Part shown: one piece after another, positions 1 through 64,000 of the stretch
Layout: the number at the start of each line of letters is the position of its first letter
How positions within the stretch are numbered: the first letter of the stretch is position 1
NCBI RefSeq assembly: GCF_000377345.1
Contig: NZ_KB898040.1
Location: 124,001 to 188,000, forward strand
Direction of reading: 5' to 3'
DNA length: 64,000 nucleotides
From: Thioalkalivibrio sp. ALJ16
Lineage (GTDB): Bacteria; Pseudomonadota; Gammaproteobacteria; Ectothiorhodospirales; Ectothiorhodospiraceae
Notes under the pieces: generated by a model
What the model saw: the letters and a program-made list of their open reading frames with translations, nothing else
Databases searched by the model: none
What the model was told of the DNA's origin: nothing
Translations under genes and position numbers: made by a program

Positions 1-1655
1 AGGCGATGCAGCGGGGCATGGTCGGCATCGGCCCCGGTGTAGCGGCTGATCAGGTGCAGCGACGAGACTGGTACATAGAGTTTGGCGCCATCGGCGTATT
101 CGAGGGTCAGGAATTCCGAGGGCTGACCGCTGAAATCGAGCGTCTGCAGACCCAGGTAACGGCCCACGCCCTGTTCCTCGTGCACGACCGGCGCGCCGAT
201 GGTCAGGTCGCTGAGGTTCTGGATGATGGCGTCGGCATCGCGCGTGGGGCGGCTGCGGCCCCGGGTCTGCCGTGCGCGCTCGCCGAGCAGGGCGGCCTCC
301 GGCGCCAGCGCGACGCCTTCCGGCAGTACGAAGCCCTCGCCCACCGCGGCGACCGTTACGTGCAGGCCCGGCTCGGCCGCGAGGAAGGCGCGCCAGTTGT
401 CGACCGCCTGATGGGCGACGCCCTGATCGCGCAGCAGGGTCAGCAGGGCCTCACGGCGTCCGGCGGATTCGGCCGTCAGCAGCACCCGCTGCTGGTCGCC
501 CACAAAGGTCTTCAGGCGCTGCGCCGGAGCGTCCTTGCCCTGCTGCAGGCCAAGATCCGGCAGGGCGTCGCAGGCGAAGGCGATCTGGCCCCCGCGTCCG
601 GGCGGAAGCGGGGCGGCCGGGTCCCCGAGGGCGATCCCGGTGTACTTTGCCAGCCGCTCGCCGAGCTGGTCGAGGTCGAGATAAAGGCGTTCCGGAGGCA
701 GTAGCGGGCGATCGTACTGGTGGCTCAGTTGCTCAAAACGCTCCCGTATCTCCTGGGCAAACCCTTCGGCGGCGCCGGCGATGTCGCCCACTTGCACGAC
801 CTGCGCGTCTGGGCAGTAATCAAACACGCTGTCCATGTGTTCGAAGAACAGGGGCAGGTAGGCCTCGATGCCGGGCGGCACCACGCCCTCGCTGATGTCG
901 CGGTACACCGGGTGGCTGCTGGGGTCGCCCGAGAACTGGGCGCGGTAGCGGGTGCGAAACTCGCGGATGGAGTCGTCGTTCAGCGGGAATTCGTGGCTGG
1001 GGAGGATCTCCAGCTGTTCGACTTTTTCCGTGGAGCGCTGGGATTCGGTGTCGAACCGCCGCAGGGAGTCGATTTCGTCGTCGAGGAATTCGATCCGTAC
1101 CGGCTCGTCGGCCCCCATCGGGAACAGGTCGAGGATCTCGCCGCGGGCGGCGAATTCGCCATGGCTGATGACCTGCTGAACCGCACTGTAGCCGGCATTG
1201 GCGAGGTTCTCGCGCAGGGTCATGCGGTCCAGGCGCTGGCCGGTGCGCAGGGACAGCCCCTGGGTGGTCAGCCAGTCGCGCGGAGGCAGGCGCTGCATCA
1301 GTGTCGATACCGGCATCAGGACGATGCCGCGTTCCAGCGCGGGCAGGTGATACAGGGTGCGCAGGCGTTCGGAAATGATGTCCTCATGCGGGGAGAAGAC
1401 ATCGAAGGGCAGGGTCTCCCAGTCCGGCAGGCGCATCAGCGGGAGCTTGCGTGCGCCGGCAAAGAACTCCCATTCCTCCTGCCAGCGGTCGGCGGTCTCG
1501 TTGGACTCGGTGATGACCAGAACGGGGCGGTCGAAGTCGCCGCCGTTCTGCGCCAGGGCAAGGGTGGCCGCAGAGGCATTCAGCCCCGACCATACCTCGA
1601 AGCCGGAGCCGGGGAAGCGGCCGGGATGGAGCGGATTACGCCGTTGATCGGACAT
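1..1655 (-). CDS. mfd: Transcription-repair coupling factor Mfd, N-terminal part (runs off left edge)
   Basis: Mfd displaces RNA polymerase stalled at DNA lesions and recruits UvrA for transcription-coupled repair. I translated 551 residues from the ATG at 1655 down to base 3 with no stop. Residues of about 20-350 form the UvrB-like module, with motifs such as RLPDWETLPFD and a GEFAARGEILDLFP segment. Residues of about 480-545 form the CarD-like RNA-polymerase interaction domain (VVHEEQGVGRYLG, then KLYVPVSSLHLISRYTG), very close to E. coli Mfd. The RecG-like translocase half, about 600 residues, lies beyond the window edge. A perfect TATAAT lies about 40 bases upstream of the start. The gene follows aguB on the same strand but is separated from it by 243 bases that contain an inverted-repeat element, so it is probably transcribed separately. 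Confidence 0.95.
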   Translation of the reverse strand, partial: MSDQRRNPLHPGRFPGSGFEVWSGLNASAATLALAQNGGDFDRPVLVITESNETADRWQEEWEFFAGARKLPLMRLPDWETLPFDVFSPHEDIISERLRTLYHLPALERGIVLMPVSTLMQRLPPRDWLTTQGLSLRTGQRLDRMTLRENLANAGYSAVQQVISHGEFAARGEILDLFPMGADEPVRIEFLDDEIDSLRRFDTESQRSTEKVEQLEILPSHEFPLNDDSIREFRTRYRAQFSGDPSSHPVYRDISEGVVPPGIEAYLPLFFEHMDSVFDYCPDAQVVQVGDIAGAAEGFAQEIRERFEQLSHQYDRPLLPPERLYLDLDQLGERLAKYTGIALGDPAAPLPPGRGGQIAFACDALPDLGLQQGKDAPAQRLKTFVGDQQRVLLTAESAGRREALLTLLRDQGVAHQAVDNWRAFLAAEPGLHVTVAAVGEGFVLPEGVALAPEAALLGERARQTRGRSRPTRDADAIIQNLSDLTIGAPVVHEEQGVGRYLGLQTLDFSGQPSEFLTLEYADGAKLYVPVSSLHLISRYTGADADHAPLHR

Positions 1656-1693
1656 GGGCCAGTGCGCTGTCGGGGCTGCGGGAAAGGGGCGCA

Positions 1694-1699
1694 ATTATA
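1694..1699 (-). promoter_or_regulatory. Candidate -10 box for mfd
   Basis: A perfect TATAAT on the minus strand, 38 bases upstream of the mfd ATG. No good -35 hexamer is visible at 16-18 bases spacing, so only the -10 element is claimed. Confidence 0.5.
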
Positions 1700-1747
1700 C
1701 GGATTCCACCGCATGGGTGCGCGAGGTCCTTAGGTCGGTCAAGGGCG

Positions 1748-1885
1748 ATTCACAGGAAGTCTGGAAGGCGAGAAGGGTTTCAGGGTGAAGAGATTATGAG
1801 GACGCCGTTGCCTGACACGGTGCCTGTCGTGCCCCTGCGGCCGTGCAAATCATCACCCTTCCAATCTTCCCTTCTTCCTGTGAAT
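1748..1885. repeat. 138-base element bounded by imperfect inverted repeats
   Basis: ATTCACAGGAAG at 1748-1759 is repeated exactly in inverted orientation at 1874-1885. Comparing 31 bases of each arm inward, about 24 match, including a second matching block AAGGGT after the same 13-base gap in both arms. The element fills most of the spacer between the 3' end of aguB and the mfd promoter. It carries no open frame of note. It could be a small non-autonomous repeat element or a long hairpin acting in the aguB 3' end. No clear target-site duplication is visible. Confidence 0.45.
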
Positions 1886-1898
1886 GCTTTTGTTTGCA

Positions 1899-2795
1899 TC
1901 AGTGGGGGTCGATGTAGCGCTTGAGGATGGGGGCGTAGGCGTCGATGCGGCGATCGCGCAGGAACGGCCATTGCCGCCGGACCGCCTCGGTGCGTCCGCG
2001 GTCAAGGGTGACCTGCAGGGTCTCGGGGTCGTCGGTGCCGGCCGAGGCGAGAAATTCGCCCTGCGGACCGGTGATGAAGCTGCTGCCCCAGAACTGCGCG
2101 CCGGGGGACTGGCCACTGGGGTCGGGCTCGTGACCGCAGCGGTTGCAGGCGATGACCGGGAGGTTGTTGGCGACGGCGTGGCCGCGCTGAACGGTGATCC
2201 AGGCCTCGCGCTGGCGTGCCTGTTCGTCGGGGGTGTCCTGCGGGTCCCAGCCGATCGCGGTCGGGTAGATCAGGAGTTCGGCCCCGGACAGGGCCATGAT
2301 CCGCGCCGCCTCGGGATACCACTGGTCCCAGCAGACCAGGACGCCGAGGCGCCCGACCGAAGTGTCGATGGGGACGAAGCCGGTGTCACCCGGGGTGAAG
2401 TAATACTTCTCGTAGTACCCGGGATCGTCCGGGATGTGCATCTTGCGGTAGTAGCCGGCCAGGCGCCCGTCGGCCTCGTAGACCACGGCGGTGTTGTGAT
2501 AGAGCCCCGGCGCGCGGCGCTCGAACAGGGAGCCGACCAGCACCACGCCGTGGGCCCGTGCGATCTCTCCCAGGCGTTCGCTGCTGGGACCGGGAATGGG
2601 TTCGGCGCGGTCGAAGGTGGCCAGGTCTTCGGTCTGGCAGAAATACGGCCCGGTATGCAGTTCGGCCAGGACCACCAGGCGCGCGCCGGCGGCCGCGGCC
2701 GTGGCGACCGCGCTCGCGGTGGCGTCGAGGTTGGACGCGACGTCACCGGCGTCGCGGTGCTGGATCAGGGCTATTGGCAGGTGGCTGGATTGCAT
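1899..2795 (-). CDS. aguB: N-carbamoylputrescine amidase (carbon-nitrogen hydrolase)
   Basis: This 298-residue protein belongs to the nitrilase/CN-hydrolase superfamily and is predicted to hydrolyse N-carbamoylputrescine to putrescine, CO2 and ammonia in the cytoplasm. The catalytic triad is visible: Glu45 in VVLAELHTGPYF, Lys118 in YYRKMHIPDDPG and Cys155 in GVLVCWDQWYPEAAR. The YYEKYYFTPGDTGF segment after the lysine is typical of the AguB subgroup. It lies 23 bases downstream of aguA, the enzyme that makes its substrate, so both are almost certainly one transcript. The length is normal for the family. The specific assignment rests on residues and this pairing. Confidence 0.93.
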   Translation of the reverse strand: MQSSHLPIALIQHRDAGDVASNLDATASAVATAAAAGARLVVLAELHTGPYFCQTEDLATFDRAEPIPGPSSERLGEIARAHGVVLVGSLFERRAPGLYHNTAVVYEADGRLAGYYRKMHIPDDPGYYEKYYFTPGDTGFVPIDTSVGRLGVLVCWDQWYPEAARIMALSGAELLIYPTAIGWDPQDTPDEQARQREAWITVQRGHAVANNLPVIACNRCGHEPDPSGQSPGAQFWGSSFITGPQGEFLASAGTDDPETLQVTLDRGRTEAVRRQWPFLRDRRIDAYAPILKRYIDPH

Positions 2796-2818
2796 CGGAC
2801 AGGCTCGGTGGGGGCGGC

Positions 2819-3886
2819 TTATTCCTGCGGGATGCCGAGGGCGGCGGCCGGGTACTGCATGGTCAGGCAGTGCAGGCTGCCACCCTGACGAATGATCGGG
2901 CGACAGTCGATTGCGACGACCTCGCGCCCCGGAAAGGCCGTCGCCAGACGTTCGCGGGCAACGCGATCGGCCGGGTCGCCGTAGACCGGCAGCAGGACCG
3001 CACCGTTGATGATCAGGAAATTGGCATAGGTCGCGGCGAGGCGATGGCCGTCCTCGATGATCGCGTCCGGCCAGGGCAGCGGGATCAGGCGGTAGGGTTC
3101 GCCGCCGGGCTGGCGCAGAGCGCGCAGTTCCGCCTCCATGGCTTGTAGCTCGGGGTAGTGGGCGTCCTGTGGATCGTCACAGTGGACGTAGGCGATCGTG
3201 TCCGGCGCGCAGAAGCGCGCCAGGGTGTCGATATGGGCGTCGGTGTCGTCCCCCTCCAGCTGCCCGTGTTCCAGCCAGAGGATGCGGCTGGCACCCAGGT
3301 ACTGTTCCAGGCGCTGTTCGATCGCGGCCCGATCCAGGGCCGGGTTTCGGGTCGGGGTCAGCAGGCAGCGACTGGTGGTGAGCAGGGTGCCGGTCCCGTC
3401 CGACTCGATCGAACCGCCTTCCAGGACCATATCCACCGGTTCCGGCACACAGGCGCCGAAGACGCCCTGGCTGGCCAGCGCCCGGGTAATCGCGTCGTCC
3501 AGCGCCGCGGGATACTTGCCGCCCCAGCCGTTGAAGACGAAATCGAGCAGGCGGGGCTTTTCGTCCTCCAGCACGGTGATCGCGGCATGGTCACGGGCCC
3601 AGCTGTCGTTGCTGGGGGCGAGGGCGAACCACAGCCGGTCGGGCTGGATGGCGGCCTCGCTCAGAAAGCCGGAGATTTCTTCGATGTGCTCGGGGTCGCG
3701 CGCGACGATCAGTACCGGCTCGTAGCGGCTGATGGTGGCGGCGATCGTGGCCAGCACCGGGTGCACCTGATCCAGGGTGGCGGCCCAGTCGGTTTGGTCA
3801 TGCGGCCAGGTCAGCTGGATTGCGCCCTGCGGCTCCCACTCCGCGGGCAGCCGCCTGCGTGCCGGGGATGGCTCCCCGGTACTCAT
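2819..3886 (-). CDS. aguA: Agmatine deiminase
   Basis: A 355-residue member of the agmatine deiminase/peptidylarginine deiminase-like family, converting agmatine to N-carbamoylputrescine and ammonia. Visible landmarks are the N-terminal PAEWEPQGAIQLTWPH, the central WARDHAAITV, the EGGSIESDGTGTLLTT strand and the C-terminal GGSLHCLTMQYP with nucleophile Cys340. It is followed at 23 bases by aguB, completing the agmatine route to putrescine. Its ATG overlaps the stop of the upstream small exported-protein gene in an ATGA, which implies translational coupling. Arginine decarboxylase, which would supply agmatine, is not in the window. Confidence 0.94.
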   Translation of the reverse strand: MSTGEPSPARRRLPAEWEPQGAIQLTWPHDQTDWAATLDQVHPVLATIAATISRYEPVLIVARDPEHIEEISGFLSEAAIQPDRLWFALAPSNDSWARDHAAITVLEDEKPRLLDFVFNGWGGKYPAALDDAITRALASQGVFGACVPEPVDMVLEGGSIESDGTGTLLTTSRCLLTPTRNPALDRAAIEQRLEQYLGASRILWLEHGQLEGDDTDAHIDTLARFCAPDTIAYVHCDDPQDAHYPELQAMEAELRALRQPGGEPYRLIPLPWPDAIIEDGHRLAATYANFLIINGAVLLPVYGDPADRVARERLATAFPGREVVAIDCRPIIRQGGSLHCLTMQYPAAALGIPQE

Positions 3887-4251
3887 GGACGATCGGAGCG
3901 GGATCCGCCGCGAACGGCGCTGTGCAGCACGTATTCCCCCTCGAAGAACACCGAGAAATCGGTGTAGTCCCAGCGCGTGATGGGCGGGTCACCGACCGTG
4001 GCGTGGCGCGTCTCGGGCTCGCCGTGATCGCGGATCACCGCGGTCTGCGTCTGACCGCGTACGGGAAGGCCGTCTTTCTGCAGTACGGTGAAACCGCCAT
4101 CGGGGCTGCGCAGGATGTCGGCCGACGCCGTGATGGGGATGCCGCCCAGCAGGGTCACGGCCAGTGCCCAGCCGGCCACGGCCGCAAGGCATCGCGACCG
4201 GCGCTGGCCGGTTTTCGGGGTGGGGTTCGACACGTCGCTTTTCCCTGGCAT
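3883..4251 (-). CDS. Small predicted exported protein of unknown function
   Basis: The preferred start at 4251 gives 122 residues and has GGAGAG eight bases upstream; a longer frame would run into the oppositely transcribed lolC/E start. After a basic stretch (QRRSR) there is a hydrophobic segment at residues of about 22-38 and an ASADI-like cleavage region, so the mature protein of about 75 residues is probably periplasmic. It contains RDHGEPETRHATVGDPPITR followed by WDYTDFSVFFEGEYVLHS. I recognise this as a pattern seen in uncharacterised small exported proteins of gammaproteobacteria and know no function for it. The stop overlaps the aguA start by four bases, so it is the first gene of the aguA-aguB operon. 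Confidence 0.75.
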   Translation of the reverse strand: MPGKSDVSNPTPKTGQRRSRCLAAVAGWALAVTLLGGIPITASADILRSPDGGFTVLQKDGLPVRGQTQTAVIRDHGEPETRHATVGDPPITRWDYTDFSVFFEGEYVLHSAVRGGSRSDRP

Positions 4252-4384
4252 CGCCAACTCTCCGTTTGCTGGATATCTCCATGGTAGCGTCAACCGTGGC
4301 AGCGTGCCTCCCCGACGCCGGCTCGCGCAGGGTTCGGCGCATTCGGGGATAGGCGGGGCAGGGGATCTCTGGCATGATTTCGGC

Positions 4385-5635
4385 ATGTTTCGCCCCCTGA
4401 CTCTCGCCATCGGGCTGCGCTATACGCGGGCCAAACGGCGCAATCACTTCATTTCGTTCATCTCGGTGGTCTCCATCATCGGGTTGGCCCTTGGCGTGAT
4501 GGCGCTGATTACCGTGCTGTCGGTGATGAACGGTTTCGAGCGCGAACTGCGCGAGCGCATCCTCGGTATGGCGTCGCACGCGACTATTCAGGGGGTCAAT
4601 GGCGGGCTCCGGGACTGGGAGCGCCTGCAACGCGAGGCGCCCGAGATCGACGACCGCGTGATTGCCGCGGCCCCCTACGTCCAGGGCGAGGCAATGCTCA
4701 GTGCCCGGGGCCACATCTCTGGGGCCCTGGTGCGGGGCGTACAGCCGGAGGCCGAGGAACGGGTCGCGCGGATCGGCGAACACATGCTGCGCGGCGAGCT
4801 GGGCAGCCTCGAGGCCGGCAGCTACCGGGTGGTGCTGGGCCGCGAACTGGCGGCCGAGCTGCGGGTTCAGGTAGGGGACTCGATCATCCTGATGGCGCCG
4901 CAGGCATCGGTGTCGCCGGCCGGGGTGATGCCGCGCATGCGGCGCTTCGAGGTCTCCGGCCTGTTCGAGGTCGGCATGTACGAATACGACCGCGGCACGG
5001 CCTTTATCCACCTCGAGGATGCCCAGGCCGTCTTCCAGACGGGGGATCAGATCACCGGTCTGCGGCTGCGGTTGACCGACATGATGCAGGCCGGGGTGGT
5101 GGCGCGCGATGTCGCGTCGCAACTGGATGGCCTGTTCCGGGTGTCCGACTGGACGCGTCAGCACGCGAACCTGTTCCGCGCTATCCAGATGGAGAAGATG
5201 GTGATGTTCGTCATCCTGTCGCTGATCGTCGCGGTCGCCGCATTCAATATCGTGTCCACCCTGATCATGCTGGTGACGGACAAGCAGGGCGATATCGCGA
5301 TCCTCCGGACGCTGGGCCTGTCGCCCGGCGGGATCATGATCATCTTCATGGTGCAGGGCGTGGTCATCGGCGCCATTGGTATTCTGATTGGCACGCTGGC
5401 GGGGGTCTCGCTGGCCACCAATATTGATGTGGTGGTGCCGTTTATCGAACGGGTGTCCGGGATCGAGTTCCTGTCAGCGGATGTTTATTACATCAGTGAC
5501 TTGCCCTCGGAACTTAAACTTTCGGATGTCCTGCGTGTCGGGATCCTCGGTTTCCTGCTGACGGTGGTGGCGACCCTGTTCCCGGCCTGGCGTGCGTCGC
5601 GTACCCAGCCGGCGGAGGCCCTGCGCTATGACTGA
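4385..5635 (+). CDS. Lipoprotein-releasing ABC transporter permease (LolC/E family)
   Basis: A 416-residue inner-membrane permease of the system that extracts lipoproteins from the inner membrane for transfer to LolA. It has the FtsX/MacB layout: one N-terminal membrane helix (about residues 25-48), a large periplasmic domain, and three C-terminal helices (about 275-300, 320-345 and 380-405). The segment [11 protein letters not shown] at about 177-187 aligns with the periplasmic hook of E. coli LolC. The start at 4385 was chosen because the protein then begins [20 protein letters not shown], the usual family N-terminus. It overlaps lolD by eight bases. Only one permease gene is present, with no second lolC/E copy next to lolD, so this may be a homodimeric LolF-type permease. 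Confidence 0.92.
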
Positions 5636-6350
5636 CCCGCATACCCCGGTCCTGGAGGCACGCGGCCTGGAACGGCGGTTCCGTGACGGCCGGCTGGATG
5701 TCGCCGTGCTCAGCGGCGTCAACTTCGTGCTGCATCCGGGGGATCAGACGGCGATCATCGGCGCCTCGGGCAGTGGCAAGAGCACGCTGCTGCATCTGCT
5801 GGGCGGACTGGACCGGCCGACGGCGGGCGAGGTCCGACTGCTCGGAACAGACTGGACCCGGATGAGCGAGGCCCGCCGTGGCCACCTGCGCAATCAGCAT
5901 CTCGGTTTCGTGTACCAGTTTCATCATCTGCTGCCGGAGCTGACCGCGGCCGAGAACGTCGCTCTGCCGCTACTGATCCGCCGCATAGGGAGTCGCAAGG
6001 CGCGGGAAGAGGCGCAGCACTGGCTCGGGCAGGTGGATCTGGCTCATCGCCTCGATCACAAGCCGGCGGAGCTCTCCGGAGGGGAACGCCAGCGGGTCGC
6101 CATTGCCCGGGCACTGGTTACCCGACCGTCGGCCATCCTGGCGGACGAGCCGACCGGCAATCTGGATCAGGAGCGAGCCGCTCAGGTGTTCGAGCTGTTG
6201 CGGGCGATGAACCGTTCCACCGGAACGGCGCTGGCACTGGTCACCCATGACGTCACCCTGGCGCGCGAACTGGATCAGTCGGTTGAGCTGGTCAAGGGGC
6301 ACCTCAAGCAGTCGTCACTCGCGGCCGCGAGCCCGGCACCGCAAGCGTAG
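5628..6350 (+). CDS. lolD: Lipoprotein-releasing ABC transporter ATPase LolD
   Basis: A 240-residue ABC ATPase that powers lipoprotein release with the adjacent permease. Walker A is [11 protein letters not shown] (about residues 46-56), the signature is [16 protein letters not shown], and Walker B is [12 protein letters not shown]. The phrase [20 protein letters not shown] is characteristic of the LolD/MacB group. The ATG at 5628 lies inside the end of the permease gene, in an eight-base overlap, so the two are translationally coupled. The length is typical for LolD. Confidence 0.94.
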
Positions 6351-6425
6351 CCGGCGGCGCCAAGCCCTTGAAAGTTCTGGGGCGTGTGCAGCCCCGCAGC
6401 GTCTGATTTCCGGCCTGGGCTATCG

Positions 6426-7022
6426 TCAGCGTGGATGCCGGTCGCCATTGCCGGGGCCCTGGTCGGAGTCCCTTGCAGCGGCCTCGCGTTCCGCCATTTC
6501 CCTGCGCAGGCGTCGCAGATAGCGGCGGCTGCGGGCGCGCTGCACCACGTTGAGCCGCCACAGGAAGCGCACCAGCAGATAACCGGACAGGCTGGCGGCG
6601 GCCCCGATCAGGACACTCCCGAGCAGCAGCGGTTGCCAGATGGTCAGCAGCTCGGTGGTGAACCACTCCCAGCTCCAGTCGAGGTGAATGTCGCGGCGCG
6701 GCTCGTCGAGCAGCTTGCGCCCGAGCGTGTACGCCGTATACAACATGGGCGGCATGGTGATGGGGTTCGAGATCCAGACCAGAATCACCGATATTGGCAG
6801 GTTCACGCGGACCAGCAGGGCCACGGCGGCCGCGATGAGCATCTGCATGGGCAGTGGCAGGAAGGCCACGAACAGCCCGACGGCAAACGCACCAGCCACG
6901 GAGCGGCGGTTCAGATGCCACAGATCCGGCGACCCCAGGCGCGGCCCCAGTGGCGACAGCGCCTTGTGCCCGCGCATGTGTTCCATGCCGGGAAACAGCT
7001 TCTTGATGATGTGTCTTGCCAT
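6426..7022 (-). CDS. DUF2062 membrane protein
   Basis: A 198-residue protein with the DUF2062 pattern: an N-terminal basic segment, then PLGPRLGSPDLWHLNRRSVA leading into two closely spaced membrane helices (about residues 45-90), an ISNPITMPPMLYTAYTLG motif, and another helix at about 135-160. The C-terminus is strongly charged. The function of the family is not established. In Pseudomonas a related gene sits between the lol genes and comEC, the same neighbourhood as here, although this copy points the other way. The start at 7022 (MARHIIKKLFPG) fits the family better than longer in-frame starts, which would add a low-complexity basic extension. Confidence 0.8.
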   Translation of the reverse strand: MARHIIKKLFPGMEHMRGHKALSPLGPRLGSPDLWHLNRRSVAGAFAVGLFVAFLPLPMQMLIAAAVALLVRVNLPISVILVWISNPITMPPMLYTAYTLGRKLLDEPRRDIHLDWSWEWFTTELLTIWQPLLLGSVLIGAAASLSGYLLVRFLWRLNVVQRARSRRYLRRLRREMAEREAAARDSDQGPGNGDRHPR

Positions 7023-7147
7023 GGTCCGGGCTGTCGATCCTGCCTCAGCGTCGCGGTTTCCGCGCCTTCTGTTCTTCTCATTGTCGCCGATTGTGCCAGT
7101 CCGGTGCGTGCCTCGTGTGCGCGGCGGGCGCAAGGTATCCCCTGGCG

Positions 7148-9550
7148 GTGTCGATCGTGATCGGCTTCACGCTGGGATTGCTGGCCACGGCCTGGTGGCT
7201 GCATCGCCTTCCGGAGCCGCTGACGCTGTCCTCCGGCGTCGGGCTCGTGGTTGCCGGTATCGCGTTGATCGCCGTTGCCGGCCGGGCCTTCCGGCGTGCC
7301 TGGGCGGGGCCTGTGCTGGCTATGGTCCTGGGGGCCACTTTGGCCTGGCTGGTGGTCACCGCAGGCGCCAGCCAGTGGCTGCAGCATGTGCTGGGCCCCG
7401 AACTGGCGGGGGAGGAGGTCACAGTACTCGGGACAGTCACCAGCCTGCCGGAGCATGGTGACGAGCGCAGCCGCTTTCGTATCACCGTGGATGCGGTGGA
7501 GGCGGGACCGGAGACTTTCCGTGCCCGAGAGCTGCTCGTCGCGGCCTACCCCGGGCGTCCGGAGGTGGGGGCGGGCGACTACGGCCGCATGACCCTGCGT
7601 CTGCGGCCCGCGGCCGGTCCGTCGAATCCGGGCGGGTTTGATCGCGCCGGGTGGTATTACCGCGAGGGCCTGCACGGATCCGCCACCCTGCAGGCGTTCG
7701 AGTTCGTCCCGGGTGCCCGACCGGCAGCTCGCGAGGCCGCGGCGCGTGCGCAGCTGCATCGCAAGCGTGAAGCCCTGCGGACCCGCCTCGAGCGCGCGGC
7801 CCCGGACTTGCGGCACCCGGGGTTGGTCCAGGCATTGATCATCGGCGATCGCCAGGCGATGACGACGCTGGAATGGCAGGCTTTCCTGCGCACTGGAACC
7901 AACCATCTGATGGCCATTTCGGGGCTGCATGTGGGGCTGGTGGCCGGTTTCTCCGCGCTTCTGGCCGGGTGGCTGTGGGTGTGGCTCCCAATGGTTCAGT
8001 CGCTCGCGCGGAAGGCGGCCGTGATGGGTCTGGTGGGGCTGGCCGGCGCCGCACTCTATGCCGCACTGGCCGGTTTCAGTATTCCGACCCAGCGGGCGTT
8101 GATCATGCTGGCCGCGTTTATGGTGGCCATCTGGTGGCGGCGCGGCCCGGTGGCCTGGCGCGGACTGATGCTGGCCGCCGTCGCTGTCGTGCTGTGGCAG
8201 CCAGCCAGCGTGCTGGCACCGGGGTTCTGGTTCTCGTTTGGCGCGGTGGCGGTGATCCTGCTTCTGCTGCACGGACGCGGCGCCAAGCCGGGCTGGCGCG
8301 AGGCCGGTGCGGTCCAGGTGATGCTGGCCCTGGCGATGCTGCCGTTGAGCCTGGCCTGGTTTCAACTGGGATCCTGGGTGGCGCCGGTCGCCAATCTGCT
8401 TGCGGTGCCGGTGATCAGCCTGCTGGTGCTGCCCTTGCTGTTGGTGGGTGCGGGAATGGCGGTCCTGTGGGCCCCGCTCGGACGACCGTTCCTGCATGCG
8501 GGCGACGAGTTGCTGGCGATTCTGGTGCGCATCCTGATGGAGCTGGCGCGGATTCCGGTCCTGGTGGACGAGCGCCAGGTCCCGGTGGCGGCCAGTGTGC
8601 TGGGAGGCGTTGCGGTGCTGCTGGCCCTGCAGCCGCGTCTACGCAGTGCACTTCCCTGGCTGCTGCTGGCCGGACTGGCCCTGGTGTTGCCGTTGCGGCC
8701 CGGGATCGAGTACGGGGCGGTGCGGATGCACCTTCTGGACGTTGGGAATGGCCAGTCGGTAGTTGTGCAGACCCGACATCACACCCTGCTGTACGACGCC
8801 GGTTTCGGGCGTGAGGGTGGTTACAGCGCGGGCGAGCAGGTGGTGGCGCCGACGCTGCGCCGGCTCGGGGTGCGCTCGATTGACCGCATGCTGTTGAGCC
8901 ACGAGCACGCCGCGCATGCGGGCGGCGCGCCGGGGGTGCAAGCGGCATTGCCGGTGGATGAGGTTCTGCGCCGGCGCCCGCAGCACCCCGGGGAACGGGC
9001 CTGCCGCGCGGGCCAGGCCTGGGAGTGGGACGGCGTGCGCTTCGAGGTGCTCCACCCGCCCTCCGGCTGGGACGACACCGCCGCCGCCTCCTGTGTACTG
9101 GCGGTGACCTCGCACGCCGGTGTGCGGCTGTTGCTGACCGGCGGCCTGAGCGGGCTTGGCGAGGCGGTATTCATGCGCGGGCCGTCCGCGCAGCGTCAGG
9201 CGGATGTCCTGGTACTTCCGCGCGGGGCCGGTATGTCGAGTCTTTCCCGCGGCTGGCTGGAGGACGCTCCACCGACACTGGCATGGGCGAGCACGGATAC
9301 GGCCGGTCGTGGCCTCGATGTGGCCGTGCGCGAGCGCCTGGCACGGGCCTGTGTGCCTCTGCAGGAGACAGGCATAGCCGGGGCGCTACGCCTGGATGCG
9401 CGGCAGACGCTGAAGGTCGGCCCGGGGTTTCGGGCCAGCACGCCCCGGCTTTGGCGCCCGGCACCGGCCGATGCCCCGAACCCGCCGCATGCTTGTAGGC
9501 AGGACGGCGGGCTTCCCCGCCCGCAAGCACCGGAAGCCGGACCGACTTGA
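7148..9550 (+). CDS. comEC: ComEC/Rec2-family DNA uptake channel with degenerate hydrolase domain
   Basis: ComEC carries single-stranded DNA across the inner membrane during natural transformation. From the GTG at 7148 it is about 800 residues; the start is uncertain because a frame is open upstream and no clear ribosome site is seen. Domain order is normal: N-terminal helices, a soluble DUF4131-like region, the competence membrane domain around residue 250 (FLRTGTNHLMAISGLHVGLV) to about 520, and a C-terminal metallo-beta-lactamase-like domain. That last domain lacks its usual metal ligands: SHEHAAH where SHxDxDH is expected (about 584-590), LLTGG for LLTGD (about 662-666), LPRGAG for the HHGS box (about 690-695), and GNGQS for GQGDS. 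Uptake may persist while any nuclease activity of this domain is probably lost. Confidence 0.88.
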   Translation: MSIVIGFTLGLLATAWWLHRLPEPLTLSSGVGLVVAGIALIAVAGRAFRRAWAGPVLAMVLGATLAWLVVTAGASQWLQHVLGPELAGEEVTVLGTVTSLPEHGDERSRFRITVDAVEAGPETFRARELLVAAYPGRPEVGAGDYGRMTLRLRPAAGPSNPGGFDRAGWYYREGLHGSATLQAFEFVPGARPAAREAAARAQLHRKREALRTRLERAAPDLRHPGLVQALIIGDRQAMTTLEWQAFLRTGTNHLMAISGLHVGLVAGFSALLAGWLWVWLPMVQSLARKAAVMGLVGLAGAALYAALAGFSIPTQRALIMLAAFMVAIWWRRGPVAWRGLMLAAVAVVLWQPASVLAPGFWFSFGAVAVILLLLHGRGAKPGWREAGAVQVMLALAMLPLSLAWFQLGSWVAPVANLLAVPVISLLVLPLLLVGAGMAVLWAPLGRPFLHAGDELLAILVRILMELARIPVLVDERQVPVAASVLGGVAVLLALQPRLRSALPWLLLAGLALVLPLRPGIEYGAVRMHLLDVGNGQSVVVQTRHHTLLYDAGFGREGGYSAGEQVVAPTLRRLGVRSIDRMLLSHEHAAHAGGAPGVQAALPVDEVLRRRPQHPGERACRAGQAWEWDGVRFEVLHPPSGWDDTAAASCVLAVTSHAGVRLLLTGGLSGLGEAVFMRGPSAQRQADVLVLPRGAGMSSLSRGWLEDAPPTLAWASTDTAGRGLDVAVRERLARACVPLQETGIAGALRLDARQTLKVGPGFRASTPRLWRPAPADAPNPPHACRQDGGLPRPQAPEAGPT

Positions 9551-9585
9551 AAGGGGCCCGCTGCGCGGGCATATGCATTCATCGC

Positions 9586-9591
9586 TAGAAT
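9586..9591 (+). promoter_or_regulatory. Candidate -10 box placing the start site at the mtnA ATG
   Basis: TAGAAT ends seven bases before the A of the mtnA ATG, so transcription would begin at or next to the start codon. No Shine-Dalgarno-like sequence is visible before this ATG. A leaderless mtnA message is therefore possible, but no -35 box is evident and the hexamer could be chance. Confidence 0.3.
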
Positions 9592-9597
9592 AGCCGG

Positions 9598-10665
9598 ATG
9601 CGCCAGGAACACTCCGATACCATCCGTCCGATCCATTTTGCCGAGGGCCGTCTGCAGTTGCTGGATCAGCGGCGGTTGCCGCAGGAGACCCTGTGGCACT
9701 CCTATGACGCCGCCCCGGCGGTGGCGGAGGCGATTCGGGCGATGGTCGTTCGTGGGGCGCCGGCCATCGGAATCACGGTCGGATTTGGGGTCGTGCTGGC
9801 CTGCCAGAACGCACTGGGGCAGGCGGACTGGCGCGAACGCGTCGCGGCGGATATCGAAACCCTGCGGGCCGCGCGGCCGACCGCGGTCAATCTGTTCTGG
9901 GCCCTGGATCGCATGGAGGCAGTGGTATCGGGGTGTGCTGATGCCGAGACCGCCCTGGCGGCCGCGGGGCAACACGCACGCGAGATGCTGGCGACGGATA
10001 TTGCCGGCAATCGCCAGCTCGGCGCCCTGGGCGCGGCGCTGATCCCCCCGGGCAGTGGCGTACTGACGCACTGCAACACCGGTTCGCTGGCAACCGGCGG
10101 GTACGGCACCGCGCTCGGCGTGATCCGGGCGGCCTGGGACGCGGGTCGTATTGGCGAGGTGTTCGCGGATGAAACCCGGCCCTGGCTGCAGGGGAGCCGG
10201 CTTACCGCGTGGGAGCTGGTCCACGACGGCATCCCGGTGCAGTTGCTGTGCGAGGGGGCCGCGGCCAGCCTGATGCGGTCCGGGCGGGTAGGCTGGGTGA
10301 TTGTCGGGGCCGACCGGATCGCGGCGAACGGGGATACCGCCAACAAGGTCGGGACCTATGGTCTGGCGTTGTTGGCGCGTGCGCACGGGGTGCGCTTCAT
10401 GGTGGCCGCGCCGGTCGCCACCATCGACTTCGCGATGGAGGATGGCGCGGGCATCCCCATCGAGCAGCGAGGCGAGGACGAGGTGCTGCAGCTGGGGGGC
10501 ACCCGGGTGGCGGCCGAAGGGGCGCGTGCCTTCAACCCGGCCTTTGACGTTACCCCGGCGGATCTGATCGACGCGATCGTGACCGAGCGGGGCGTCATCG
10601 AGTCGCCGACGCGGGAACGGCTCGCGGCGCTGCGCGAGGCGCCATCCTCGCCCTCATCGAGCTGA
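9598..10665 (+). CDS. mtnA: S-methyl-5-thioribose-1-phosphate isomerase
   Basis: A 355-residue aldose-ketose isomerase of the eIF2B-like fold that converts methylthioribose-1-phosphate to methylthioribulose-1-phosphate in recycling of the polyamine by-product methylthioadenosine. The substrate loop VVRGAPAIGI (about 50-59), the catalytic Cys159 in GVLTHCNTGSLATGGYGTAL and the catalytic Asp239 in VGADRIAANGDTANKVGTY are present. Family length is normal. It stands alone between comEC and gyrA, but the window also holds a methylthioinosine-type phosphorylase (36.9 kb) and a FucA-type aldolase (28.8 kb) that may act before and after it. Confidence 0.95.
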   Translation: MRQEHSDTIRPIHFAEGRLQLLDQRRLPQETLWHSYDAAPAVAEAIRAMVVRGAPAIGITVGFGVVLACQNALGQADWRERVAADIETLRAARPTAVNLFWALDRMEAVVSGCADAETALAAAGQHAREMLATDIAGNRQLGALGAALIPPGSGVLTHCNTGSLATGGYGTALGVIRAAWDAGRIGEVFADETRPWLQGSRLTAWELVHDGIPVQLLCEGAAASLMRSGRVGWVIVGADRIAANGDTANKVGTYGLALLARAHGVRFMVAAPVATIDFAMEDGAGIPIEQRGEDEVLQLGGTRVAAEGARAFNPAFDVTPADLIDAIVTERGVIESPTRERLAALREAPSSPSSS

Positions 10666-10679
10666 CAGCGGGCCAAACC

Positions 10680-10695
10680 CGGGGTCGAAGCCCCG
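10680..10695 (+). terminator. Small hairpin after mtnA
   Basis: A GGGG-rich stem with a six-base loop begins 15 bases after the mtnA stop (CGGGG, TCGAAG, CCCCG). No U-run follows, so termination is uncertain. Confidence 0.3.
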
Positions 10696-10763
10696 CGCGT
10701 GCGTCTGAGAGCCTCGGAGAACCGTTTTAAGGGCCGAAATGCGCACCCCACTGGTTACCCCTG

Positions 10764-10772
10764 TGGTATGAT
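10764..10772 (+). promoter_or_regulatory. Extended -10 promoter candidate for gyrA
   Basis: TGGTATGAT combines an extended -10 TG with the near-consensus hexamer TATGAT, 34 bases before the gyrA ATG. A convincing -35 is absent, which is common for extended -10 promoters. It would drive gyrA and, by read-through, the serC-serA-pheA genes that follow without gaps. Confidence 0.5.
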
Positions 10773-10806
10773 CGCGAGCTTGTTCAGACGGACGGCGTAA
10801 CCCTCG

Positions 10807-13418
<2,612 letters not shown>

Positions 13419-13422
<4 letters not shown>

Positions 13423-14498
13423 ACAGAGTGATGAACTTCAGCGCCGGGCCGGCCGCCCTGCCGCAGGCGGTGCTGGAACGCGCCAGGGACGAGTTGCTGG
13501 ACTTCCGTGGTTCCGGCATGTCCGTGATGGAGATGAGTCACCGCGGCAAACCGTTCATGGCCGTGGCCGAGAAAGCGGAGCAGGATCTGCGCACGCTGCT
13601 GGCGATCCCGGACAACTACTCGGTCCTGTTTCTGCAGGGTGGAGCCACCGGGCAGTTTGCCGCCATTCCGCTGAATCTGGGCGGTGGCCGCGGCATGGAC
13701 TACGTCGATACCGGGGCCTGGTCCGGCAAGGCGATCAAGGAAGCGCAGCAATATGGCTCGGTTAATATCGTCGCCAGTTCGCAGTCCAGCGGGTATGCCT
13801 CCATCCCGGAGCATGCCGGCTGGAACCTGGACCCGGACGCCGCCTACGTGCATTACACCCCCAACGAGACGATCGGAGGGGTGGAGTTTCACGACATCCC
13901 GGAGGTGGGTGATGTGCCACTGGTCGCGGATATGTCCTCAACCATCCTCTCGCGCCCGATCGATGTCTCCCGTTTCGGTGTGATCTATGCCGGTGCGCAG
14001 AAAAACATCGGGCCGGCCGGGCTGACGCTGGTCATTGTGCGCAACGACCTCCTGGAACGGGAAAAGGGCCCGGTCCCGGCGGTGTTCGACTGGGCACTAC
14101 AAGCCAAGAACGACTCCATGTACAACACGCCGCCGACCTTCGGCTGGTATCTGGCGGGGCTGGTGTTCGAGTGGCTGCTGGAGCAGGGCGGGCTGAAGGC
14201 GATGGCCGAAATCAACCAGCGCAAGGCCGGCAAGCTGTACGAATTCATCGACAACTCGGCGTTCTACCGCAATCCGGTGGAGCCGTCGGCGCGCTCCTGG
14301 ATGAATGTGCCGTTCATCCTGGCGGACGATTCCCTGGACGGGACCTTCCTGAATGAGGCGGATGCGGCCGGTCTGTCCTCGCTCAAGGGGCATCGCTCCG
14401 TGGGCGGTATGCGCGCCAGCATCTACAACGCGGTTCCCGAGAGCGCGGTGGATGCGCTGATCGAGTTCATGGCGGATTTCGAGAACCGCCACGCCTGA
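13419..14498 (+). CDS. serC: Phosphoserine aminotransferase
   Basis: A 359-residue class V PLP aminotransferase that makes 3-phosphoserine from 3-phosphohydroxypyruvate and glutamate; it also serves pyridoxal phosphate synthesis. It starts [19 protein letters not shown], the family N-terminus, and has GGATGQF for phosphate contact and the PLP lysine Lys195 in [14 protein letters not shown]. The C-terminus carries [18 protein letters not shown]. The start is overlapped by gyrA by four bases, and serA begins 38 bases downstream, so two consecutive steps of serine synthesis are adjacent. Confidence 0.97.
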
Positions 14499-14536
14499 GC
14501 GTGTCTCCTTGGGGTAACCGATCACGGAGGGCCCGG

Positions 14537-15700
14537 ATGTACCGCATACAGACCTACAACAACATCGCACTGCGCGGGCTGGAGCGCTTTCCGCGCGAGC
14601 GCTACGAGGTTGCATCCGACATTAACCAGCCGGATGCCCTGATGCTGCGGTCCTTCGACCTGCATTCGGTCGAGATCCCGGGCTCCGTGCTGGCCGTGGG
14701 GCGAGCCGGGAGTGGCGTGAACAACATCCCAGTGGCGGCTCTTTCGGAAAGCGGGGTCGCGGTATTCAATGCCCCGGGAGCCAATGCGAATGCGGTCAAG
14801 GAACTGGTGATCGCCGGCCTGCTGCTGGCGGCCCGCAACCTGCTTCCCGCGGCCGGCTACGTTCAGGAACTCGACCCATCGAAAGAGGACTTCATGTCCG
14901 CGGTGGAACAGGGCAAGAAGAAATTTACCGGTTTCGAGCTGCCCGGGCGTCGTCTGGCGGTGCTGGGGCTGGGGGCGATCGGGGTCGGGGTTGCCAATGC
15001 CGCGCGGGCTCTGGGCATGCAGGTCGTCGGGTTCGATCCCAAGGTTACGGTGGAGAATGCCTGGCGCCTGGATTCCGGCATCGAGCGCGCGCGCTCGGTG
15101 GAGGCGGCGATGGAGGGGGCCGATGCGGTCACGGTGCATGTTCCGCTGACCGAAAACACGGCCGGGCTGGTCAATGCCCGCAACCTTGCCGGGATGAATC
15201 CCGGGGCGATGGTGCTGAACCTGGCCCGCGAGGGCGTGGTCGACGACGACGCGGTGCGGGAAGGTCTCGACAGCCAACGCCTGCATGCCTACATCACGGA
15301 CTTCCCGGTGCGCGGCATGGTGGGGCACCCGCGGGTGATCACCCTGCCGCATCTGGGCGCCTCGACCACCGAGTCGGAGGAAAACTGCGCCGTGATGATC
15401 GCTGACCAGCTCCGTGATTATCTGGAGAACGGGAACGTGGTCAACTCGGTGAACCTGCCGACCCTGGTGCTCGATCGCAAGGGGGATACCCGCATCGCGA
15501 TCGTCAACCGCAACCTGCCGGACCGGGTGGGGCGGATCTCGCACACCCTGGGTGAATCCAATATCAATATCCTGCATCTGATGAACGATTCGCGCGGCGA
15601 TCTCGCCTACACCCTGCTCGATGTGGACGGCCACCCGGACCAGGCCACGCTGGATTCGCTGCACGCAATCGACGGCGTGCTGCGAGCACGGGTGCTGTAG
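14537..15700 (+). CDS. serA: D-3-phosphoglycerate dehydrogenase (short ACT-containing form)
   Basis: This 387-residue enzyme catalyses the first step of serine synthesis. The start at 14537 follows GGAGG by six bases and gives MYRIQTYNNIALRGLERF. A substrate domain flanks a Rossmann domain with GLGAIGVGVANAARALGM (about 145-163); catalytic residues are Arg in NLAREGVV, Glu in the following loop and His in PHLGASTTESEENC. A C-terminal ACT domain (about 315-387) begins NRNLPDRVGRISHTLGE and probably gives serine feedback control. It lacks the long intervening domain of the large PGDH type. Its insertion between serC and pheA is a variation on the usual supra-operon. Confidence 0.93.
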   Translation: MYRIQTYNNIALRGLERFPRERYEVASDINQPDALMLRSFDLHSVEIPGSVLAVGRAGSGVNNIPVAALSESGVAVFNAPGANANAVKELVIAGLLLAARNLLPAAGYVQELDPSKEDFMSAVEQGKKKFTGFELPGRRLAVLGLGAIGVGVANAARALGMQVVGFDPKVTVENAWRLDSGIERARSVEAAMEGADAVTVHVPLTENTAGLVNARNLAGMNPGAMVLNLAREGVVDDDAVREGLDSQRLHAYITDFPVRGMVGHPRVITLPHLGASTTESEENCAVMIADQLRDYLENGNVVNSVNLPTLVLDRKGDTRIAIVNRNLPDRVGRISHTLGESNINILHLMNDSRGDLAYTLLDVDGHPDQATLDSLHAIDGVLRARVL

Positions 15701-15703
15701 GTC

Positions 15704-16819
15704 ATGGCCGGGGATCAGCATCCGCAGCGCCCGGCCTCCGAGCTGGAGGACCTGCCGGCCCTGCGCGCGCGCATCGACAGTCTCGACGGCGAGCTGCTGG
15801 GGCTGCTGAGCGAGCGCGCTCGCTGCGCCGAGGCGGTCGCACGAGTGAAGCGTCGCCAGGAAAGCAACCCGGTGTTCTATCGGCCGGAGCGTGAGGCCGA
15901 GATCCTGCGCCGGGTGCGCGAACAGAACCCGGGGCCGCTCTCTGCGGAGGCGGTCACGCGCCTGTTCCGCGAGATCATGTCGGAGTGTCTGGCGCTCGAG
16001 CATCCGCTCAACGTGGCCTACCTGGGCCCGGTCGGGACCTTCACCCACCTGGCGGCCCGCAAGCACTTCGGGCATGCGGTGGAAACCCAGCCGCTGGCAT
16101 CGATCGATGCGGTATTCGGGGCGGTGGAGACTGGACGGGCGCAGTTTGGCGTGGTGCCGATCGAGAACAGCTCCGAGGGCGTGGTCACCCACACCGTCGA
16201 CTGTTTCATGGATTCTGACCTGCTGATCTGCGGGGAGGTGATCACCCCGGTGCACCATCACCTGCTGGCGCAGGCGGAAGACCTGAGTCAGGTCAAACGA
16301 GTACTCGCCCATGCCCAGGCGCTGGCGCAATGCCGCCAGTGGCTGGACAGCGAACTGCCCCATGCCGAGCGTGAGGCGGTGTCCAGCAACGCCCGCGCGG
16401 CCGCGATTGCGGCCGCGGACCCGAACGCTGCGGCGCTGGCCAGCGAGGCGGCGGCGGAACACTACAACGTGCCGGTGCGGGCCCCGCATGTGGAGGACCG
16501 GGCGGATAACACCACACGGTTCCTGATCATCGGTTCCGGGATGACCGAGCCCAGTGGCGCCGACCGCACCTCGATCATGCTGAGCACCGCGAATCGCCCC
16601 GGCTCGCTGTACTCGCTCCTCAAGCCGATCGCGGAGGCGGGCATCAGCCTGACCCGCATCGAATCGCGGCCCTCGCGCTGCACGCCCTGGAACTACGTGT
16701 TCTTCCTGGACCTGGTCGGGCATCAGCAGGATCCGCTGATTCGCGACTGCCTCGATCAGCTGCGGGCGAGCGCCGACACCGTGAAGGTACTGGGGAGTTA
16801 CCCCCAGGCCGCGACCTGA
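15704..16819 (+). CDS. pheA: Bifunctional chorismate mutase / prephenate dehydratase (P-protein)
   Basis: This 371-residue fusion turns chorismate into prephenate and then phenylpyruvate. The AroQ chorismate mutase occupies about residues 15-95 (LRARIDSLDGELLGLLSERA). Prephenate dehydratase follows from about 103 (NVAYLGPVGTFTHLAA), with the NSSEGVVTHTVD region and TRFLIIG. A C-terminal ACT domain starts near 292 (SIMLSTANRPGSLYSLLKPI) and ends with the phenylalanine-binding type motif SRPSRCTPWNYVFFLDL. It starts three bases after serA and is followed by hisC and tyrA. Confidence 0.97.
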   Translation: MAGDQHPQRPASELEDLPALRARIDSLDGELLGLLSERARCAEAVARVKRRQESNPVFYRPEREAEILRRVREQNPGPLSAEAVTRLFREIMSECLALEHPLNVAYLGPVGTFTHLAARKHFGHAVETQPLASIDAVFGAVETGRAQFGVVPIENSSEGVVTHTVDCFMDSDLLICGEVITPVHHHLLAQAEDLSQVKRVLAHAQALAQCRQWLDSELPHAEREAVSSNARAAAIAAADPNAAALASEAAAEHYNVPVRAPHVEDRADNTTRFLIIGSGMTEPSGADRTSIMLSTANRPGSLYSLLKPIAEAGISLTRIESRPSRCTPWNYVFFLDLVGHQQDPLIRDCLDQLRASADTVKVLGSYPQAAT

Positions 16820-16852
16820 CACGACTACCCGAACGCGTCGAGGTTTTTCCTG

Positions 16853-18010
16853 ATGGCAATGAACTCCTCCGTATCCAGTACGGCCGGCCCGGTATTCGAC
16901 CCTGTCGCGCTCGCCGTGGCCGGCGTGCAGGGGCTGAGCCCGTACCAGCCGGGCAAGCCCGTCGCCGCGCTTGAGCGCGAGCTGGGGATTCGCCAGGCGA
17001 TCAAGCTGGCGTCCAACGAGAACCCGCTGGGGCCGTCACCGCTGGCGGTGGAGGCTGGCCGTGCGGCGCTGGCGGAGGCGCATGTCTATCCCGACGGCAA
17101 CGGCTTCGAGCTGAAGGCGCGCCTGGCGCAGCGTCATGGCGTGATGCCGGAACAGATCACGCTGGGCAACGGCTCCAACGAGGTGCTGGAGCTGATCGCG
17201 CGCACCTGGCTGGCACCGGGCCGGGCGGCGGTGTTTTCGGCGCATGCCTTTGCGGTGTATCCGCTGGTCACGCAGGCGGTGGATGCCGAGGCGCGGGTGG
17301 TGCCCGCGCTGCCGGCGAGTCACCCGGCGCAGCCCTATGGCCACGACCTCGAGGCGATGCAGGCCCGGGTGGATCAGGATGTCCGTGTGGTGTTCGTGGC
17401 GAACCCCAATAATCCGACCGGCACCTGGGTGGATGCAACGGCGCTCGAGGGCTTTGTGGCGGCGATGCCTGAGACGACGCTGGTGGTGGTGGACGAGGCC
17501 TACTTCGAATACGTCGAGGCGGCGGGGTACCCGGATTGCACGCAGTGGCTGGATCGCTATCCCAACCTGATCGTGACCCGAACCTTCTCCAAGATCCAGG
17601 GCCTGGCCGGGCTGCGCCTGGGCTATGCGGTCAGCTCCGTTGCGGTCGCGGACCTGCTGAACCGGGTCCGGCAGCCGTTCAACGTGAACGCGGTGGCCCA
17701 GGCCGCGGGCCTCGCCGCGCTGGACGATCGCGCGCATGTGGAAAAGTCGGTCGCGATCAACCGCGAGGGCTTGCAGCAGGTGGATGCCGCACTGCGGGAG
17801 ATGGGTCTGCGGGTCATCCCGTCGGTGGGCAACTTCATCACCTTCGACACCGGCCGCGAGGCGGGCGCCGTGTACGAGGCGCTGTTGCGGGATGGCGTGA
17901 TCACGCGGCCGGTCGAGAATTACGGTCTGCCGGGGCACCTGCGCGTGACCGTGTCGACCCGGGAAGACAATGACCGCTTTCTGGTTGCGCTGAAAAAGGC
18001 CCTGGCGTGA
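16853..18010 (+). CDS. hisC: Histidinol-phosphate/aromatic aminotransferase
   Basis: A 385-residue class I/II PLP aminotransferase of the HisC family. Landmarks are KLASNENPLGPSPLAV, NPNNPTGTW, VVDEAYFEYV and the PLP lysine in TRTFSKIQGLAGLRLGY. In this operon, between pheA and tyrA, the enzyme probably also transaminates phenylpyruvate or arogenate-route intermediates, as proposed for the hisC copy in the pseudomonad aromatic supra-operon; whether it also serves histidine synthesis cannot be told here. Two ATG codons six bases apart (16853 and 16859) could start it. The stop overlaps the GTG start of tyrA by four bases. Confidence 0.93.
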   Translation: MAMNSSVSSTAGPVFDPVALAVAGVQGLSPYQPGKPVAALERELGIRQAIKLASNENPLGPSPLAVEAGRAALAEAHVYPDGNGFELKARLAQRHGVMPEQITLGNGSNEVLELIARTWLAPGRAAVFSAHAFAVYPLVTQAVDAEARVVPALPASHPAQPYGHDLEAMQARVDQDVRVVFVANPNNPTGTWVDATALEGFVAAMPETTLVVVDEAYFEYVEAAGYPDCTQWLDRYPNLIVTRTFSKIQGLAGLRLGYAVSSVAVADLLNRVRQPFNVNAVAQAAGLAALDDRAHVEKSVAINREGLQQVDAALREMGLRVIPSVGNFITFDTGREAGAVYEALLRDGVITRPVENYGLPGHLRVTVSTREDNDRFLVALKKALA

Positions 18011-18888
18011 TCGAACGACTGGTCATATTCGGGGTGGGCCTGATCGGCGGTTCGCTGGCGCTCGCACTGCGCGAGGCCGGTGCCGTGGGCGAGATCGTGG
18101 GCTGCTCGCGCAATGCCGACAACCTGCGCGAGGCCGAGCGCCTGGGCGTGATCGATCGCTGGACCACGGATGTCGCGGCCGCGGCGGAGGGTGCCGATAT
18201 CGGCGTGCTGGCCGTGCCACTCGGGGCGATGGAGCCGCTGGCACGCGATCTAGCGGGCGTCTGGCCCGCGGGCAGCCCGCTGACGGACGTCGGCAGCAGC
18301 AAGCAGGCCGTTATCGATGCGGTCGGGGCCGGGTTTGGTCGCGTCCCGCGCGAGTTCGTACCGGGGCATCCAATTGCCGGCACCGAAAAAAGCGGCGTGG
18401 GCGCGGCCTTTGCCAGCCTGTTCCGCGACCGCCTGGTGATCCTGACCCCTGCGGATGCGACCAACCCGCTGGCCACCGATCGCGTGGCCGCGATGTGGAA
18501 GGCCACCGGTGCACGGGTGGAGTACATGACACCGGCTCATCATGACCGGGTTCTGGCCGCGACCAGTCACCTGCCGCACGTGCTGGCCTTCACCCTGGTG
18601 GAATCGCTGGCCGGGATGAGCGAGCGTGACGAAATTTTTCACTATGCGGCCGGCGGGTTTCGCGATTTCACCCGCATCGCCTCCAGCGACCCGGTGGTCT
18701 GGCGCGATATCTGTCTGGCGAATCGCGCCGCGATCCTGGAAGTGATCGCGCAGTATCAACGCGACCTGGAGGCCCTCCGGGGCGCGATCGAGCGTGGCGA
18801 TGCCGCCACCATCGAGCAGCAGTTCGAACATGCCAAGGAAACCCGCGATCGCCTCTGCGATCCCGCGGATGCACAACTGGATACCTGA
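18007..18888 (+). CDS. tyrA: Prephenate/arogenate dehydrogenase
   Basis: A 293-residue NAD(P)-dependent dehydrogenase of tyrosine synthesis. The start is GTG, overlapping hisC by four bases (GTGA). The N-terminal Rossmann motif is GVGLIGGSLALALREAG (about 8-24). The domain continues with DVGSSKQAV, the catalytic His in VPGHPIAGTEKSGVGAA, and TPAHHDRVLAATSHLPH. The C-terminal helical domain carries AGGFRDFTRIASSDP. It is the mono-functional TyrA type without a chorismate mutase domain. In Pseudomonas the gene is fused to aroA; here the two are separate, six bases apart. Confidence 0.95.
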   Translation: MIERLVIFGVGLIGGSLALALREAGAVGEIVGCSRNADNLREAERLGVIDRWTTDVAAAAEGADIGVLAVPLGAMEPLARDLAGVWPAGSPLTDVGSSKQAVIDAVGAGFGRVPREFVPGHPIAGTEKSGVGAAFASLFRDRLVILTPADATNPLATDRVAAMWKATGARVEYMTPAHHDRVLAATSHLPHVLAFTLVESLAGMSERDEIFHYAAGGFRDFTRIASSDPVVWRDICLANRAAILEVIAQYQRDLEALRGAIERGDAATIEQQFEHAKETRDRLCDPADAQLDT

Positions 18889-18894
18889 GACACA

Positions 18895-20199
18895 ATGAAT
18901 ATCTTTACCGTACAGCCCGGCGGGCACCTGTCGGGTCACGTCCGCGTGCCGGGCGACAAGTCCATTTCCCATCGGGCGATCATGCTGGGTGCGCTGGCCG
19001 AAGGCGAGACCCGCGTGACCGGCTTCCTTGAGGGGGCCGACTGCATTGCCACGCTGGAGGCATTTCGGGCGATGGGTGTGGAGATCGAACGCCTGGGGCC
19101 CGGGGACGTGCGCATCCGCGGGGTTGGGCTGCGCGGCCTGCGTGTGCCGACGGCACCGCTGGACATGGGCAACTCCGGCACGGCGATGCGACTGATGTGC
19201 GGGGTTCTGGCCGGGCAGCCGTTCGACACCGAACTGGTTGGCGACCGCTCGCTGACCGGGCGGCCAATGCGGCGGGTGACCGATCCGCTCGCGCGGATGG
19301 GGGCCCGGATCACCACCAGCGAGACTGGCACGCCACCGCTGCGGGTGCAGGGCGGGGCCCCCCTGCGTGGAACCGACCATGTATTGCAGGTGGCCAGCGC
19401 CCAGGTGAAGTCCGCACTGCTGCTGGCCGGGCTGTGGGCGGACGGGCGCACCTGTGTGACCGAGCCGGCGCCGACCCGTGACCACACCGAGCGTATGCTC
19501 GCTGGCTTTGGCTACAGCGTCGAGCGCGACGGGCCGCAGGCCTGCCTGGAAGGCGGCGGGGTGCTGACCGCAAGTCCAGTGGATGTGCCGGCGGATATCT
19601 CGTCGGCGGCCTTCTTTCTGGTGGGGGCCTCGATCGCCAGTGGCTCGCGGATGCGGCTGCAGCATGTGGGGATCAACCCGACCCGTACCGGCGTGATCGA
19701 CATCCTGCGGCTGATGGGCGCGCGGATCGATGTGCTGGACGCGCGCGAGGCGGGCGGCGAACCGGTGGCGGACCTGGAAGTCGAGGCCTCCCAGCTGCAG
19801 GGCATTGCGATTCCCGAGGAGCTGGTGCCACTGGCCATCGACGAGTTTCCCGCGATCTTCGTGGCCGCTGCCTGCGCCTCCGGCGAGACGGTGCTGACCG
19901 GAGCGGAGGAGCTTCGCGTGAAGGAAAGTGACCGCATCCAGGTCATGGCGGACGGGCTCGCCGCGCTGGGGATCAACTGCACGGTGCTGCCGGACGGCAT
20001 TCGCATTCAGGGTCGCGGCGCCTTCGAGGGCGGCGAGATCGACAGCCATGGTGATCACCGGATTGCCATGGCATTCGCGATGGCCGGGCTGCGTGCCCGT
20101 GGCCCCATCCGCATTCGTGACTGCGCCAATGTCGGGACTTCCTTCCCCGGGTTTGTCGAGCTGTCCAAGGCCGCCGGCCTGCAGGTGGAGGCGGCATGA
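18895..20199 (+). CDS. aroA: 3-phosphoshikimate 1-carboxyvinyltransferase (EPSP synthase)
   Basis: A 434-residue enzyme that joins shikimate-3-phosphate and PEP to give EPSP, the sixth shikimate-pathway step. It has the conserved VPGDKSISHRAIMLGALAEG near residue 19, the LDMGNSGTAMRLM loop, and the KVKESDR-like segment LRVKESDRIQVMADGL. The sequence LGNSGTA-type loop and GDHRIAMAFAMAGL near the end are standard. It sits between tyrA and cmk, with a four-base overlap into cmk (ATGA). The length and motifs are those of the bacterial class II-like or class I group; I cannot decide glyphosate class without alignment. Confidence 0.96.
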   Translation: MNIFTVQPGGHLSGHVRVPGDKSISHRAIMLGALAEGETRVTGFLEGADCIATLEAFRAMGVEIERLGPGDVRIRGVGLRGLRVPTAPLDMGNSGTAMRLMCGVLAGQPFDTELVGDRSLTGRPMRRVTDPLARMGARITTSETGTPPLRVQGGAPLRGTDHVLQVASAQVKSALLLAGLWADGRTCVTEPAPTRDHTERMLAGFGYSVERDGPQACLEGGGVLTASPVDVPADISSAAFFLVGASIASGSRMRLQHVGINPTRTGVIDILRLMGARIDVLDAREAGGEPVADLEVEASQLQGIAIPEELVPLAIDEFPAIFVAAACASGETVLTGAEELRVKESDRIQVMADGLAALGINCTVLPDGIRIQGRGAFEGGEIDSHGDHRIAMAFAMAGLRARGPIRIRDCANVGTSFPGFVELSKAAGLQVEAA

Positions 20200-20903
20200 G
20201 CACGACCATTCCGGTACTGACCATCGACGGACCCGGGGGCGCGGGCAAGGGCACGGTATGCATGCGCATCGCCGCCGCCATGGGCTGGCACCTGCTGGAC
20301 AGCGGCGCGCTGTACCGCCTGCTGGGCCTCGCGGCGCGTCAGCACGGCGTGGAGCTGACGGACGAGGGCGCCCTGGTGCGACTGGCCGCGGGCCTGGATG
20401 TGGATTTCGAGGTCAATGCGGACGCCACTGCCGTCACCACGCTGCTGGAAGGGGACCCGGTCGACCAGTTGCTGCGTACCGAGCAGGCCGGCAGCGATGC
20501 CTCGAAGGTGGCGGCCATTCCCGCGGTGCGCGAGGCGCTGCTGGAGCGTCAGAGAGGGTTCGCGAAGGCCCCGGGACTGGTCGCCGATGGCCGCGACATG
20601 GGGACGGTGGTGTTCCCGCAGGCAGACCTGAAGGTTTTCCTGACGGCCTCGCCCGAAGAGCGGGCGCGGCGGCGTTACATGCAGTTGAAGGAACAAGGAC
20701 TTAGTGCTAATCTCTCCGCCCTTCGGGACGAGATGGAGGCGCGTGACCGCCGCGATCGCGAGCGCAGCGTAGCCCCCCTGAAGCCGGCCGAGGATGCCTG
20801 GGAACTGGATACTACGGATCTCGACATCGTTGGCGTGGTGGATATGATCCTCGAACGCCTCCGGGACGTACTCCCGGAACAAAGCCCCCGCCCCGCGGAA
20901 TAA
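20196..20903 (+). CDS. cmk: Cytidylate kinase
   Basis: A 235-residue kinase phosphorylating CMP and dCMP to the diphosphates. The P-loop is [18 protein letters not shown] (about residues 8-25), with [13 protein letters not shown] for the CMP site, [13 protein letters not shown] and the lid [14 protein letters not shown]. It overlaps aroA by four bases, and rpsA follows after 85 bases, the usual gammaproteobacterial order. Confidence 0.96.
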
Positions 20904-20939
20904 GCCGTCGGAAGCGGGACCACCAACCTCTAGAACTGG

Positions 20940-20958
20940 TTGCAGGAAGTTTCTGCAA
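20940..20958 (+). promoter_or_regulatory. Hairpin in the rpsA leader, possible S1 autoregulation site
   Basis: TTGCAG pairs perfectly with CTGCAA around a GAAGTTT loop, 30 bases before the rpsA ATG. No Shine-Dalgarno sequence precedes that ATG; only ACAGG is seen at a poor distance. In E. coli the rpsA leader also lacks a true Shine-Dalgarno and uses hairpins with GA-containing loops for translation and repression by S1. The similarity is structural only. Confidence 0.4.
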
Positions 20959-20988
20959 GCATTTGTTAAACCACAGGTTCACAAACCC

Positions 20989-22659
20989 ATGAGTGAAAGT
21001 TTCGCGCAACTGCTCGAAGAGAGCATGGCCTACACCCAGATGCAGCCGGGTGCCATCCTCAGTGCCACCGTCATTGAGGTCACCCCGGAAGTGGTCATGG
21101 TGAACGCCGGGCTGAAGTCCGAGGGGGTCATTCCCACCGAGCAGTTCATGAACGACGAGGGTGAACTCGAGGTCAAGGTCGGCGATGTCGTCGAGGTGGC
21201 CCTCGAAACCCCGGAAGACGGTTTTGGCGAGACACGCATGTCGCGCGAGAAGGCCAAGCGGGCCAAGGCCTGGGACCGTCTCGAAGGTGCGATGGAAGAA
21301 GAGCAGTACGTCACTGGCAAGATCTCCGGCAAGGTCAAGGGCGGTTACACCGTCGAGCTGGGCGATATCCGTGCGTTCCTGCCCGGTTCACTCGTGGATG
21401 TCCGACCGGTGCGCGATACCGCGTATCTGGAAGGCAAAGAGCTGGAATTCAAGCTCATCAAGCTGGATCGCCGTCGCAACAACGTGGTGGTGTCGCGTCG
21501 CGCCGTGGTCGAACAGGAATACAGCGCTGAGCGTGAAGAGCTGCTGAAGAACCTGCAGGAAGGCGCCCAGGTCAAGGGTATCGTCAAGAACTTGACCGAT
21601 TATGGTGCGTTCCTGGATCTGGGCGGTATCGACGGCCTGCTGCACATCACCGACATGGCCTGGAAGCGCGTGAAGCATCCGTCCGATGTGGTCGAGATCG
21701 GCGAAGAAGTCGAGGTCAAGGTCCTCAAGTTCGACCGTGAGCGCATGCGCGTGTCGCTGGGCCTGAAGCAGCTGGGCGAGGATCCGTGGGAGAACATCAC
21801 CCGCCGTTACCCGACCGGCACCCGCATCTTCGGCAAGGTCACCAACATCACCGATTACGGCTGCTTCGTGGAAATCGAAGATGGCGTGGAAGGCCTGGTG
21901 CACGTGTCCGAGATGGACTGGACCAACAAGAACGTGAACCCGGGCAAGATGGTCGCGATCGGCGACGAGGTCGAGGTGATGATCCTCGATCTGGACGAAG
22001 AGCGCCGCCGCATCTCGCTGGGCATGAAGCAGTGCCAGTCCAACCCGTGGGACGACTTCGCCGCCAACCACAACCGTGGCGAGAAGGTCCGTGGCCAGAT
22101 CAAGTCGATCACCGACTTTGGCGTGTTCGTTGGCCTGGAAGGGGGCATCGATGGCCTAATCCATCTGTCCGACCTGTCCTGGCACGAAGCCGGCGAAGAG
22201 GCGATCCGCAACTTCAAGAAGGGTGACGAGGTCGAGGCCGTGGTGCTGTCCGTGGACCCCGAGCGTGAGCGTATCTCGCTGGGTCTGAAGCAGCTGGATC
22301 GCGACCCGTTCGCGAACTTCGTGGCCGAGCACAGCAAGGGCAGCATCGTGTCCGGCACCGTGAAGGAAGTGGACGCCAAGGCCGCCGTGATCGAACTGGC
22401 CGATGGTATCGATGGCATCCTGCGCGCCGCCGACATCTCCCAGGACCGTGTGGAAGATGCCAGCACCGTGCTGAAGGTTGGCGATACGGTCGAGGCCAAG
22501 TTCATGGGCGTGGACAAGAAGACCCGTGCCATCAGCCTGTCGATCAAGGCCAAGGATCGTGCCGAAGAAGCCGAGATGGTCTCCGACTACGGCAGCAGCA
22601 CCGGTGGTGGTACCACCCTGGGCGACCTGCTGAAGGAACAGATGGACAAGAACGACTAA
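20989..22659 (+). CDS. rpsA: 30S ribosomal protein S1
   Basis: S1 binds mRNA on the 30S subunit and enables initiation on structured or weak leaders. The 556-residue protein has six S1 OB-fold repeats; clear repeat starts are [20 protein letters not shown] (about 20), [17 protein letters not shown] (about 107), [20 protein letters not shown] (about 195), [19 protein letters not shown] (about 280), [18 protein letters not shown] (about 367) and [19 protein letters not shown] (about 453). The start at 20989 gives [12 protein letters not shown], the normal family start. A strong hairpin follows the stop. Confidence 0.98.
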
Positions 22660-22673
22660 GTCCGTTCCGACCG

Positions 22674-22708
22674 GGCCCACGGCGCCATTGGGTGCCGTGG
22701 GCCATTTT
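22674..22708 (+). terminator. Strong hairpin between rpsA and ihfB
   Basis: A perfect 10-base stem (GGCCCACGGC with GCCGTGGGCC) can extend inward and is followed by ATTTTG. It begins 14 bases after the rpsA stop. It is likely to terminate or attenuate transcription after rpsA, reducing ihfB expression relative to S1. Confidence 0.75.
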
Positions 22709-22750
22709 GTACCGGGCAACCGGATTGCCTTTCTCTCTGACGAGTCCCAG

Positions 22751-23047
22751 ATGACCAAATCGGAATTGATCGAGAACCTGGCCCGTAAATCCCCCCATCT
22801 GCCCGCCCGGGATGTGGAGATGTCGGTCAAGGCACTGCTCGAACGGATGAGTCATGCCCTCGCCAATGGGCAACGCGTCGAAATACGCGGCTTTGGCAGT
22901 TTTTCCCTGCACTTCCGGCCACCGCGGCTGGGGCGCAACCCCAAGACCGGAGAGAGCGTGGCTCTACCCGGCAAGCATGTCCCCCATTTCAAGCCCGGCA
23001 AGGAATTGCGCGAACGGGTGAACGACGCCATCTCCGGCACGGAGTAG
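22751..23047 (+). CDS. ihfB: Integration host factor subunit beta
   Basis: A 98-residue HU/IHF-family protein; with IhfA it bends DNA sharply for recombination, replication and transcription control. It begins [13 protein letters not shown], has [20 protein letters not shown] for dimer and arm contacts, and [20 protein letters not shown] with the intercalating proline region. The start at 22751 gives the standard N-terminus. The position after rpsA is the classical one. The Shine-Dalgarno is weak. Confidence 0.96.
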
Positions 23048-23057
23048 GCGCGCGTTT

Positions 23058-23375
23058 ATGGACGAGAGACGCCGGCAGAAGATTCGCAACATCGTGGCGT
23101 TCGCTGCGTTGATCTTGATCTCCTCGGCAGTGGGTATTCTCGTCGTCCTCAATGAAGAGTTGGTCACGCTGGCTCTGCCCGGCCTGCAGATCGAGGCGCC
23201 ACTGGTGGTGCTCCTCGGTGTGTCGGCGTTGTTCGGCGTTCTGCTGGCAACCTTGGTGCTTTGGCTGCGCCTGCGGCGGCTGCGGCAGAAGATCGCCGAC
23301 CTGCGCGATCAGAATCATGCCCTCAAGGTCGAGGTTGAACAGCTGCGTACCGCACCGATGCGGGACTTCTACTAG
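23058..23375 (+). CDS. lapA: LapA-family membrane protein (DUF1049)
   Basis: A 105-residue inner-membrane protein with two hydrophobic helices (about residues 11-30 and 47-70) followed by a basic RLRRLRQK segment and a cytoplasmic coiled-coil tail. This is the LapA/YciS layout; LapA works with LapB in control of lipopolysaccharide synthesis through LpxC turnover. It starts 10 bases after ihfB. Unlike E. coli, where lapB follows directly, a 234-base spacer intervenes here. Confidence 0.88.
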   Translation: MDERRRQKIRNIVAFAALILISSAVGILVVLNEELVTLALPGLQIEAPLVVLLGVSALFGVLLATLVLWLRLRRLRQKIADLRDQNHALKVEVEQLRTAPMRDFY

Positions 23376-23503
23376 GAGCATCGCGGACTTGGCTGATTGT
23401 CGCCAGCGTCGCCCTGTCGCGAGTCCATGTTTCCGGCCTCTCGACGCCCAGAGCGCGGCGGATGGATCGTGTGCTCGCATAAGCCTTGTTCGATACATCG
23501 CAT

Positions 23504-23519
23504 GGGTAAACGATTACCC
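23504..23519. repeat. 16-base palindrome in the lapA-lapB spacer
   Basis: GGGTAA-ACGA-TTACCC, a perfect six-base inverted repeat, lies 90 bases before the lapB start. The 234-base spacer (23376-23609) otherwise shows no convincing gene. The palindrome could be a protein-binding site or part of a lapB promoter region. Confidence 0.35.
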
Positions 23520-23609
23520 CTGGGTTCGACGGACGGTTGGCCCAGCCGGCGCGAGTCGACCACTGGCGCTGTTCCATTCCCCCTCCGAATTCGTGACAGC
23601 GGTCCATCC

Positions 23610-24842
23610 ATGATCGAGGACTGGTTCTGGCTGCTGCTCCCGATTGCGGCCGCGAGCGGCTGGTGGCTGGCGCGGTATGGCATCCCCGAGGATCGCGAGG
23701 AACAGGAGCCCTCCCTGGATCGCTATCTCGAGGGGGTACGGCATCTGCTGGATGACCGCACCGATGACGCCCTGCAGGCCTTCATCGAGATGGTGGAGGT
23801 CGATCACGAGACCTTCGAGACGCATGTGATCCTGGGGCGCCTGTTTCGTCGCCGGGGCGAGGTGGATCGCGCGATTCGGATTCACCAGAACCTGGTCGCG
23901 CGGCCCACGCTGTCGCCCGCGCATCGGGCCCAGGCGCTGTGCGAACTGGGCGAGGATTTCCTGCTCGCGGGGGTGCTGGACCGGGCAGAGGCGGTGTTTC
24001 GGGAACTGGTGGATTCTCCCCACCAGGCGGTACCCGCGCTGGATGGCTTGCGGCAGGTCTACGAGACCCAGCGCGAATGGGAGCGAGCGATCGAGGTGGG
24101 CGATCGCCTGAAGACGCATGGCGTCGCGCACGAGGACCAACGTATCGCCCATTACTACTGCGAACTGGCGCAGACGGCACTGGAGAAAGGCGATTGGCAA
24201 GCCGCGAGTGGCTTTGCAGATCGTGCGCAGGCGATCGTGCCGAGGCTGTCGCGAGCGCTGCTGATCCAGTCGGAGATCGCAGCCCGGAAGGGCGAGGTTC
24301 GCGAGGCGATTACGCTCGGGCGCGATGCCGTGGCGCGAACGCCGCAGCTGGCGCCCCTGCTGGTGCCGCGGCTGGAGCGCCTTCACCAGGAACTCCCGGG
24401 GGAGAACCGACTCGCCCAGCTCGAGGAGGTCCTGGACGATCTCGCGCGCAACCGTGGCATTACCATGGCGCGGATTGCGCTGATGCGACTGTATCGGCGG
24501 ACGCAGCGCCTGGATGCGGCCCTGGCGGAACTGGGGATGATCCTGGCGCAACGTCCGGTTCCGACGTCGGGACTCCTGGAGGCCGTGCGCTGGATGAAGA
24601 TTCTCCCCGCGGTACAGCCCTACAGCACGGAGTTCGCCGCCTTCGAAAAGGCGTTGGCCGACCAGCTTGGCAGCCAGCACCTGTATCAGTGCGTGAACTG
24701 CGGTTACCAGGGGCGGGCGCACGTCTGGCAATGCCCGAGTTGTCGACGCTGGGATACGCTGCGCGGCCTCGATTTTGACATCGACCAGAGTACAGAGGCG
24801 GCCGAAGAGGCGCTGATCCGAGAAGGAAACCCGAACCCATGA
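23610..24842 (+). CDS. lapB: LPS assembly protein LapB (TPR and rubredoxin-like)
   Basis: A 410-residue protein that in E. coli (389 residues) is membrane-anchored and promotes FtsH-mediated degradation of LpxC, balancing LPS and phospholipid synthesis. The start at 23610 gives an N-terminal membrane helix (IEDWFWLLLPIAAASGWWLA), then tetratricopeptide repeats over about residues 45-360 and a C-terminal rubredoxin-type knuckle pair, CVNCGYQGRAHVWQCPSCRR (CxxC twice). It overlaps pyrF by four bases. The frame is open further upstream but that part does not look coding. Confidence 0.93.
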   Translation: MIEDWFWLLLPIAAASGWWLARYGIPEDREEQEPSLDRYLEGVRHLLDDRTDDALQAFIEMVEVDHETFETHVILGRLFRRRGEVDRAIRIHQNLVARPTLSPAHRAQALCELGEDFLLAGVLDRAEAVFRELVDSPHQAVPALDGLRQVYETQREWERAIEVGDRLKTHGVAHEDQRIAHYYCELAQTALEKGDWQAASGFADRAQAIVPRLSRALLIQSEIAARKGEVREAITLGRDAVARTPQLAPLLVPRLERLHQELPGENRLAQLEEVLDDLARNRGITMARIALMRLYRRTQRLDAALAELGMILAQRPVPTSGLLEAVRWMKILPAVQPYSTEFAAFEKALADQLGSQHLYQCVNCGYQGRAHVWQCPSCRRWDTLRGLDFDIDQSTEAAEEALIREGNPNP

Positions 24843-25561
24843 ATTCAGCCCCGACAGAACCTGCAATCCGTTTGATCGTCGCGCTCGACTTTGCCGACGC
24901 CGATACCGCCCTGAGCTTTGCCCGGCGGCTCGATCCGACCCGTTGTGCGGTGAAGGTGGGGTTCGAGCTGTTTGTGGTGGCGGGGCCGGATCTACTCAGC
25001 CGGCTGCATGACCTTGGCTTCCGCGTGTTCCTGGATCTCAAGTTCCATGACATCCCCAACACCGTGGCCGCGGCCTGCCGTGCGGCGGCCCGCACCGGGG
25101 TCTGGCTGCTTAATGTGCATGCCAGCGGCGGTCTGGAAATGATGCAGGCGGCACACGCGGCGGTCCGCGAAACCAACGACACCACGGCCCTGCTTGCAGT
25201 GACCGTCCTGACATCCAGCGACGTGCAGACACTGCGCGAGATTGGGGTGAATCGGGAGCCGGTGGACCAGGTCGGTCTGCTGGGCGCACTGGCGATCCAG
25301 GAGGCGGGGCTAGAAGGGCTGGTGTGCTCGGCGCAGGAGGCGCGCATGCTCCGGGAACGCCTGGGGCCGGCGCCGTTGCTGGTGACCCCGGGGATTCGGC
25401 TGGAGCCGGCCGGCGGGGATGACCAGAAGCGGGTAATGACCCCGGAGCGCGCCATCGAGTCGGGCGCGAGCGCCGTGGTTGTGGGGCGCCCGATCACCCG
25501 TGCGCCCGATCCGGCCGCGGCCGTCGACGTGTTCGTGAGCCGCCTGGGCGGGGCGGACTAA
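24839..25561 (+). CDS. pyrF: Orotidine 5'-phosphate decarboxylase
   Basis: A 240-residue TIM-barrel enzyme converting OMP to UMP, the last step of pyrimidine synthesis. The start of the barrel reads LIVALDFADADTALSFA; the catalytic Asp-Lys-Asp array is in VFLDLKFHDIPNTV; the phosphate site is GIRLEPAGGDDQKRVMTP and VVGRPITRAPDP. Its ATG overlaps the lapB stop by four bases. The lapB-pyrF pairing is the same as in E. coli. Confidence 0.97.
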   Translation: MNSAPTEPAIRLIVALDFADADTALSFARRLDPTRCAVKVGFELFVVAGPDLLSRLHDLGFRVFLDLKFHDIPNTVAAACRAAARTGVWLLNVHASGGLEMMQAAHAAVRETNDTTALLAVTVLTSSDVQTLREIGVNREPVDQVGLLGALAIQEAGLEGLVCSAQEARMLRERLGPAPLLVTPGIRLEPAGGDDQKRVMTPERAIESGASAVVVGRPITRAPDPAAAVDVFVSRLGGAD

Positions 25562-25650
25562 CGCCAGGGTTTTCCCGCAAGAATAATCGGGCTAGGATGC
25601 CGATGGTGCATGGATGCACCGGCCAACCAGTGAAGATAAGGAGGGTTTTC

Positions 25651-25932
25651 ATGAAGAAGCTTTTTCAGTGTGCGAAATGCTGGGCCCTGGCGGCAGTGTG
25701 CGTGCTGCCTCTGGCGGTGATGACTGCGTCCGGGGGGCAGCCACTGGACCTGAACGCGGCCACGGCCGAGGAGCTTGCAGCGCTGACCAATGTCGGTCCG
25801 GTCAAGGCGCAGGCAATTGTCGAGCATCGCGAGGCACATGGTGACTTTGCGTCGGTGCAGGCACTGACCGAGGTCTCCGGGATCGGCGAACGTACGGTGG
25901 AGATGAATCTCGACCGCATCGTCGTCGAGTAG
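25651..25932 (+). CDS. comEA: ComEA-like helix-hairpin-helix DNA-binding protein
   Basis: A 93-residue exported protein with a signal peptide (about residues 1-29) and one helix-hairpin-helix domain: LDLNAATAEELAALTNVGPV followed by KAQAIVEHREAHGDFASVQA and the second hairpin VSGIGERTVEMNLDRI. ComEA binds incoming DNA in the periplasm during transformation. The start is preceded by AAGGAGG at seven bases, a very strong ribosome site. It lacks the extra N-terminal membrane domain of Gram-positive ComEA, as usual in Gram-negatives. comEC is also in this window but not linked. Confidence 0.85.
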   Translation: MKKLFQCAKCWALAAVCVLPLAVMTASGGQPLDLNAATAEELAALTNVGPVKAQAIVEHREAHGDFASVQALTEVSGIGERTVEMNLDRIVVE

Positions 25933-25939
25933 TCCCGCA

Positions 25940-25959
25940 GGGGTGGCCCTGGCCACCCC
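25940..25959. terminator. GC-rich hairpin after comEA
   Basis: GGGGTGGCC and GGCCACCCC form a near-continuous inverted repeat starting seven bases after the comEA stop. No U-run follows, so its terminator role is uncertain. Confidence 0.4.
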
Positions 25960-26016
25960 AAGGCAAGCCCCCGGTCGATGGGTCCAGCAGGACGCATCGG
26001 CTGGGGGTTTGTCGTT

Positions 26017-26042
26017 AAGGAAACATGGATCCGTGCTTCCTT
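26017..26042. repeat. 26-base near-perfect palindrome upstream of galU
   Basis: AAGGAA and TTCCTT flank an inner CA-GGATCC-TG core; 11 of 13 positions pair, with one further G-T wobble. It ends 55 bases before the galU ATG, so it may be an operator or a leader hairpin. Confidence 0.4.
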
Positions 26043-26097
26043 GAAGAAACGTCGATCGCCGGTGCCACGGCGTTTGCGCCAGTCAACAGGAGATGGA

Positions 26098-26985
26098 ATG
26101 AGCCAGAATCACGCCCCGATCCGTACTGCGGTGTTCCCGGTTGCCGGCATGGGTACCCGGTTTCTACCGGCCACCAAGGCCAACCCCAAGGAGATGCTGC
26201 CGGTAGTCGACAAGCCGCTGATCCAGTATGCGGCGGAGGAGGCGGTTGCGGCGGGCATCGAGACCCTGGTGTTCGTGACCGGACGCAACAAGCGCTCCAT
26301 TCCGGACCATTTCGACAAGGCCTACGAGCTGGAACACGAGCTGGAGGAGCGCGGCAAGACGGAACTCCTGCAGCAGGTGCGCAATATCGTTCCGCCCAAC
26401 GTGACCTGTGTGTACGTGCGCCAGTCGGACGCGCTCGGGCTGGGGCATGCGGTCGCCTGTGCCCATCCGATCGTGCGCAACGAGCCGTTCGCGGTGATCC
26501 TGGCGGACGACCTGATCGAGTCCGCCAATGGCGGCGCCACCTGTCAGATGGTAGAGCAGTATGCCGAGCACGGTTGCAGTGTCCTGGGGGTGGAGGAGGT
26601 GCCGGCCGATCGCACCCACCAGTACGGCATCATCGACCCGGTACAGACGGGACCGCGTGCCTGGGACGTGAAGGGTATTGTCGAAAAACCCAAGCCGGAT
26701 CAGGCACCGTCCAACGTAGCCGTGGTCGGTCGCTATGTGCTGACGCCGAAGATCTTCGAGATGCTGGCGACGCAGACACCGGGTGCCGGCGGGGAGATCC
26801 AGCTTACCGATGCCATCGCACGTCTGCTGGAACATGAACGCGTAACCGCGTTCAACTTCGAGGGCCGGCGCTTCGACTGCGGCAGCAAGCTGGGTTATCT
26901 GGAGGCCACGGTCGAATTTGCGCTGAATCATCCCGAGCTGAAGGACGGCTTCGCCGCGTACCTGCGGACGCGCGCGGAGGGCTGA
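26098..26985 (+). CDS. galU: UTP-glucose-1-phosphate uridylyltransferase
   Basis: A 295-residue nucleotidyltransferase making UDP-glucose for LPS, exopolysaccharide and osmoprotectant pathways. The start at 26098 follows an AGGAGA site and gives [19 protein letters not shown]. The signature [18 protein letters not shown] is followed by [14 protein letters not shown] and [15 protein letters not shown]. Further motifs are ILADDLIE and [14 protein letters not shown]. Length is normal. The upstream 165-base spacer contains a hairpin after comEA and a 26-base palindrome. Confidence 0.96.
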
Positions 26986-27000
26986 TCGGGTCGTTCGTGA

Positions 27001-27016
27001 CCGGGTCTGAACCCGG
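27001..27016. terminator. Hairpin between convergent galU and rhomboid genes
   Basis: CCGGGT-CTGA-ACCCGG, a perfect six-base stem with a four-base loop, sits in the 33-base gap between the two convergent genes. No clear U-run is seen on either strand. Confidence 0.4.
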
Positions 27017-27018
27017 CG

Positions 27019-27705
27019 CTACCACCAGAAACGGCGCTGGCGCGGGCGCACTGGAAGGCGTCCACGCCAGTACTGGATCAGCAGGAATCCGAAGGCCATG
27101 CCGCCTAGATGGGCGAAATGGGCAATGCCGGCGAGGGTGCCGGAAATGCCCAGGTAGAGTTCGAGCGCACCGTAGGCGATCACGAAGTACTTGGCCTTGA
27201 TCGGAATCGGCAGGAAGATCAGAAACAGGCGCTGGTTGGGGAACATCATCCCGAACGCGAGCAGAACGCCGAACACCCCGCCAGAGGCACCAATGGTGGG
27301 GTAGATCATGTCGCCATTGCCGTAGGCGGTGACGACCAGCTGCACCAGGCCCGCCCCGATCACGCAGATCAGAAAGTAGATGGCGAAGGTGCGCGACCCC
27401 CAGGCGTTCTCGATCTGCACCCCCAGCATCCAGACGGCGAACAGATTGACGAACAGGTGAAGGGGGCCGCCGTGCAGGAAGCCGTAGCTCACGAGCTGCC
27501 ACAACTGGAAGTCGGGGACCCGCATCCAGATTCCGTCCTGGTGAACGGTCGCGGGGGTGCCCACCGGCCAGAGCCCGAAATGCCCGACCAGCCAGTCACC
27601 CAGCCAGGGCATGGCCAGGAACAGGGCGACGTTGGTCACCAGCAAAAAACCGATGACAGGTGGCACGATACGGAAATCGGGATGCCGGGGATCGGGGTGG
27701 GTCAT
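27019..27705 (-). CDS. Rhomboid-family intramembrane serine protease
   Basis: A 228-residue multi-pass membrane protein with about six helices. The catalytic serine is Ser141 in GASGGVFG and the catalytic histidine is His199 in IAHFAHLGGMAFG; the loop HGGPLHLFVNLFAVWMLG carries the conserved His and Asn of the second helix. It fits the short six-helix bacterial rhomboid type without an N-terminal cytoplasmic domain. The substrate cannot be predicted. It stands alone, convergent with galU. Confidence 0.92.
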   Translation of the reverse strand: MTHPDPRHPDFRIVPPVIGFLLVTNVALFLAMPWLGDWLVGHFGLWPVGTPATVHQDGIWMRVPDFQLWQLVSYGFLHGGPLHLFVNLFAVWMLGVQIENAWGSRTFAIYFLICVIGAGLVQLVVTAYGNGDMIYPTIGASGGVFGVLLAFGMMFPNQRLFLIFLPIPIKAKYFVIAYGALELYLGISGTLAGIAHFAHLGGMAFGFLLIQYWRGRLPVRPRQRRFWW

Positions 27706-27786
27706 CGACGAAGCGGGCTCCCGGGTATCCGATGAAGGGTTAGCGTCGCCCGCGCTGTCAGAACCCGGGCGATACGGGCAAGTGGT

Positions 27787-28107
27787 TTAGTGGGCACCGG
27801 GTTCGCCTTGCCGCGAGTAGCGACCGTTGATGAAGTGGTCGAAGAACTGCCCCAGTGCCGGATGCTCGATCTGGTCGCCGCGTAGATCCGGCTCCAGGTG
27901 GCGTTCCGCGACGTAGGTGCTGTGCGAATAGCCGTCGACCAGGACGTGATACCACGGCTGATCCCTGGGCGGGCGGCTCCGGGCCACGGTTTCGTACCAT
28001 TCGTCCGATCCGGCGTAGACCGGGTCGACGTCGACGATCACACCACGGTAATCGAACTTGGTATGGTGAACGAGCTCACCGACGGAAAAGCGGGTGCGTG
28101 TGGTCAT
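27787..28107 (-). CDS. hspQ: Heat shock protein HspQ
   Basis: A 106-residue protein of the YccV-like, hemimethylated-DNA-binding fold. In enterobacteria HspQ is a heat-inducible specificity factor and substrate of Lon. Visible features are FSVGELVHHTKFDYRGVIVD, the RDQPWYHVLVDGYSHSTYVA core and ERHLEPD. The start at 28107 follows AGAGGGG. I see no sigma-32 type promoter in the 136-base gap to the divergent Nudix gene, so heat induction is not supported from sequence. Confidence 0.9.
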   Translation of the reverse strand: MTTRTRFSVGELVHHTKFDYRGVIVDVDPVYAGSDEWYETVARSRPPRDQPWYHVLVDGYSHSTYVAERHLEPDLRGDQIEHPALGQFFDHFINGRYSRQGEPGAH

Positions 28108-28243
28108 GTTCCCCTCTGTACGGCTTCGTGCGCGACTGTACTGTGGACCGTAGAGGATTGCGCGTGTTCGTGCAGGGCGCGCGTCACCGTCTGCTGCCGG
28201 TCGGCCCCAAACCCGATTCGTTCAATCCCGTTACGGAACCCTC

Positions 28244-28810
28244 ATGAGTCATGAGCAGCCGGGCCTCGCGCCCCGATTCCAGCGCATCATCCCGCAGGAC
28301 GACGACCGCGAACGGCGGGTCTGCGACCACTGTGGTTTCATCGACTACGAAAACCCGCGGATCATCGTCGGGAGCGTGGCCATCCGCGACGGACGCGTGC
28401 TGCTCTGCCGCCGGGCGATTGAGCCCCGCAAGGGATACTGGACCCTTCCGGCGGGCTTCATGGAAAAGAGGGAAAGCCCGGCCGAAGGCGCCTGCCGCGA
28501 GGCCTGGGAAGAGGCGCGTGCAAAGCTCGAGATCGACCAGCTGCTCGGTGTCTACAGCGTGCCGCATATCGGTCATGTGCAGCTGATTTATCGGGCGCGC
28601 CTGCTGGATGATCCGATTGCCCCGGGCCCGGAATCGGAGGAAGTAGGGCTGTTCGAGTTCGACCGGCTGCCGTCGACACTGGCCTTTCCCTCCGTTTCCT
28701 GGGCGCTGCAGCACTACCTCGAGACACAGGACCAGACCGACTTTGCCCCGCGTTCGGCACCGCTGAGCGGCCTTGGCCCCGACACCAGCGGAGGGGTGGT
28801 GGGGCTCTGA
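28244..28810 (+). CDS. Nudix hydrolase with reduced zinc ribbon
   Basis: A 188-residue Nudix protein (NUDIX plus N-terminal zinc-ribbon group). The N-terminal RRVCDHCGFIDYENPRIIVG is typical of that group, but the first CxxC pair usually found about 20 residues earlier is absent; translation upstream of the ATG shows no cysteines. The Nudix box is at about 74-96 (GFMEKRESPAEGACREAWEE), followed by ARA where xGU is usual, so the conserved glycine is replaced by Arg. The substrate is unknown; related proteins hydrolyse nucleotide diphosphate derivatives. The gene is divergent from hspQ and its stop is 10 bases from the convergent aldolase gene. Confidence 0.88.
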   Translation: MSHEQPGLAPRFQRIIPQDDDRERRVCDHCGFIDYENPRIIVGSVAIRDGRVLLCRRAIEPRKGYWTLPAGFMEKRESPAEGACREAWEEARAKLEIDQLLGVYSVPHIGHVQLIYRARLLDDPIAPGPESEEVGLFEFDRLPSTLAFPSVSWALQHYLETQDQTDFAPRSAPLSGLGPDTSGGVVGL

Positions 28811-28820
28811 CTCGAACGGA

Positions 28821-29486
28821 TCAGCTGCGCTCGCGCGGCCCGTAGTCGCGGAATTTTTCCAGCACGCGTTCCATCTCGGCATCGTCGAGCAGTCGCGGCC
28901 CTCCGATCTGCAGGCTCAGCACGTACTGCCGCGCCAGCAATTCGACCTCCTCGGCCAGCCACAGCGCGCGTTCCAGATTCGCGCCGGCGGCGATCATGCC
29001 GTGATTGGCCAGAAGACAGGCGGTGCGCCCGCGCAGCGCTTCCAGTGCGTGCCGCGAGAGCTCCTCCGTGCCGAAGGTCGCATACGGCGCGCAGCGAATG
29101 GAGTTCCCACCCGCCGCCGCCACCATGTAGTGCAGCGCGGGGATGTCCCGCCCCTGGATGGCCACAACACTCGCATACACCGAATGTACGTGGATCACTG
29201 CGGCCAGCTCCGGACGCTCCTGCAGGATGGCCCGGTGGAAATGCCACTCGCTGGAGGGGCGGCGGGACGCCTCCCAGCGCCCGTCGGCGTCGACAAACAC
29301 AAGATCTTCAGGACGCAGGGCCTCGTACGGTACGCCGGACGGCGTAATCAGCATCCCGTCGCCCAGGCGCACGCTCACATTGCCGGAGGTGCCCTGATTC
29401 AGACTACGGCGATTGGTCTCGAGCGCAGTGGTAATCAGGGCCTCGCGCAGTTCGTTTTCATTGGGGTCGGCGGGGGCAGGGGGCAT
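28821..29486 (-). CDS. FucA-type class II aldolase
   Basis: A 221-residue zinc-dependent class II aldolase of the L-fuculose-phosphate aldolase family. Catalytic and zinc residues are all present: Glu80 in RPSSEWHFHRA, His99 and His101 in VIHVHSVYAS, and His162 in LLANHGMIAAGANLERALWL. GGNSIRCAPYATFGTEELS is almost word for word the FucA motif. No fucose genes are nearby. Enzymes of this family (Ald2) also cleave methylthioribulose-1-phosphate to DHAP and methylthioacetaldehyde in the DHAP shunt, and mtnA and an MtnP-family gene occur in this window. The start is uncertain; ATG at 29516 is an alternative, and neither has a good ribosome site. Confidence 0.85.
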   Translation of the reverse strand: MPPAPADPNENELREALITTALETNRRSLNQGTSGNVSVRLGDGMLITPSGVPYEALRPEDLVFVDADGRWEASRRPSSEWHFHRAILQERPELAAVIHVHSVYASVVAIQGRDIPALHYMVAAAGGNSIRCAPYATFGTEELSRHALEALRGRTACLLANHGMIAAGANLERALWLAEEVELLARQYVLSLQIGGPRLLDDAEMERVLEKFRDYGPRERS

Positions 29487-29685
29487 GAACGGTTTCGCTT
29501 CTGAGGGAGACCACATTGTAGCAGCGGGAACACCGCGCATTTTACGTGGTCAATTGGCCGAGACGCGTGCCTGGACGGCGCGGATATGCTGCAATCGTCC
29601 CCGAGGCCGAGTCCTTGCTCCGTCGCCCGATCCGCAACCCAGCGGCCCCGGGTGCATCGGTTTGTTGAAATAGGGAGGAATTACC

Positions 29686-30153
29686 ATGAAGCGATCCGCA
29701 CGTCTTTTTACCGCCGCCTCCGTCGCGGCAGCACTTACGCTGGGTCTGGCTGCCACCAGCTCGGTACAGGCCTTCGACGAGCACGAGGCGACGATCGACT
29801 ACCGCCAGGGTGTGATGCGTGCCATTGGGGGCAACATGGGTTCGGTCGCGGCCATCGTGATCGACGGGGCCGACTTTGGCGATAACCTGAAGATCCATAC
29901 CCAGCAGCTGGTCGACCTGACCCGTGACATCCCGTCCCTGTTCCCGGAGGGTAGCGACTTCCCCGACACTGATGCCCGCGAGGAGATCTGGGACAACTGG
30001 GACCGTTACGTCGAGCTCGCCAACGACAGCCGGGATGCCGCAGAGGCCCTGCATGCCGCAGTCGAATCCGGGGACGAGTCCGAGTATCCGATCCGGTTCC
30101 GCAACCTGGGGCAGTCCTGCCAGGCCTGCCACGATGACTTCCGCCGCGACTGA
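29686..30153 (+). CDS. Cytochrome c'
   Basis: A 155-residue periplasmic haem protein. A signal peptide covers about residues 1-29 (cleavage near VQAFDE). The mature protein starts with a helix carrying YRQGVMRAIGGNMG, typical of cytochrome c', and has a single haem site CQACH (Cys145 to His149) close to the C-terminus, also typical. The family is a four-helix bundle that binds NO or other small ligands; a physiological role here is inference. GGGAGGAATT precedes the start. It overlaps the following diheme cytochrome gene by 20 bases, suggesting co-expression. Confidence 0.93.
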   Translation: MKRSARLFTAASVAAALTLGLAATSSVQAFDEHEATIDYRQGVMRAIGGNMGSVAAIVIDGADFGDNLKIHTQQLVDLTRDIPSLFPEGSDFPDTDAREEIWDNWDRYVELANDSRDAAEALHAAVESGDESEYPIRFRNLGQSCQACHDDFRRD

Positions 30154-31087
30154 ACCCGTGGCGGGGGTTCCCGTATCCAGACGGCGGGCAGCCTGGCTGC
30201 CCGCCGCCCTTTTGTTTGCCGGGCTGACGGCACTAACACCCGTCCAGGCCGAGATTGCAATTGGAGAGGTGGATCCCGCTGCCAGCGATGAGGAGCGGAT
30301 CGCGTACGGCGAGTACGTCTTGCGCGCCGGGGGCTGTGTCACCTGCCACACCGCGAAGGACGGCGAGTTTCTGGCCGGAGGGCGCGCGATCGAAAGTCCC
30401 TTCGGTGTGTTTTACGGGCCGAACATCACGCCGCACCCGGAGTACGGCATCGGCGACTGGTCGGAGGCCGACTTCAGGCGTGCCCTGCAGGAGGGCCGCA
30501 GCCCGGATGGCCACCACTATTACCCGGCGTTTCCGTATACCGCGTATACCAGGATGCGAGACGAGGACATCGAGGCGCTGTGGGCCTACCTGCAGTCCAA
30601 GGTCGAGCCCGTGGCCGAGGAAAACCGATCCCACGAACTCGACTGGTTCGCCCGTTTTCGTCCGGCGTTGATTGGCTGGAAGTGGCTGCATTTCCAGCCC
30701 GGGCGCTTTGAACCGGACCCGGACCAGTCGGAACAGTGGAATCGTGGCGCCTATCTGACCCTGGCCCTGGGGCATTGCATGGAATGCCACAGCCCGAGAA
30801 CCCGTACCGGTGGTCTGGAGCTGGGCCGGCTCGGGGCGGGGTCACGGCTGCCGGATGGCGATGTCGCTCCAAACATCACGCCTGACCGCGATACCGGTAT
30901 CGGTCGCTGGGGCGAACGCCACATCGCCCGCTACCTGGAGATGGGCATCACCCGGGATGGGGATTTCGCCGGGGGCAGCATGGCCGACGTGATTGATCAC
31001 GGGACATCCCACCTGACGTCCGAGGATCGCCGGGCCATTGCCGTCTATCTGCGCGCGCTGGATCCGATCGAGTACGAACCGGAGTAG
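30134..31087 (+). CDS. Diheme cytochrome c
   Basis: A protein of about 317 residues with a signal segment RRRAAWLPAALLFAGLTA, then two cytochrome c domains with CVTCH and CMECH. The phrases YGEYVLRAGGCVTCHTAKDG, FYGPNITPHPEYGIGDW and HYYPAFPYTAYTRM resemble cytochrome subunits of membrane alcohol and gluconate dehydrogenases, which carry three haems; here only two are present and no dehydrogenase gene is adjacent. The ATG at 30134 lies inside the cytochrome c' gene; a GTG at 30158 is an alternative that would avoid the overlap. It is probably an electron carrier between a periplasmic donor and the respiratory chain. Confidence 0.85.
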   Translation: MTSAATEPVAGVPVSRRRAAWLPAALLFAGLTALTPVQAEIAIGEVDPAASDEERIAYGEYVLRAGGCVTCHTAKDGEFLAGGRAIESPFGVFYGPNITPHPEYGIGDWSEADFRRALQEGRSPDGHHYYPAFPYTAYTRMRDEDIEALWAYLQSKVEPVAEENRSHELDWFARFRPALIGWKWLHFQPGRFEPDPDQSEQWNRGAYLTLALGHCMECHSPRTRTGGLELGRLGAGSRLPDGDVAPNITPDRDTGIGRWGERHIARYLEMGITRDGDFAGGSMADVIDHGTSHLTSEDRRAIAVYLRALDPIEYEPE

Positions 31088-31113
31088 GGCAAACCCGCGG
31101 GTGGCCCGCAACG

Positions 31114-31147
31114 AAAAAAGGCCAGGTCATCTCGACCTGGCCTTTTT
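31114..31147. terminator. Bidirectional intrinsic terminator
   Basis: A perfect nine-base stem (GGCCAGGTC / GACCTGGCC) with loop ATCTC is flanked by AAAAAA on one side and TTTTT on the other, so it works for both the diheme cytochrome gene (+) and tRNA-Asn (-). Confidence 0.9.
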
Positions 31148-31154
31148 CTGTATC

Positions 31155-31230
31155 TGGCTCCCCGGGACGGGCTCGAACCGCCGACCTAGTGATTAACAGT
31201 CACCCGCTCTACCGACTGAGCTACCGGGGA
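31155..31230 (-). tRNA. tRNA-Asn (GTT)
   Basis: A 76-base cloverleaf including the encoded 3' CCA. The acceptor stem is TCCCCGG with CCGGGGA, the D arm is GCTCAGTCGGTAGAGC, the anticodon GTT is at 31195-31197 within CTGTTAA, and the T arm is GGTTCGAGCC. All stems pair. Confidence 0.97.
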
Positions 31231-31303
31231 ATTGGGCGCAGATCGTAATCGGGCGGGGCGGAGGCGTCAAGGAAAATCTGCCTCCGGTATCGCCCATACC
31301 GCT

Positions 31304-32494
31304 TTAGCGATGGGTTTCGGCGAATTGGCGCAGCCGCTCCAGGGCCTTGTCGAGCATGTCCATGCTGGTGGCGAAGGACACCCGCACATGCCCGGGGGCG
31401 CCAAAGGCACTGCCCGGCACCAGGGCGACCCCGACCTCGTCCAGCAGCTGCTTGGTCAGCGCCACGTCGGTGTCGATGTCCGCAGCCGCCATCAGACCGG
31501 TCACCCGCGGGAAGCAGTAGAAGGTCCCATCCGGCATCAGGCATTCGATGCCGTCGATCGCATTCAGGCCGTCGACGACATGGCGCGCGCGTTCGGCAAA
31601 GGCCGAGCACATTGCGATTACGCAGCCCTGGTCGCCATCCAGCGCGGCCTGGGCCCCGACCTGGGCGATCGAGGTCGGGTTGGAGGTGCTCTGCGACTGG
31701 ATCTTCTTCATCGCGGCGATCAGGTTCTTCGGACCCCCGGCATAGCCGATCCGCCAGCCGGTCATCGCGTAGGCCTTGGATACGCCATTGAGCACCACGG
31801 TGCGCTCGAGCAAATCCGGCGCGACGTTTACGATGTTCACGAACGGGGTGGAGCCGAAGCGGATGTGTTCGTACATGTCGTCAGTGGCGATCACCAGGCG
31901 TGGATGCTGGCGCAGCACCTCGGCCAGCGCCTTCAGTTCGTCCGCGGAGTAGGCCGCGCCGGTCGGATTGGACGGGCTGTTCAGGAACACCAGGCGGGTG
32001 TTCGGGGTGATGGCCGCCGCCAGTTGCTCCGCGGTAATACGGAACCCCGCCTCCTGGGTGGCGCTGACGATCACCGGTCGCGCGCCCGCGAGCAGGGCGA
32101 TGTCGGGGTAGGAGACCCAGTAGGGTGCCGGGATCACGACCTCGTCACCCGGGTTCAGCAGGGCCTGGCAGAGGTTGAAGATGCTCTGCTTGCCGCCGGA
32201 GGACACCAGGATCTGGTCACGTTCGAACGAAAGCCGGTTATCGCGATCGAACTTGCGGATGATCGCGTCCTTCAGCGCCGTCGTGCCGTCCACGGCAGTG
32301 TACTTGGTATCCCCGCGGGCAAGCGCGTCCACCGCGGCCTGCTTGATATGCTCGGGTGTATCAAAGTCGGGCTCGCCGGCACCCAGGCCGACGATATCGC
32401 GGCCCTCGGCGCGCAGCTGCGCAGCCAGCGCGCTGACGGCCAGTGTGGGGGAGGGCTGGATGCGCTGAACGCGATCGGAGAGCTCGATATCCAA
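31304..32494 (-). CDS. Aspartate aminotransferase, subgroup Ib
   Basis: A 396-residue PLP aminotransferase of the I-beta/Ib type (Thermus/Rhizobium style). It begins DIELSDRVQRIQPSPTLAVS, with GLGAGEPDFDTPEHI, SSGGKQSIFNLCQALL, NSPSNPTGAAYS and the PLP lysine in VLNGVSKAYAMTGWRIGYAG; the substrate arginine lies in HVRVSFATSMDML. The start is taken as TTG at 32494, preceded by AAGAGG; a GTG at 32533 gives 13 more residues and is the alternative. It supplies aspartate from oxaloacetate and glutamate, and may also use prephenate as some Ib enzymes do. It is divergent from uvrB. Confidence 0.92.
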   Translation of the reverse strand: MDIELSDRVQRIQPSPTLAVSALAAQLRAEGRDIVGLGAGEPDFDTPEHIKQAAVDALARGDTKYTAVDGTTALKDAIIRKFDRDNRLSFERDQILVSSGGKQSIFNLCQALLNPGDEVVIPAPYWVSYPDIALLAGARPVIVSATQEAGFRITAEQLAAAITPNTRLVFLNSPSNPTGAAYSADELKALAEVLRQHPRLVIATDDMYEHIRFGSTPFVNIVNVAPDLLERTVVLNGVSKAYAMTGWRIGYAGGPKNLIAAMKKIQSQSTSNPTSIAQVGAQAALDGDQGCVIAMCSAFAERARHVVDGLNAIDGIECLMPDGTFYCFPRVTGLMAAADIDTDVALTKQLLDEVGVALVPGSAFGAPGHVRVSFATSMDMLDKALERLRQFAETHR

Positions 32495-32556
32495 GGCGGG
32501 GCCTCTTGCGGGTTGAATGCGTGGGGCCCGCACGCGAACGGGCCGAAAGGTTGCGA

Positions 32557-32562
32557 AATAAT
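32557..32562 (+). promoter_or_regulatory. Candidate -10 box for uvrB
   Basis: AATAAT, one mismatch from consensus, lies 27 bases before the uvrB GTG. No LexA-type CTGT-N8-ACAG site is visible in the 95-base divergent spacer. Confidence 0.35.
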
Positions 32563-32589
32563 ACTGAAATCAGGCGCGGAGGATAAGGC

Positions 32590-34623
32590 GTGCAGGCAGA
32601 TGAGGGCGAACAGTTCAAGGTCGTATCGCAGTATCAGCCCGCCGGCGACCAGCCGACGGCGATCCGCGCGCTGACGGATGGCATCGAGGCCGGTCTGGCT
32701 CACCAGGTCCTGCTCGGGGTGACCGGCTCCGGCAAGACCTTCACCATCGCCAACGTGATCGAGAAGCTGCAGCGACCCACGATCATCCTCGCCCCGAACA
32801 AGACCCTGGCCGCACAGCTGTACGGCGAGTTCAAGGAGTTCTTCCCGAACAACGCGGTGGAGTACTTCGTCTCCTACTACGACTACTACCAGCCGGAGGC
32901 CTACGTCCCGTCGTCGGACACCTACATCGAGAAGGACGCCTCCATCAACGACCACATCGAGCAGATGCGCCTGTCCGCGACGCGGGCCCTGCTGGAACGG
33001 CGCGACGCGATCATCGTCGCCTCGGTATCGGCCATCTACGGCCTGGGCGATCCGCGCAAGTACCTGTCCATGGTGCTGCACATTCAGCGCGGCGACCGCA
33101 TCGACCAGCGCGACCTGCTGCGCCGGCTGGCCGAGCTGCAGTACACCCGCAACGACGCCGAGCTGCGGCGCGCGACCTACCGGGTGCGCGGCGAGGTAAT
33201 CGACATCCACCCGGCCGAGTCCGAGATCGAGGCGGTGCGCATCGAGCTGTTCGACGACGAGGTGGAACGGCTGTCGTACTTCGATCCGCTGACCGGCGAG
33301 CAGCTACGCACCGTTCCGCGGCTGACCATCTACCCGAAGACCCACTACGTGACGCCCCGCGAGACCCTGCTGGGCGCGGTGGACCAGATCCGCGACGAGC
33401 TGAAGGAGCGCCTGGACTTCCTGCGCAAGGAAGACCGGCTGGTCGAGACCCAGCGCCTGGAGCAGCGCACGCTGTTCGACCTCGAGATGATCCTGGAGAT
33501 CGGCTACTGCAACGGCATCGAGAACTACTCGCGCTATCTGTCGGGCCGCGCCCCGGGCGAGCCGCCGCCGACCTTCTTCGACTACCTGCCGAAGGATGCG
33601 CTGCTGGTGATCGACGAATCGCATGTCACCGTCCCGCAGGTCGGCGGGATGTACAAGGGCGACCGCTCGCGCAAGGAGACGCTGGTGGAGTACGGCTTCC
33701 GTCTGCCATCGGCGCTGGACAACCGCCCGCTGCGCTTCGAGGAGTTCGAGGCCCTGCAGCCGCAGACCATCTACGTGTCCGCCACGCCCGGCGCCTACGA
33801 GCGCGAGCATGCCGGAGCGATCGTGGACCAGGTCGTCCGGCCCACCGGGCTGCTGGACCCGATCCTCGAGGTGCGCCCGGCCGGGAGCCAGGTCGACGAC
33901 TGCCTGTCCGAGGTGCGGGACCGGGTGGAGCGCGACGAGCGCGTGCTGATTACCACGCTGACCAAGCGCATGGCCGAGGACCTGACCGACTACCTGTCGG
34001 AACATGGCGTGCGCGTGCGCTACCTGCACTCCGACATCGACACCGTGGAGCGCATGGAGATCATCCGTGACCTGCGCCTGGGCGAGTTCGACGTGCTGGT
34101 GGGGATCAACCTGCTGCGCGAGGGCCTGGACATGCCCGAGGTTTCGCTGGTGGCGATCTTCGATGCCGACAAGGAGGGCTTCCTGCGTTCCGACCGCTCC
34201 CTGATCCAGACCATCGGCCGTGCCGCGCGCAACGTGAACGGCAAGGCGATCCTGTATGCCGACAAGGTCACCGGCTCGATGCAGCGGGCGATCGACGAGA
34301 CCGAACGCCGCCGCGCCAAGCAGATCGCCCACAACGAGGCGCACAGCATCACCCCGCAGGGCATCCGCAAGAATGTCGCGGATATCCTTGAGGCACGCCA
34401 TACGACCCCGGGTTCCGGCCGCCGTCGCGGGCAAAAGAAGGTAGCGGAGGAGGGAGCCGACTACATCGACGCCCCGGAAAATGCCGCCAGGGAGATCGAG
34501 CGGCTGGAGCAGGAGATGTTCCAGAAGGCGCGCGATCTGGAATTCGAGGAGGCTGCGCGGCTGCGCGACCGGATCGAGAAGCTGAAGGCGCTCGCCTTTC
34601 TGCCCGAAGCCTCGCTATCCTGA
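32590..34623 (+). CDS. uvrB: UvrABC excision nuclease subunit B
   Basis: A 677-residue damage-verifying helicase-like protein of nucleotide excision repair. Walker A is [13 protein letters not shown] (about 44-56), the beta-hairpin is [20 protein letters not shown], helicase motif II is [11 protein letters not shown], and motif VI is [16 protein letters not shown]. The C-terminal UVR motif that binds UvrC is present ([20 protein letters not shown]). The GTG start follows GGAGG by seven bases. mfd, which hands lesions to this system, is at the left end of the window. Confidence 0.98.
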
Positions 34624-34662
34624 AAGGATCGCTCGCAGGAGCCCTATTCAAGATCCGAACTC

Positions 34663-35718
34663 ATGCCCGAACCCATGGCTGCCCCCCCGGAACTGCCCCT
34701 TGGCCCCGTCATGCTCGACGTGAGCGGGCTCGAACTGACTGCCGAAGACCGCGAACGCCTGCGCCATCCCGCCACAGGTGGCGTCATTCTGTTCGCTCGC
34801 AATGCCGGCACGCCGGAACAGGTGCGGGCGCTGACCGACGCCATCCGGGCCGAACGTCCCGGCATCCTGATCGCCGTGGATCAGGAAGGCGGGCGGGTAC
34901 AGCGTCTGCGCGATGGCTTCACCCGTATCCCGCCAATGCGCGAGCTCGGACTGGTCGATGACTATGACCGCAACAAGGCCTGCGAACTGGCTCATGCGGT
35001 CGGCGAGCTGCTGGCGCTGGAGCTGCGCGCGGCGGGGATCGATTTCAGCTTTACCCCGGTGTTCGATCGCGATATCGAGGTCAGCGAGGTCATTGGCGAT
35101 CGCGCCTTTCACCATGACCCGGACGTGATTGCTCGGCTGGCCGGCGAGCTCATTCGCGGACTGGCGGCCGGCGGCATGGCCAGTGTCGGCAAGCATTTCC
35201 CCGGCCATGGGGCCATCGCCGCCGACTCCCACGTGGCACTGCCGGTGGATGATCGGCCTCTGGCCGAGATCGAGGCCGATGATCTCGCGGCCTTCCGGCC
35301 GGTGCTGGGCGATCTCGACGCCATCATGCCGGCACACGTGGTCTATCCGCAGGTCGACGACCGCCCGGCCGGTTTTTCGCGCATCTGGCTGCAGGACATC
35401 CTGCGTCGCGAGTTGCGTTTTCGTGGCGCGATCCTGAGTGACGACCTGGCCATGGTCGGCGCGGAGGCGCTGGGCACCCCGGCCCAGCGGGCCGCAGCCG
35501 CCCGGGCGGCCGGCTGCGATATGGTGTTGATCTGCAACCAGCCCGAGCAGGCCGACGTAATCCTCGAATCCTGTGCCGCGGACAGGCTGGACCCGGCGGC
35601 CCTGCGGCGCCTGCAGGCCCTGCGTGCACGGCCGGTGGAGCCCGCACCGCGGCGCCTGCAGGCCCTGCGCGCGCAGCTGCAACACTGGCTTGCGGCCAGT
35701 TCTGTCACCTCCGTATGA
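34663..35718 (+). CDS. nagZ: Beta-N-acetylhexosaminidase NagZ
   Basis: A 351-residue GH3 glycosidase that removes N-acetylglucosamine from anhydro-muropeptides in peptidoglycan recycling. Conserved features are GPVMLDVSGLELTAEDRERL, AVDQEGGRVQRLRDGFTRIP, the KHFPGHG motif with the catalytic His nearby, and GAILSDDLAMVGAEALG with the nucleophile Asp. No signal peptide, so cytoplasmic. The C-terminal tail has a 15-residue period repeat (RRLQALRA twice), caused by a 20-base direct repeat. Confidence 0.94.
   Translation: MPEPMAAPPELPLGPVMLDVSGLELTAEDRERLRHPATGGVILFARNAGTPEQVRALTDAIRAERPGILIAVDQEGGRVQRLRDGFTRIPPMRELGLVDDYDRNKACELAHAVGELLALELRAAGIDFSFTPVFDRDIEVSEVIGDRAFHHDPDVIARLAGELIRGLAAGGMASVGKHFPGHGAIAADSHVALPVDDRPLAEIEADDLAAFRPVLGDLDAIMPAHVVYPQVDDRPAGFSRIWLQDILRRELRFRGAILSDDLAMVGAEALGTPAQRAAAARAAGCDMVLICNQPEQADVILESCAADRLDPAALRRLQALRARPVEPAPRRLQALRAQLQHWLAASSVTSV
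35605..35669 (+). repeat. 20-base direct repeat in the nagZ tail
   Basis: CGGCGCCTGCAGGCCCTGCG occurs at 35605-35624 and again at 35650-35669. The 45-base spacing is in frame and duplicates RRLQALRA in the protein. Confidence 0.85.
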
Positions 35719-35761
35719 AGGCCTCCGCGCATGCCGCACGCGGGCCGCGGGGCGCCCGGCA

Positions 35762-35791
35762 TTGGCGCCCGCTCGCTCGCGCGCCTATAAT
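35762..35791 (+). promoter_or_regulatory. Sigma-70-type promoter for the DsrE-like gene
   Basis: TTGGCG (four of six) and a perfect TATAAT are separated by 18 bases. The predicted start would leave a leader of about 60 bases with GGAG before the ATG at 35858. This is the best promoter in the window. Confidence 0.75.
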
Positions 35792-35857
35792 GCGCCACCG
35801 GTTAGCACCTGAGCCAATGGTTATATTCACACTCACCACTTAAGCTGGAGATTAAAA

Positions 35858-36226
35858 ATGGCCGACAAGCTCCTGATCGTCATGGTCAACACCGACCCGA
35901 GCAGCCCGTCCGAACTGGGTGCCCCGTTCTTCCAGGCCACCGTGGCCGCCGCGATGGAATACGACGTTGAGGTCATCATGACCGGTCGTGCCGGTGAGCT
36001 GGCCAAGAAGGGCGTGGCCGAAAACCTGTTCGTGCAGGAAGGCTCCAGCAAGAGCGTCTATGACTTCATGAAGGACGCCCACGAAGCCGGCGTCGTGATG
36101 AAGGTCTGCACCCCGACCCTGGATCTGTGGGGCAACGACCTGATTCCGGAGATCGAAGAAACCGTGGGCGGCGCCTACGTGATCTCCGAAGCCATGGACG
36201 ACGACACCGTGACCTTCACCTACTAA
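35858..36226 (+). CDS. DsrE/DsrF-like small protein
   Basis: A 122-residue protein of the DsrE/TusD-like fold: DKLLIVMVNTDPSSPSELGA at the start, AMEYDVEVIMTGRAGELAKK, and the single cysteine Cys84 in VVMKVCTPTLDLWGND, placed like the persulfide-carrying cysteine of DsrE. No transmembrane segment or signal peptide. It is monocistronic, with a strong promoter and a strong terminator. Family members carry or transfer sulfur in sulfur oxidisers, but the dsrEFH partners are not nearby, so the role here is open. Codon choice looks like that of a highly expressed gene. Confidence 0.8.
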   Translation: MADKLLIVMVNTDPSSPSELGAPFFQATVAAAMEYDVEVIMTGRAGELAKKGVAENLFVQEGSSKSVYDFMKDAHEAGVVMKVCTPTLDLWGNDLIPEIEETVGGAYVISEAMDDDTVTFTY

Positions 36227-36247
36227 GGTCTCCACGCGTCGTTTGCC

Positions 36248-36281
36248 AGCCGGCCGGCCCATGTGCCGGCCGGTTGCGTTT
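36248..36281 (+). terminator. Intrinsic terminator after the DsrE-like gene
   Basis: CCGGCCGGC and GCCGGCCGG form a perfect nine-base stem with a six-base loop, extended by G-T and A-T pairs, followed by TTGCGTTTGT. It begins 21 bases after the stop. Confidence 0.75.
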
Positions 36282-36360
36282 GTGGGGGGCGGAACCGGGC
36301 GCCTTGCGCACTTCCGGCCGCTCCCACATGATTTCTCGCATCCCCATTTCAGGATCGACC

Positions 36361-36912
36361 ATGAGCCCCGAACAGGCCCGAGCCACGCTGCGCGATGCGG
36401 ACTGCCTTTTCAGTCGGGATGCCGTCGAGACGGCGATTGACCGGCTGGCAGAGCGCACCGCTGCGGAGCTGAAAGACCGCAATCCGTTGGTGCTCGGTGT
36501 AATGAACGGGGGTGTGGTACTGATGGGCGGGTTGCTGACCCGCTGGTCCTTCCCGATGCAGGTGGATTACCTGCACGCCACGCGCTACCGCGGCGGTACC
36601 CGTGGCGGCGAGCAGTTGCACTGGCTCGCACGGCCTCAGACACCACTGACGGGCCGCACCGTGGTGATCGTGGACGACATCCTCGATGGGGGCATCACGC
36701 TCGACGGGATTCATACCTTCTGCCGCGAGCAGGGCGCGGAACAGGTGTATTCCATCGTCCTGGTCGAGAAGGACAACCCGCAGCGCGACCCGGCGATCAC
36801 GGTGGACTTTGCCGCCCTGGAGGTCCCGGACCGCTATGTGTTCGGCTATGGCATGGACTACCAGGACTACCTCCGCAACGCGCCCGGCATCTTTGCCGTC
36901 GCGGGCCACTGA
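36361..36912 (+). CDS. Hypoxanthine-guanine type phosphoribosyltransferase
   Basis: A 183-residue type I phosphoribosyltransferase. The PRPP motif is VVIVDDILDGGITL (about 102-115), the PPi loop is LGVMNGGVVLMGGL and the base-binding end is PDRYVFGYGMDYQDYLRN, the layout of hypoxanthine-guanine enzymes. The start at 36361 has AGGATCG upstream; ATG at 36328 is an alternative without a ribosome site. It lies 27 bases before the MtnP-family gene, whose predicted product is a free purine base, so the pair probably salvages that base to IMP (or GMP). Confidence 0.87.
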   Translation: MSPEQARATLRDADCLFSRDAVETAIDRLAERTAAELKDRNPLVLGVMNGGVVLMGGLLTRWSFPMQVDYLHATRYRGGTRGGEQLHWLARPQTPLTGRTVVIVDDILDGGITLDGIHTFCREQGAEQVYSIVLVEKDNPQRDPAITVDFAALEVPDRYVFGYGMDYQDYLRNAPGIFAVAGH

Positions 36913-36939
36913 TCCAGCGGACCCTTGAGGGATTTCGAT

Positions 36940-37692
36940 ATGTCGACCCCCCGACTCGCCATCATCGGCGGCACCGGCTTGACCCAGTTGAAGGATCTGG
37001 AGATCACCCGGCGCCAGGTCATGCACACGCCCTATGGCGAGCCCTCGGGGCCACTGGTCTTCGGCCACCTCAACGATACCGAGATCGTGTTTCTGCCGCG
37101 GCACGGGGCACGGCACACAATTCCGCCGCATCAGGTTAACTACCGCGCGAACATCTGGGCGCTCAAGCATGCCGGTGTCGACAACGTGATCGCAGTCGCG
37201 GCAGTCGGCGGCATCACCGACGCCATGCGACCGGGCATGATCGCGATTCCCGACCAGATCATCGACTACACCTGGTCGCGCGCCAGCACCTTTTTCGAGG
37301 GGGGCGACCTGGAGGAGGTCACCCACATCGACATGACCTGGCCTTACCACCAGGCCGTTCGGGAAACGCTGTTGCGGGCGGTGGACGACCTGGAGCTGGA
37401 TGCCGTCGACCACGGGACCTACGGCGCGACCCAGGGCCCGCGCCTGGAGACCGCAGCGGAGATCGACCGCATGGAGCGCGACGGCTGTGATCTGGTGGGC
37501 ATGACCGGGATGCCGGAAACGGCACTGGCACGCGAACTCGAGCTGAACTACGCCTGTTGCGCAGTCATCGCCAACTGGGCCGCCGGCCGCTCGGCGGGCG
37601 AGATCACCATGGACGACATCGCCGCCAACCTGAACGTGGGCATGGCGAAGGTCAAGCAGGTGCTGACCCACGTGATCCACGCACTTTCCTGA
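36940..37692 (+). CDS. mtnP: Methylthioinosine/methylthioadenosine phosphorylase
   Basis: A 250-residue purine nucleoside phosphorylase of the MtnP family: LAIIGGTGLTQLKDLE, PRHGARHTIPPHQVNYRAN for phosphate and ribose, and DLVGMTGMPETALARELEL. In human MTAP the purine amino group is read by two Asp residues; at the matching place here the sequence is ANWAAG, with Asn212 and Ala214. The characterised Pseudomonas aeruginosa methylthioinosine phosphorylase (PA3004) also has Asn and Ala there, so methylthioinosine is the likely substrate and hypoxanthine the product. The upstream phosphoribosyltransferase fits this. GAGGGAT precedes the ATG at 36940. Confidence 0.88.
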   Translation: MSTPRLAIIGGTGLTQLKDLEITRRQVMHTPYGEPSGPLVFGHLNDTEIVFLPRHGARHTIPPHQVNYRANIWALKHAGVDNVIAVAAVGGITDAMRPGMIAIPDQIIDYTWSRASTFFEGGDLEEVTHIDMTWPYHQAVRETLLRAVDDLELDAVDHGTYGATQGPRLETAAEIDRMERDGCDLVGMTGMPETALARELELNYACCAVIANWAAGRSAGEITMDDIAANLNVGMAKVKQVLTHVIHALS

Positions 37693-37786
37693 GGGAATGG
37701 GGACACCCGCGCGCGGCACATGCGCCATGCTGCAGGGATTCCGGATCGCCTGGGACGCGACCGCAGGGCCTTTAGCGGCAGCGTTT

Positions 37787-38628
37787 CTACATTGCGGTGC
37801 GGTCGCGAACCACGGCGAGCAACAAGGCGGCCAGTACCGATCGACCCTGGTTCTGGTCGACATAATGGCCATTGCCGACGGCCGCCATCGCCTCCAGTAG
37901 TTCGCTGGTCCGGCGATCAAGGTCTTCCCAGAATTCATTACCCTCGGGTATCTCGTGTCTGACCTGGACCGTCGATACGAAGTGTCTGTCATCCGCCTCC
38001 GCAAAGGCCCGGGTGGCATCCAGCGTACGCTGTTGGAATCCGGCGCGCGCCGGCGCGTCCGTGAACACCACCACATGCCGTTCTTCGGCCTCGCTTCGCC
38101 ACTGGATGCGTGATACCTGTTCCATTGCCAGATGGATGTCCTCGGGGACGTTTCCGGAGTGGCGACCGGTCCCCATGCCGATGTTGATGGCGAGAATGTT
38201 CTTCAGGTAGTGGTTCAGCTCCTCCTCGGCCGCCGGGACATCGATATCGGAGACGGCGAGCGGGGCGGGCGGATAACTGTCGCCCGGATTGCAGAGCGTC
38301 AGGGGATTGTGCACCGTCACGATGCACTGAAACTCCTTTGGAGGACTGCCAGGAGTTCCGAGGTCTCGTTCTTGATGCCGTCAATCGCGTGCTGCATGCT
38401 GCCGGTCACATCGACCACCACCACCACGTCCATCGGCCTGACCTCAAGCCGCTGTACGACCTCGGCCAACCGTTCCGTATCTGTCTGCGCATCTTTCAGC
38501 GCTGCCTCCAGCTCCTCCTGCGCGCTGGCCGCCTGTTCCAGCTCGGCCTCGAGTTCACCGAGCCGCTCCATCAACGCCTCATCATCGAACTGGCTCGTGT
38601 TGGGGAAAAACGGCAGGGCGATCGATAT
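37787..38628 (-). pseudogene. Broken von Willebrand factor A-domain gene
   Basis: Two overlapping frames together make one vWA protein. The upstream frame (to 38317) has an 85-residue product from TTG/ATG near 38574 with a coiled-coil LGELEAELEQAASAQEELEA and the first half of a vWA fold, DVVVVVDVTGSMQHAID, with the MIDAS DxTGS. The second frame, readable from about 38350 or from GTG at 38320, continues FQCIVTVHNPLTLCNPGD and ends with RHVVVFTDAPA and a helical tail. The switch lies near CTCCAAAGGAG (about 38330-38342). Upstream, coding-like sequence (FFPNTSQFDDEAL) runs to a stop at 38629 with no start codon or signal peptide. Most likely a 5'-truncated, frameshifted gene; two coupled genes or programmed frameshifting are alternatives. 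Confidence 0.65.
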
Positions 38629-38632
38629 TTAA

Positions 38633-38648
38633 CATAATATGTATTATG
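38633..38648. repeat. AT-rich 16-base palindrome
   Basis: CATAATA-TG-TATTATG is a perfect seven-base inverted repeat in a local AT-rich patch, just outside the truncated vWA gene. The spacer to bioA (38629-38779) holds no gene; a GGCGCC-GCA-GGCGCC hairpin at 38733-38747 is the only other structure seen. Confidence 0.4.
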
Positions 38649-38779
38649 CGACGTTATGGCGGTGTCGGGAGGGAGGGATTGAGCACCGGCCCGCCGGGAT
38701 CGTTTTCCCGCTGCATCACGCGATCGGTATTGGGCGCCGCAGGCGCCGGTTGGTAATCAGGCGGATTGCAGCTCGACGG

Positions 38780-40138
38780 TCAGGCGCGCACGGCGCGTTC
38801 GATCCCTTCGGTCATGACCTCGACCAGAAAGTCGATCTGTTCTTCGGTGATGACATACGGCGGCATCAGATAGCTCACGTTGCCGAGCGGACGCAGCAGT
38901 GCCCCGCGGCTGAGACCGTGCCGATAGATGTGAAGCCCGCGACGTTCCTGCCATGGGTACGGCGTGCGGCTCGACTTGTCCTGGACCAGCTCCACGGCTG
39001 CAATCATCCCGTGCTGGCGCACATCGGCTACATGGGGGTGCTCGCGCAATGGTTCCAGTCGTTTCGCGATATGTTGGGCAAGCCTCTGGTTCTGTTCGAG
39101 GACCGGATCGGAATCGAAGATGTCCATGGTGGCCAGCGCCGCCCGGCAGGCCAGCGGGTTTCCGGTGTAGGAATGGGAATGCAGGAACATGTTCAGGCGC
39201 TCGTAATCGTCATAGAACGCTTGGTACACCGTCTCCGTGGTCAGTACGGCTGCCATCGGCAGGTATCCGCCGGTCAGACCTTTGGACAGGCACAGGAAAT
39301 CTGGCGTGATTGGACCCTGTTCACAGGCAAAGAGCGTTCCGGTGCGGCCGAAGCCCACCGCAATCTCGTCGGCGATCAGGTGCACCCCGTGGCGGTCGCA
39401 GGCCGCACGCAGCAGTCGCAGATATTCCGGGTCGTACATGCGCATGTGGCCGGCGCACTGCACCAGTGGCTCGACGATCACGGCGCAGACCTCGTCGGCG
39501 TGGCGCTCGAGAGCCGCCTCCATGTGCCCGAACTGGCGCCGGGCCACCTCCGCACAGCTCTCGCCCGCCTCGCGCTCGAAACAGTCCGGTGCGGGCACGG
39601 TAATTACGTCCAGCATCAGGGGTTCGTAGGTGGCGCTGTAGAGCGGTACGTCACTGACCGACAGCGCACCCAGCGTCTCGCCGTGATAGCTGTTGGACAG
39701 GCGGATAAAGCGGGTCTTCTGCTGCTGGCCGCAGTTGCGCCAGTAGTGAAAGCTCATCTTCAGCGCGACCTCGACGCCGGCGCTGCCGTTGTCGGCGAGG
39801 AACACCCGGTTGAGACCCGCCGGGGTGATGTCGATCAGGCGTTCGCACAGTTCCACGACTGGTTCGTGGGTGCAGCCGGCGAGGATCACGTGTTCCAGCC
39901 GGTCGAGCTGGTCCTTCACGGCATCGCCGATGCGCGGATTGGCATGACCGAACAGATTGACCCACCACGAGCTGATGGCATCGAGATAGCGGTTGCCGTC
40001 GAAGTCATACAGCCAGACGCCCTCCCCGCGCTGGATGGGAAGCAGTGGCAACGTGCCCTCCTCCCCGTAGTCCTTCATCTGCGTGCACGGGTGCCACAGG
40101 GCACGCAGGTCGCGTTTTTTCAGGCTGTCGTTGTCCAT
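38780..40138 (-). CDS. bioA: Adenosylmethionine-8-amino-7-oxononanoate aminotransferase
   Basis: A 452-residue class III PLP aminotransferase that uses S-adenosylmethionine to make diaminopelargonic acid in biotin synthesis. The N-terminal LWHPCTQMKDY is diagnostic for BioA. Further motifs are DAISSWWVNLFGH, VFLADNGSAGVEVALKM, SNSYHGETLGALSV, VIVEPLVQCAGHM, the LIADEIAVGFGRTG Asp site and the PLP lysine in CLSKGLTGGYLP. It stands alone without bioB or bioF and is divergent from a class V aminotransferase. I saw no BirA operator in the 103-base spacer. Confidence 0.96.
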   Translation of the reverse strand: MDNDSLKKRDLRALWHPCTQMKDYGEEGTLPLLPIQRGEGVWLYDFDGNRYLDAISSWWVNLFGHANPRIGDAVKDQLDRLEHVILAGCTHEPVVELCERLIDITPAGLNRVFLADNGSAGVEVALKMSFHYWRNCGQQQKTRFIRLSNSYHGETLGALSVSDVPLYSATYEPLMLDVITVPAPDCFEREAGESCAEVARRQFGHMEAALERHADEVCAVIVEPLVQCAGHMRMYDPEYLRLLRAACDRHGVHLIADEIAVGFGRTGTLFACEQGPITPDFLCLSKGLTGGYLPMAAVLTTETVYQAFYDDYERLNMFLHSHSYTGNPLACRAALATMDIFDSDPVLEQNQRLAQHIAKRLEPLREHPHVADVRQHGMIAAVELVQDKSSRTPYPWQERRGLHIYRHGLSRGALLRPLGNVSYLMPPYVITEEQIDFLVEVMTEGIERAVRA

Positions 40139-40241
40139 GGGCGGTATTGTGCCAAAAGCGTGCCTCCGGGCGCCGCGGTCTGCGGTGGTTCTAAGCCCAG
40201 CCGTAACGGGGTACCCTTCGGCTCCTGTTCAGGAGGATCGC

Positions 40242-41384
40242 ATGCACCCGGAATTTCCACAGGAAGGGATTATCCATCTCAACCATGCCGCGGTAGGCCC
40301 CTGGCCGCGACGAACCGAAGCGGCGGTATGCACGTTCGCGCGCGAGAATGTCGTCCACGGGTCGCGCGACTATCCGGCGTGGCTTCGTCATATCGAGGCC
40401 ACGCGCGAGCTGGCCCGCAGCCTGATCGGCGCCCCTGCGGCGTCCGATATTGCGTTTGTGAAGAACACCTCCGAGGCGTTGTCCATGGTGGCGTTCGGCC
40501 TGGACTGGCAGCCCGGCGACAACGTGGTGTTTCCCGCCGGGGAGTTTCCCTCCAACCGCGTGGTGTGGCTGGAGGCGGCGCGCCGGTATGGGATCGAGGC
40601 GCGGGAGGTACCGATCGACGGCGAACCGGAACTGGCGCTGCTGGCCGCCTGTGACGCACGGACCCGCCTGCTGGCCACCAGCGCCGTGCGCTACGACTCC
40701 GGCATGCGGATCGACGTTCAGGCCCTGGGCGCGGAGCTGCGGGCGCGCCGCATCCTGTACTGCGTGGATGCGATCCAGCATCTGGGCGCCCTGCCCTTCG
40801 ATGCACCCGGCTGCCATGCGGACTTCGTGATGGCCGATGCCCACAAATGGATGCTCGGTCCCGAAGGTATCGGTGTGTTCTACGTAAATCCCGAGGTCCG
40901 TGAGCGGCTGACGCTGCAGGAATACGGTTGGAACATGCTGGCGCATGCGGGTGACTTCTCCAACCCCGGCATCGAGCCGGCAAGCAGCGCCCGTCGCTTC
41001 GAACCCGGCAGCCCGAACCTTTTGGGTATCCATGCGCTGCATGCCAGCCTGTCGCTGTTGCTGGAGACTGGCCTCGACACCATCGACCACGAGATCCGCG
41101 AGCACTGGCTGTATCTCGAAGGCGGCCTGCGGGCCCGGGGCTGCCAGATCCTGACACCGCCCGGGCGGCGTGCCGGTATCCTGACCTTTCGGCCGCCGGT
41201 GGAGGACCTGGAAGGATTGTACGGCCGGCTGCAGGGGCACGGCATCCTCTGTGCCCTGCGCGGTGGCGGGATTCGCTTCGCGCCGCATTTCTACCTGACG
41301 CGGTCGCAGCTCGATCAGGCCCTGCAGGGGCTGGACGCCGCGCTGCGGGAGGATGCGGCACCCACGGTCGGACGACGGATCTGA
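40242..41384 (+). CDS. Class V PLP-dependent aminotransferase, function unassigned
   Basis: A 380-residue fold-type I PLP enzyme of the class V (cysteine desulfurase / isopenicillin N epimerase-like) group. AGGAGG five bases upstream fixes the start. It begins IIHLNHAAVGPWPRRTEAAV; FVKNTSEALSMVAFGLDW and CVDAIQHLGALPFD are cofactor contacts, and the PLP lysine is in MADAHKWMLGPEGIGVFYV. The C-terminal domain has GGGIRFAPHFYLT. I do not see the mobile-loop cysteine block of IscS or SufS, so desulfurase activity is unlikely. It is divergent from bioA, which does not by itself define its role. Confidence 0.85.
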   Translation: MHPEFPQEGIIHLNHAAVGPWPRRTEAAVCTFARENVVHGSRDYPAWLRHIEATRELARSLIGAPAASDIAFVKNTSEALSMVAFGLDWQPGDNVVFPAGEFPSNRVVWLEAARRYGIEAREVPIDGEPELALLAACDARTRLLATSAVRYDSGMRIDVQALGAELRARRILYCVDAIQHLGALPFDAPGCHADFVMADAHKWMLGPEGIGVFYVNPEVRERLTLQEYGWNMLAHAGDFSNPGIEPASSARRFEPGSPNLLGIHALHASLSLLLETGLDTIDHEIREHWLYLEGGLRARGCQILTPPGRRAGILTFRPPVEDLEGLYGRLQGHGILCALRGGGIRFAPHFYLTRSQLDQALQGLDAALREDAAPTVGRRI

Positions 41385-41507
41385 AGGCTGCCGCCCGCCC
41401 TGAGGGTCAGCGATTGGCTGAATGGCGGGGCGCGGGCGCGCCTGAGGACGTGCGGCTAGGCCTTCGTGGAATGCCGGGGGCTCAGCCCCGCGGTAAGGCC
41501 GGGCTGA

Positions 41508-41846
41508 CTAGAAGGTGTGAGTCTTGCGGTCGGAGTTCAGCATGCCGCCGAGGTGCTCTTCGATCCGGCGGTGGGTAACGCCCTTGTCCGACTGGTTGAA
41601 CTGGACGCCGATACCGCGCAGGCGATTGCCCTGGGCACGCGGGGGTGTGATCCAGACCACGGTGCAGGGTGTCGGAAGGCGATCGGAGTCCTCCAGCAGC
41701 GACAGCAGCAGGAAGACCTGATCCCCCAGCTTGTAGGCCTTTTCGGTGGGGATGAACAGGCCACCGTTGGTCACGAACGGCATGTAGGCCGCGTAAAGCG
41801 CGGGTTTTTCCTTGATTGCCAAGGTGAGCATGCCCTGCCCGGCCAT
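41508..41846 (-). CDS. pilZ: PilZ-domain protein (type IV pilus type)
   Basis: A 112-residue protein of the PilZ family: MLTLAIKEKPALYAAYMPFV followed by NGGLFIPTEKAYKLGDQVFL and a C-terminal RGIGVQFNQSD. It lacks the RxxxR and DxSxxG c-di-GMP motifs, as does the founding P. aeruginosa PilZ, which supports pilus assembly rather than c-di-GMP binding. The start at 41846 follows GGGAGG. It is downstream of holB-tmk-mltG-pabC, the conserved location. Confidence 0.88.
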   Translation of the reverse strand: MAGQGMLTLAIKEKPALYAAYMPFVTNGGLFIPTEKAYKLGDQVFLLLSLLEDSDRLPTPCTVVWITPPRAQGNRLRGIGVQFNQSDKGVTHRRIEEHLGGMLNSDRKTHTF

Positions 41847-41983
41847 AGAACCTCCCGAGTGACCTGAAAACGTGCTGGATGGTGGAGTATCGCCCATCGA
41901 GCCCGCGGCACGCCAGCCCGGGGCCGGTCGTGGCGTAAGTTCGGGCTGACGGTGTGGCGCGTGTTCGGGCCGCCGCCATCGGC

Positions 41984-42973
41984 TCAGCGCACGAGGATGC
42001 TCAGGGCGATATCCTCCAGACGGAGCTGAGGATTGAGCTGGCGCGATGCCTGGCGCTGCCAGACGCGGGCCTGCGACGACAGTTCGGCAAGACGCCGGGG
42101 CCCCTGCCGGCGCGCGAACGCCTCCAGCAGGTCAGGCGGAAACTGGCGCCCGAAGGCATCCACCTGCTCACTGACCAGCAGGCGCTGGGCGGCGAGCAGC
42201 AGCGCCTGCAACCGCGGGATCAGGGATTCCGGGAGGCTGCGCTGCATGGCGCTGGCCATTGCGGTCACGCCGGGCGCACGCAGCAGGGTTGTCAGGGCCT
42301 CACGGTCTGTCTGCCACTGCTTCATGCGCTCCGGGTCGACCAGGATCTCGCGCGCCAGCAGCGGGCGGCCCAGCCCTGCGGCATAGGCCTCGTCCGCGGC
42401 CTCGGAGTCGGTGGCGAACCCGCGCAGCCATGCGCCGGCCGCGTCCGGGTCCGGCGTCGGGATCTCGACCATCTCGCAACGGCTGCGAATGGTCGCCGGC
42501 AGCCGCGCCGGCTGATCGGCCACCAGGATCAGGACGGCCCCGGGAGGCGGCTCTTCCAGTGTCTTCAGCAGGGCATTGGCGGCATTGGTGTTCAGGGCGT
42601 CGGCCGGCTGGATCAGCACGCAGCGCAGCTCGCCGGAGCCGGACAGGCCGAGGAATTCGATCGCCTCGCGCGCCGCGGCGATCAGGATTTCCTTGCCCGC
42701 ATCTTCCGGCTCCAGGGTCATCACCTCGGGGTGCACCCCGCCGAGAAACGCGCGGCAGGCATTGCAGACGCCGCAGGGCGCCGCGGTACCCGCGGCCTGT
42801 CGGCACAGCAGGGTCTGCACCAGAGAGCGGGCCAGCAGGGTCTTGCCCACGCCTGCGGCACCGTGAACCAGAAGCCCGGTGGGCAGGCACCCGGCGCGTC
42901 CGCGCTGGACCAGGACCTGCCAGGGTGCCTGCAGCCAGGGCGGCAGGGGTTCGGTTGTATCCTGCGCATCCAT
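41984..42973 (-). CDS. holB: DNA polymerase III subunit delta'
   Basis: A 329-residue clamp-loader subunit. It has a degenerate AAA+ P-loop GAAGVGKTLLARSLVQ, the four-cysteine zinc module (LLC then PCGVCNACRAFLGG VHPE), NALLKTLEEPPPGAVLIL and the SRC-type TIRSRCEMVEIP. Domain III helices fill the C-terminus. The start at 42973 gives MDAQDTTEPLPPWLQAPW. Two bases separate it from the tmk stop, so it is co-transcribed with tmk and mltG. The pilZ gene is 137 bases downstream. Confidence 0.92.
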   Translation of the reverse strand: MDAQDTTEPLPPWLQAPWQVLVQRGRAGCLPTGLLVHGAAGVGKTLLARSLVQTLLCRQAAGTAAPCGVCNACRAFLGGVHPEVMTLEPEDAGKEILIAAAREAIEFLGLSGSGELRCVLIQPADALNTNAANALLKTLEEPPPGAVLILVADQPARLPATIRSRCEMVEIPTPDPDAAGAWLRGFATDSEAADEAYAAGLGRPLLAREILVDPERMKQWQTDREALTTLLRAPGVTAMASAMQRSLPESLIPRLQALLLAAQRLLVSEQVDAFGRQFPPDLLEAFARRQGPRRLAELSSQARVWQRQASRQLNPQLRLEDIALSILVR

Positions 42974-42975
42974 CC

Positions 42976-43629
42976 CTAGCCTCGCGGTGCCGCCAGTGGC
43001 AGACGTTCGCGCAGGCCCTCGAGGATACGCTCGGCCACGCAATCCGGGTCCGCGTTCGCATCCACGACCAAATAGCGGTCGGGGGCCTGCGCCGCACGCT
43101 CCAGATACGCTGCCCGGGCGCGCTCGAAGAAATCCAGTGCCTCGTGTTCGATCCGGTCCCGGCGGCCGCGCTGCACCGCCCGGCCCAGGCCGATCTCGGC
43201 CTCGATATCGAGCAGGATCACGAGGTCGGGCCGCAGATCCCCCTGCAGCCAGGACTCGAGCTGGGCCACGCGGGCCGCACCCAGCCCGCGCCCCGCGCCC
43301 TGGTAGGCGAACGAGGCATCCGTGAAACGGTCGCTGAGTACCCATTCCCCGGACTGCAGTGCGGGCCGGATCACTTCCTGCAGGTGCTGGGCGCGGGCCG
43401 CGAACATCAGCAGCAATTCGGACTCCGGACACATGCCCGGGAGGTCTGGATCCAACAGCAGGCCGCGCAGGCGTTCGCCAAGGGCCGTGCCGCCGGGTTC
43501 GCGGGTCAGGCGAATGCGCTGGCCGGCGCCGCGCAGGGTGGCGTCCAGACGTTCAATCTGAGTGGTCTTGCCTGAGCCCTCGATGCCCTCGAGGACCAGA
43601 AAGCGGCCGGAATGGCGCGCGCGTTCCAT
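42976..43629 (-). CDS. tmk: Thymidylate kinase
   Basis: A 217-residue kinase converting dTMP to dTDP. The P-loop is EGIEGSGKTTQIERL (about 14-28), followed by the DR(Y/F) region LSDRFTDASFAYQGAGRGL and the lid GLGRAVQRGRRDRIE. The start at 43629 (MERARHSGRFLVLEGIEGSG) has GGGGGA upstream. It lies between mltG and holB, the usual arrangement. Confidence 0.96.
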   Translation of the reverse strand: MERARHSGRFLVLEGIEGSGKTTQIERLDATLRGAGQRIRLTREPGGTALGERLRGLLLDPDLPGMCPESELLLMFAARAQHLQEVIRPALQSGEWVLSDRFTDASFAYQGAGRGLGAARVAQLESWLQGDLRPDLVILLDIEAEIGLGRAVQRGRRDRIEHEALDFFERARAAYLERAAQAPDRYLVVDANADPDCVAERILEGLRERLPLAAPRG

Positions 43630-43645
43630 GTCGTAGCGTTCCCCC

Positions 43646-44680
43646 TCAGCGATTGCGGATGCCGTAGCGGCTGCCGTCGCCGCCCAGCTGGTAGCGGATG
43701 ACGGCCTCGCGATGCTCGCGGTAGGTCTCGGAAAAGTGATGACTGCCGTCCCCGCGCGAGACGAAGAACAGGTCACTGGTGTCCGCAGGCCGCGCGGCTG
43801 CCCGCAGGGCCGCGCGCCCGGGCAGTGCGATCGGGGTTGGCGGCAGGCCGGCCCGGGTATAGGTGTTGTACGGGTGGTCGCGGTCGAGTTCGGCGCGGGT
43901 CAGGCGCTGGACCCCGGGGTCCTGCACGTAGAGCAGGGTCGGGTCGGTCTGCAGCCGCATGCCGCGCTTGAGGCGGTTCACGAACACCCCGGCCACACGC
44001 TCGCGCTCGTCCCCGCGACCGGTCTCCCGTTCGATGATGGAGGCCAGGATCAGCAGCTCGTAGGGAGACTCCACCGGGTGGTCCTCGATGCGGTCCTCCC
44101 AGGCCTGTTCCAGCTGGATCCGCATCGACTGATGGGCACGCCGCAGGATGGTCATGGCATCGGTGCCGGAACCGAAGAAATAGGTATCGGGAAGAAACCA
44201 GCCCTCCGGATGCTCGATGTCGTCCAGACCCAGGACCTCGAGCAGATTGTGCACCCCGACCGACTCCGGCGGGGCGATCACTTCCGGATGCCCGCGCAGG
44301 GCCGTCAGTGCCTGGCGGATGGTCCAGCCCTCGGGGAACGTAAGCCGGTGCTGCACCACGTCCCCGCGCGCCATCGCGTGCACCAGTTCGCGGGCGCTCA
44401 TCCCCGGCGTCACCGCGTATTCGCCCGCCTGGAGACGCGGCGCAATGCCCTGACGGCGCCCGTAGACCTCAAGCACCCAGGCCGAGTCGACCCAGCCACG
44501 CTCGGCGAAGGTGTTGCTGATCTGGCGCAGACCCTGTCCGGATTCCAGCTGGAAACGCTCCACCTCCTCGAGCGCCAGCGGCCGGTCGAGCTGCGCGCGG
44601 TAGTGCTCGCCCAGCCACCAGGCCGCCGCGAGCGCCAGCACCACCACCAGGCCCAGCAAGCCGAGACTAATCCGCTTCAT
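43646..44680 (-). CDS. mltG: Endolytic murein transglycosylase
   Basis: A 344-residue inner-membrane transglycosylase that cuts nascent glycan chains, setting their length. One N-terminal membrane helix (about residues 4-24) is followed by the YceG domain; the catalytic glutamate is in LLILASIIERETGRGDER, with GMRLQTDPTLLY and YNTYTRAGLPPTPIALPG further on. The ATG at 44680 overlaps the end of pabC by 14 bases, so translation is coupled. Confidence 0.94.
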   Translation of the reverse strand: MKRISLGLLGLVVVLALAAAWWLGEHYRAQLDRPLALEEVERFQLESGQGLRQISNTFAERGWVDSAWVLEVYGRRQGIAPRLQAGEYAVTPGMSARELVHAMARGDVVQHRLTFPEGWTIRQALTALRGHPEVIAPPESVGVHNLLEVLGLDDIEHPEGWFLPDTYFFGSGTDAMTILRRAHQSMRIQLEQAWEDRIEDHPVESPYELLILASIIERETGRGDERERVAGVFVNRLKRGMRLQTDPTLLYVQDPGVQRLTRAELDRDHPYNTYTRAGLPPTPIALPGRAALRAAARPADTSDLFFVSRGDGSHHFSETYREHREAVIRYQLGGDGSRYGIRNR

Positions 44681-45479
44681 GCAACGCATTTCCCATTGGA
44701 TACAGCGGATCATCCTGCCATGCGCCGCCGAGGTTGTCCGCATCGACCAGCCGCGCCGGGGTGATACCGAGCCGCGCATTGCTGACATACAGCGCATCCG
44801 CGGCCCGGATGCGCGCCGGCTCGGGATAGGCCTCGCTCACCTGCAAACCAAAGCGGCGCGCGTGTTCGAGTATCCATGCGCGCCGGGTGCCGGCAATGCC
44901 GGACTCATCCACTGGCGGGGTCACCAGGGTCCTTCCCTCGCGCAGCCACAGGTTGCCCTGCGTCGCACTCACGACCCGCCCCAGCGCATCCCGCAGGATG
45001 GCCTCGTCCCACCCGGGCTGCCAGCAACTGCGCGCAAGCACATGTTCCAGCCGGCTCGTATGCTTGAGCCCGGCCAGTGCGGGATTGACCCCGATCCTGA
45101 CCTCGGCCCAGCCCATCGTCAGTGGTACGGCCTCCGCAGGCGCGGCGAACGTCTGGGCGGGACCGGCACTGACAATGCGCGTGAGTGCGGGCACCGAGGG
45201 TGGCGCGTAACCACGCGGCCCCACCCCCCGGGTGATCGTCAGACGCGCCATACAAGGCGTTCCCGCAGCGGCACGGCCCAGCTCCTCGAGCAGCGCGCCC
45301 TCCTCCAGCCCGGGGAACCCGAGCCGGCTCAGGCCGCGAGCGAGACGCTCGCGATGGTAGCGCCAGAGCTGCGGCCGACCTCCCCGCATACGCACGGTCT
45401 CGAACAGACCATCGCCGAGCAGGACGCCCCGGTCCAGTGCTGCCACCGTATCCGCGGCCACGCCATCGACCAGGATCAC
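44667..45479 (-). CDS. pabC: Aminodeoxychorismate lyase
   Basis: A 270-residue class IV PLP enzyme that releases p-aminobenzoate and pyruvate from aminodeoxychorismate. DRGVLLGDGLFETVR (about 16-30) and the PLP lysine Lys139 in ALAGLKHTSRLEHVLAR are typical, with ATQGNLWLREGRTLVTPP for cofactor phosphate. The start is GTG, overlapping the pabB stop by four bases. It acts directly after PabB in folate synthesis. Confidence 0.93.
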   Translation of the reverse strand: MILVDGVAADTVAALDRGVLLGDGLFETVRMRGGRPQLWRYHRERLARGLSRLGFPGLEEGALLEELGRAAAGTPCMARLTITRGVGPRGYAPPSVPALTRIVSAGPAQTFAAPAEAVPLTMGWAEVRIGVNPALAGLKHTSRLEHVLARSCWQPGWDEAILRDALGRVVSATQGNLWLREGRTLVTPPVDESGIAGTRRAWILEHARRFGLQVSEAYPEPARIRAADALYVSNARLGITPARLVDADNLGGAWQDDPLYPMGNALHEAD

Positions 45480-46828
45480 GTGTCCCGCCCCGGCTCGTCC
45501 TGCAGCAGGGCCTCGATCAGCCCCCGGGCCTTGTGACGGGTTTCCTCAAGCTCGTGCTGCGGGTCTGAGTCGGCAACGATGCCGGCGCCGGCCCGGAAGC
45601 GCAGTTCGCGCCCGCGCACCACCAGTGTCCGAATGAGGATGTTGGTATCCATGCGCCCGTGCCGACTCACATAGCCGCAACCACCGGTGTAGGCGCCGCG
45701 CGGAGCGGACCCTTCCAGTTCCTGGATGATCTGCATGCTGCGGATCTTCGGGCATCCGGTGATGGTCCCGCCCGGAAACACCGCCCGCAGGATCTCTCCC
45801 GCCCGGGTGCCCGGACGCAGGCGCCCGACAATGCTGGACACGATGTGGTGTACGCGCCGATAGCTCTCGATGGTCATGAGCTCCGCGACGCGGACACTGC
45901 CGGTCTCGGCCACGCGTCCGATGTCATTGCGCTCGAGATCCACCAGCATCACATGCTCGGCTCGTTCCTTCAGGTTGAACGTCAACTCACTGAAAAGGCG
46001 TTGATCGGTCGCGGCGTCCGGATCCCGACGTCGGGTGCCGGCGATCGGTCGGGTTTCCACCTCTCCGGCCTCGACCGATACCAGTCTTTCCGGCGAGGAG
46101 CTGATCACGTGAGCGCCGGGCAGCTGCAGCCAGGCCGCGAACGGAGCCGCGTTCGCCCGCCGCAGGCGCTCGTAGAGCACGCCTGCGTCCAGTTCATCCG
46201 CGGCGGTCGCCCGCCATTCCCGCGACAGGTTGACCTGAAAGGTATCGCCGGCGCGGATGTATTCGAGGCCGCGCGCCACCGCATCAAGATACCGCTGCGC
46301 CGGCTCTTCCTTGAGGGCCAGATCCGGCAGGGGCCTGGCCTCCATCGGGGACGCTGCCTCCAGCGCTGCGAGATCGCGCAGCAGCTGTTGCCGGCGCGCG
46401 TCCTTATCGGCCTCGTCCACAAACCAGGTGCGGCCCTCGTGATGATCCCGTATCAGGGCCGCCGGAAAATAGGTCGCCAGCGCATCGGGAAGCCAGGGAT
46501 CGGTACGACAGTCCCCGAGCGCGGGCTCCAGCCGCCACGCCAGCTCGTAGCCCGCATACAGGAACCAGCCACCCAGAAACGGCAGATGCGCGTAGGGCGC
46601 CCACGCCGGATCGATCGCCTGCGGGGCCGACAGGTCTTGCTCCAGCGCGGCCAGGACATCATCCCCCGTGGCGCTGGAAAGCGTGCACCCGGGAAAGGCA
46701 AAGAGGATGGAAAACCGTGCGGGAGCCTGCCCGATCAGGGCCGACTCCAGCAGGTGAGGATAGCGTTCGGGAAACCGCCGCGCCAGGGCGACGAAATCGG
46801 CCCCGGCGGCCAGCTCATGGACCGCCAT
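45476..46828 (-). CDS. pabB: Aminodeoxychorismate synthase component I
   Basis: A 450-residue chorismate-binding enzyme. The C-terminal half has DTFQVNLSREWRA, SSSPERLVSVEAGEVETRPI, HVMLVDLERNDIGRV and GGTITGCPKIRSMQIIQELE. At the position of the E. coli PabB active-site lysine (PIKGT) this protein reads PIAGT with Ala263, as anthranilate synthases do. Context argues for PabB: pabC overlaps it by four bases and there is no trp gene nearby. The glutamine amidotransferase partner pabA is not in the window. Confidence 0.88.
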   Translation of the reverse strand: MAVHELAAGADFVALARRFPERYPHLLESALIGQAPARFSILFAFPGCTLSSATGDDVLAALEQDLSAPQAIDPAWAPYAHLPFLGGWFLYAGYELAWRLEPALGDCRTDPWLPDALATYFPAALIRDHHEGRTWFVDEADKDARRQQLLRDLAALEAASPMEARPLPDLALKEEPAQRYLDAVARGLEYIRAGDTFQVNLSREWRATAADELDAGVLYERLRRANAAPFAAWLQLPGAHVISSSPERLVSVEAGEVETRPIAGTRRRDPDAATDQRLFSELTFNLKERAEHVMLVDLERNDIGRVAETGSVRVAELMTIESYRRVHHIVSSIVGRLRPGTRAGEILRAVFPGGTITGCPKIRSMQIIQELEGSAPRGAYTGGCGYVSRHGRMDTNILIRTLVVRGRELRFRAGAGIVADSDPQHELEETRHKARGLIEALLQDEPGRDT

Positions 46829-46843
46829 GGCGGTGAACCGTCG

Positions 46844-48082
46844 TCAGATGGTGCGGAAGACCAGGGTGCCGTTGGTGCCCCCGAACCCGAACGAGTTCGA
46901 CAGGCCGACCTGGGTGTTCATGTCGCGTGCTTCGTTGGCGACGTAGTCCAGATCGCAGCCCTCGCCCGGATTCTCCAGGTTGATCGTGGGCGGCGACACC
47001 TGGTCGCGCAGCGCGAGCGCGGTAAACACACCCTCAATGCCACCGGCGGCCCCCAGCAGGTGCCCGGTCATCGACTTGGTCGAATTCACCAGGAGCTTGC
47101 GGGCGTGATCGCCAAAGGCCTTTTTCAGGCCCTGGGTCTCGGCCAGATCGCCGGCCGGCGTGGAGGTGCCGTGGGCGTTGATGTAACCGACCTCTTCCGG
47201 GTTGACCCCCGCGTCCTTGAGCGCGCGGTGCATGCACTTGGCTGCACCGGAGCCGTCCTGAACCGGCTGCGTCATGTGGTGCGCATCCGCGTTCCAGGCA
47301 AAGCCGGCCAGCTCGCAGTAGATCTTCGCGCCACGGGCCTTCGCGTGCTCGTACTCCTCCAGCATCATCACGCCGGCGCCATCGCTGAGCACGAAGCCGT
47401 CGCGGTCACGATCCCAGGGGCGCGAGGCGTGTTCCGGATCGTCGTTGCGGGTAGACAGTGCCCGCGCCGCCGCGAAGCCGCCGATCCCCAGCGGGGTCGT
47501 GGCCATCTCGGCGCCACCGGCCACCATGGCATCGGCATCCCCATAGGCGATCATGCGCGCCGCATCGCCAATGTTGTGGGTTCCGGTCGCGCAGGCCGAG
47601 ACGATCGAGATGTTCGGGCCCTGCAGGTTGCGCATGATCGACAGGTTGCCCGCGACCATGTTGATGATGGCGCTGGGCACGAAGAACGGCGAAATCTTGC
47701 GCGCACCACCCTTGAGGTAGGCGCCATAGGACCGCTCGATGTACGGTAGCCCGCCGATGCCGGAGCCGATCGCCACGCCGATACGGTCGGCGTTCTCCTC
47801 GGTCACCTCGAGGCCGGAGTCGTCCAGCGCCTGCAGCCCAGCCGCGAGGCCATAGAGGACGAAGGTGTCCATCTTTTTCTGGTCTTTCGTCGGGACGTAG
47901 TCATTGGCTTCGAAGTCCCGGACGGCACCGGAAATCTTCACCGGCATCTCCGAGGCATCGAATACATCGATGGGGGAAATGCCGCTCTTGCCGGCCTTGA
48001 TGTTGCTCCAGGCCTTGTCGATAGTGGATCCGACCGGGGATACGATCCCGAGTCCGGTAATCACGACACGTCGCTTAGCCAA
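46844..48082 (-). CDS. fabF: 3-oxoacyl-[acyl-carrier-protein] synthase II
   Basis: A 412-residue condensing enzyme of fatty-acid elongation. The catalytic cysteine is Cys164 in [17 protein letters not shown]; the two histidines lie in [13 protein letters not shown] and [15 protein letters not shown], and [11 protein letters not shown] closes the protein. It follows acpP on the same strand after 116 bases that contain a hairpin, so expression relative to acpP may be reduced. Confidence 0.97.
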
Positions 48083-48131
48083 TGATGTTCTCCTCGAAAG
48101 ACTGAAAATGCGCGTTCAGCGAAACGACGAA

Positions 48132-48157
48132 GGGCCGCCCTGCGCACAGGAAGGCCC
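48132..48157 (-). terminator. Nested hairpin between acpP and fabF
   Basis: GGGCC and GGCCC enclose a second perfect stem CCTG-CGCA-CAGG. On the minus strand it lies about 40 bases after the acpP stop and is followed by the weak T-rich TTCGTCGTTTCG. A partial terminator or RNA-stability element would keep acyl carrier protein above FabF. Confidence 0.5.
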
Positions 48158-48198
48158 GTTCGCCATTCGCGTTCTGACCGGCGCCCGCAGGCGTCGGA

Positions 48199-48438
48199 TC
48201 AGTCCTTCATGTGCTCGTTGATGTAGTCGATCGCCTGCTGCACGGTGGTGATCTTTTCCGCCTGCTCGTCGGGGATCTCCGTTTCGAATTCCTCTTCGAG
48301 CGCCATCACGAGTTCCACCGTGTCCAGCGAATCCGCACCCAGGTCGTCGACGAAGGCAGCCGTGTTGGTCACGTCCTCTTCCTTCACGCCCAGTTGCTCG
48401 ACAACGATCTTCTTGACGCGTTCTTCAATGCTACTCAT
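48199..48438 (-). CDS. acpP: Acyl carrier protein
   Basis: A 79-residue, very acidic four-helix protein that carries acyl chains on phosphopantetheine. The attachment serine is in [20 protein letters not shown]. The N-terminus [18 protein letters not shown] is standard. It lies between fabG and fabF, the common order fabD-fabG-acpP-fabF. The spacer to fabG is 128 bases. Confidence 0.98.
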
Positions 48439-48566
48439 GGTTCAGAAATCCCCTTCGGATTGAGGCGGCTTCGATTAAAGGTCCGCCATTCTAGAGAAAA
48501 GCCCCGCCGCGATCTAGCGATCAACGCCGCGGGGGCCACGGGCCGCACCGAGTGGGCCCGCGAAGA

Positions 48567-49304
48567 TCAGTGCATGAACATCCCGCCGTTCACGTGCAGG
48601 GTCTCGCCGGTGATGTACCCGGCCTCCTCGGAGGCCAGAAAGCCGACGGCCGCGGCAATCTCCTCCGGCGCGCCCAGACGCCCCAGGGGGATCTGCCCCA
48701 GCAGCGCCTGCTTGGTGTCATCGCTCAGCTCGCGGGTCATGTCGGTATCGATAAAACCGGGGGCCACGGTGTTCACAGTGATGTTGCGACTGCCCACCTC
48801 GCGTGCCAGCGAACGGGCGAAACCGGCCAGACCGGCCTTCGCAGCGGCGTAGTTGGTCTGCCCGGCGTTACCGGCGGAACCGACCACCGAACCAATCAGG
48901 ATGATGCGGCCGCGGCGCAGCTTCATCATGCCTTTCAGCAGACGCTGGGTCAGTCGCACTGCCGCGGAAAGGTTGGTATCGATGATCGCATCCCATTCCT
49001 CGTCCTTCATCCGCATGAACAGGTTGTCACGCGTGATGCCGGCATTGTTCACCAGGACTTCGATGGCGCCCTCCCGGTCCTGGATGTCCTTCAGACCGGT
49101 GGCCACGGATTCCGCATCGGTCACGTCCATCGCGATACCGCGGCCGCCATATTCCTGCAGGGCCTCGGTGATTCGGCCGGCACCGGCCTCGCTGGTGGCG
49201 GTGCCAATGACCTGCAGGCCCTGGGCGGCCAGGCGCTGTGCGATCGCGGCGCCGATACCACGGCTGGCTCCGGTCACCAGGGCTACGCGTTTGCTGTCGG
49301 ACAT
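48567..49304 (-). CDS. fabG: 3-oxoacyl-[acyl-carrier-protein] reductase
   Basis: A 245-residue classical short-chain dehydrogenase that reduces beta-ketoacyl-ACP with NADPH. The cofactor motif is VTGASRGIGAAIAQRLAAQG; NNAGITRDNLFMRMKDEEWD is typical of FabG; the catalytic Ser-Tyr-Lys set lies in IGSVVGSAGNAGQTNYAAAK. VAPGFIDTDMT follows. It is 46 bases after fabD. Confidence 0.97.
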   Translation of the reverse strand: MSDSKRVALVTGASRGIGAAIAQRLAAQGLQVIGTATSEAGAGRITEALQEYGGRGIAMDVTDAESVATGLKDIQDREGAIEVLVNNAGITRDNLFMRMKDEEWDAIIDTNLSAAVRLTQRLLKGMMKLRRGRIILIGSVVGSAGNAGQTNYAAAKAGLAGFARSLAREVGSRNITVNTVAPGFIDTDMTRELSDDTKQALLGQIPLGRLGAPEEIAAAVGFLASEEAGYITGETLHVNGGMFMH

Positions 49305-49350
49305 GTCTGAGCCTTTACGTCGAAATGAGAAGAGTGGGTGCGGGCGGATT

Positions 49351-50301
49351 CTAGGCGCCGTTGCCGGACAGGCGCTGGATGGTCGCCTCGAGGGTCGCGC
49401 GGTCGGCCACGTCGAACAGTTCCAGTTCGCGGTCGATGCGCTTGGCCAGACCGCTCAGAACCCGCCCGGGGCCGCACTCGACCTGGACGCCAGTCCCCTG
49501 TGCCCGAAGCCCGCGAATCGTCTCGACCCAGCGCACCGGCCGGTACAGCTGTGCCGCCAGGTTGGCCTCGATGTCTGCGGCCGACTCCACCGGCCCTGCA
49601 GTCACATTCTGCCAGACCGGGATCGTCGGCGAGCTGAATGCGGTCCGGTCCAGAACTGCCTGCAGCTGTTCGGCGGCCGGCTGCATCAGGGCGCAATGCG
49701 ACGGCACCGAGACCGGAAGCCTCAATGCCCGCTTCGCGCCGGCCTCCTTGGCGGCCCCCACTGCACGATCCACCGCTGCCGTGTTACCGGCGATCACCAC
49801 CTGCCCGGGGGCATTCAGATTGACCGCCTCCAGCACCTGATCGCCGGCGTGGGCGCGGCAGAGCGCCTGCACCGCTTCGTCTTCGAGCCCAAGGATCGCG
49901 GCCATCGCACCCTCGCCCTCCGGCACTGCGGCCTGCATGGCACGTGCCCGCTCGGCGACCAGGCGGACGGCGTCGGGGAAGCGCAGCACATCGGCGGCAA
50001 CCAGGGCGCTGTACTCGCCCAGACTGTGGCCCGCCAGGGCCTGCGGACGGGCATCCGTCTGCGCGCAGAGCAGGCGCCAGGCGGCAACACCCGCCGCCAG
50101 CATCACCGGCTGGGTCCATTCGGTCTGATTCAGTTGTTCCACCGGGCCGTGCTGGCACAGGCTCCAGAGATCAGCGTCAAGGCAGTCCGATGCCTCCTGA
50201 AAGGTGTCCCGCACAATGGCGTGATCGTCGCCCAGGTCCGCCAGCATGCCGGTGGACTGAGAACCCTGGCCAGGGAATACGGCTGCCCAATTCGTTGTCA
50301 T
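49351..50301 (-). CDS. fabD: Malonyl CoA-acyl carrier protein transacylase
   Basis: A 316-residue transacylase loading malonyl onto ACP. It starts [20 protein letters not shown]; the nucleophile is Ser93 in [31 protein letters not shown] carries the catalytic histidine. It is the first gene of the minus-strand fab cluster. The usual upstream genes plsX, rpmF and fabH are absent; instead infA lies divergently upstream. Confidence 0.96.
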
Positions 50302-50449
50302 TCGTCGTCGGTCTCGCTCGTGAAAGCGCGCGTAGTGTAGGCGCTCGCGTGAACGTCGGCAAACGGACCCGATGTCCACGAAACGGGGGCATCCCCAGCG
50401 GAGCCGGCGGATGCGCGGGATCTCCGGCCCGGTCACAAAATGCGAATAC

Positions 50450-50477
50450 TTGTGTTCCCCCGACGCATCCGGATAAT
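50450..50477 (+). promoter_or_regulatory. Candidate promoter for infA
   Basis: TTGTGT and GATAAT (five of six) are 16 bases apart, with the ATG of infA 33 bases after the -10. GAGAGG-like GAGGAA precedes the start. Confidence 0.45.
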
Positions 50478-50510
50478 GTCGCCACCTTGATTCAATACGA
50501 GAGGAACTGT

Positions 50511-50729
50511 ATGGCGAAGGAAGACGAAATCGAGCTGGAGGGCACCGTCGTCGAGACGCTGCCGAACACCACCTTCCGGGTGGAGCTCGAAAATGGGCAC
50601 ACGATCACGGCGCACATCTCCGGGAAGATGCGCAAGCACTACATCCGCATCCTGCGCGGAGACAAGGTGATCGTGCAGATGACGCCCTACGACCTGACCA
50701 AGGGTCGCATCGTCTACCGCAACAAGTAG
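50511..50729 (+). CDS. infA: Translation initiation factor IF-1
   Basis: A 72-residue single OB-fold protein that occupies the ribosomal A site during initiation. It begins [20 protein letters not shown] and contains [20 protein letters not shown], nearly identical to other gammaproteobacterial IF-1. The frame is open upstream, but the 72-residue form from 50511 is the family protein. It has a candidate promoter and a strong terminator of its own. It is next to clpA, as in many gammaproteobacteria. Confidence 0.98.
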
Positions 50730-50743
50730 GTCCCCCTCTTTCA

Positions 50744-50779
50744 CGAAGAAGCCCCGGCAGGACCGGGGCTTCTTCGTTT
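50744..50779. terminator. Bidirectional terminator between infA and clpA
   Basis: A perfect 14-base stem (CGAAGAAGCCCCGG with CCGGGGCTTCTTCG) around CAGGA is followed by TTT. It begins 14 bases after the infA stop and can serve the convergent clpA gene. Confidence 0.85.
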
Positions 50780-50818
50780 GTGGGCCCTCCATGGCCCCTG
50801 TGCCTGCGAGGCGGCCGC

Positions 50819-53089
50819 TCAGGAAGAGACGGCGGTCTCCTGCACATCCAGTTCCAGCCCGGATTCGCCGAGGCGCACCACCACCTCCCCGCCATGGATC
50901 AGGCGGCCGAACAGCAGTTCGTCGGCCAGCGGCTTCTTGATGTGCTCCTGCAGGGTGCGCGCCATCGGACGGGCACCCATCTTGGCATCGTAGCCGTGTT
51001 CCGCCAGCCAGGCCCGGGCATCCGGCTCCACCGTCAGGTGTACCTTCTTCTCGTCCAGCTGGGCCTGCAGCTGCGTCAGGAACTTGTCCACCACATTCAG
51101 GATGGTCGCCTCGTCGAGCGGGCCGAACTGAATGGTCGCATCCAGGCGATTGCGGAACTCGGGGGTGAAGGTCCGCTTGATGGCCTCCATCGCATCGCTG
51201 GAGTGATCCTGCTGGGTGAAGCCCACCGACGGCCGGCTGGCCTGTTCGGCGCCGGCGTTGGTGGTCATCACCAGGATCACGTTGCGGAAATCCACCTCGC
51301 GGCCGTTGGTATCGGTCAGCGTGCCGTGATCCATCACCTGCAGCAGCACGTTGAACACGTCCGGATGGGCCTTCTCGATCTCGTCCAGCAGCAGGACCGA
51401 ATGCGGATGTTTCAGGATCGCATCCGTCAGCAGCCCGCCCTCGTCATAGCCGACATAGCCCGGAGGCGCCCCGATCAGGCGCGAGACCGTATGGCGCTCC
51501 ATGTACTCGGACATGTCGAACCGCGCCAGATGGATGCCCATCTGCTGCGCCAGCTGTCGCGTAACCTCGGTCTTGCCGACACCGGTGGGCCCGGCAAACA
51601 GGAACGAACCGATCGGCTTGTCCATGTCGCCCAGACCGGAACGCGCCATCTTGATCGCCGTCGCCAGCGTACCGATCGCCTCGTCCTGGCCGAACACAGT
51701 CATCTTCAGGTTGCGGTCGAGATTGCGCAGGGTCTCCTTGTCCGAGCTGGAGACGGATTTCGGCGGGATGCGTGCGATCTTCGCGACGATGGTCTCGATG
51801 TCCTGCACGCCGATGGTCTTCTTGCGCTGGCTGGCCGGCTGCAGCTGGCGACTGGCCCCGGCCTCGTCGATCAGGTCGATGGCCTTGTCCGGCAGGAAAC
51901 GATCGGTGATGTAGCGATCCGCCAGTTCGGCCGCCGCGCGCAGAGCCGGCTTGGTGAAGCGCACATTGTGATGCGCCTCGAACCGGGACTTCAGGCCGCG
52001 CAGGATCTGCTCGGTCTCGTCCACCGTCGGCTCCGGCACCTCGATCTTCTGGAAGCGCCGCGCCAGCGCGCGGTCCTTCTCGAAGATGCCGCGATATTCC
52101 TGATAGGTGGTCGAGCCGATGCACTTCAGCTCGCCCGAGGCGAGCATCGGCTTGATCAGATTGGACGCATCCATTACGCCGCCGGATGCCGCCCCGGCAC
52201 CAATGATGGTGTGGATTTCGTCGATAAACAGGACCGCACCCGGCTCCTTCTTGAGCTGGGCCAGCACGCCCTTCAGGCGTTTTTCGAAGTCGCCGCGGTA
52301 TTTGGTACCGGCGACCAGTGCACCCAGGTCCAGGGAGTACACCGTGGCCGATTCAATGGCCTCCGGCACCTCTTCATCGACGATCCGGCGCGCCAGCCCT
52401 TCGGCAATCGCGGTCTTGCCAACCCCGGCCTCCCCGACCAGCAGCGGATTGTTCTTGCGCCGCCGGCAGAGGATCTGGATGGTGCGCTCGATCTCGTGAT
52501 CGCGCCCGATCAGGGGGTCGATCTCGTCCTTGCGTGCCTTTTCGTTCAGGTTGGCCGCGTAGAGCTGGAGCGCGTTGGTCTTCTCCTCGCGGTCGCCCTC
52601 GACCGGTTCGGCCTGCGACTCGTTCGGGCCAGTCTGTGAACCGAGGTCCTCCTCGCCGACCTTGGAGATCCCGTGGGAGATGAAATTCACCACGTCCAGG
52701 CGCGAGATGTTCTGCTGAGCGAGGACGTACAGGGCCTGGCTGTCCTGCTCGCCGAACAGCGCCACCAGCACATTGGCCCCGGAGACCTCCTTGCGGCCAC
52801 TGGACTGCACATGGAACACGGCCCGCTGCAGCACGCGCTGGAAGCCAAGGGTCGGCTGGGTCTCGCGCGAGTCGGTGGGCGGTATGCGCGGCGTATTCTC
52901 GTCGATATAGGCCTCAAGCTCTTCGCGGATGCGGTCCAGATCGCCTCCGCAGGCCCGCAGCACCGTGGCCGCGCTGGGGTTCTGTGCCAGCGCCATCAGC
53001 AGGTGCTCCACGGTCACGAACTCGTGGCGTTTTTCGCGGGCCTCCTTGAAGACCATGTTCAGGCTGAATTCGAGTTCCTTGTCGAGCAT
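50819..53089 (-). CDS. clpA: ATP-dependent Clp protease ATP-binding subunit ClpA
   Basis: A 756-residue AAA+ unfoldase, the same size as E. coli ClpA. The N-domain begins [20 protein letters not shown]; the two ATPase modules have [20 protein letters not shown] and [19 protein letters not shown]. Between them and at the end are [11 protein letters not shown]-type linkers and an IGF/L-like ClpP contact region that I did not verify. It starts five bases after clpS, which delivers N-degron substrates to it. clpP is not in the window. Confidence 0.97.
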
Positions 53090-53094
53090 GGGAG

Positions 53095-53421
53095 TCAGGC
53101 CTCCTCCATCGAGCAAAGCAGTGGGTGCTGATGACTGCGGGCATAGTCGTTCACCTGCGCCACCTTGGTCTCGGCCACATCCCGGGTAAAGATGCCGCAT
53201 ACTCCTTTGCCGCGCGTGTGCACGTGCAGCATCACCCGGGTGGCCTTCTCGCGATCCATGCTGAAGAAGGTCTCCAGTACCTCGATCACGAACTCCATTG
53301 GCGTGAAATCGTCGTTGAGCAGGACCACCTTGAACTGTCGCGGCGGCTTGAGCTCCGGCCTCGATTCTTCGACCGTTACCGAGTCGTCTCGATCGGGGTT
53401 TTGGGGCTTGTCATCACTCAT
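53095..53421 (-). CDS. clpS: ATP-dependent Clp protease adaptor ClpS
   Basis: A 108-residue N-recognin that hands proteins with bulky N-terminal residues to ClpA. The binding pocket motif [20 protein letters not shown] with the Asp pair and the [20 protein letters not shown] segment are present; an unstructured acidic N-tail of about 28 residues precedes the fold. The gene is directly upstream of clpA in the same transcript. Confidence 0.97.
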
Positions 53422-53526
53422 CGGTCGAACTCACGCGTTCAGCGGTTACTCGTTTGGGGTGTCTCCATCCTCGAATGGTTCCGGGTTCCAGCCAAGTGCC
53501 CCCACGGACACTCCGACCACCCGCCC

Positions 53527-54783
53527 TCACATGTGCTTGATCAGCGCCTCGCCAAAGGCCGAGCAGGCAATCGGCTCGACCCCGTCCATCAGCCGCGCGA
53601 AATCGTAGGTCACCTCGCCGGCACTGATCGCGCCACCCATCCCCTTGACCACCAGATCCGCCGCCTCGGACCAGCCCAGATGACGCAGCATCATCTCCGC
53701 AGACAGGATCAGCGAGCCGGGGTTCACCTTGTCCTGACCGGCGTACTTCGGCGCCGTGCCGTGGGTGGCCTCGAACATCGCGGTGGTGTCCGACAGGTTC
53801 GCACCCGGGGCGATACCGATGCCACCCACCTGGGCAGCCAGCGCATCCGAGATGTAGTCGCCGTTCAGGTTCAGCGTGGCGATCACCGAGTAATCCTCCG
53901 GGCGCAGCAGGATCTGCTGCAGAAAGGCATCCGCGATCACATCCTTGATCACGATGTCGCGGCCGGTCTTCGGGTTCTTGAAGGTCTGCCACGGACCACC
54001 GTCCAGATCCTTCGCACCAAACTCCTCGCGCGCCAGTTCGTAGCCCCAGGCCTTGAAGGAGCCCTCGGTGAATTTCATGATGTTGCCCTTGTGCACCAGC
54101 GTCACCGAAGGGCGGTCGTTGTCGATCGCGTACTCGATCGCCTTGCGCACCAGGCGCTTGGTACCCTCGCTGGAGACCGGCTTCACGCCGATGCCGGCAG
54201 TATCCGGGAAACGGATCTGGGTCACGCCCATCTCGTTTTGCAGGAAGTCGATGACCTTCTTCACCTCCGGCGTGCCGGATTCGAACTCGATGCCGGCGTA
54301 GATGTCCTCCGAGTTCTCGCGGAAGATCACCATGTCGGTCTTTTCCGGCTCCTTCAGCGGGCTCGGGGTGCCGTCGTAGTAACGCACCGGGCGCAGGCAC
54401 ACGTACAGGTCCAGCTTCTGGCGCAGCGCCACGTTCAGCGAGCGGAAGCCGCCACCCACCGGCGTCGTCAGCGGACCCTTGATGGAAACGCTGTATTCCT
54501 TCACCGCCGCAAGCGTCTCGTCCGGCAGTCCGGAATTGTCGTCGTAGACCTGCGTGGCCTTCTCGCCGGCATAGACCTCCATCCATTCAATGGCCTTCTT
54601 CCCGCCATAGGCCTTCTCCACCGCGGCATCGGTGACGCGGCGCATGACCGGCGTGATGTCCACCCCGATCCCGTCCCCTTCAATGAACGGGATGATCGGA
54701 CGATCCGGTACGGTCAGCTTGCCCTGCTTGTCCACGGTAATGCGCTCGCCCTTTGCCGGGACCTGAATGTGCTGATAGGCCAT
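53527..54783 (-). CDS. icd: Isocitrate dehydrogenase (NADP-dependent)
   Basis: A 418-residue TCA-cycle enzyme. The start at 54783 follows AAGGAG. Ser115 in [13 protein letters not shown] is the equivalent of the E. coli regulatory phosphoserine. Isocitrate and metal residues are in [11 protein letters not shown] and [24 protein letters not shown]-type segments, and [17 protein letters not shown] contains the Lys-Tyr pair that reads the NADP 2'-phosphate. Acetate-type kinase/phosphatase AceK is not present in the window. A perfect -10 box is upstream. Confidence 0.96.
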
Positions 54784-54838
54784 GCCAACTCCTTGTGGGA
54801 ATCCAGAGATCAATGAATGGTTGAAAGCGTATACCGGG

Positions 54839-54844
54839 ATTATA
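54839..54844 (-). promoter_or_regulatory. Candidate -10 box for icd
   Basis: A perfect TATAAT on the minus strand, about 56 bases before the icd ATG. The -35 region is GC-rich and not recognisable. Confidence 0.5.
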
Positions 54845-54936
54845 CATGGCGAGCCCGTTTTTCCGGCGAGCCGGGCCGGCTCTGAACGGCCCCGATCCCG
54901 TTCCCGGCAGTCGGTGCCCGCGCGTGCTGCGTTATC

Positions 54937-55407
54937 ATGGCGGCCATGACCGACCGCCTCCCCTGCCATATCACCGTGGCCGCCGTCATCGAGGATGCCG
55001 GCCGGTTCCTGTTCGTCGAGGAAACCGAGGCCGGCCGCCACGTACTGAACCAGCCCGCCGGCCACCTCGATGCCGGCGAGGACCTGGTGGCCGCCGTAAT
55101 CCGCGAGGTGCGCGAAGAGACCTGCCTTGAATTCCAGCCCGAGGCGACGCTGGGCTGCGACCTGCTGGAACTGGCCAATGGCAGCGTAATCCTCCGTGTC
55201 AGCTTCTGTGGCCCGACGCGCCGCGCCGCGACACCCGCACCGCGCGACGCGGCCATCCACGCCCTGCACTGGCTCACCCCCGACGAGGCCGAACGCGGCT
55301 GGCCACTGCGCAGTCCGCTGGTGTTGCGCAGCATCCAGCGCTACCGCGAGGGCTGGCGCTTCCCGCTGGCCGCGGTCGGCAACCTGGTGCGCGCCCCCTT
55401 CGCATGA
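54937..55407 (+). CDS. nudJ: Nudix hydrolase, NudJ-like phosphatase
   Basis: A 156-residue Nudix protein resembling NudJ, which removes phosphate from nucleoside and thiamine-type pyrophosphates. It has [35 protein letters not shown] and the Nudix box ending [11 protein letters not shown]; the usual glycine near the end of the box is Cys. [19 protein letters not shown] matches the NudJ C-terminus. A second ATG nine bases inside (54946) could be the start. It overlaps mnmA by four bases, as in many gammaproteobacteria. Confidence 0.9.
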
Positions 55408-56531
55408 GTGCCGGCGAACGCGTGATCGTCGGCCTGTCCGGCGGGGTAGATTCGGCCGTGGCCGCGAGCCGCCTGCTCGAGGCCGGCTACCGCGTCGAGG
55501 CCCTGTTCATGAAGAACTGGGAGGATGACGACGACGCCGAGTACTGCGCCGCCGAAGACGACTACCGCATGGCCTGCGAGGTGGCCGCGACGCTCGAGAT
55601 CCCGCTGCACAAGGCCAATTTTGCCGAGGATTACCGCCAGCGAGTGTTCGCCCATTTCCTGCGCGAATACGAGGCCGGACGCACGCCCAACCCCGACATC
55701 CTCTGCAACCGCGAGATCAAGTTCCGTTCGTTTCTCGATCATGCGCGCGCCCTCGGCGCGCGCTGGATCGCCACCGGGCATTACGCCCGAGTGCGCCACC
55801 ATCCCGCGTACAGCGAACTGTGCCTGGCGGCCGATGCGAACAAGGATCAGACCTACTTCCTGCACACCCTGACCCAGGAGCAGCTGCGCCCCGCCCTGTT
55901 CCCGCTTGGCGACATCCCCAAGCAGCAGGTGCGCGAACGCGCCCGCGAACTGGGTCTACCGAACCACGCCCGCAAGGACTCCACGGGGATCTGCTTTATC
56001 GGCGAGCGGCGCTTCCGCGACTTCCTCGCGCAGTATCTGAACGCCGCCGAGGGCGAGATGCGCACCCCCGAGGGTCAGGTCGTCGGCCGCCACCAGGGCC
56101 TGATGTTCTACACCCTCGGCCAGCGCCAGGGCCTGGGTATTGGCGGGGTCGACGGTTTCGCCGAGGCCCCGTGGTATGTGGTCGACAAGGACCTCAAGCA
56201 CAATGCCCTGGTCGTCGCCCAGGACCCGCAGCATCCGCGACTGATGAGCCCGACGCTGTCCACCGAGCCCGTGCACTGGATCCACCAGCGCCCGGCGCCC
56301 GGCGAGCCGCTCCGGGCCCGCCTGCGCCACCGCCAGCCCCTGCAGGACTGCCGGATCGAGACGCTGACGCCGGCGGGTACCACGGTGGTGTTCGACAGCC
56401 CGCAGCGCGCCGCCACCCCCGGGCAGTCCATCGCCTTTTACCGCGGCGATGTCTGCCTGGGCGGCGCGGTGATCGCGACTCGGACCACGATGGACCACGG
56501 CGCGGGCGCCATTCAATCCGCGTCTCCCTGA
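55404..56531 (+). CDS. mnmA: tRNA-specific 2-thiouridylase MnmA
   Basis: A 375-residue enzyme that puts sulfur on U34 of Lys, Glu and Gln tRNAs. The ATP-pyrophosphatase motif is [17 protein letters not shown] (about 9-25). The catalytic cysteines are Cys101 in [19 protein letters not shown] and Cys197 in [29 protein letters not shown] and the C-terminal beta-barrel follow. It receives sulfur through the Tus relay; the DsrE-like protein at 35.9 kb belongs to the same fold family as TusD but is not linked to it. Confidence 0.97.
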
Positions 56532-56609
56532 GTGAGTCCGCCGGGTCACTTCCGGTATAGTGAGCCCTCCCTGGCGCCCCGCCCCCGATCCACCAAGGAA
56601 TGAACTGGC

Positions 56610-57239
56610 TTGGACCGCTCCGATCACAACCGCACGCTGGCGCTTGCCGCCCTCTTCCAGTGCGCCAGCCTGGTCAAGGACCTCGCCTGGCGCGGGAGCT
56701 GCGATGAATACGAATTCGAGATCCTGATCGGCAGTCTGTTCGCCTTCGATGCCGACACCCCCGAGGCGATCTACCGCGAGGCCGTCAGCCTGCGCAGTGG
56801 GCTCGAACGCATCGAGAGCCAGCTGCAGAACGGCAGCAAGCCGCCGGACATGGAGATCACCCGGTATGCCGTCGGGCTGATCTTCCTCGAGCGCAAGCTG
56901 CAAAAGCGCGACGACATGCTGCAGAAGCTCACCGACGGCCTGCAGGGCGCGCAGCGCCAGATCGACTATTTCCACATCACGCATGAAAGCGTGATTGCCC
57001 GCCTGGCCGAGGTCTACAAGGAGACCATCTCCGAACTCGGCCCGCGCATCATCGTGCAGGGCGAACAGAACAACCTCTCCAATCCCGACACCGCCGCGCG
57101 CATCCGGGCGCTGCTGCTGGCCGGGATCCGGGCCGCCGTGCTCTGGCGCCAGGCCGGGGGATCGCGCTGGAAGCTGCTGTTCGGGCGCAAGCGGCTGATC
57201 CGGGAGGCCCACGACATCCTCAATCGACTCAACACTTGA
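56610..57239 (+). CDS. hflD: High frequency lysogenization protein HflD homologue
   Basis: A 209-residue all-helical protein of the HflD family, known in E. coli as a membrane-associated factor that antagonises phage lambda CII; its cellular role is unclear. It has [20 protein letters not shown] at the start and [20 protein letters not shown] in the middle, and ends IRAALLL-type and [13 protein letters not shown] helices. The start codon is TTG at 56610. It follows mnmA by 78 bases, a conserved pairing. Confidence 0.88.
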
Positions 57240-57255
57240 CCGCGGAAGACGCAAC

Positions 57256-60009
<2,754 letters not shown>

Positions 60010-60018
60010 AGTCGACCA

Positions 60019-60417
60019 ATGGGACGGAGGATATCCACGGACGCGATCCAGTCCGGTCAGACGCTCGCCGGGGCGGTACATGACCGTTCCGGCCGTCTCC
60101 TGATCCCGGCCGGGATGGTGCTCCAGGACAAGCAGATCCGTGTATTGCTGTCCTGGGGCATCAGCACGGTCGAAGTCGTCGATGACGAACAGGATGCCGC
60201 CAACGACACATCCGACATCTCTGAGGAAATCGGCCCGCAGGGCGATCCGGATGCCGGGCCCACCCCCGCGATGGAAGAACAGGCCGATCTGGTCCTTGAG
60301 GAACGCTTCCGCCACTGCGACGTAAACCGGCACCCGATGGATGGGCTCTACCGCCTTGCGCGCCAGCGACTCCTCGAGGAGCTGATGCAACGTGGTCAAC
60401 GGGCCCGCAATCCATGA
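60019..60417 (+). CDS. Small protein with HD-GYP-type N-terminal domain
   Basis: A 132-residue protein without a known name. Residues of about 8-54 read IQSGQTLAGAVHDRSGRLLI and GMVLQDKQIRVLLSWGISTV, a pattern that usually precedes the catalytic or HDOD domain in HD-GYP and related signalling proteins. The rest is acidic and then basic with a helical C-terminus (LARQRLLEELMQRG). It is nine bases after acnA and overlaps the HDOD gene by four bases. Together the two look like one two-domain protein split into two coupled genes. Confidence 0.75.
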   Translation: MGRRISTDAIQSGQTLAGAVHDRSGRLLIPAGMVLQDKQIRVLLSWGISTVEVVDDEQDAANDTSDISEEIGPQGDPDAGPTPAMEEQADLVLEERFRHCDVNRHPMDGLYRLARQRLLEELMQRGQRARNP

Positions 60418-61256
60418 CGAGCATCGCGGAATTCCTGGAGCAGGACGACTCTCTTTGCAGTTTCTCAGGGAGTTACAACACAATCTTCACGCGCCTTAAC
60501 GACCCTACCGCAAACGTGGCCGGGATCACCGAGGCCGTGGAACTGGACCCGACCATCGCGGCCAAGACGCTGCGTATGGCCAATTCCTCGCTGTACGGTT
60601 TTCCCGAACCCATCGAGACCCTGCACCGGGCCGTGTCCATCATCGGCCTGCAGCAGATCCGCCAAATCGTGATGTCCACGATCGTGATCCAGCACTTCCG
60701 TGACCTGCCGGTGATCGGAGTCGACATGGAATCCTTCTGGCGCCACAGCATCGCGGTCGGTGTGCTCAGCCGCTCCATTGCCCGCTTCCGGCGCGAGGCC
60801 AACATCGAGCGCCTGTACCTGTACGGGATCATGCACGACCTGGGTCGACTGCTGCTGTTCCTGCATCTGGGACAGCGCAGCGAGGAACTGATCAACATCC
60901 GCGAGCGCGAACAATGTCTGCTGTTCGAGGCCGAGCGCGAGCTGCTCGGCTTCGATCACGCGGCAATTGGCTCAGCCCTGCTCGAGGAATGGGGCATGAC
61001 TCCGGCCCAGGTGGAGGCGACGCGCTACCATCATGCGCCGGAACAGGCGCCGGCCTTCCCGGTAGAAACGGCCATCGTGCATGTGGCGGACAGCATCGCC
61101 AATTCGCTGCGCCTGGGCTCATCCGGGGAACGCTTCGTGCCCCCCGTGACACCGGAAACATTCGACCGTGTCGGCCTGGAGATGCCGGTCTACGAGGACA
61201 TCATCGGCCACGCCCGAAAGCATCTAGAGCAGATGCAGACGATCCTCCTCGACTGA
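60414..61256 (+). CDS. HDOD-domain signalling protein
   Basis: A 280-residue HDOD protein. The domain covers about residues 15-220: YNTIFTRLNDPTANVAGITE, the TLRMANSSLYGFPEPIETL block, AVSIIGLQQIRQIVMST, LYGIMHDLGRLLLFLHLG and YHHAPEQAP. HDOD proteins resemble HD hydrolases but often lack activity and act as scaffolds in signalling. Overlap with the preceding small gene and 29 bases to the GGDEF-EAL gene suggest one operon. Confidence 0.9.
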   Translation: MTSIAEFLEQDDSLCSFSGSYNTIFTRLNDPTANVAGITEAVELDPTIAAKTLRMANSSLYGFPEPIETLHRAVSIIGLQQIRQIVMSTIVIQHFRDLPVIGVDMESFWRHSIAVGVLSRSIARFRREANIERLYLYGIMHDLGRLLLFLHLGQRSEELINIREREQCLLFEAERELLGFDHAAIGSALLEEWGMTPAQVEATRYHHAPEQAPAFPVETAIVHVADSIANSLRLGSSGERFVPPVTPETFDRVGLEMPVYEDIIGHARKHLEQMQTILLD

Positions 61257-61285
61257 CCCGCTATGCCGGCAAAGGACCCTGTCGC

Positions 61286-63235
61286 ATGAGCCCTTCCTAT
61301 CGCACGCCCGATGAGGTGAACGCCCTCCAGGAGCGCATCCACTTCCTGGAGGAAGCGCTGGAGGCCAATGCCTATGCAATGGACGTGCTCGCCTCCACCA
61401 CGGCGATCTTCGGCGACACCGACCGCAACCGCAGTCCGGAACTGATCATCCAGAACACCATCGAGGCGATTCGCCGCCTGCTTCCGGCGCAGGACATGGC
61501 GGTGTACATCCTCGACAACGACTGCTCGTTCAACCTCGCCCACCAGGAACACCCGGACACACTGGAGCCGGACCTCGCCGGCATCGTCGAGCAGTTGATC
61601 GAGGACGGTCAGTTTGCCTGGGCCCTGCATCAGAACCACCCGGTCTGCCTGCCCTCGCCGGTCGCGGAGGAGAGCATCATGCTGCACGTGATCTCCACTC
61701 GCACCCGGATTCGCGGGATGTTCGTCGCGCGTTTCCGCCAGGCGCAACTGCAGCGGTACGAGATGATCCTGTCGACGCTGACCATGGTGTTGTTCAACAC
61801 GGCCTACGCCCTGGAAAGCGCCGATCTGTTCCAGATGATGGACCGGCGCCAGAAGGCCCTGCAGCGGATTACCGAGCGGCAGTCGCGTGAACTGTTGCAC
61901 CACATGTCACATGACTCGCTGACCAACCTGCCCAATCGCATGCTGTTCAGCGACCGCCTGTCGCAGGCCATCGAGCGCCATGCCGGGAGCCCCGATCATG
62001 TCGCGCTCATCCTCCTCGATCTCGACAACTTCAAGCGCACCAACGACTCGCTGGGCCACCGCGCCGGTGACGAACTGATCCGCAAGGTCGCGCAGGATCT
62101 GTCCGACCTGCTCGACCAGGCCCGCGAACGCTCCGGGCGCCGGCTGCGCACCACGCTGTCGCGCCTGGGCGGCGACGAATTCGGCATCCTGGTCGAGGAC
62201 GCCCTCGGCCTGGAAGGGATCGTGCGCCTGGTGACCGACGTCGTGCGCAAGACCGCGACTGAACGCCAGATCTTCGAGCAGCCCGTGGTCAGCAGTGTCT
62301 CCTGCGGGATTGCCGTCTACCCCTATGACGGGGAAAACGCGGACACCCTGCTCGGCAACGCCGATGCGGCGATGTACGAGGCCAAGCAGCGCGGCCGCAA
62401 CGGCTTTCGTTTCTACACCCAGGACCTTAACTCGCGCACCTTCCGCCACTTCGAGCTGGAAAATGAACTCGGGCAGGCCATTGCCAACGACCAGCTGGTG
62501 TTGCACTACCAGCCCAAGGTCGCGCTCGACAGCGGGCGCATCCTCGGGGCCGAGGCCCTGATCCGCTGGCAGCACCCGACCCTCGGACTGCTGCCCCCCA
62601 GCCATTTCATCGACCTCGCGGAAGACATGACCCTGATCGAGGAGATCGGAGAGTGGGTGCTGCGCCAGGTCTGCCGGGACCTTCAGTCCCTGCGTGTGGC
62701 ACCCGAACAGCTGCCGCGTATCGCCATCAATGTCTCCGCCCGGCAACTGCGCCAGCCCGATCTGGCCGGCGACTTTCACCGGATCATTGGCGACGCGGGC
62801 ATCCCGCCCCGCTGCATCGAGCTGGAACTGACCGAGAGCACCATTGTTGACGACCCGCAGGGTGCGTTACGGGTCTTCCAGCGCCTGCGCGAGCTCGGGA
62901 TGTCGCTGGCCGTGGATGACTTCGGCACCGGCCACGCCTCGCTGATGCAGCTCAAGCAGCTCCCGGCGGATACCCTGAAGATCGACCGCTCCTTCGTGAT
63001 GGACCTGGACCAGGGTGACGGCCACTCCCAGATCGTGCGCGCCATCATCCTGATGGCCAGGACCCTGGGCCTGGACGTAATCGCGGAAGGCGTGGAAACG
63101 GCACGCCAGGCCGAGATCCTGCAGGAGCTCGACTGCCACACCGCACAGGGGTACCTGTACTCGCGCCCGGTCCCCTTCGGCGAATTCCGCACCTGGCTGC
63201 GCGACGCGGTGGCACTGCCCACGGCCACCGCCTGA
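61286..63235 (+). CDS. GGDEF-EAL protein (c-di-GMP cyclase/phosphodiesterase)
   Basis: A 649-residue protein. Residues of about 10-35 form a short coiled coil; about 40-175 look like a GAF-type sensory domain, with no membrane segment, so it is cytoplasmic. The GGDEF domain has SRLGGDEFGIL at 292-302, with an intact active site; the RxxD product-inhibition site upstream reads RLRT and is missing. The EAL domain has AEALIRWQHP (EAL at 423-425), ELTESTIVDD, VDDFGTGHASL and LKIDRSFVMDL, the residues needed for activity. Both activities are thus possible; direction cannot be told. It belongs with the HDOD gene just upstream. Confidence 0.92.
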   Translation: MSPSYRTPDEVNALQERIHFLEEALEANAYAMDVLASTTAIFGDTDRNRSPELIIQNTIEAIRRLLPAQDMAVYILDNDCSFNLAHQEHPDTLEPDLAGIVEQLIEDGQFAWALHQNHPVCLPSPVAEESIMLHVISTRTRIRGMFVARFRQAQLQRYEMILSTLTMVLFNTAYALESADLFQMMDRRQKALQRITERQSRELLHHMSHDSLTNLPNRMLFSDRLSQAIERHAGSPDHVALILLDLDNFKRTNDSLGHRAGDELIRKVAQDLSDLLDQARERSGRRLRTTLSRLGGDEFGILVEDALGLEGIVRLVTDVVRKTATERQIFEQPVVSSVSCGIAVYPYDGENADTLLGNADAAMYEAKQRGRNGFRFYTQDLNSRTFRHFELENELGQAIANDQLVLHYQPKVALDSGRILGAEALIRWQHPTLGLLPPSHFIDLAEDMTLIEEIGEWVLRQVCRDLQSLRVAPEQLPRIAINVSARQLRQPDLAGDFHRIIGDAGIPPRCIELELTESTIVDDPQGALRVFQRLRELGMSLAVDDFGTGHASLMQLKQLPADTLKIDRSFVMDLDQGDGHSQIVRAIILMARTLGLDVIAEGVETARQAEILQELDCHTAQGYLYSRPVPFGEFRTWLRDAVALPTATA

Positions 63236-63286
63236 TCCAGGCCTGGACCCAAGCTCTGGCGGTGGCAACCTGACGCCGCGCCGGGG

Positions 63287-64000
<714 letters not shown>

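Follow-up and report, generated by a model that had tools for sequence, protein, structure and literature searches.

The locus described here raises the question of whether the phosphorylase that it encodes, directly downstream of a hypoxanthine-guanine type phosphoribosyltransferase (HPRT), acts on methylthioadenosine (MTA) itself or on its deaminated form, methylthioinosine (MTI), and which purine it would release. A route from MTA through MTI to hypoxanthine has been described for Pseudomonas aeruginosa (PMC6302742, citing Guan 2011, 2012), and that review presents the MTI route as unusual, with P. aeruginosa as its example. The pathway itself is already known, and the pair studied here is one more example, with HPRT adjoining the phosphorylase. 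Our findings make it very probable that, in a gammaproteobacterium resembling Thioalkalivibrio, this pair forms the part that recovers the purine in an MTA salvage route starting with deamination, the activities of the two enzymes and the preference for MTI over MTA being predicted from sequence.

Gene order in the window

The window, by which we mean the whole 64,000-nucleotide stretch of DNA that was analysed (G000:C4:124001-188000), belongs to a genome of 2.76 Mb in 32 contigs that is 99.9% complete. The features relevant to the argument are as follows.

9598..10665, + strand: MtnA, methylthioribose-1-phosphate isomerase (TIGR00512, 441 bits, cut-off 279); ORF 1351-2418 of locus L006, window coordinates converted from G000:C4
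10807-13422: gyrA, next after mtnA (TIGR01063, 1224.5 bits, cut-off 877)
34663..35718, + strand: NagZ beta-N-acetylhexosaminidase (NF003740, 444.5 bits)
35858..36226, + strand: DsrE-like small protein (PF13686 and PF02635, both over cut-off)
36361..36912, + strand: HPRT, 183 aa, running from an ATG at 36361 to a stop codon that ends at 36912 (NF006605, PF00156)
36940..37692, + strand: predicted S-methyl-5'-thioinosine phosphorylase, 250 aa, running from an ATG at 36940 to a stop codon that ends at 37692 (NF006599)

The last four genes follow one another on the + strand in the order nagZ, DsrE-like gene, HPRT, phosphorylase. A gap of 27 nt separates the HPRT stop from the phosphorylase ATG, the phosphorylase reading frame also holding an in-frame TTG upstream at 36925, and this spacing suggests that the two genes may be co-transcribed. 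NagZ is a conserved neighbor that lies outside the pathway; its gene precedes the pair, in the same orientation, in 56 of 80 related loci, the best 80 of at least 574 relatives, and the DsrE-like gene occupies such a position in 32 of the same best 80 of at least 574. Between the DsrE-like gene and HPRT, at 36250-36273, there is an inverted repeat, CCGGCCGG, which lacks a clear T-run and which the terminator scan did not call. Across 35600-38000, the promoter scan gave one site against a shuffled mean of 0.5 and the terminator scan two against 1.1, and in a seven-sequence alignment of the intergenic stretch a conserved element outside the coding edges was not evident.

The phosphorylase and its purine pocket

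The phosphorylase is a PNP_UDP_1 protein in the Pfam family search, and its best NCBIfam model is the S-methyl-5'-thioinosine phosphorylase equivalog NF006599 (384.3 bits, cut-off 223), a model with a loose cut-off that is also passed in two of 14 control genomes and, at 224.6 bits, by a protein with two pocket Asp residues from survey genome G108. The generic MTA phosphorylase (MTAP) equivalog, TIGR01694, comes second and is barely exceeded (279.2 bits against a cut-off of 274.85), leaving NF006599 ahead by 105 bits. By far the closest PDB chain is 3ozb, at 282 bits against 174 for the next. This entry was deposited under the name 'methylthioadenosine phosphorylase' and is tabulated, in PMC5738077, as a P. 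aeruginosa structure with the ligand HPA. We read HPA here as hypoxanthine.

The first-pass annotation of this DNA had placed Asn212 and Ala214 where adenosine-specific MTAP carries two Asp residues, and had likened the pocket to that of the P. aeruginosa methylthioinosine phosphorylase (MTIP), which we take to be PA3004, the protein of 3ozb. Both statements hold in the alignments, where Asn212 and Ala214 correspond to N223 and A225 of 3ozb_A and to D220 and D222 of human MTAP 1cb0_A (chain numbering), with Asp at both positions in 1v4n, 2a8y and 4glf as well. The Asp/Asp pocket expected of adenosine-type MTAP is thus absent. Human and archaeal MTAP (1cb0, 1v4n, 2a8y) belong to the same sequence family and carry out the same phosphorolysis chemistry, but they differ from the window's enzyme in this pocket, and they match it at only 152-174 bits compared with 282 for 3ozb. 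The Asn is present in all 81 sequences compared (the window and 80 loci, the best 80 of at least 574 relatives) and the Ala in 77 of these 81 best-matching sequences, the remaining four having Gly; among the matches listed, the counterpart in Thioalkalivibrio sp. ALJT is 96% identical. These two residues presumably determine specificity, as the first-pass annotation has it.

The equivalog model and the nearest solved structure support the assignment of this protein as a methylthioinosine phosphorylase, and the earlier reading holds as far as sequence can tell. If enzyme assays bear this out, the label MTA phosphorylase, which 3ozb carries in the PDB, would have to be changed for members of this subfamily, and the two pocket residues offer a simple rule that is open to test. 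The contrary proposal makes the phosphorylase a standard MTAP of the adenosine type that works directly on MTA, with HPRT as a general purine-salvage neighbor. It can draw on the fact that the generic model is passed, by about four bits; the 105-bit lead of NF006599 and the replacement of both Asp residues weigh against it.

HPRT, the predicted deaminase and their distribution

The gene 27 bases upstream had been called a hypoxanthine-guanine type phosphoribosyltransferase at first pass, and it is classed as such by the NCBIfam equivalog NF006605 (235.8 bits, cut-off 181), while falling below the cut-off of another HPRT equivalog, TIGR01203 (106 against 150). Its translation contains VVIVDDILDGGIT, which we take to be a PRPP-binding loop. 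The nearest solved structures are 5esx and 5esw, at 186 bits with the next match at 80; in PMC6783271 these are identified as Legionella pneumophila HPRT, for which Km values for guanine and PRPP are reported.

The pairing recurs well beyond the window. HPRT lies on the same strand and at most 400 nt upstream of the phosphorylase in 67 of 79 named loci, taken from the best 80 of at least 574 relatives and comprising those with at least 900 nt upstream (L015, holding only 4 nt upstream, was left out); 11 of the 79 have no HPRT match, and in L051 HPRT is 1.4 kb off. Distances in these loci are approximate, negative gaps arising from an extrapolated phosphorylase start. In addition, 114 genomes were drawn once from the class Gammaproteobacteria, with 113 different family labels among them, and surveyed with four models at curated cut-offs, 14 control genomes being searched alongside. 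HPRT immediately precedes the phosphorylase on the same strand in 61 of the 71 genomes whose phosphorylase is over cut-off; four of the others have no over-cut-off HPRT and six have it elsewhere, including G088 at 445 nt upstream, all survey distances being approximate since they are measured between match edges. Because the adjacency holds in 61 of 71 survey genomes and in 67 of 79 loci (from the best 80 of at least 574), a chance neighborhood of the two genes is ruled out. In P. aeruginosa, HPRT is not known to lie directly upstream, unlike in the Thioalkalivibrio window. A literature search over titles and abstract openings, with subscription papers mostly outside its coverage, returned no description of the hpt-mtip pair.

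The methylthioinosine reading hinged on an MTA deaminase elsewhere in the genome, and the proposal that this enzyme is missing is ruled out by a full-length amidohydrolase that passes NF006549 (642.8 bits, cut-off 540). NCBIfam labels this model only 'TRZ/ATZ family hydrolase'; we take it to be the family that holds the P. aeruginosa MTA deaminase, presumably PA3170. The closest PDB entries to the amidohydrolase are 4dzh, 4gbd and 4dyk, and it also matches 4f0r (418 bits), deposited as an MTA/SAH deaminase. It lies far below the named MTA/SAH deaminase model (261 against a cut-off of 779) and the 5'-deoxyadenosine deaminase model (315 against 522). From its family, the protein is predicted to act on MTA. 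Its gene is on a separate contig from the pair (C7), beside ubiG and unlinked to the phosphorylase. The P. aeruginosa gene order likewise has the deaminase beside ubiG and mtnA beside gyrA, which adds to the likeness already seen in 3ozb as closest structure, in its Asn/Ala pocket and in the presence of a deaminase-family protein. The matched stretches of the two other PF01979 proteins of the genome resemble Xaa-Pro dipeptidase (under the model cut-off) and dihydroorotase.

Across the 114 survey genomes, the phosphorylase is over cut-off in 71, the deaminase in 76, HPRT in 84 and MTA/SAH nucleosidase in eight; the corresponding counts in the 14 control genomes are two, none, none (for NF006605) and seven. 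Of these genomes, 64 combine phosphorylase with deaminase, seven have the phosphorylase without the deaminase, 12 the deaminase without the phosphorylase and 31 neither; 67 carry both phosphorylase and HPRT. None of the 71 phosphorylase genomes has a nucleosidase over its cut-off as well, and nine phosphorylase-bearing genomes give weak nucleosidase-model matches below it. Fisher tests that ignore ancestry give 8e-12 for the association of phosphorylase with deaminase, 1.5e-10 with HPRT and 3e-4 against nucleosidase. The phosphorylase in 71 of 114 genomes, the deaminase in 64 of those 71 and HPRT directly upstream in 61 suggest that the MTI route, already known from P. aeruginosa, is common in the class and that the gene arrangement seen here is a widespread form of it.

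Pocket residues were read in the 71 over-cut-off phosphorylases and in two weaker matches. All 64 genomes with both phosphorylase and deaminase, the window's genome included, have Asn/Ala. The seven phosphorylase genomes without an over-cut-off deaminase comprise five with Asn/Ala, one with His/Ala (G100) and one with Asp/Asp, the last being G108, which holds the sole Asp/Asp phosphorylase over cut-off and in which no deaminase and no NF006605 HPRT reaches cut-off. Two of the five with Asn/Ala (G005 and G038) have fragments of the deaminase, and in two of the seven (G008 and G100) completeness is at most 75%. In G045 (97% complete), an Asn/Ala phosphorylase with HPRT adjacent is accompanied by a single deaminase-model match at E 4e-4; G076 (96% complete, 7% contaminated) has the same phosphorylase and adjacent HPRT with no deaminase match. 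These two (L100 and L101) are the clearest exceptions; they may use another deaminase, or the gene may fall in a gap of the assembly. As for the weaker phosphorylase matches, that of G046 has Asn/Ala and comes with a deaminase near cut-off (516.6 against 540), and that of G054 has Asp at the first pocket position with the second outside the alignment. An adenosine-type MTAP acting directly on MTA would accommodate the five Asn/Ala enzymes in genomes without an over-cut-off deaminase; against this stand the deaminase co-occurring in 64 of 71 genomes, the HPRT gene adjoining in 61 of 71 and, in the window's genome, the lack of a recognized adenine phosphoribosyltransferase (below), and we consider that proposal highly improbable.

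Fate of the purine and of the sugar phosphate

In the favored deaminate-first route, spermidine synthesis would release MTA, the genome encoding both SpeD (AdoMet decarboxylase) and SpeE (spermidine synthase) as sources. The unlinked amidohydrolase would convert MTA to MTI, which the window's phosphorylase would cleave with phosphate to hypoxanthine and methylthioribose-1-phosphate. HPRT, encoded 27 nt upstream, would then join hypoxanthine with PRPP to form IMP, and MtnA, also encoded in the window, would isomerize the methylthioribose-1-phosphate.

No match to the MTA/SAH nucleosidase model TIGR01704 was found in the genome at E<=0.001, and the only other PF01048 protein found is AMP nucleosidase, an enzyme that releases adenine. 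A PF00156 search of the genome returned eight proteins (L091-L098), namely the window HPRT, PyrE, PurF, PyrR, PRPP synthetase, a ComF-like protein under the cut-offs and two others, one of them weakly xanthine phosphoribosyltransferase-like; none of the eight reaches the cut-off for adenine phosphoribosyltransferase. MTA-derived adenine might therefore not be directly reusable, which would explain why deamination comes first in the proposed route. It is a separate observation that AMP nucleosidase is encoded, yet no adenine phosphoribosyltransferase was recognized among those eight proteins.

That AMP nucleosidase is the only other PF01048 protein found also lends something to a broader reading, in which the phosphorylase is the sole purine nucleoside phosphorylase, a 6-oxopurine enzyme taking inosine, guanosine and 5'-deoxyinosine besides MTI, and HPRT takes both hypoxanthine and guanine. 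Such an enzyme would fit the MTI route and widen it, though P. aeruginosa MTIP strongly prefers MTI over inosine. The Methanocaldococcus jannaschii MtiP, described as promiscuous in PMC6302742, speaks for breadth, but as an archaeal protein it offers no more than a remote comparison, and we regard the broader reading as unlikely.

Beyond MtnA, the genome encodes MtnB (TIGR03328), both proteins passing their TIGR cut-offs. The mtnB gene adjoins an ORF for an MtnC-like protein, between metG and rsxA (L090 764-2109, G000:C6). The MtnC-like product scores 101 against a cut-off of 128 and has no Pfam match, its only PDB matches being the human E-1 enzyme and yeast UTR4. A search of the genome for ARD/MtnD gave no PF03079 match, and only part of the MtnA-MtnB-MtnC-MtnD set of aerobic methionine salvage was found. 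The window also encodes, at 28821-29540 on the - strand, a class II aldolase that belongs to the L-fuculose-1-phosphate aldolase family (NF005984, 278 against a cut-off of 264; 1fua, 250 bits). In the DHAP shunt, according to PMC10986504, an aldolase acts on methylthioribulose-1-phosphate. With no ARD found in the genome, the aldolase at 28821-29540 is a candidate for a DHAP shunt-like fate of that compound. A more far-reaching joint reading, tentative and in our judgement rather doubtful, would have deamination before phosphorolysis as the sole means of recovering the MTA purine here, there being no adenine phosphoribosyltransferase, with hpt-mtip as a dedicated module; the sugar phosphate, lacking MtnD, would leave through an aldolase such as that at 28821-29540, in a DHAP shunt-like branch starting from MTI.
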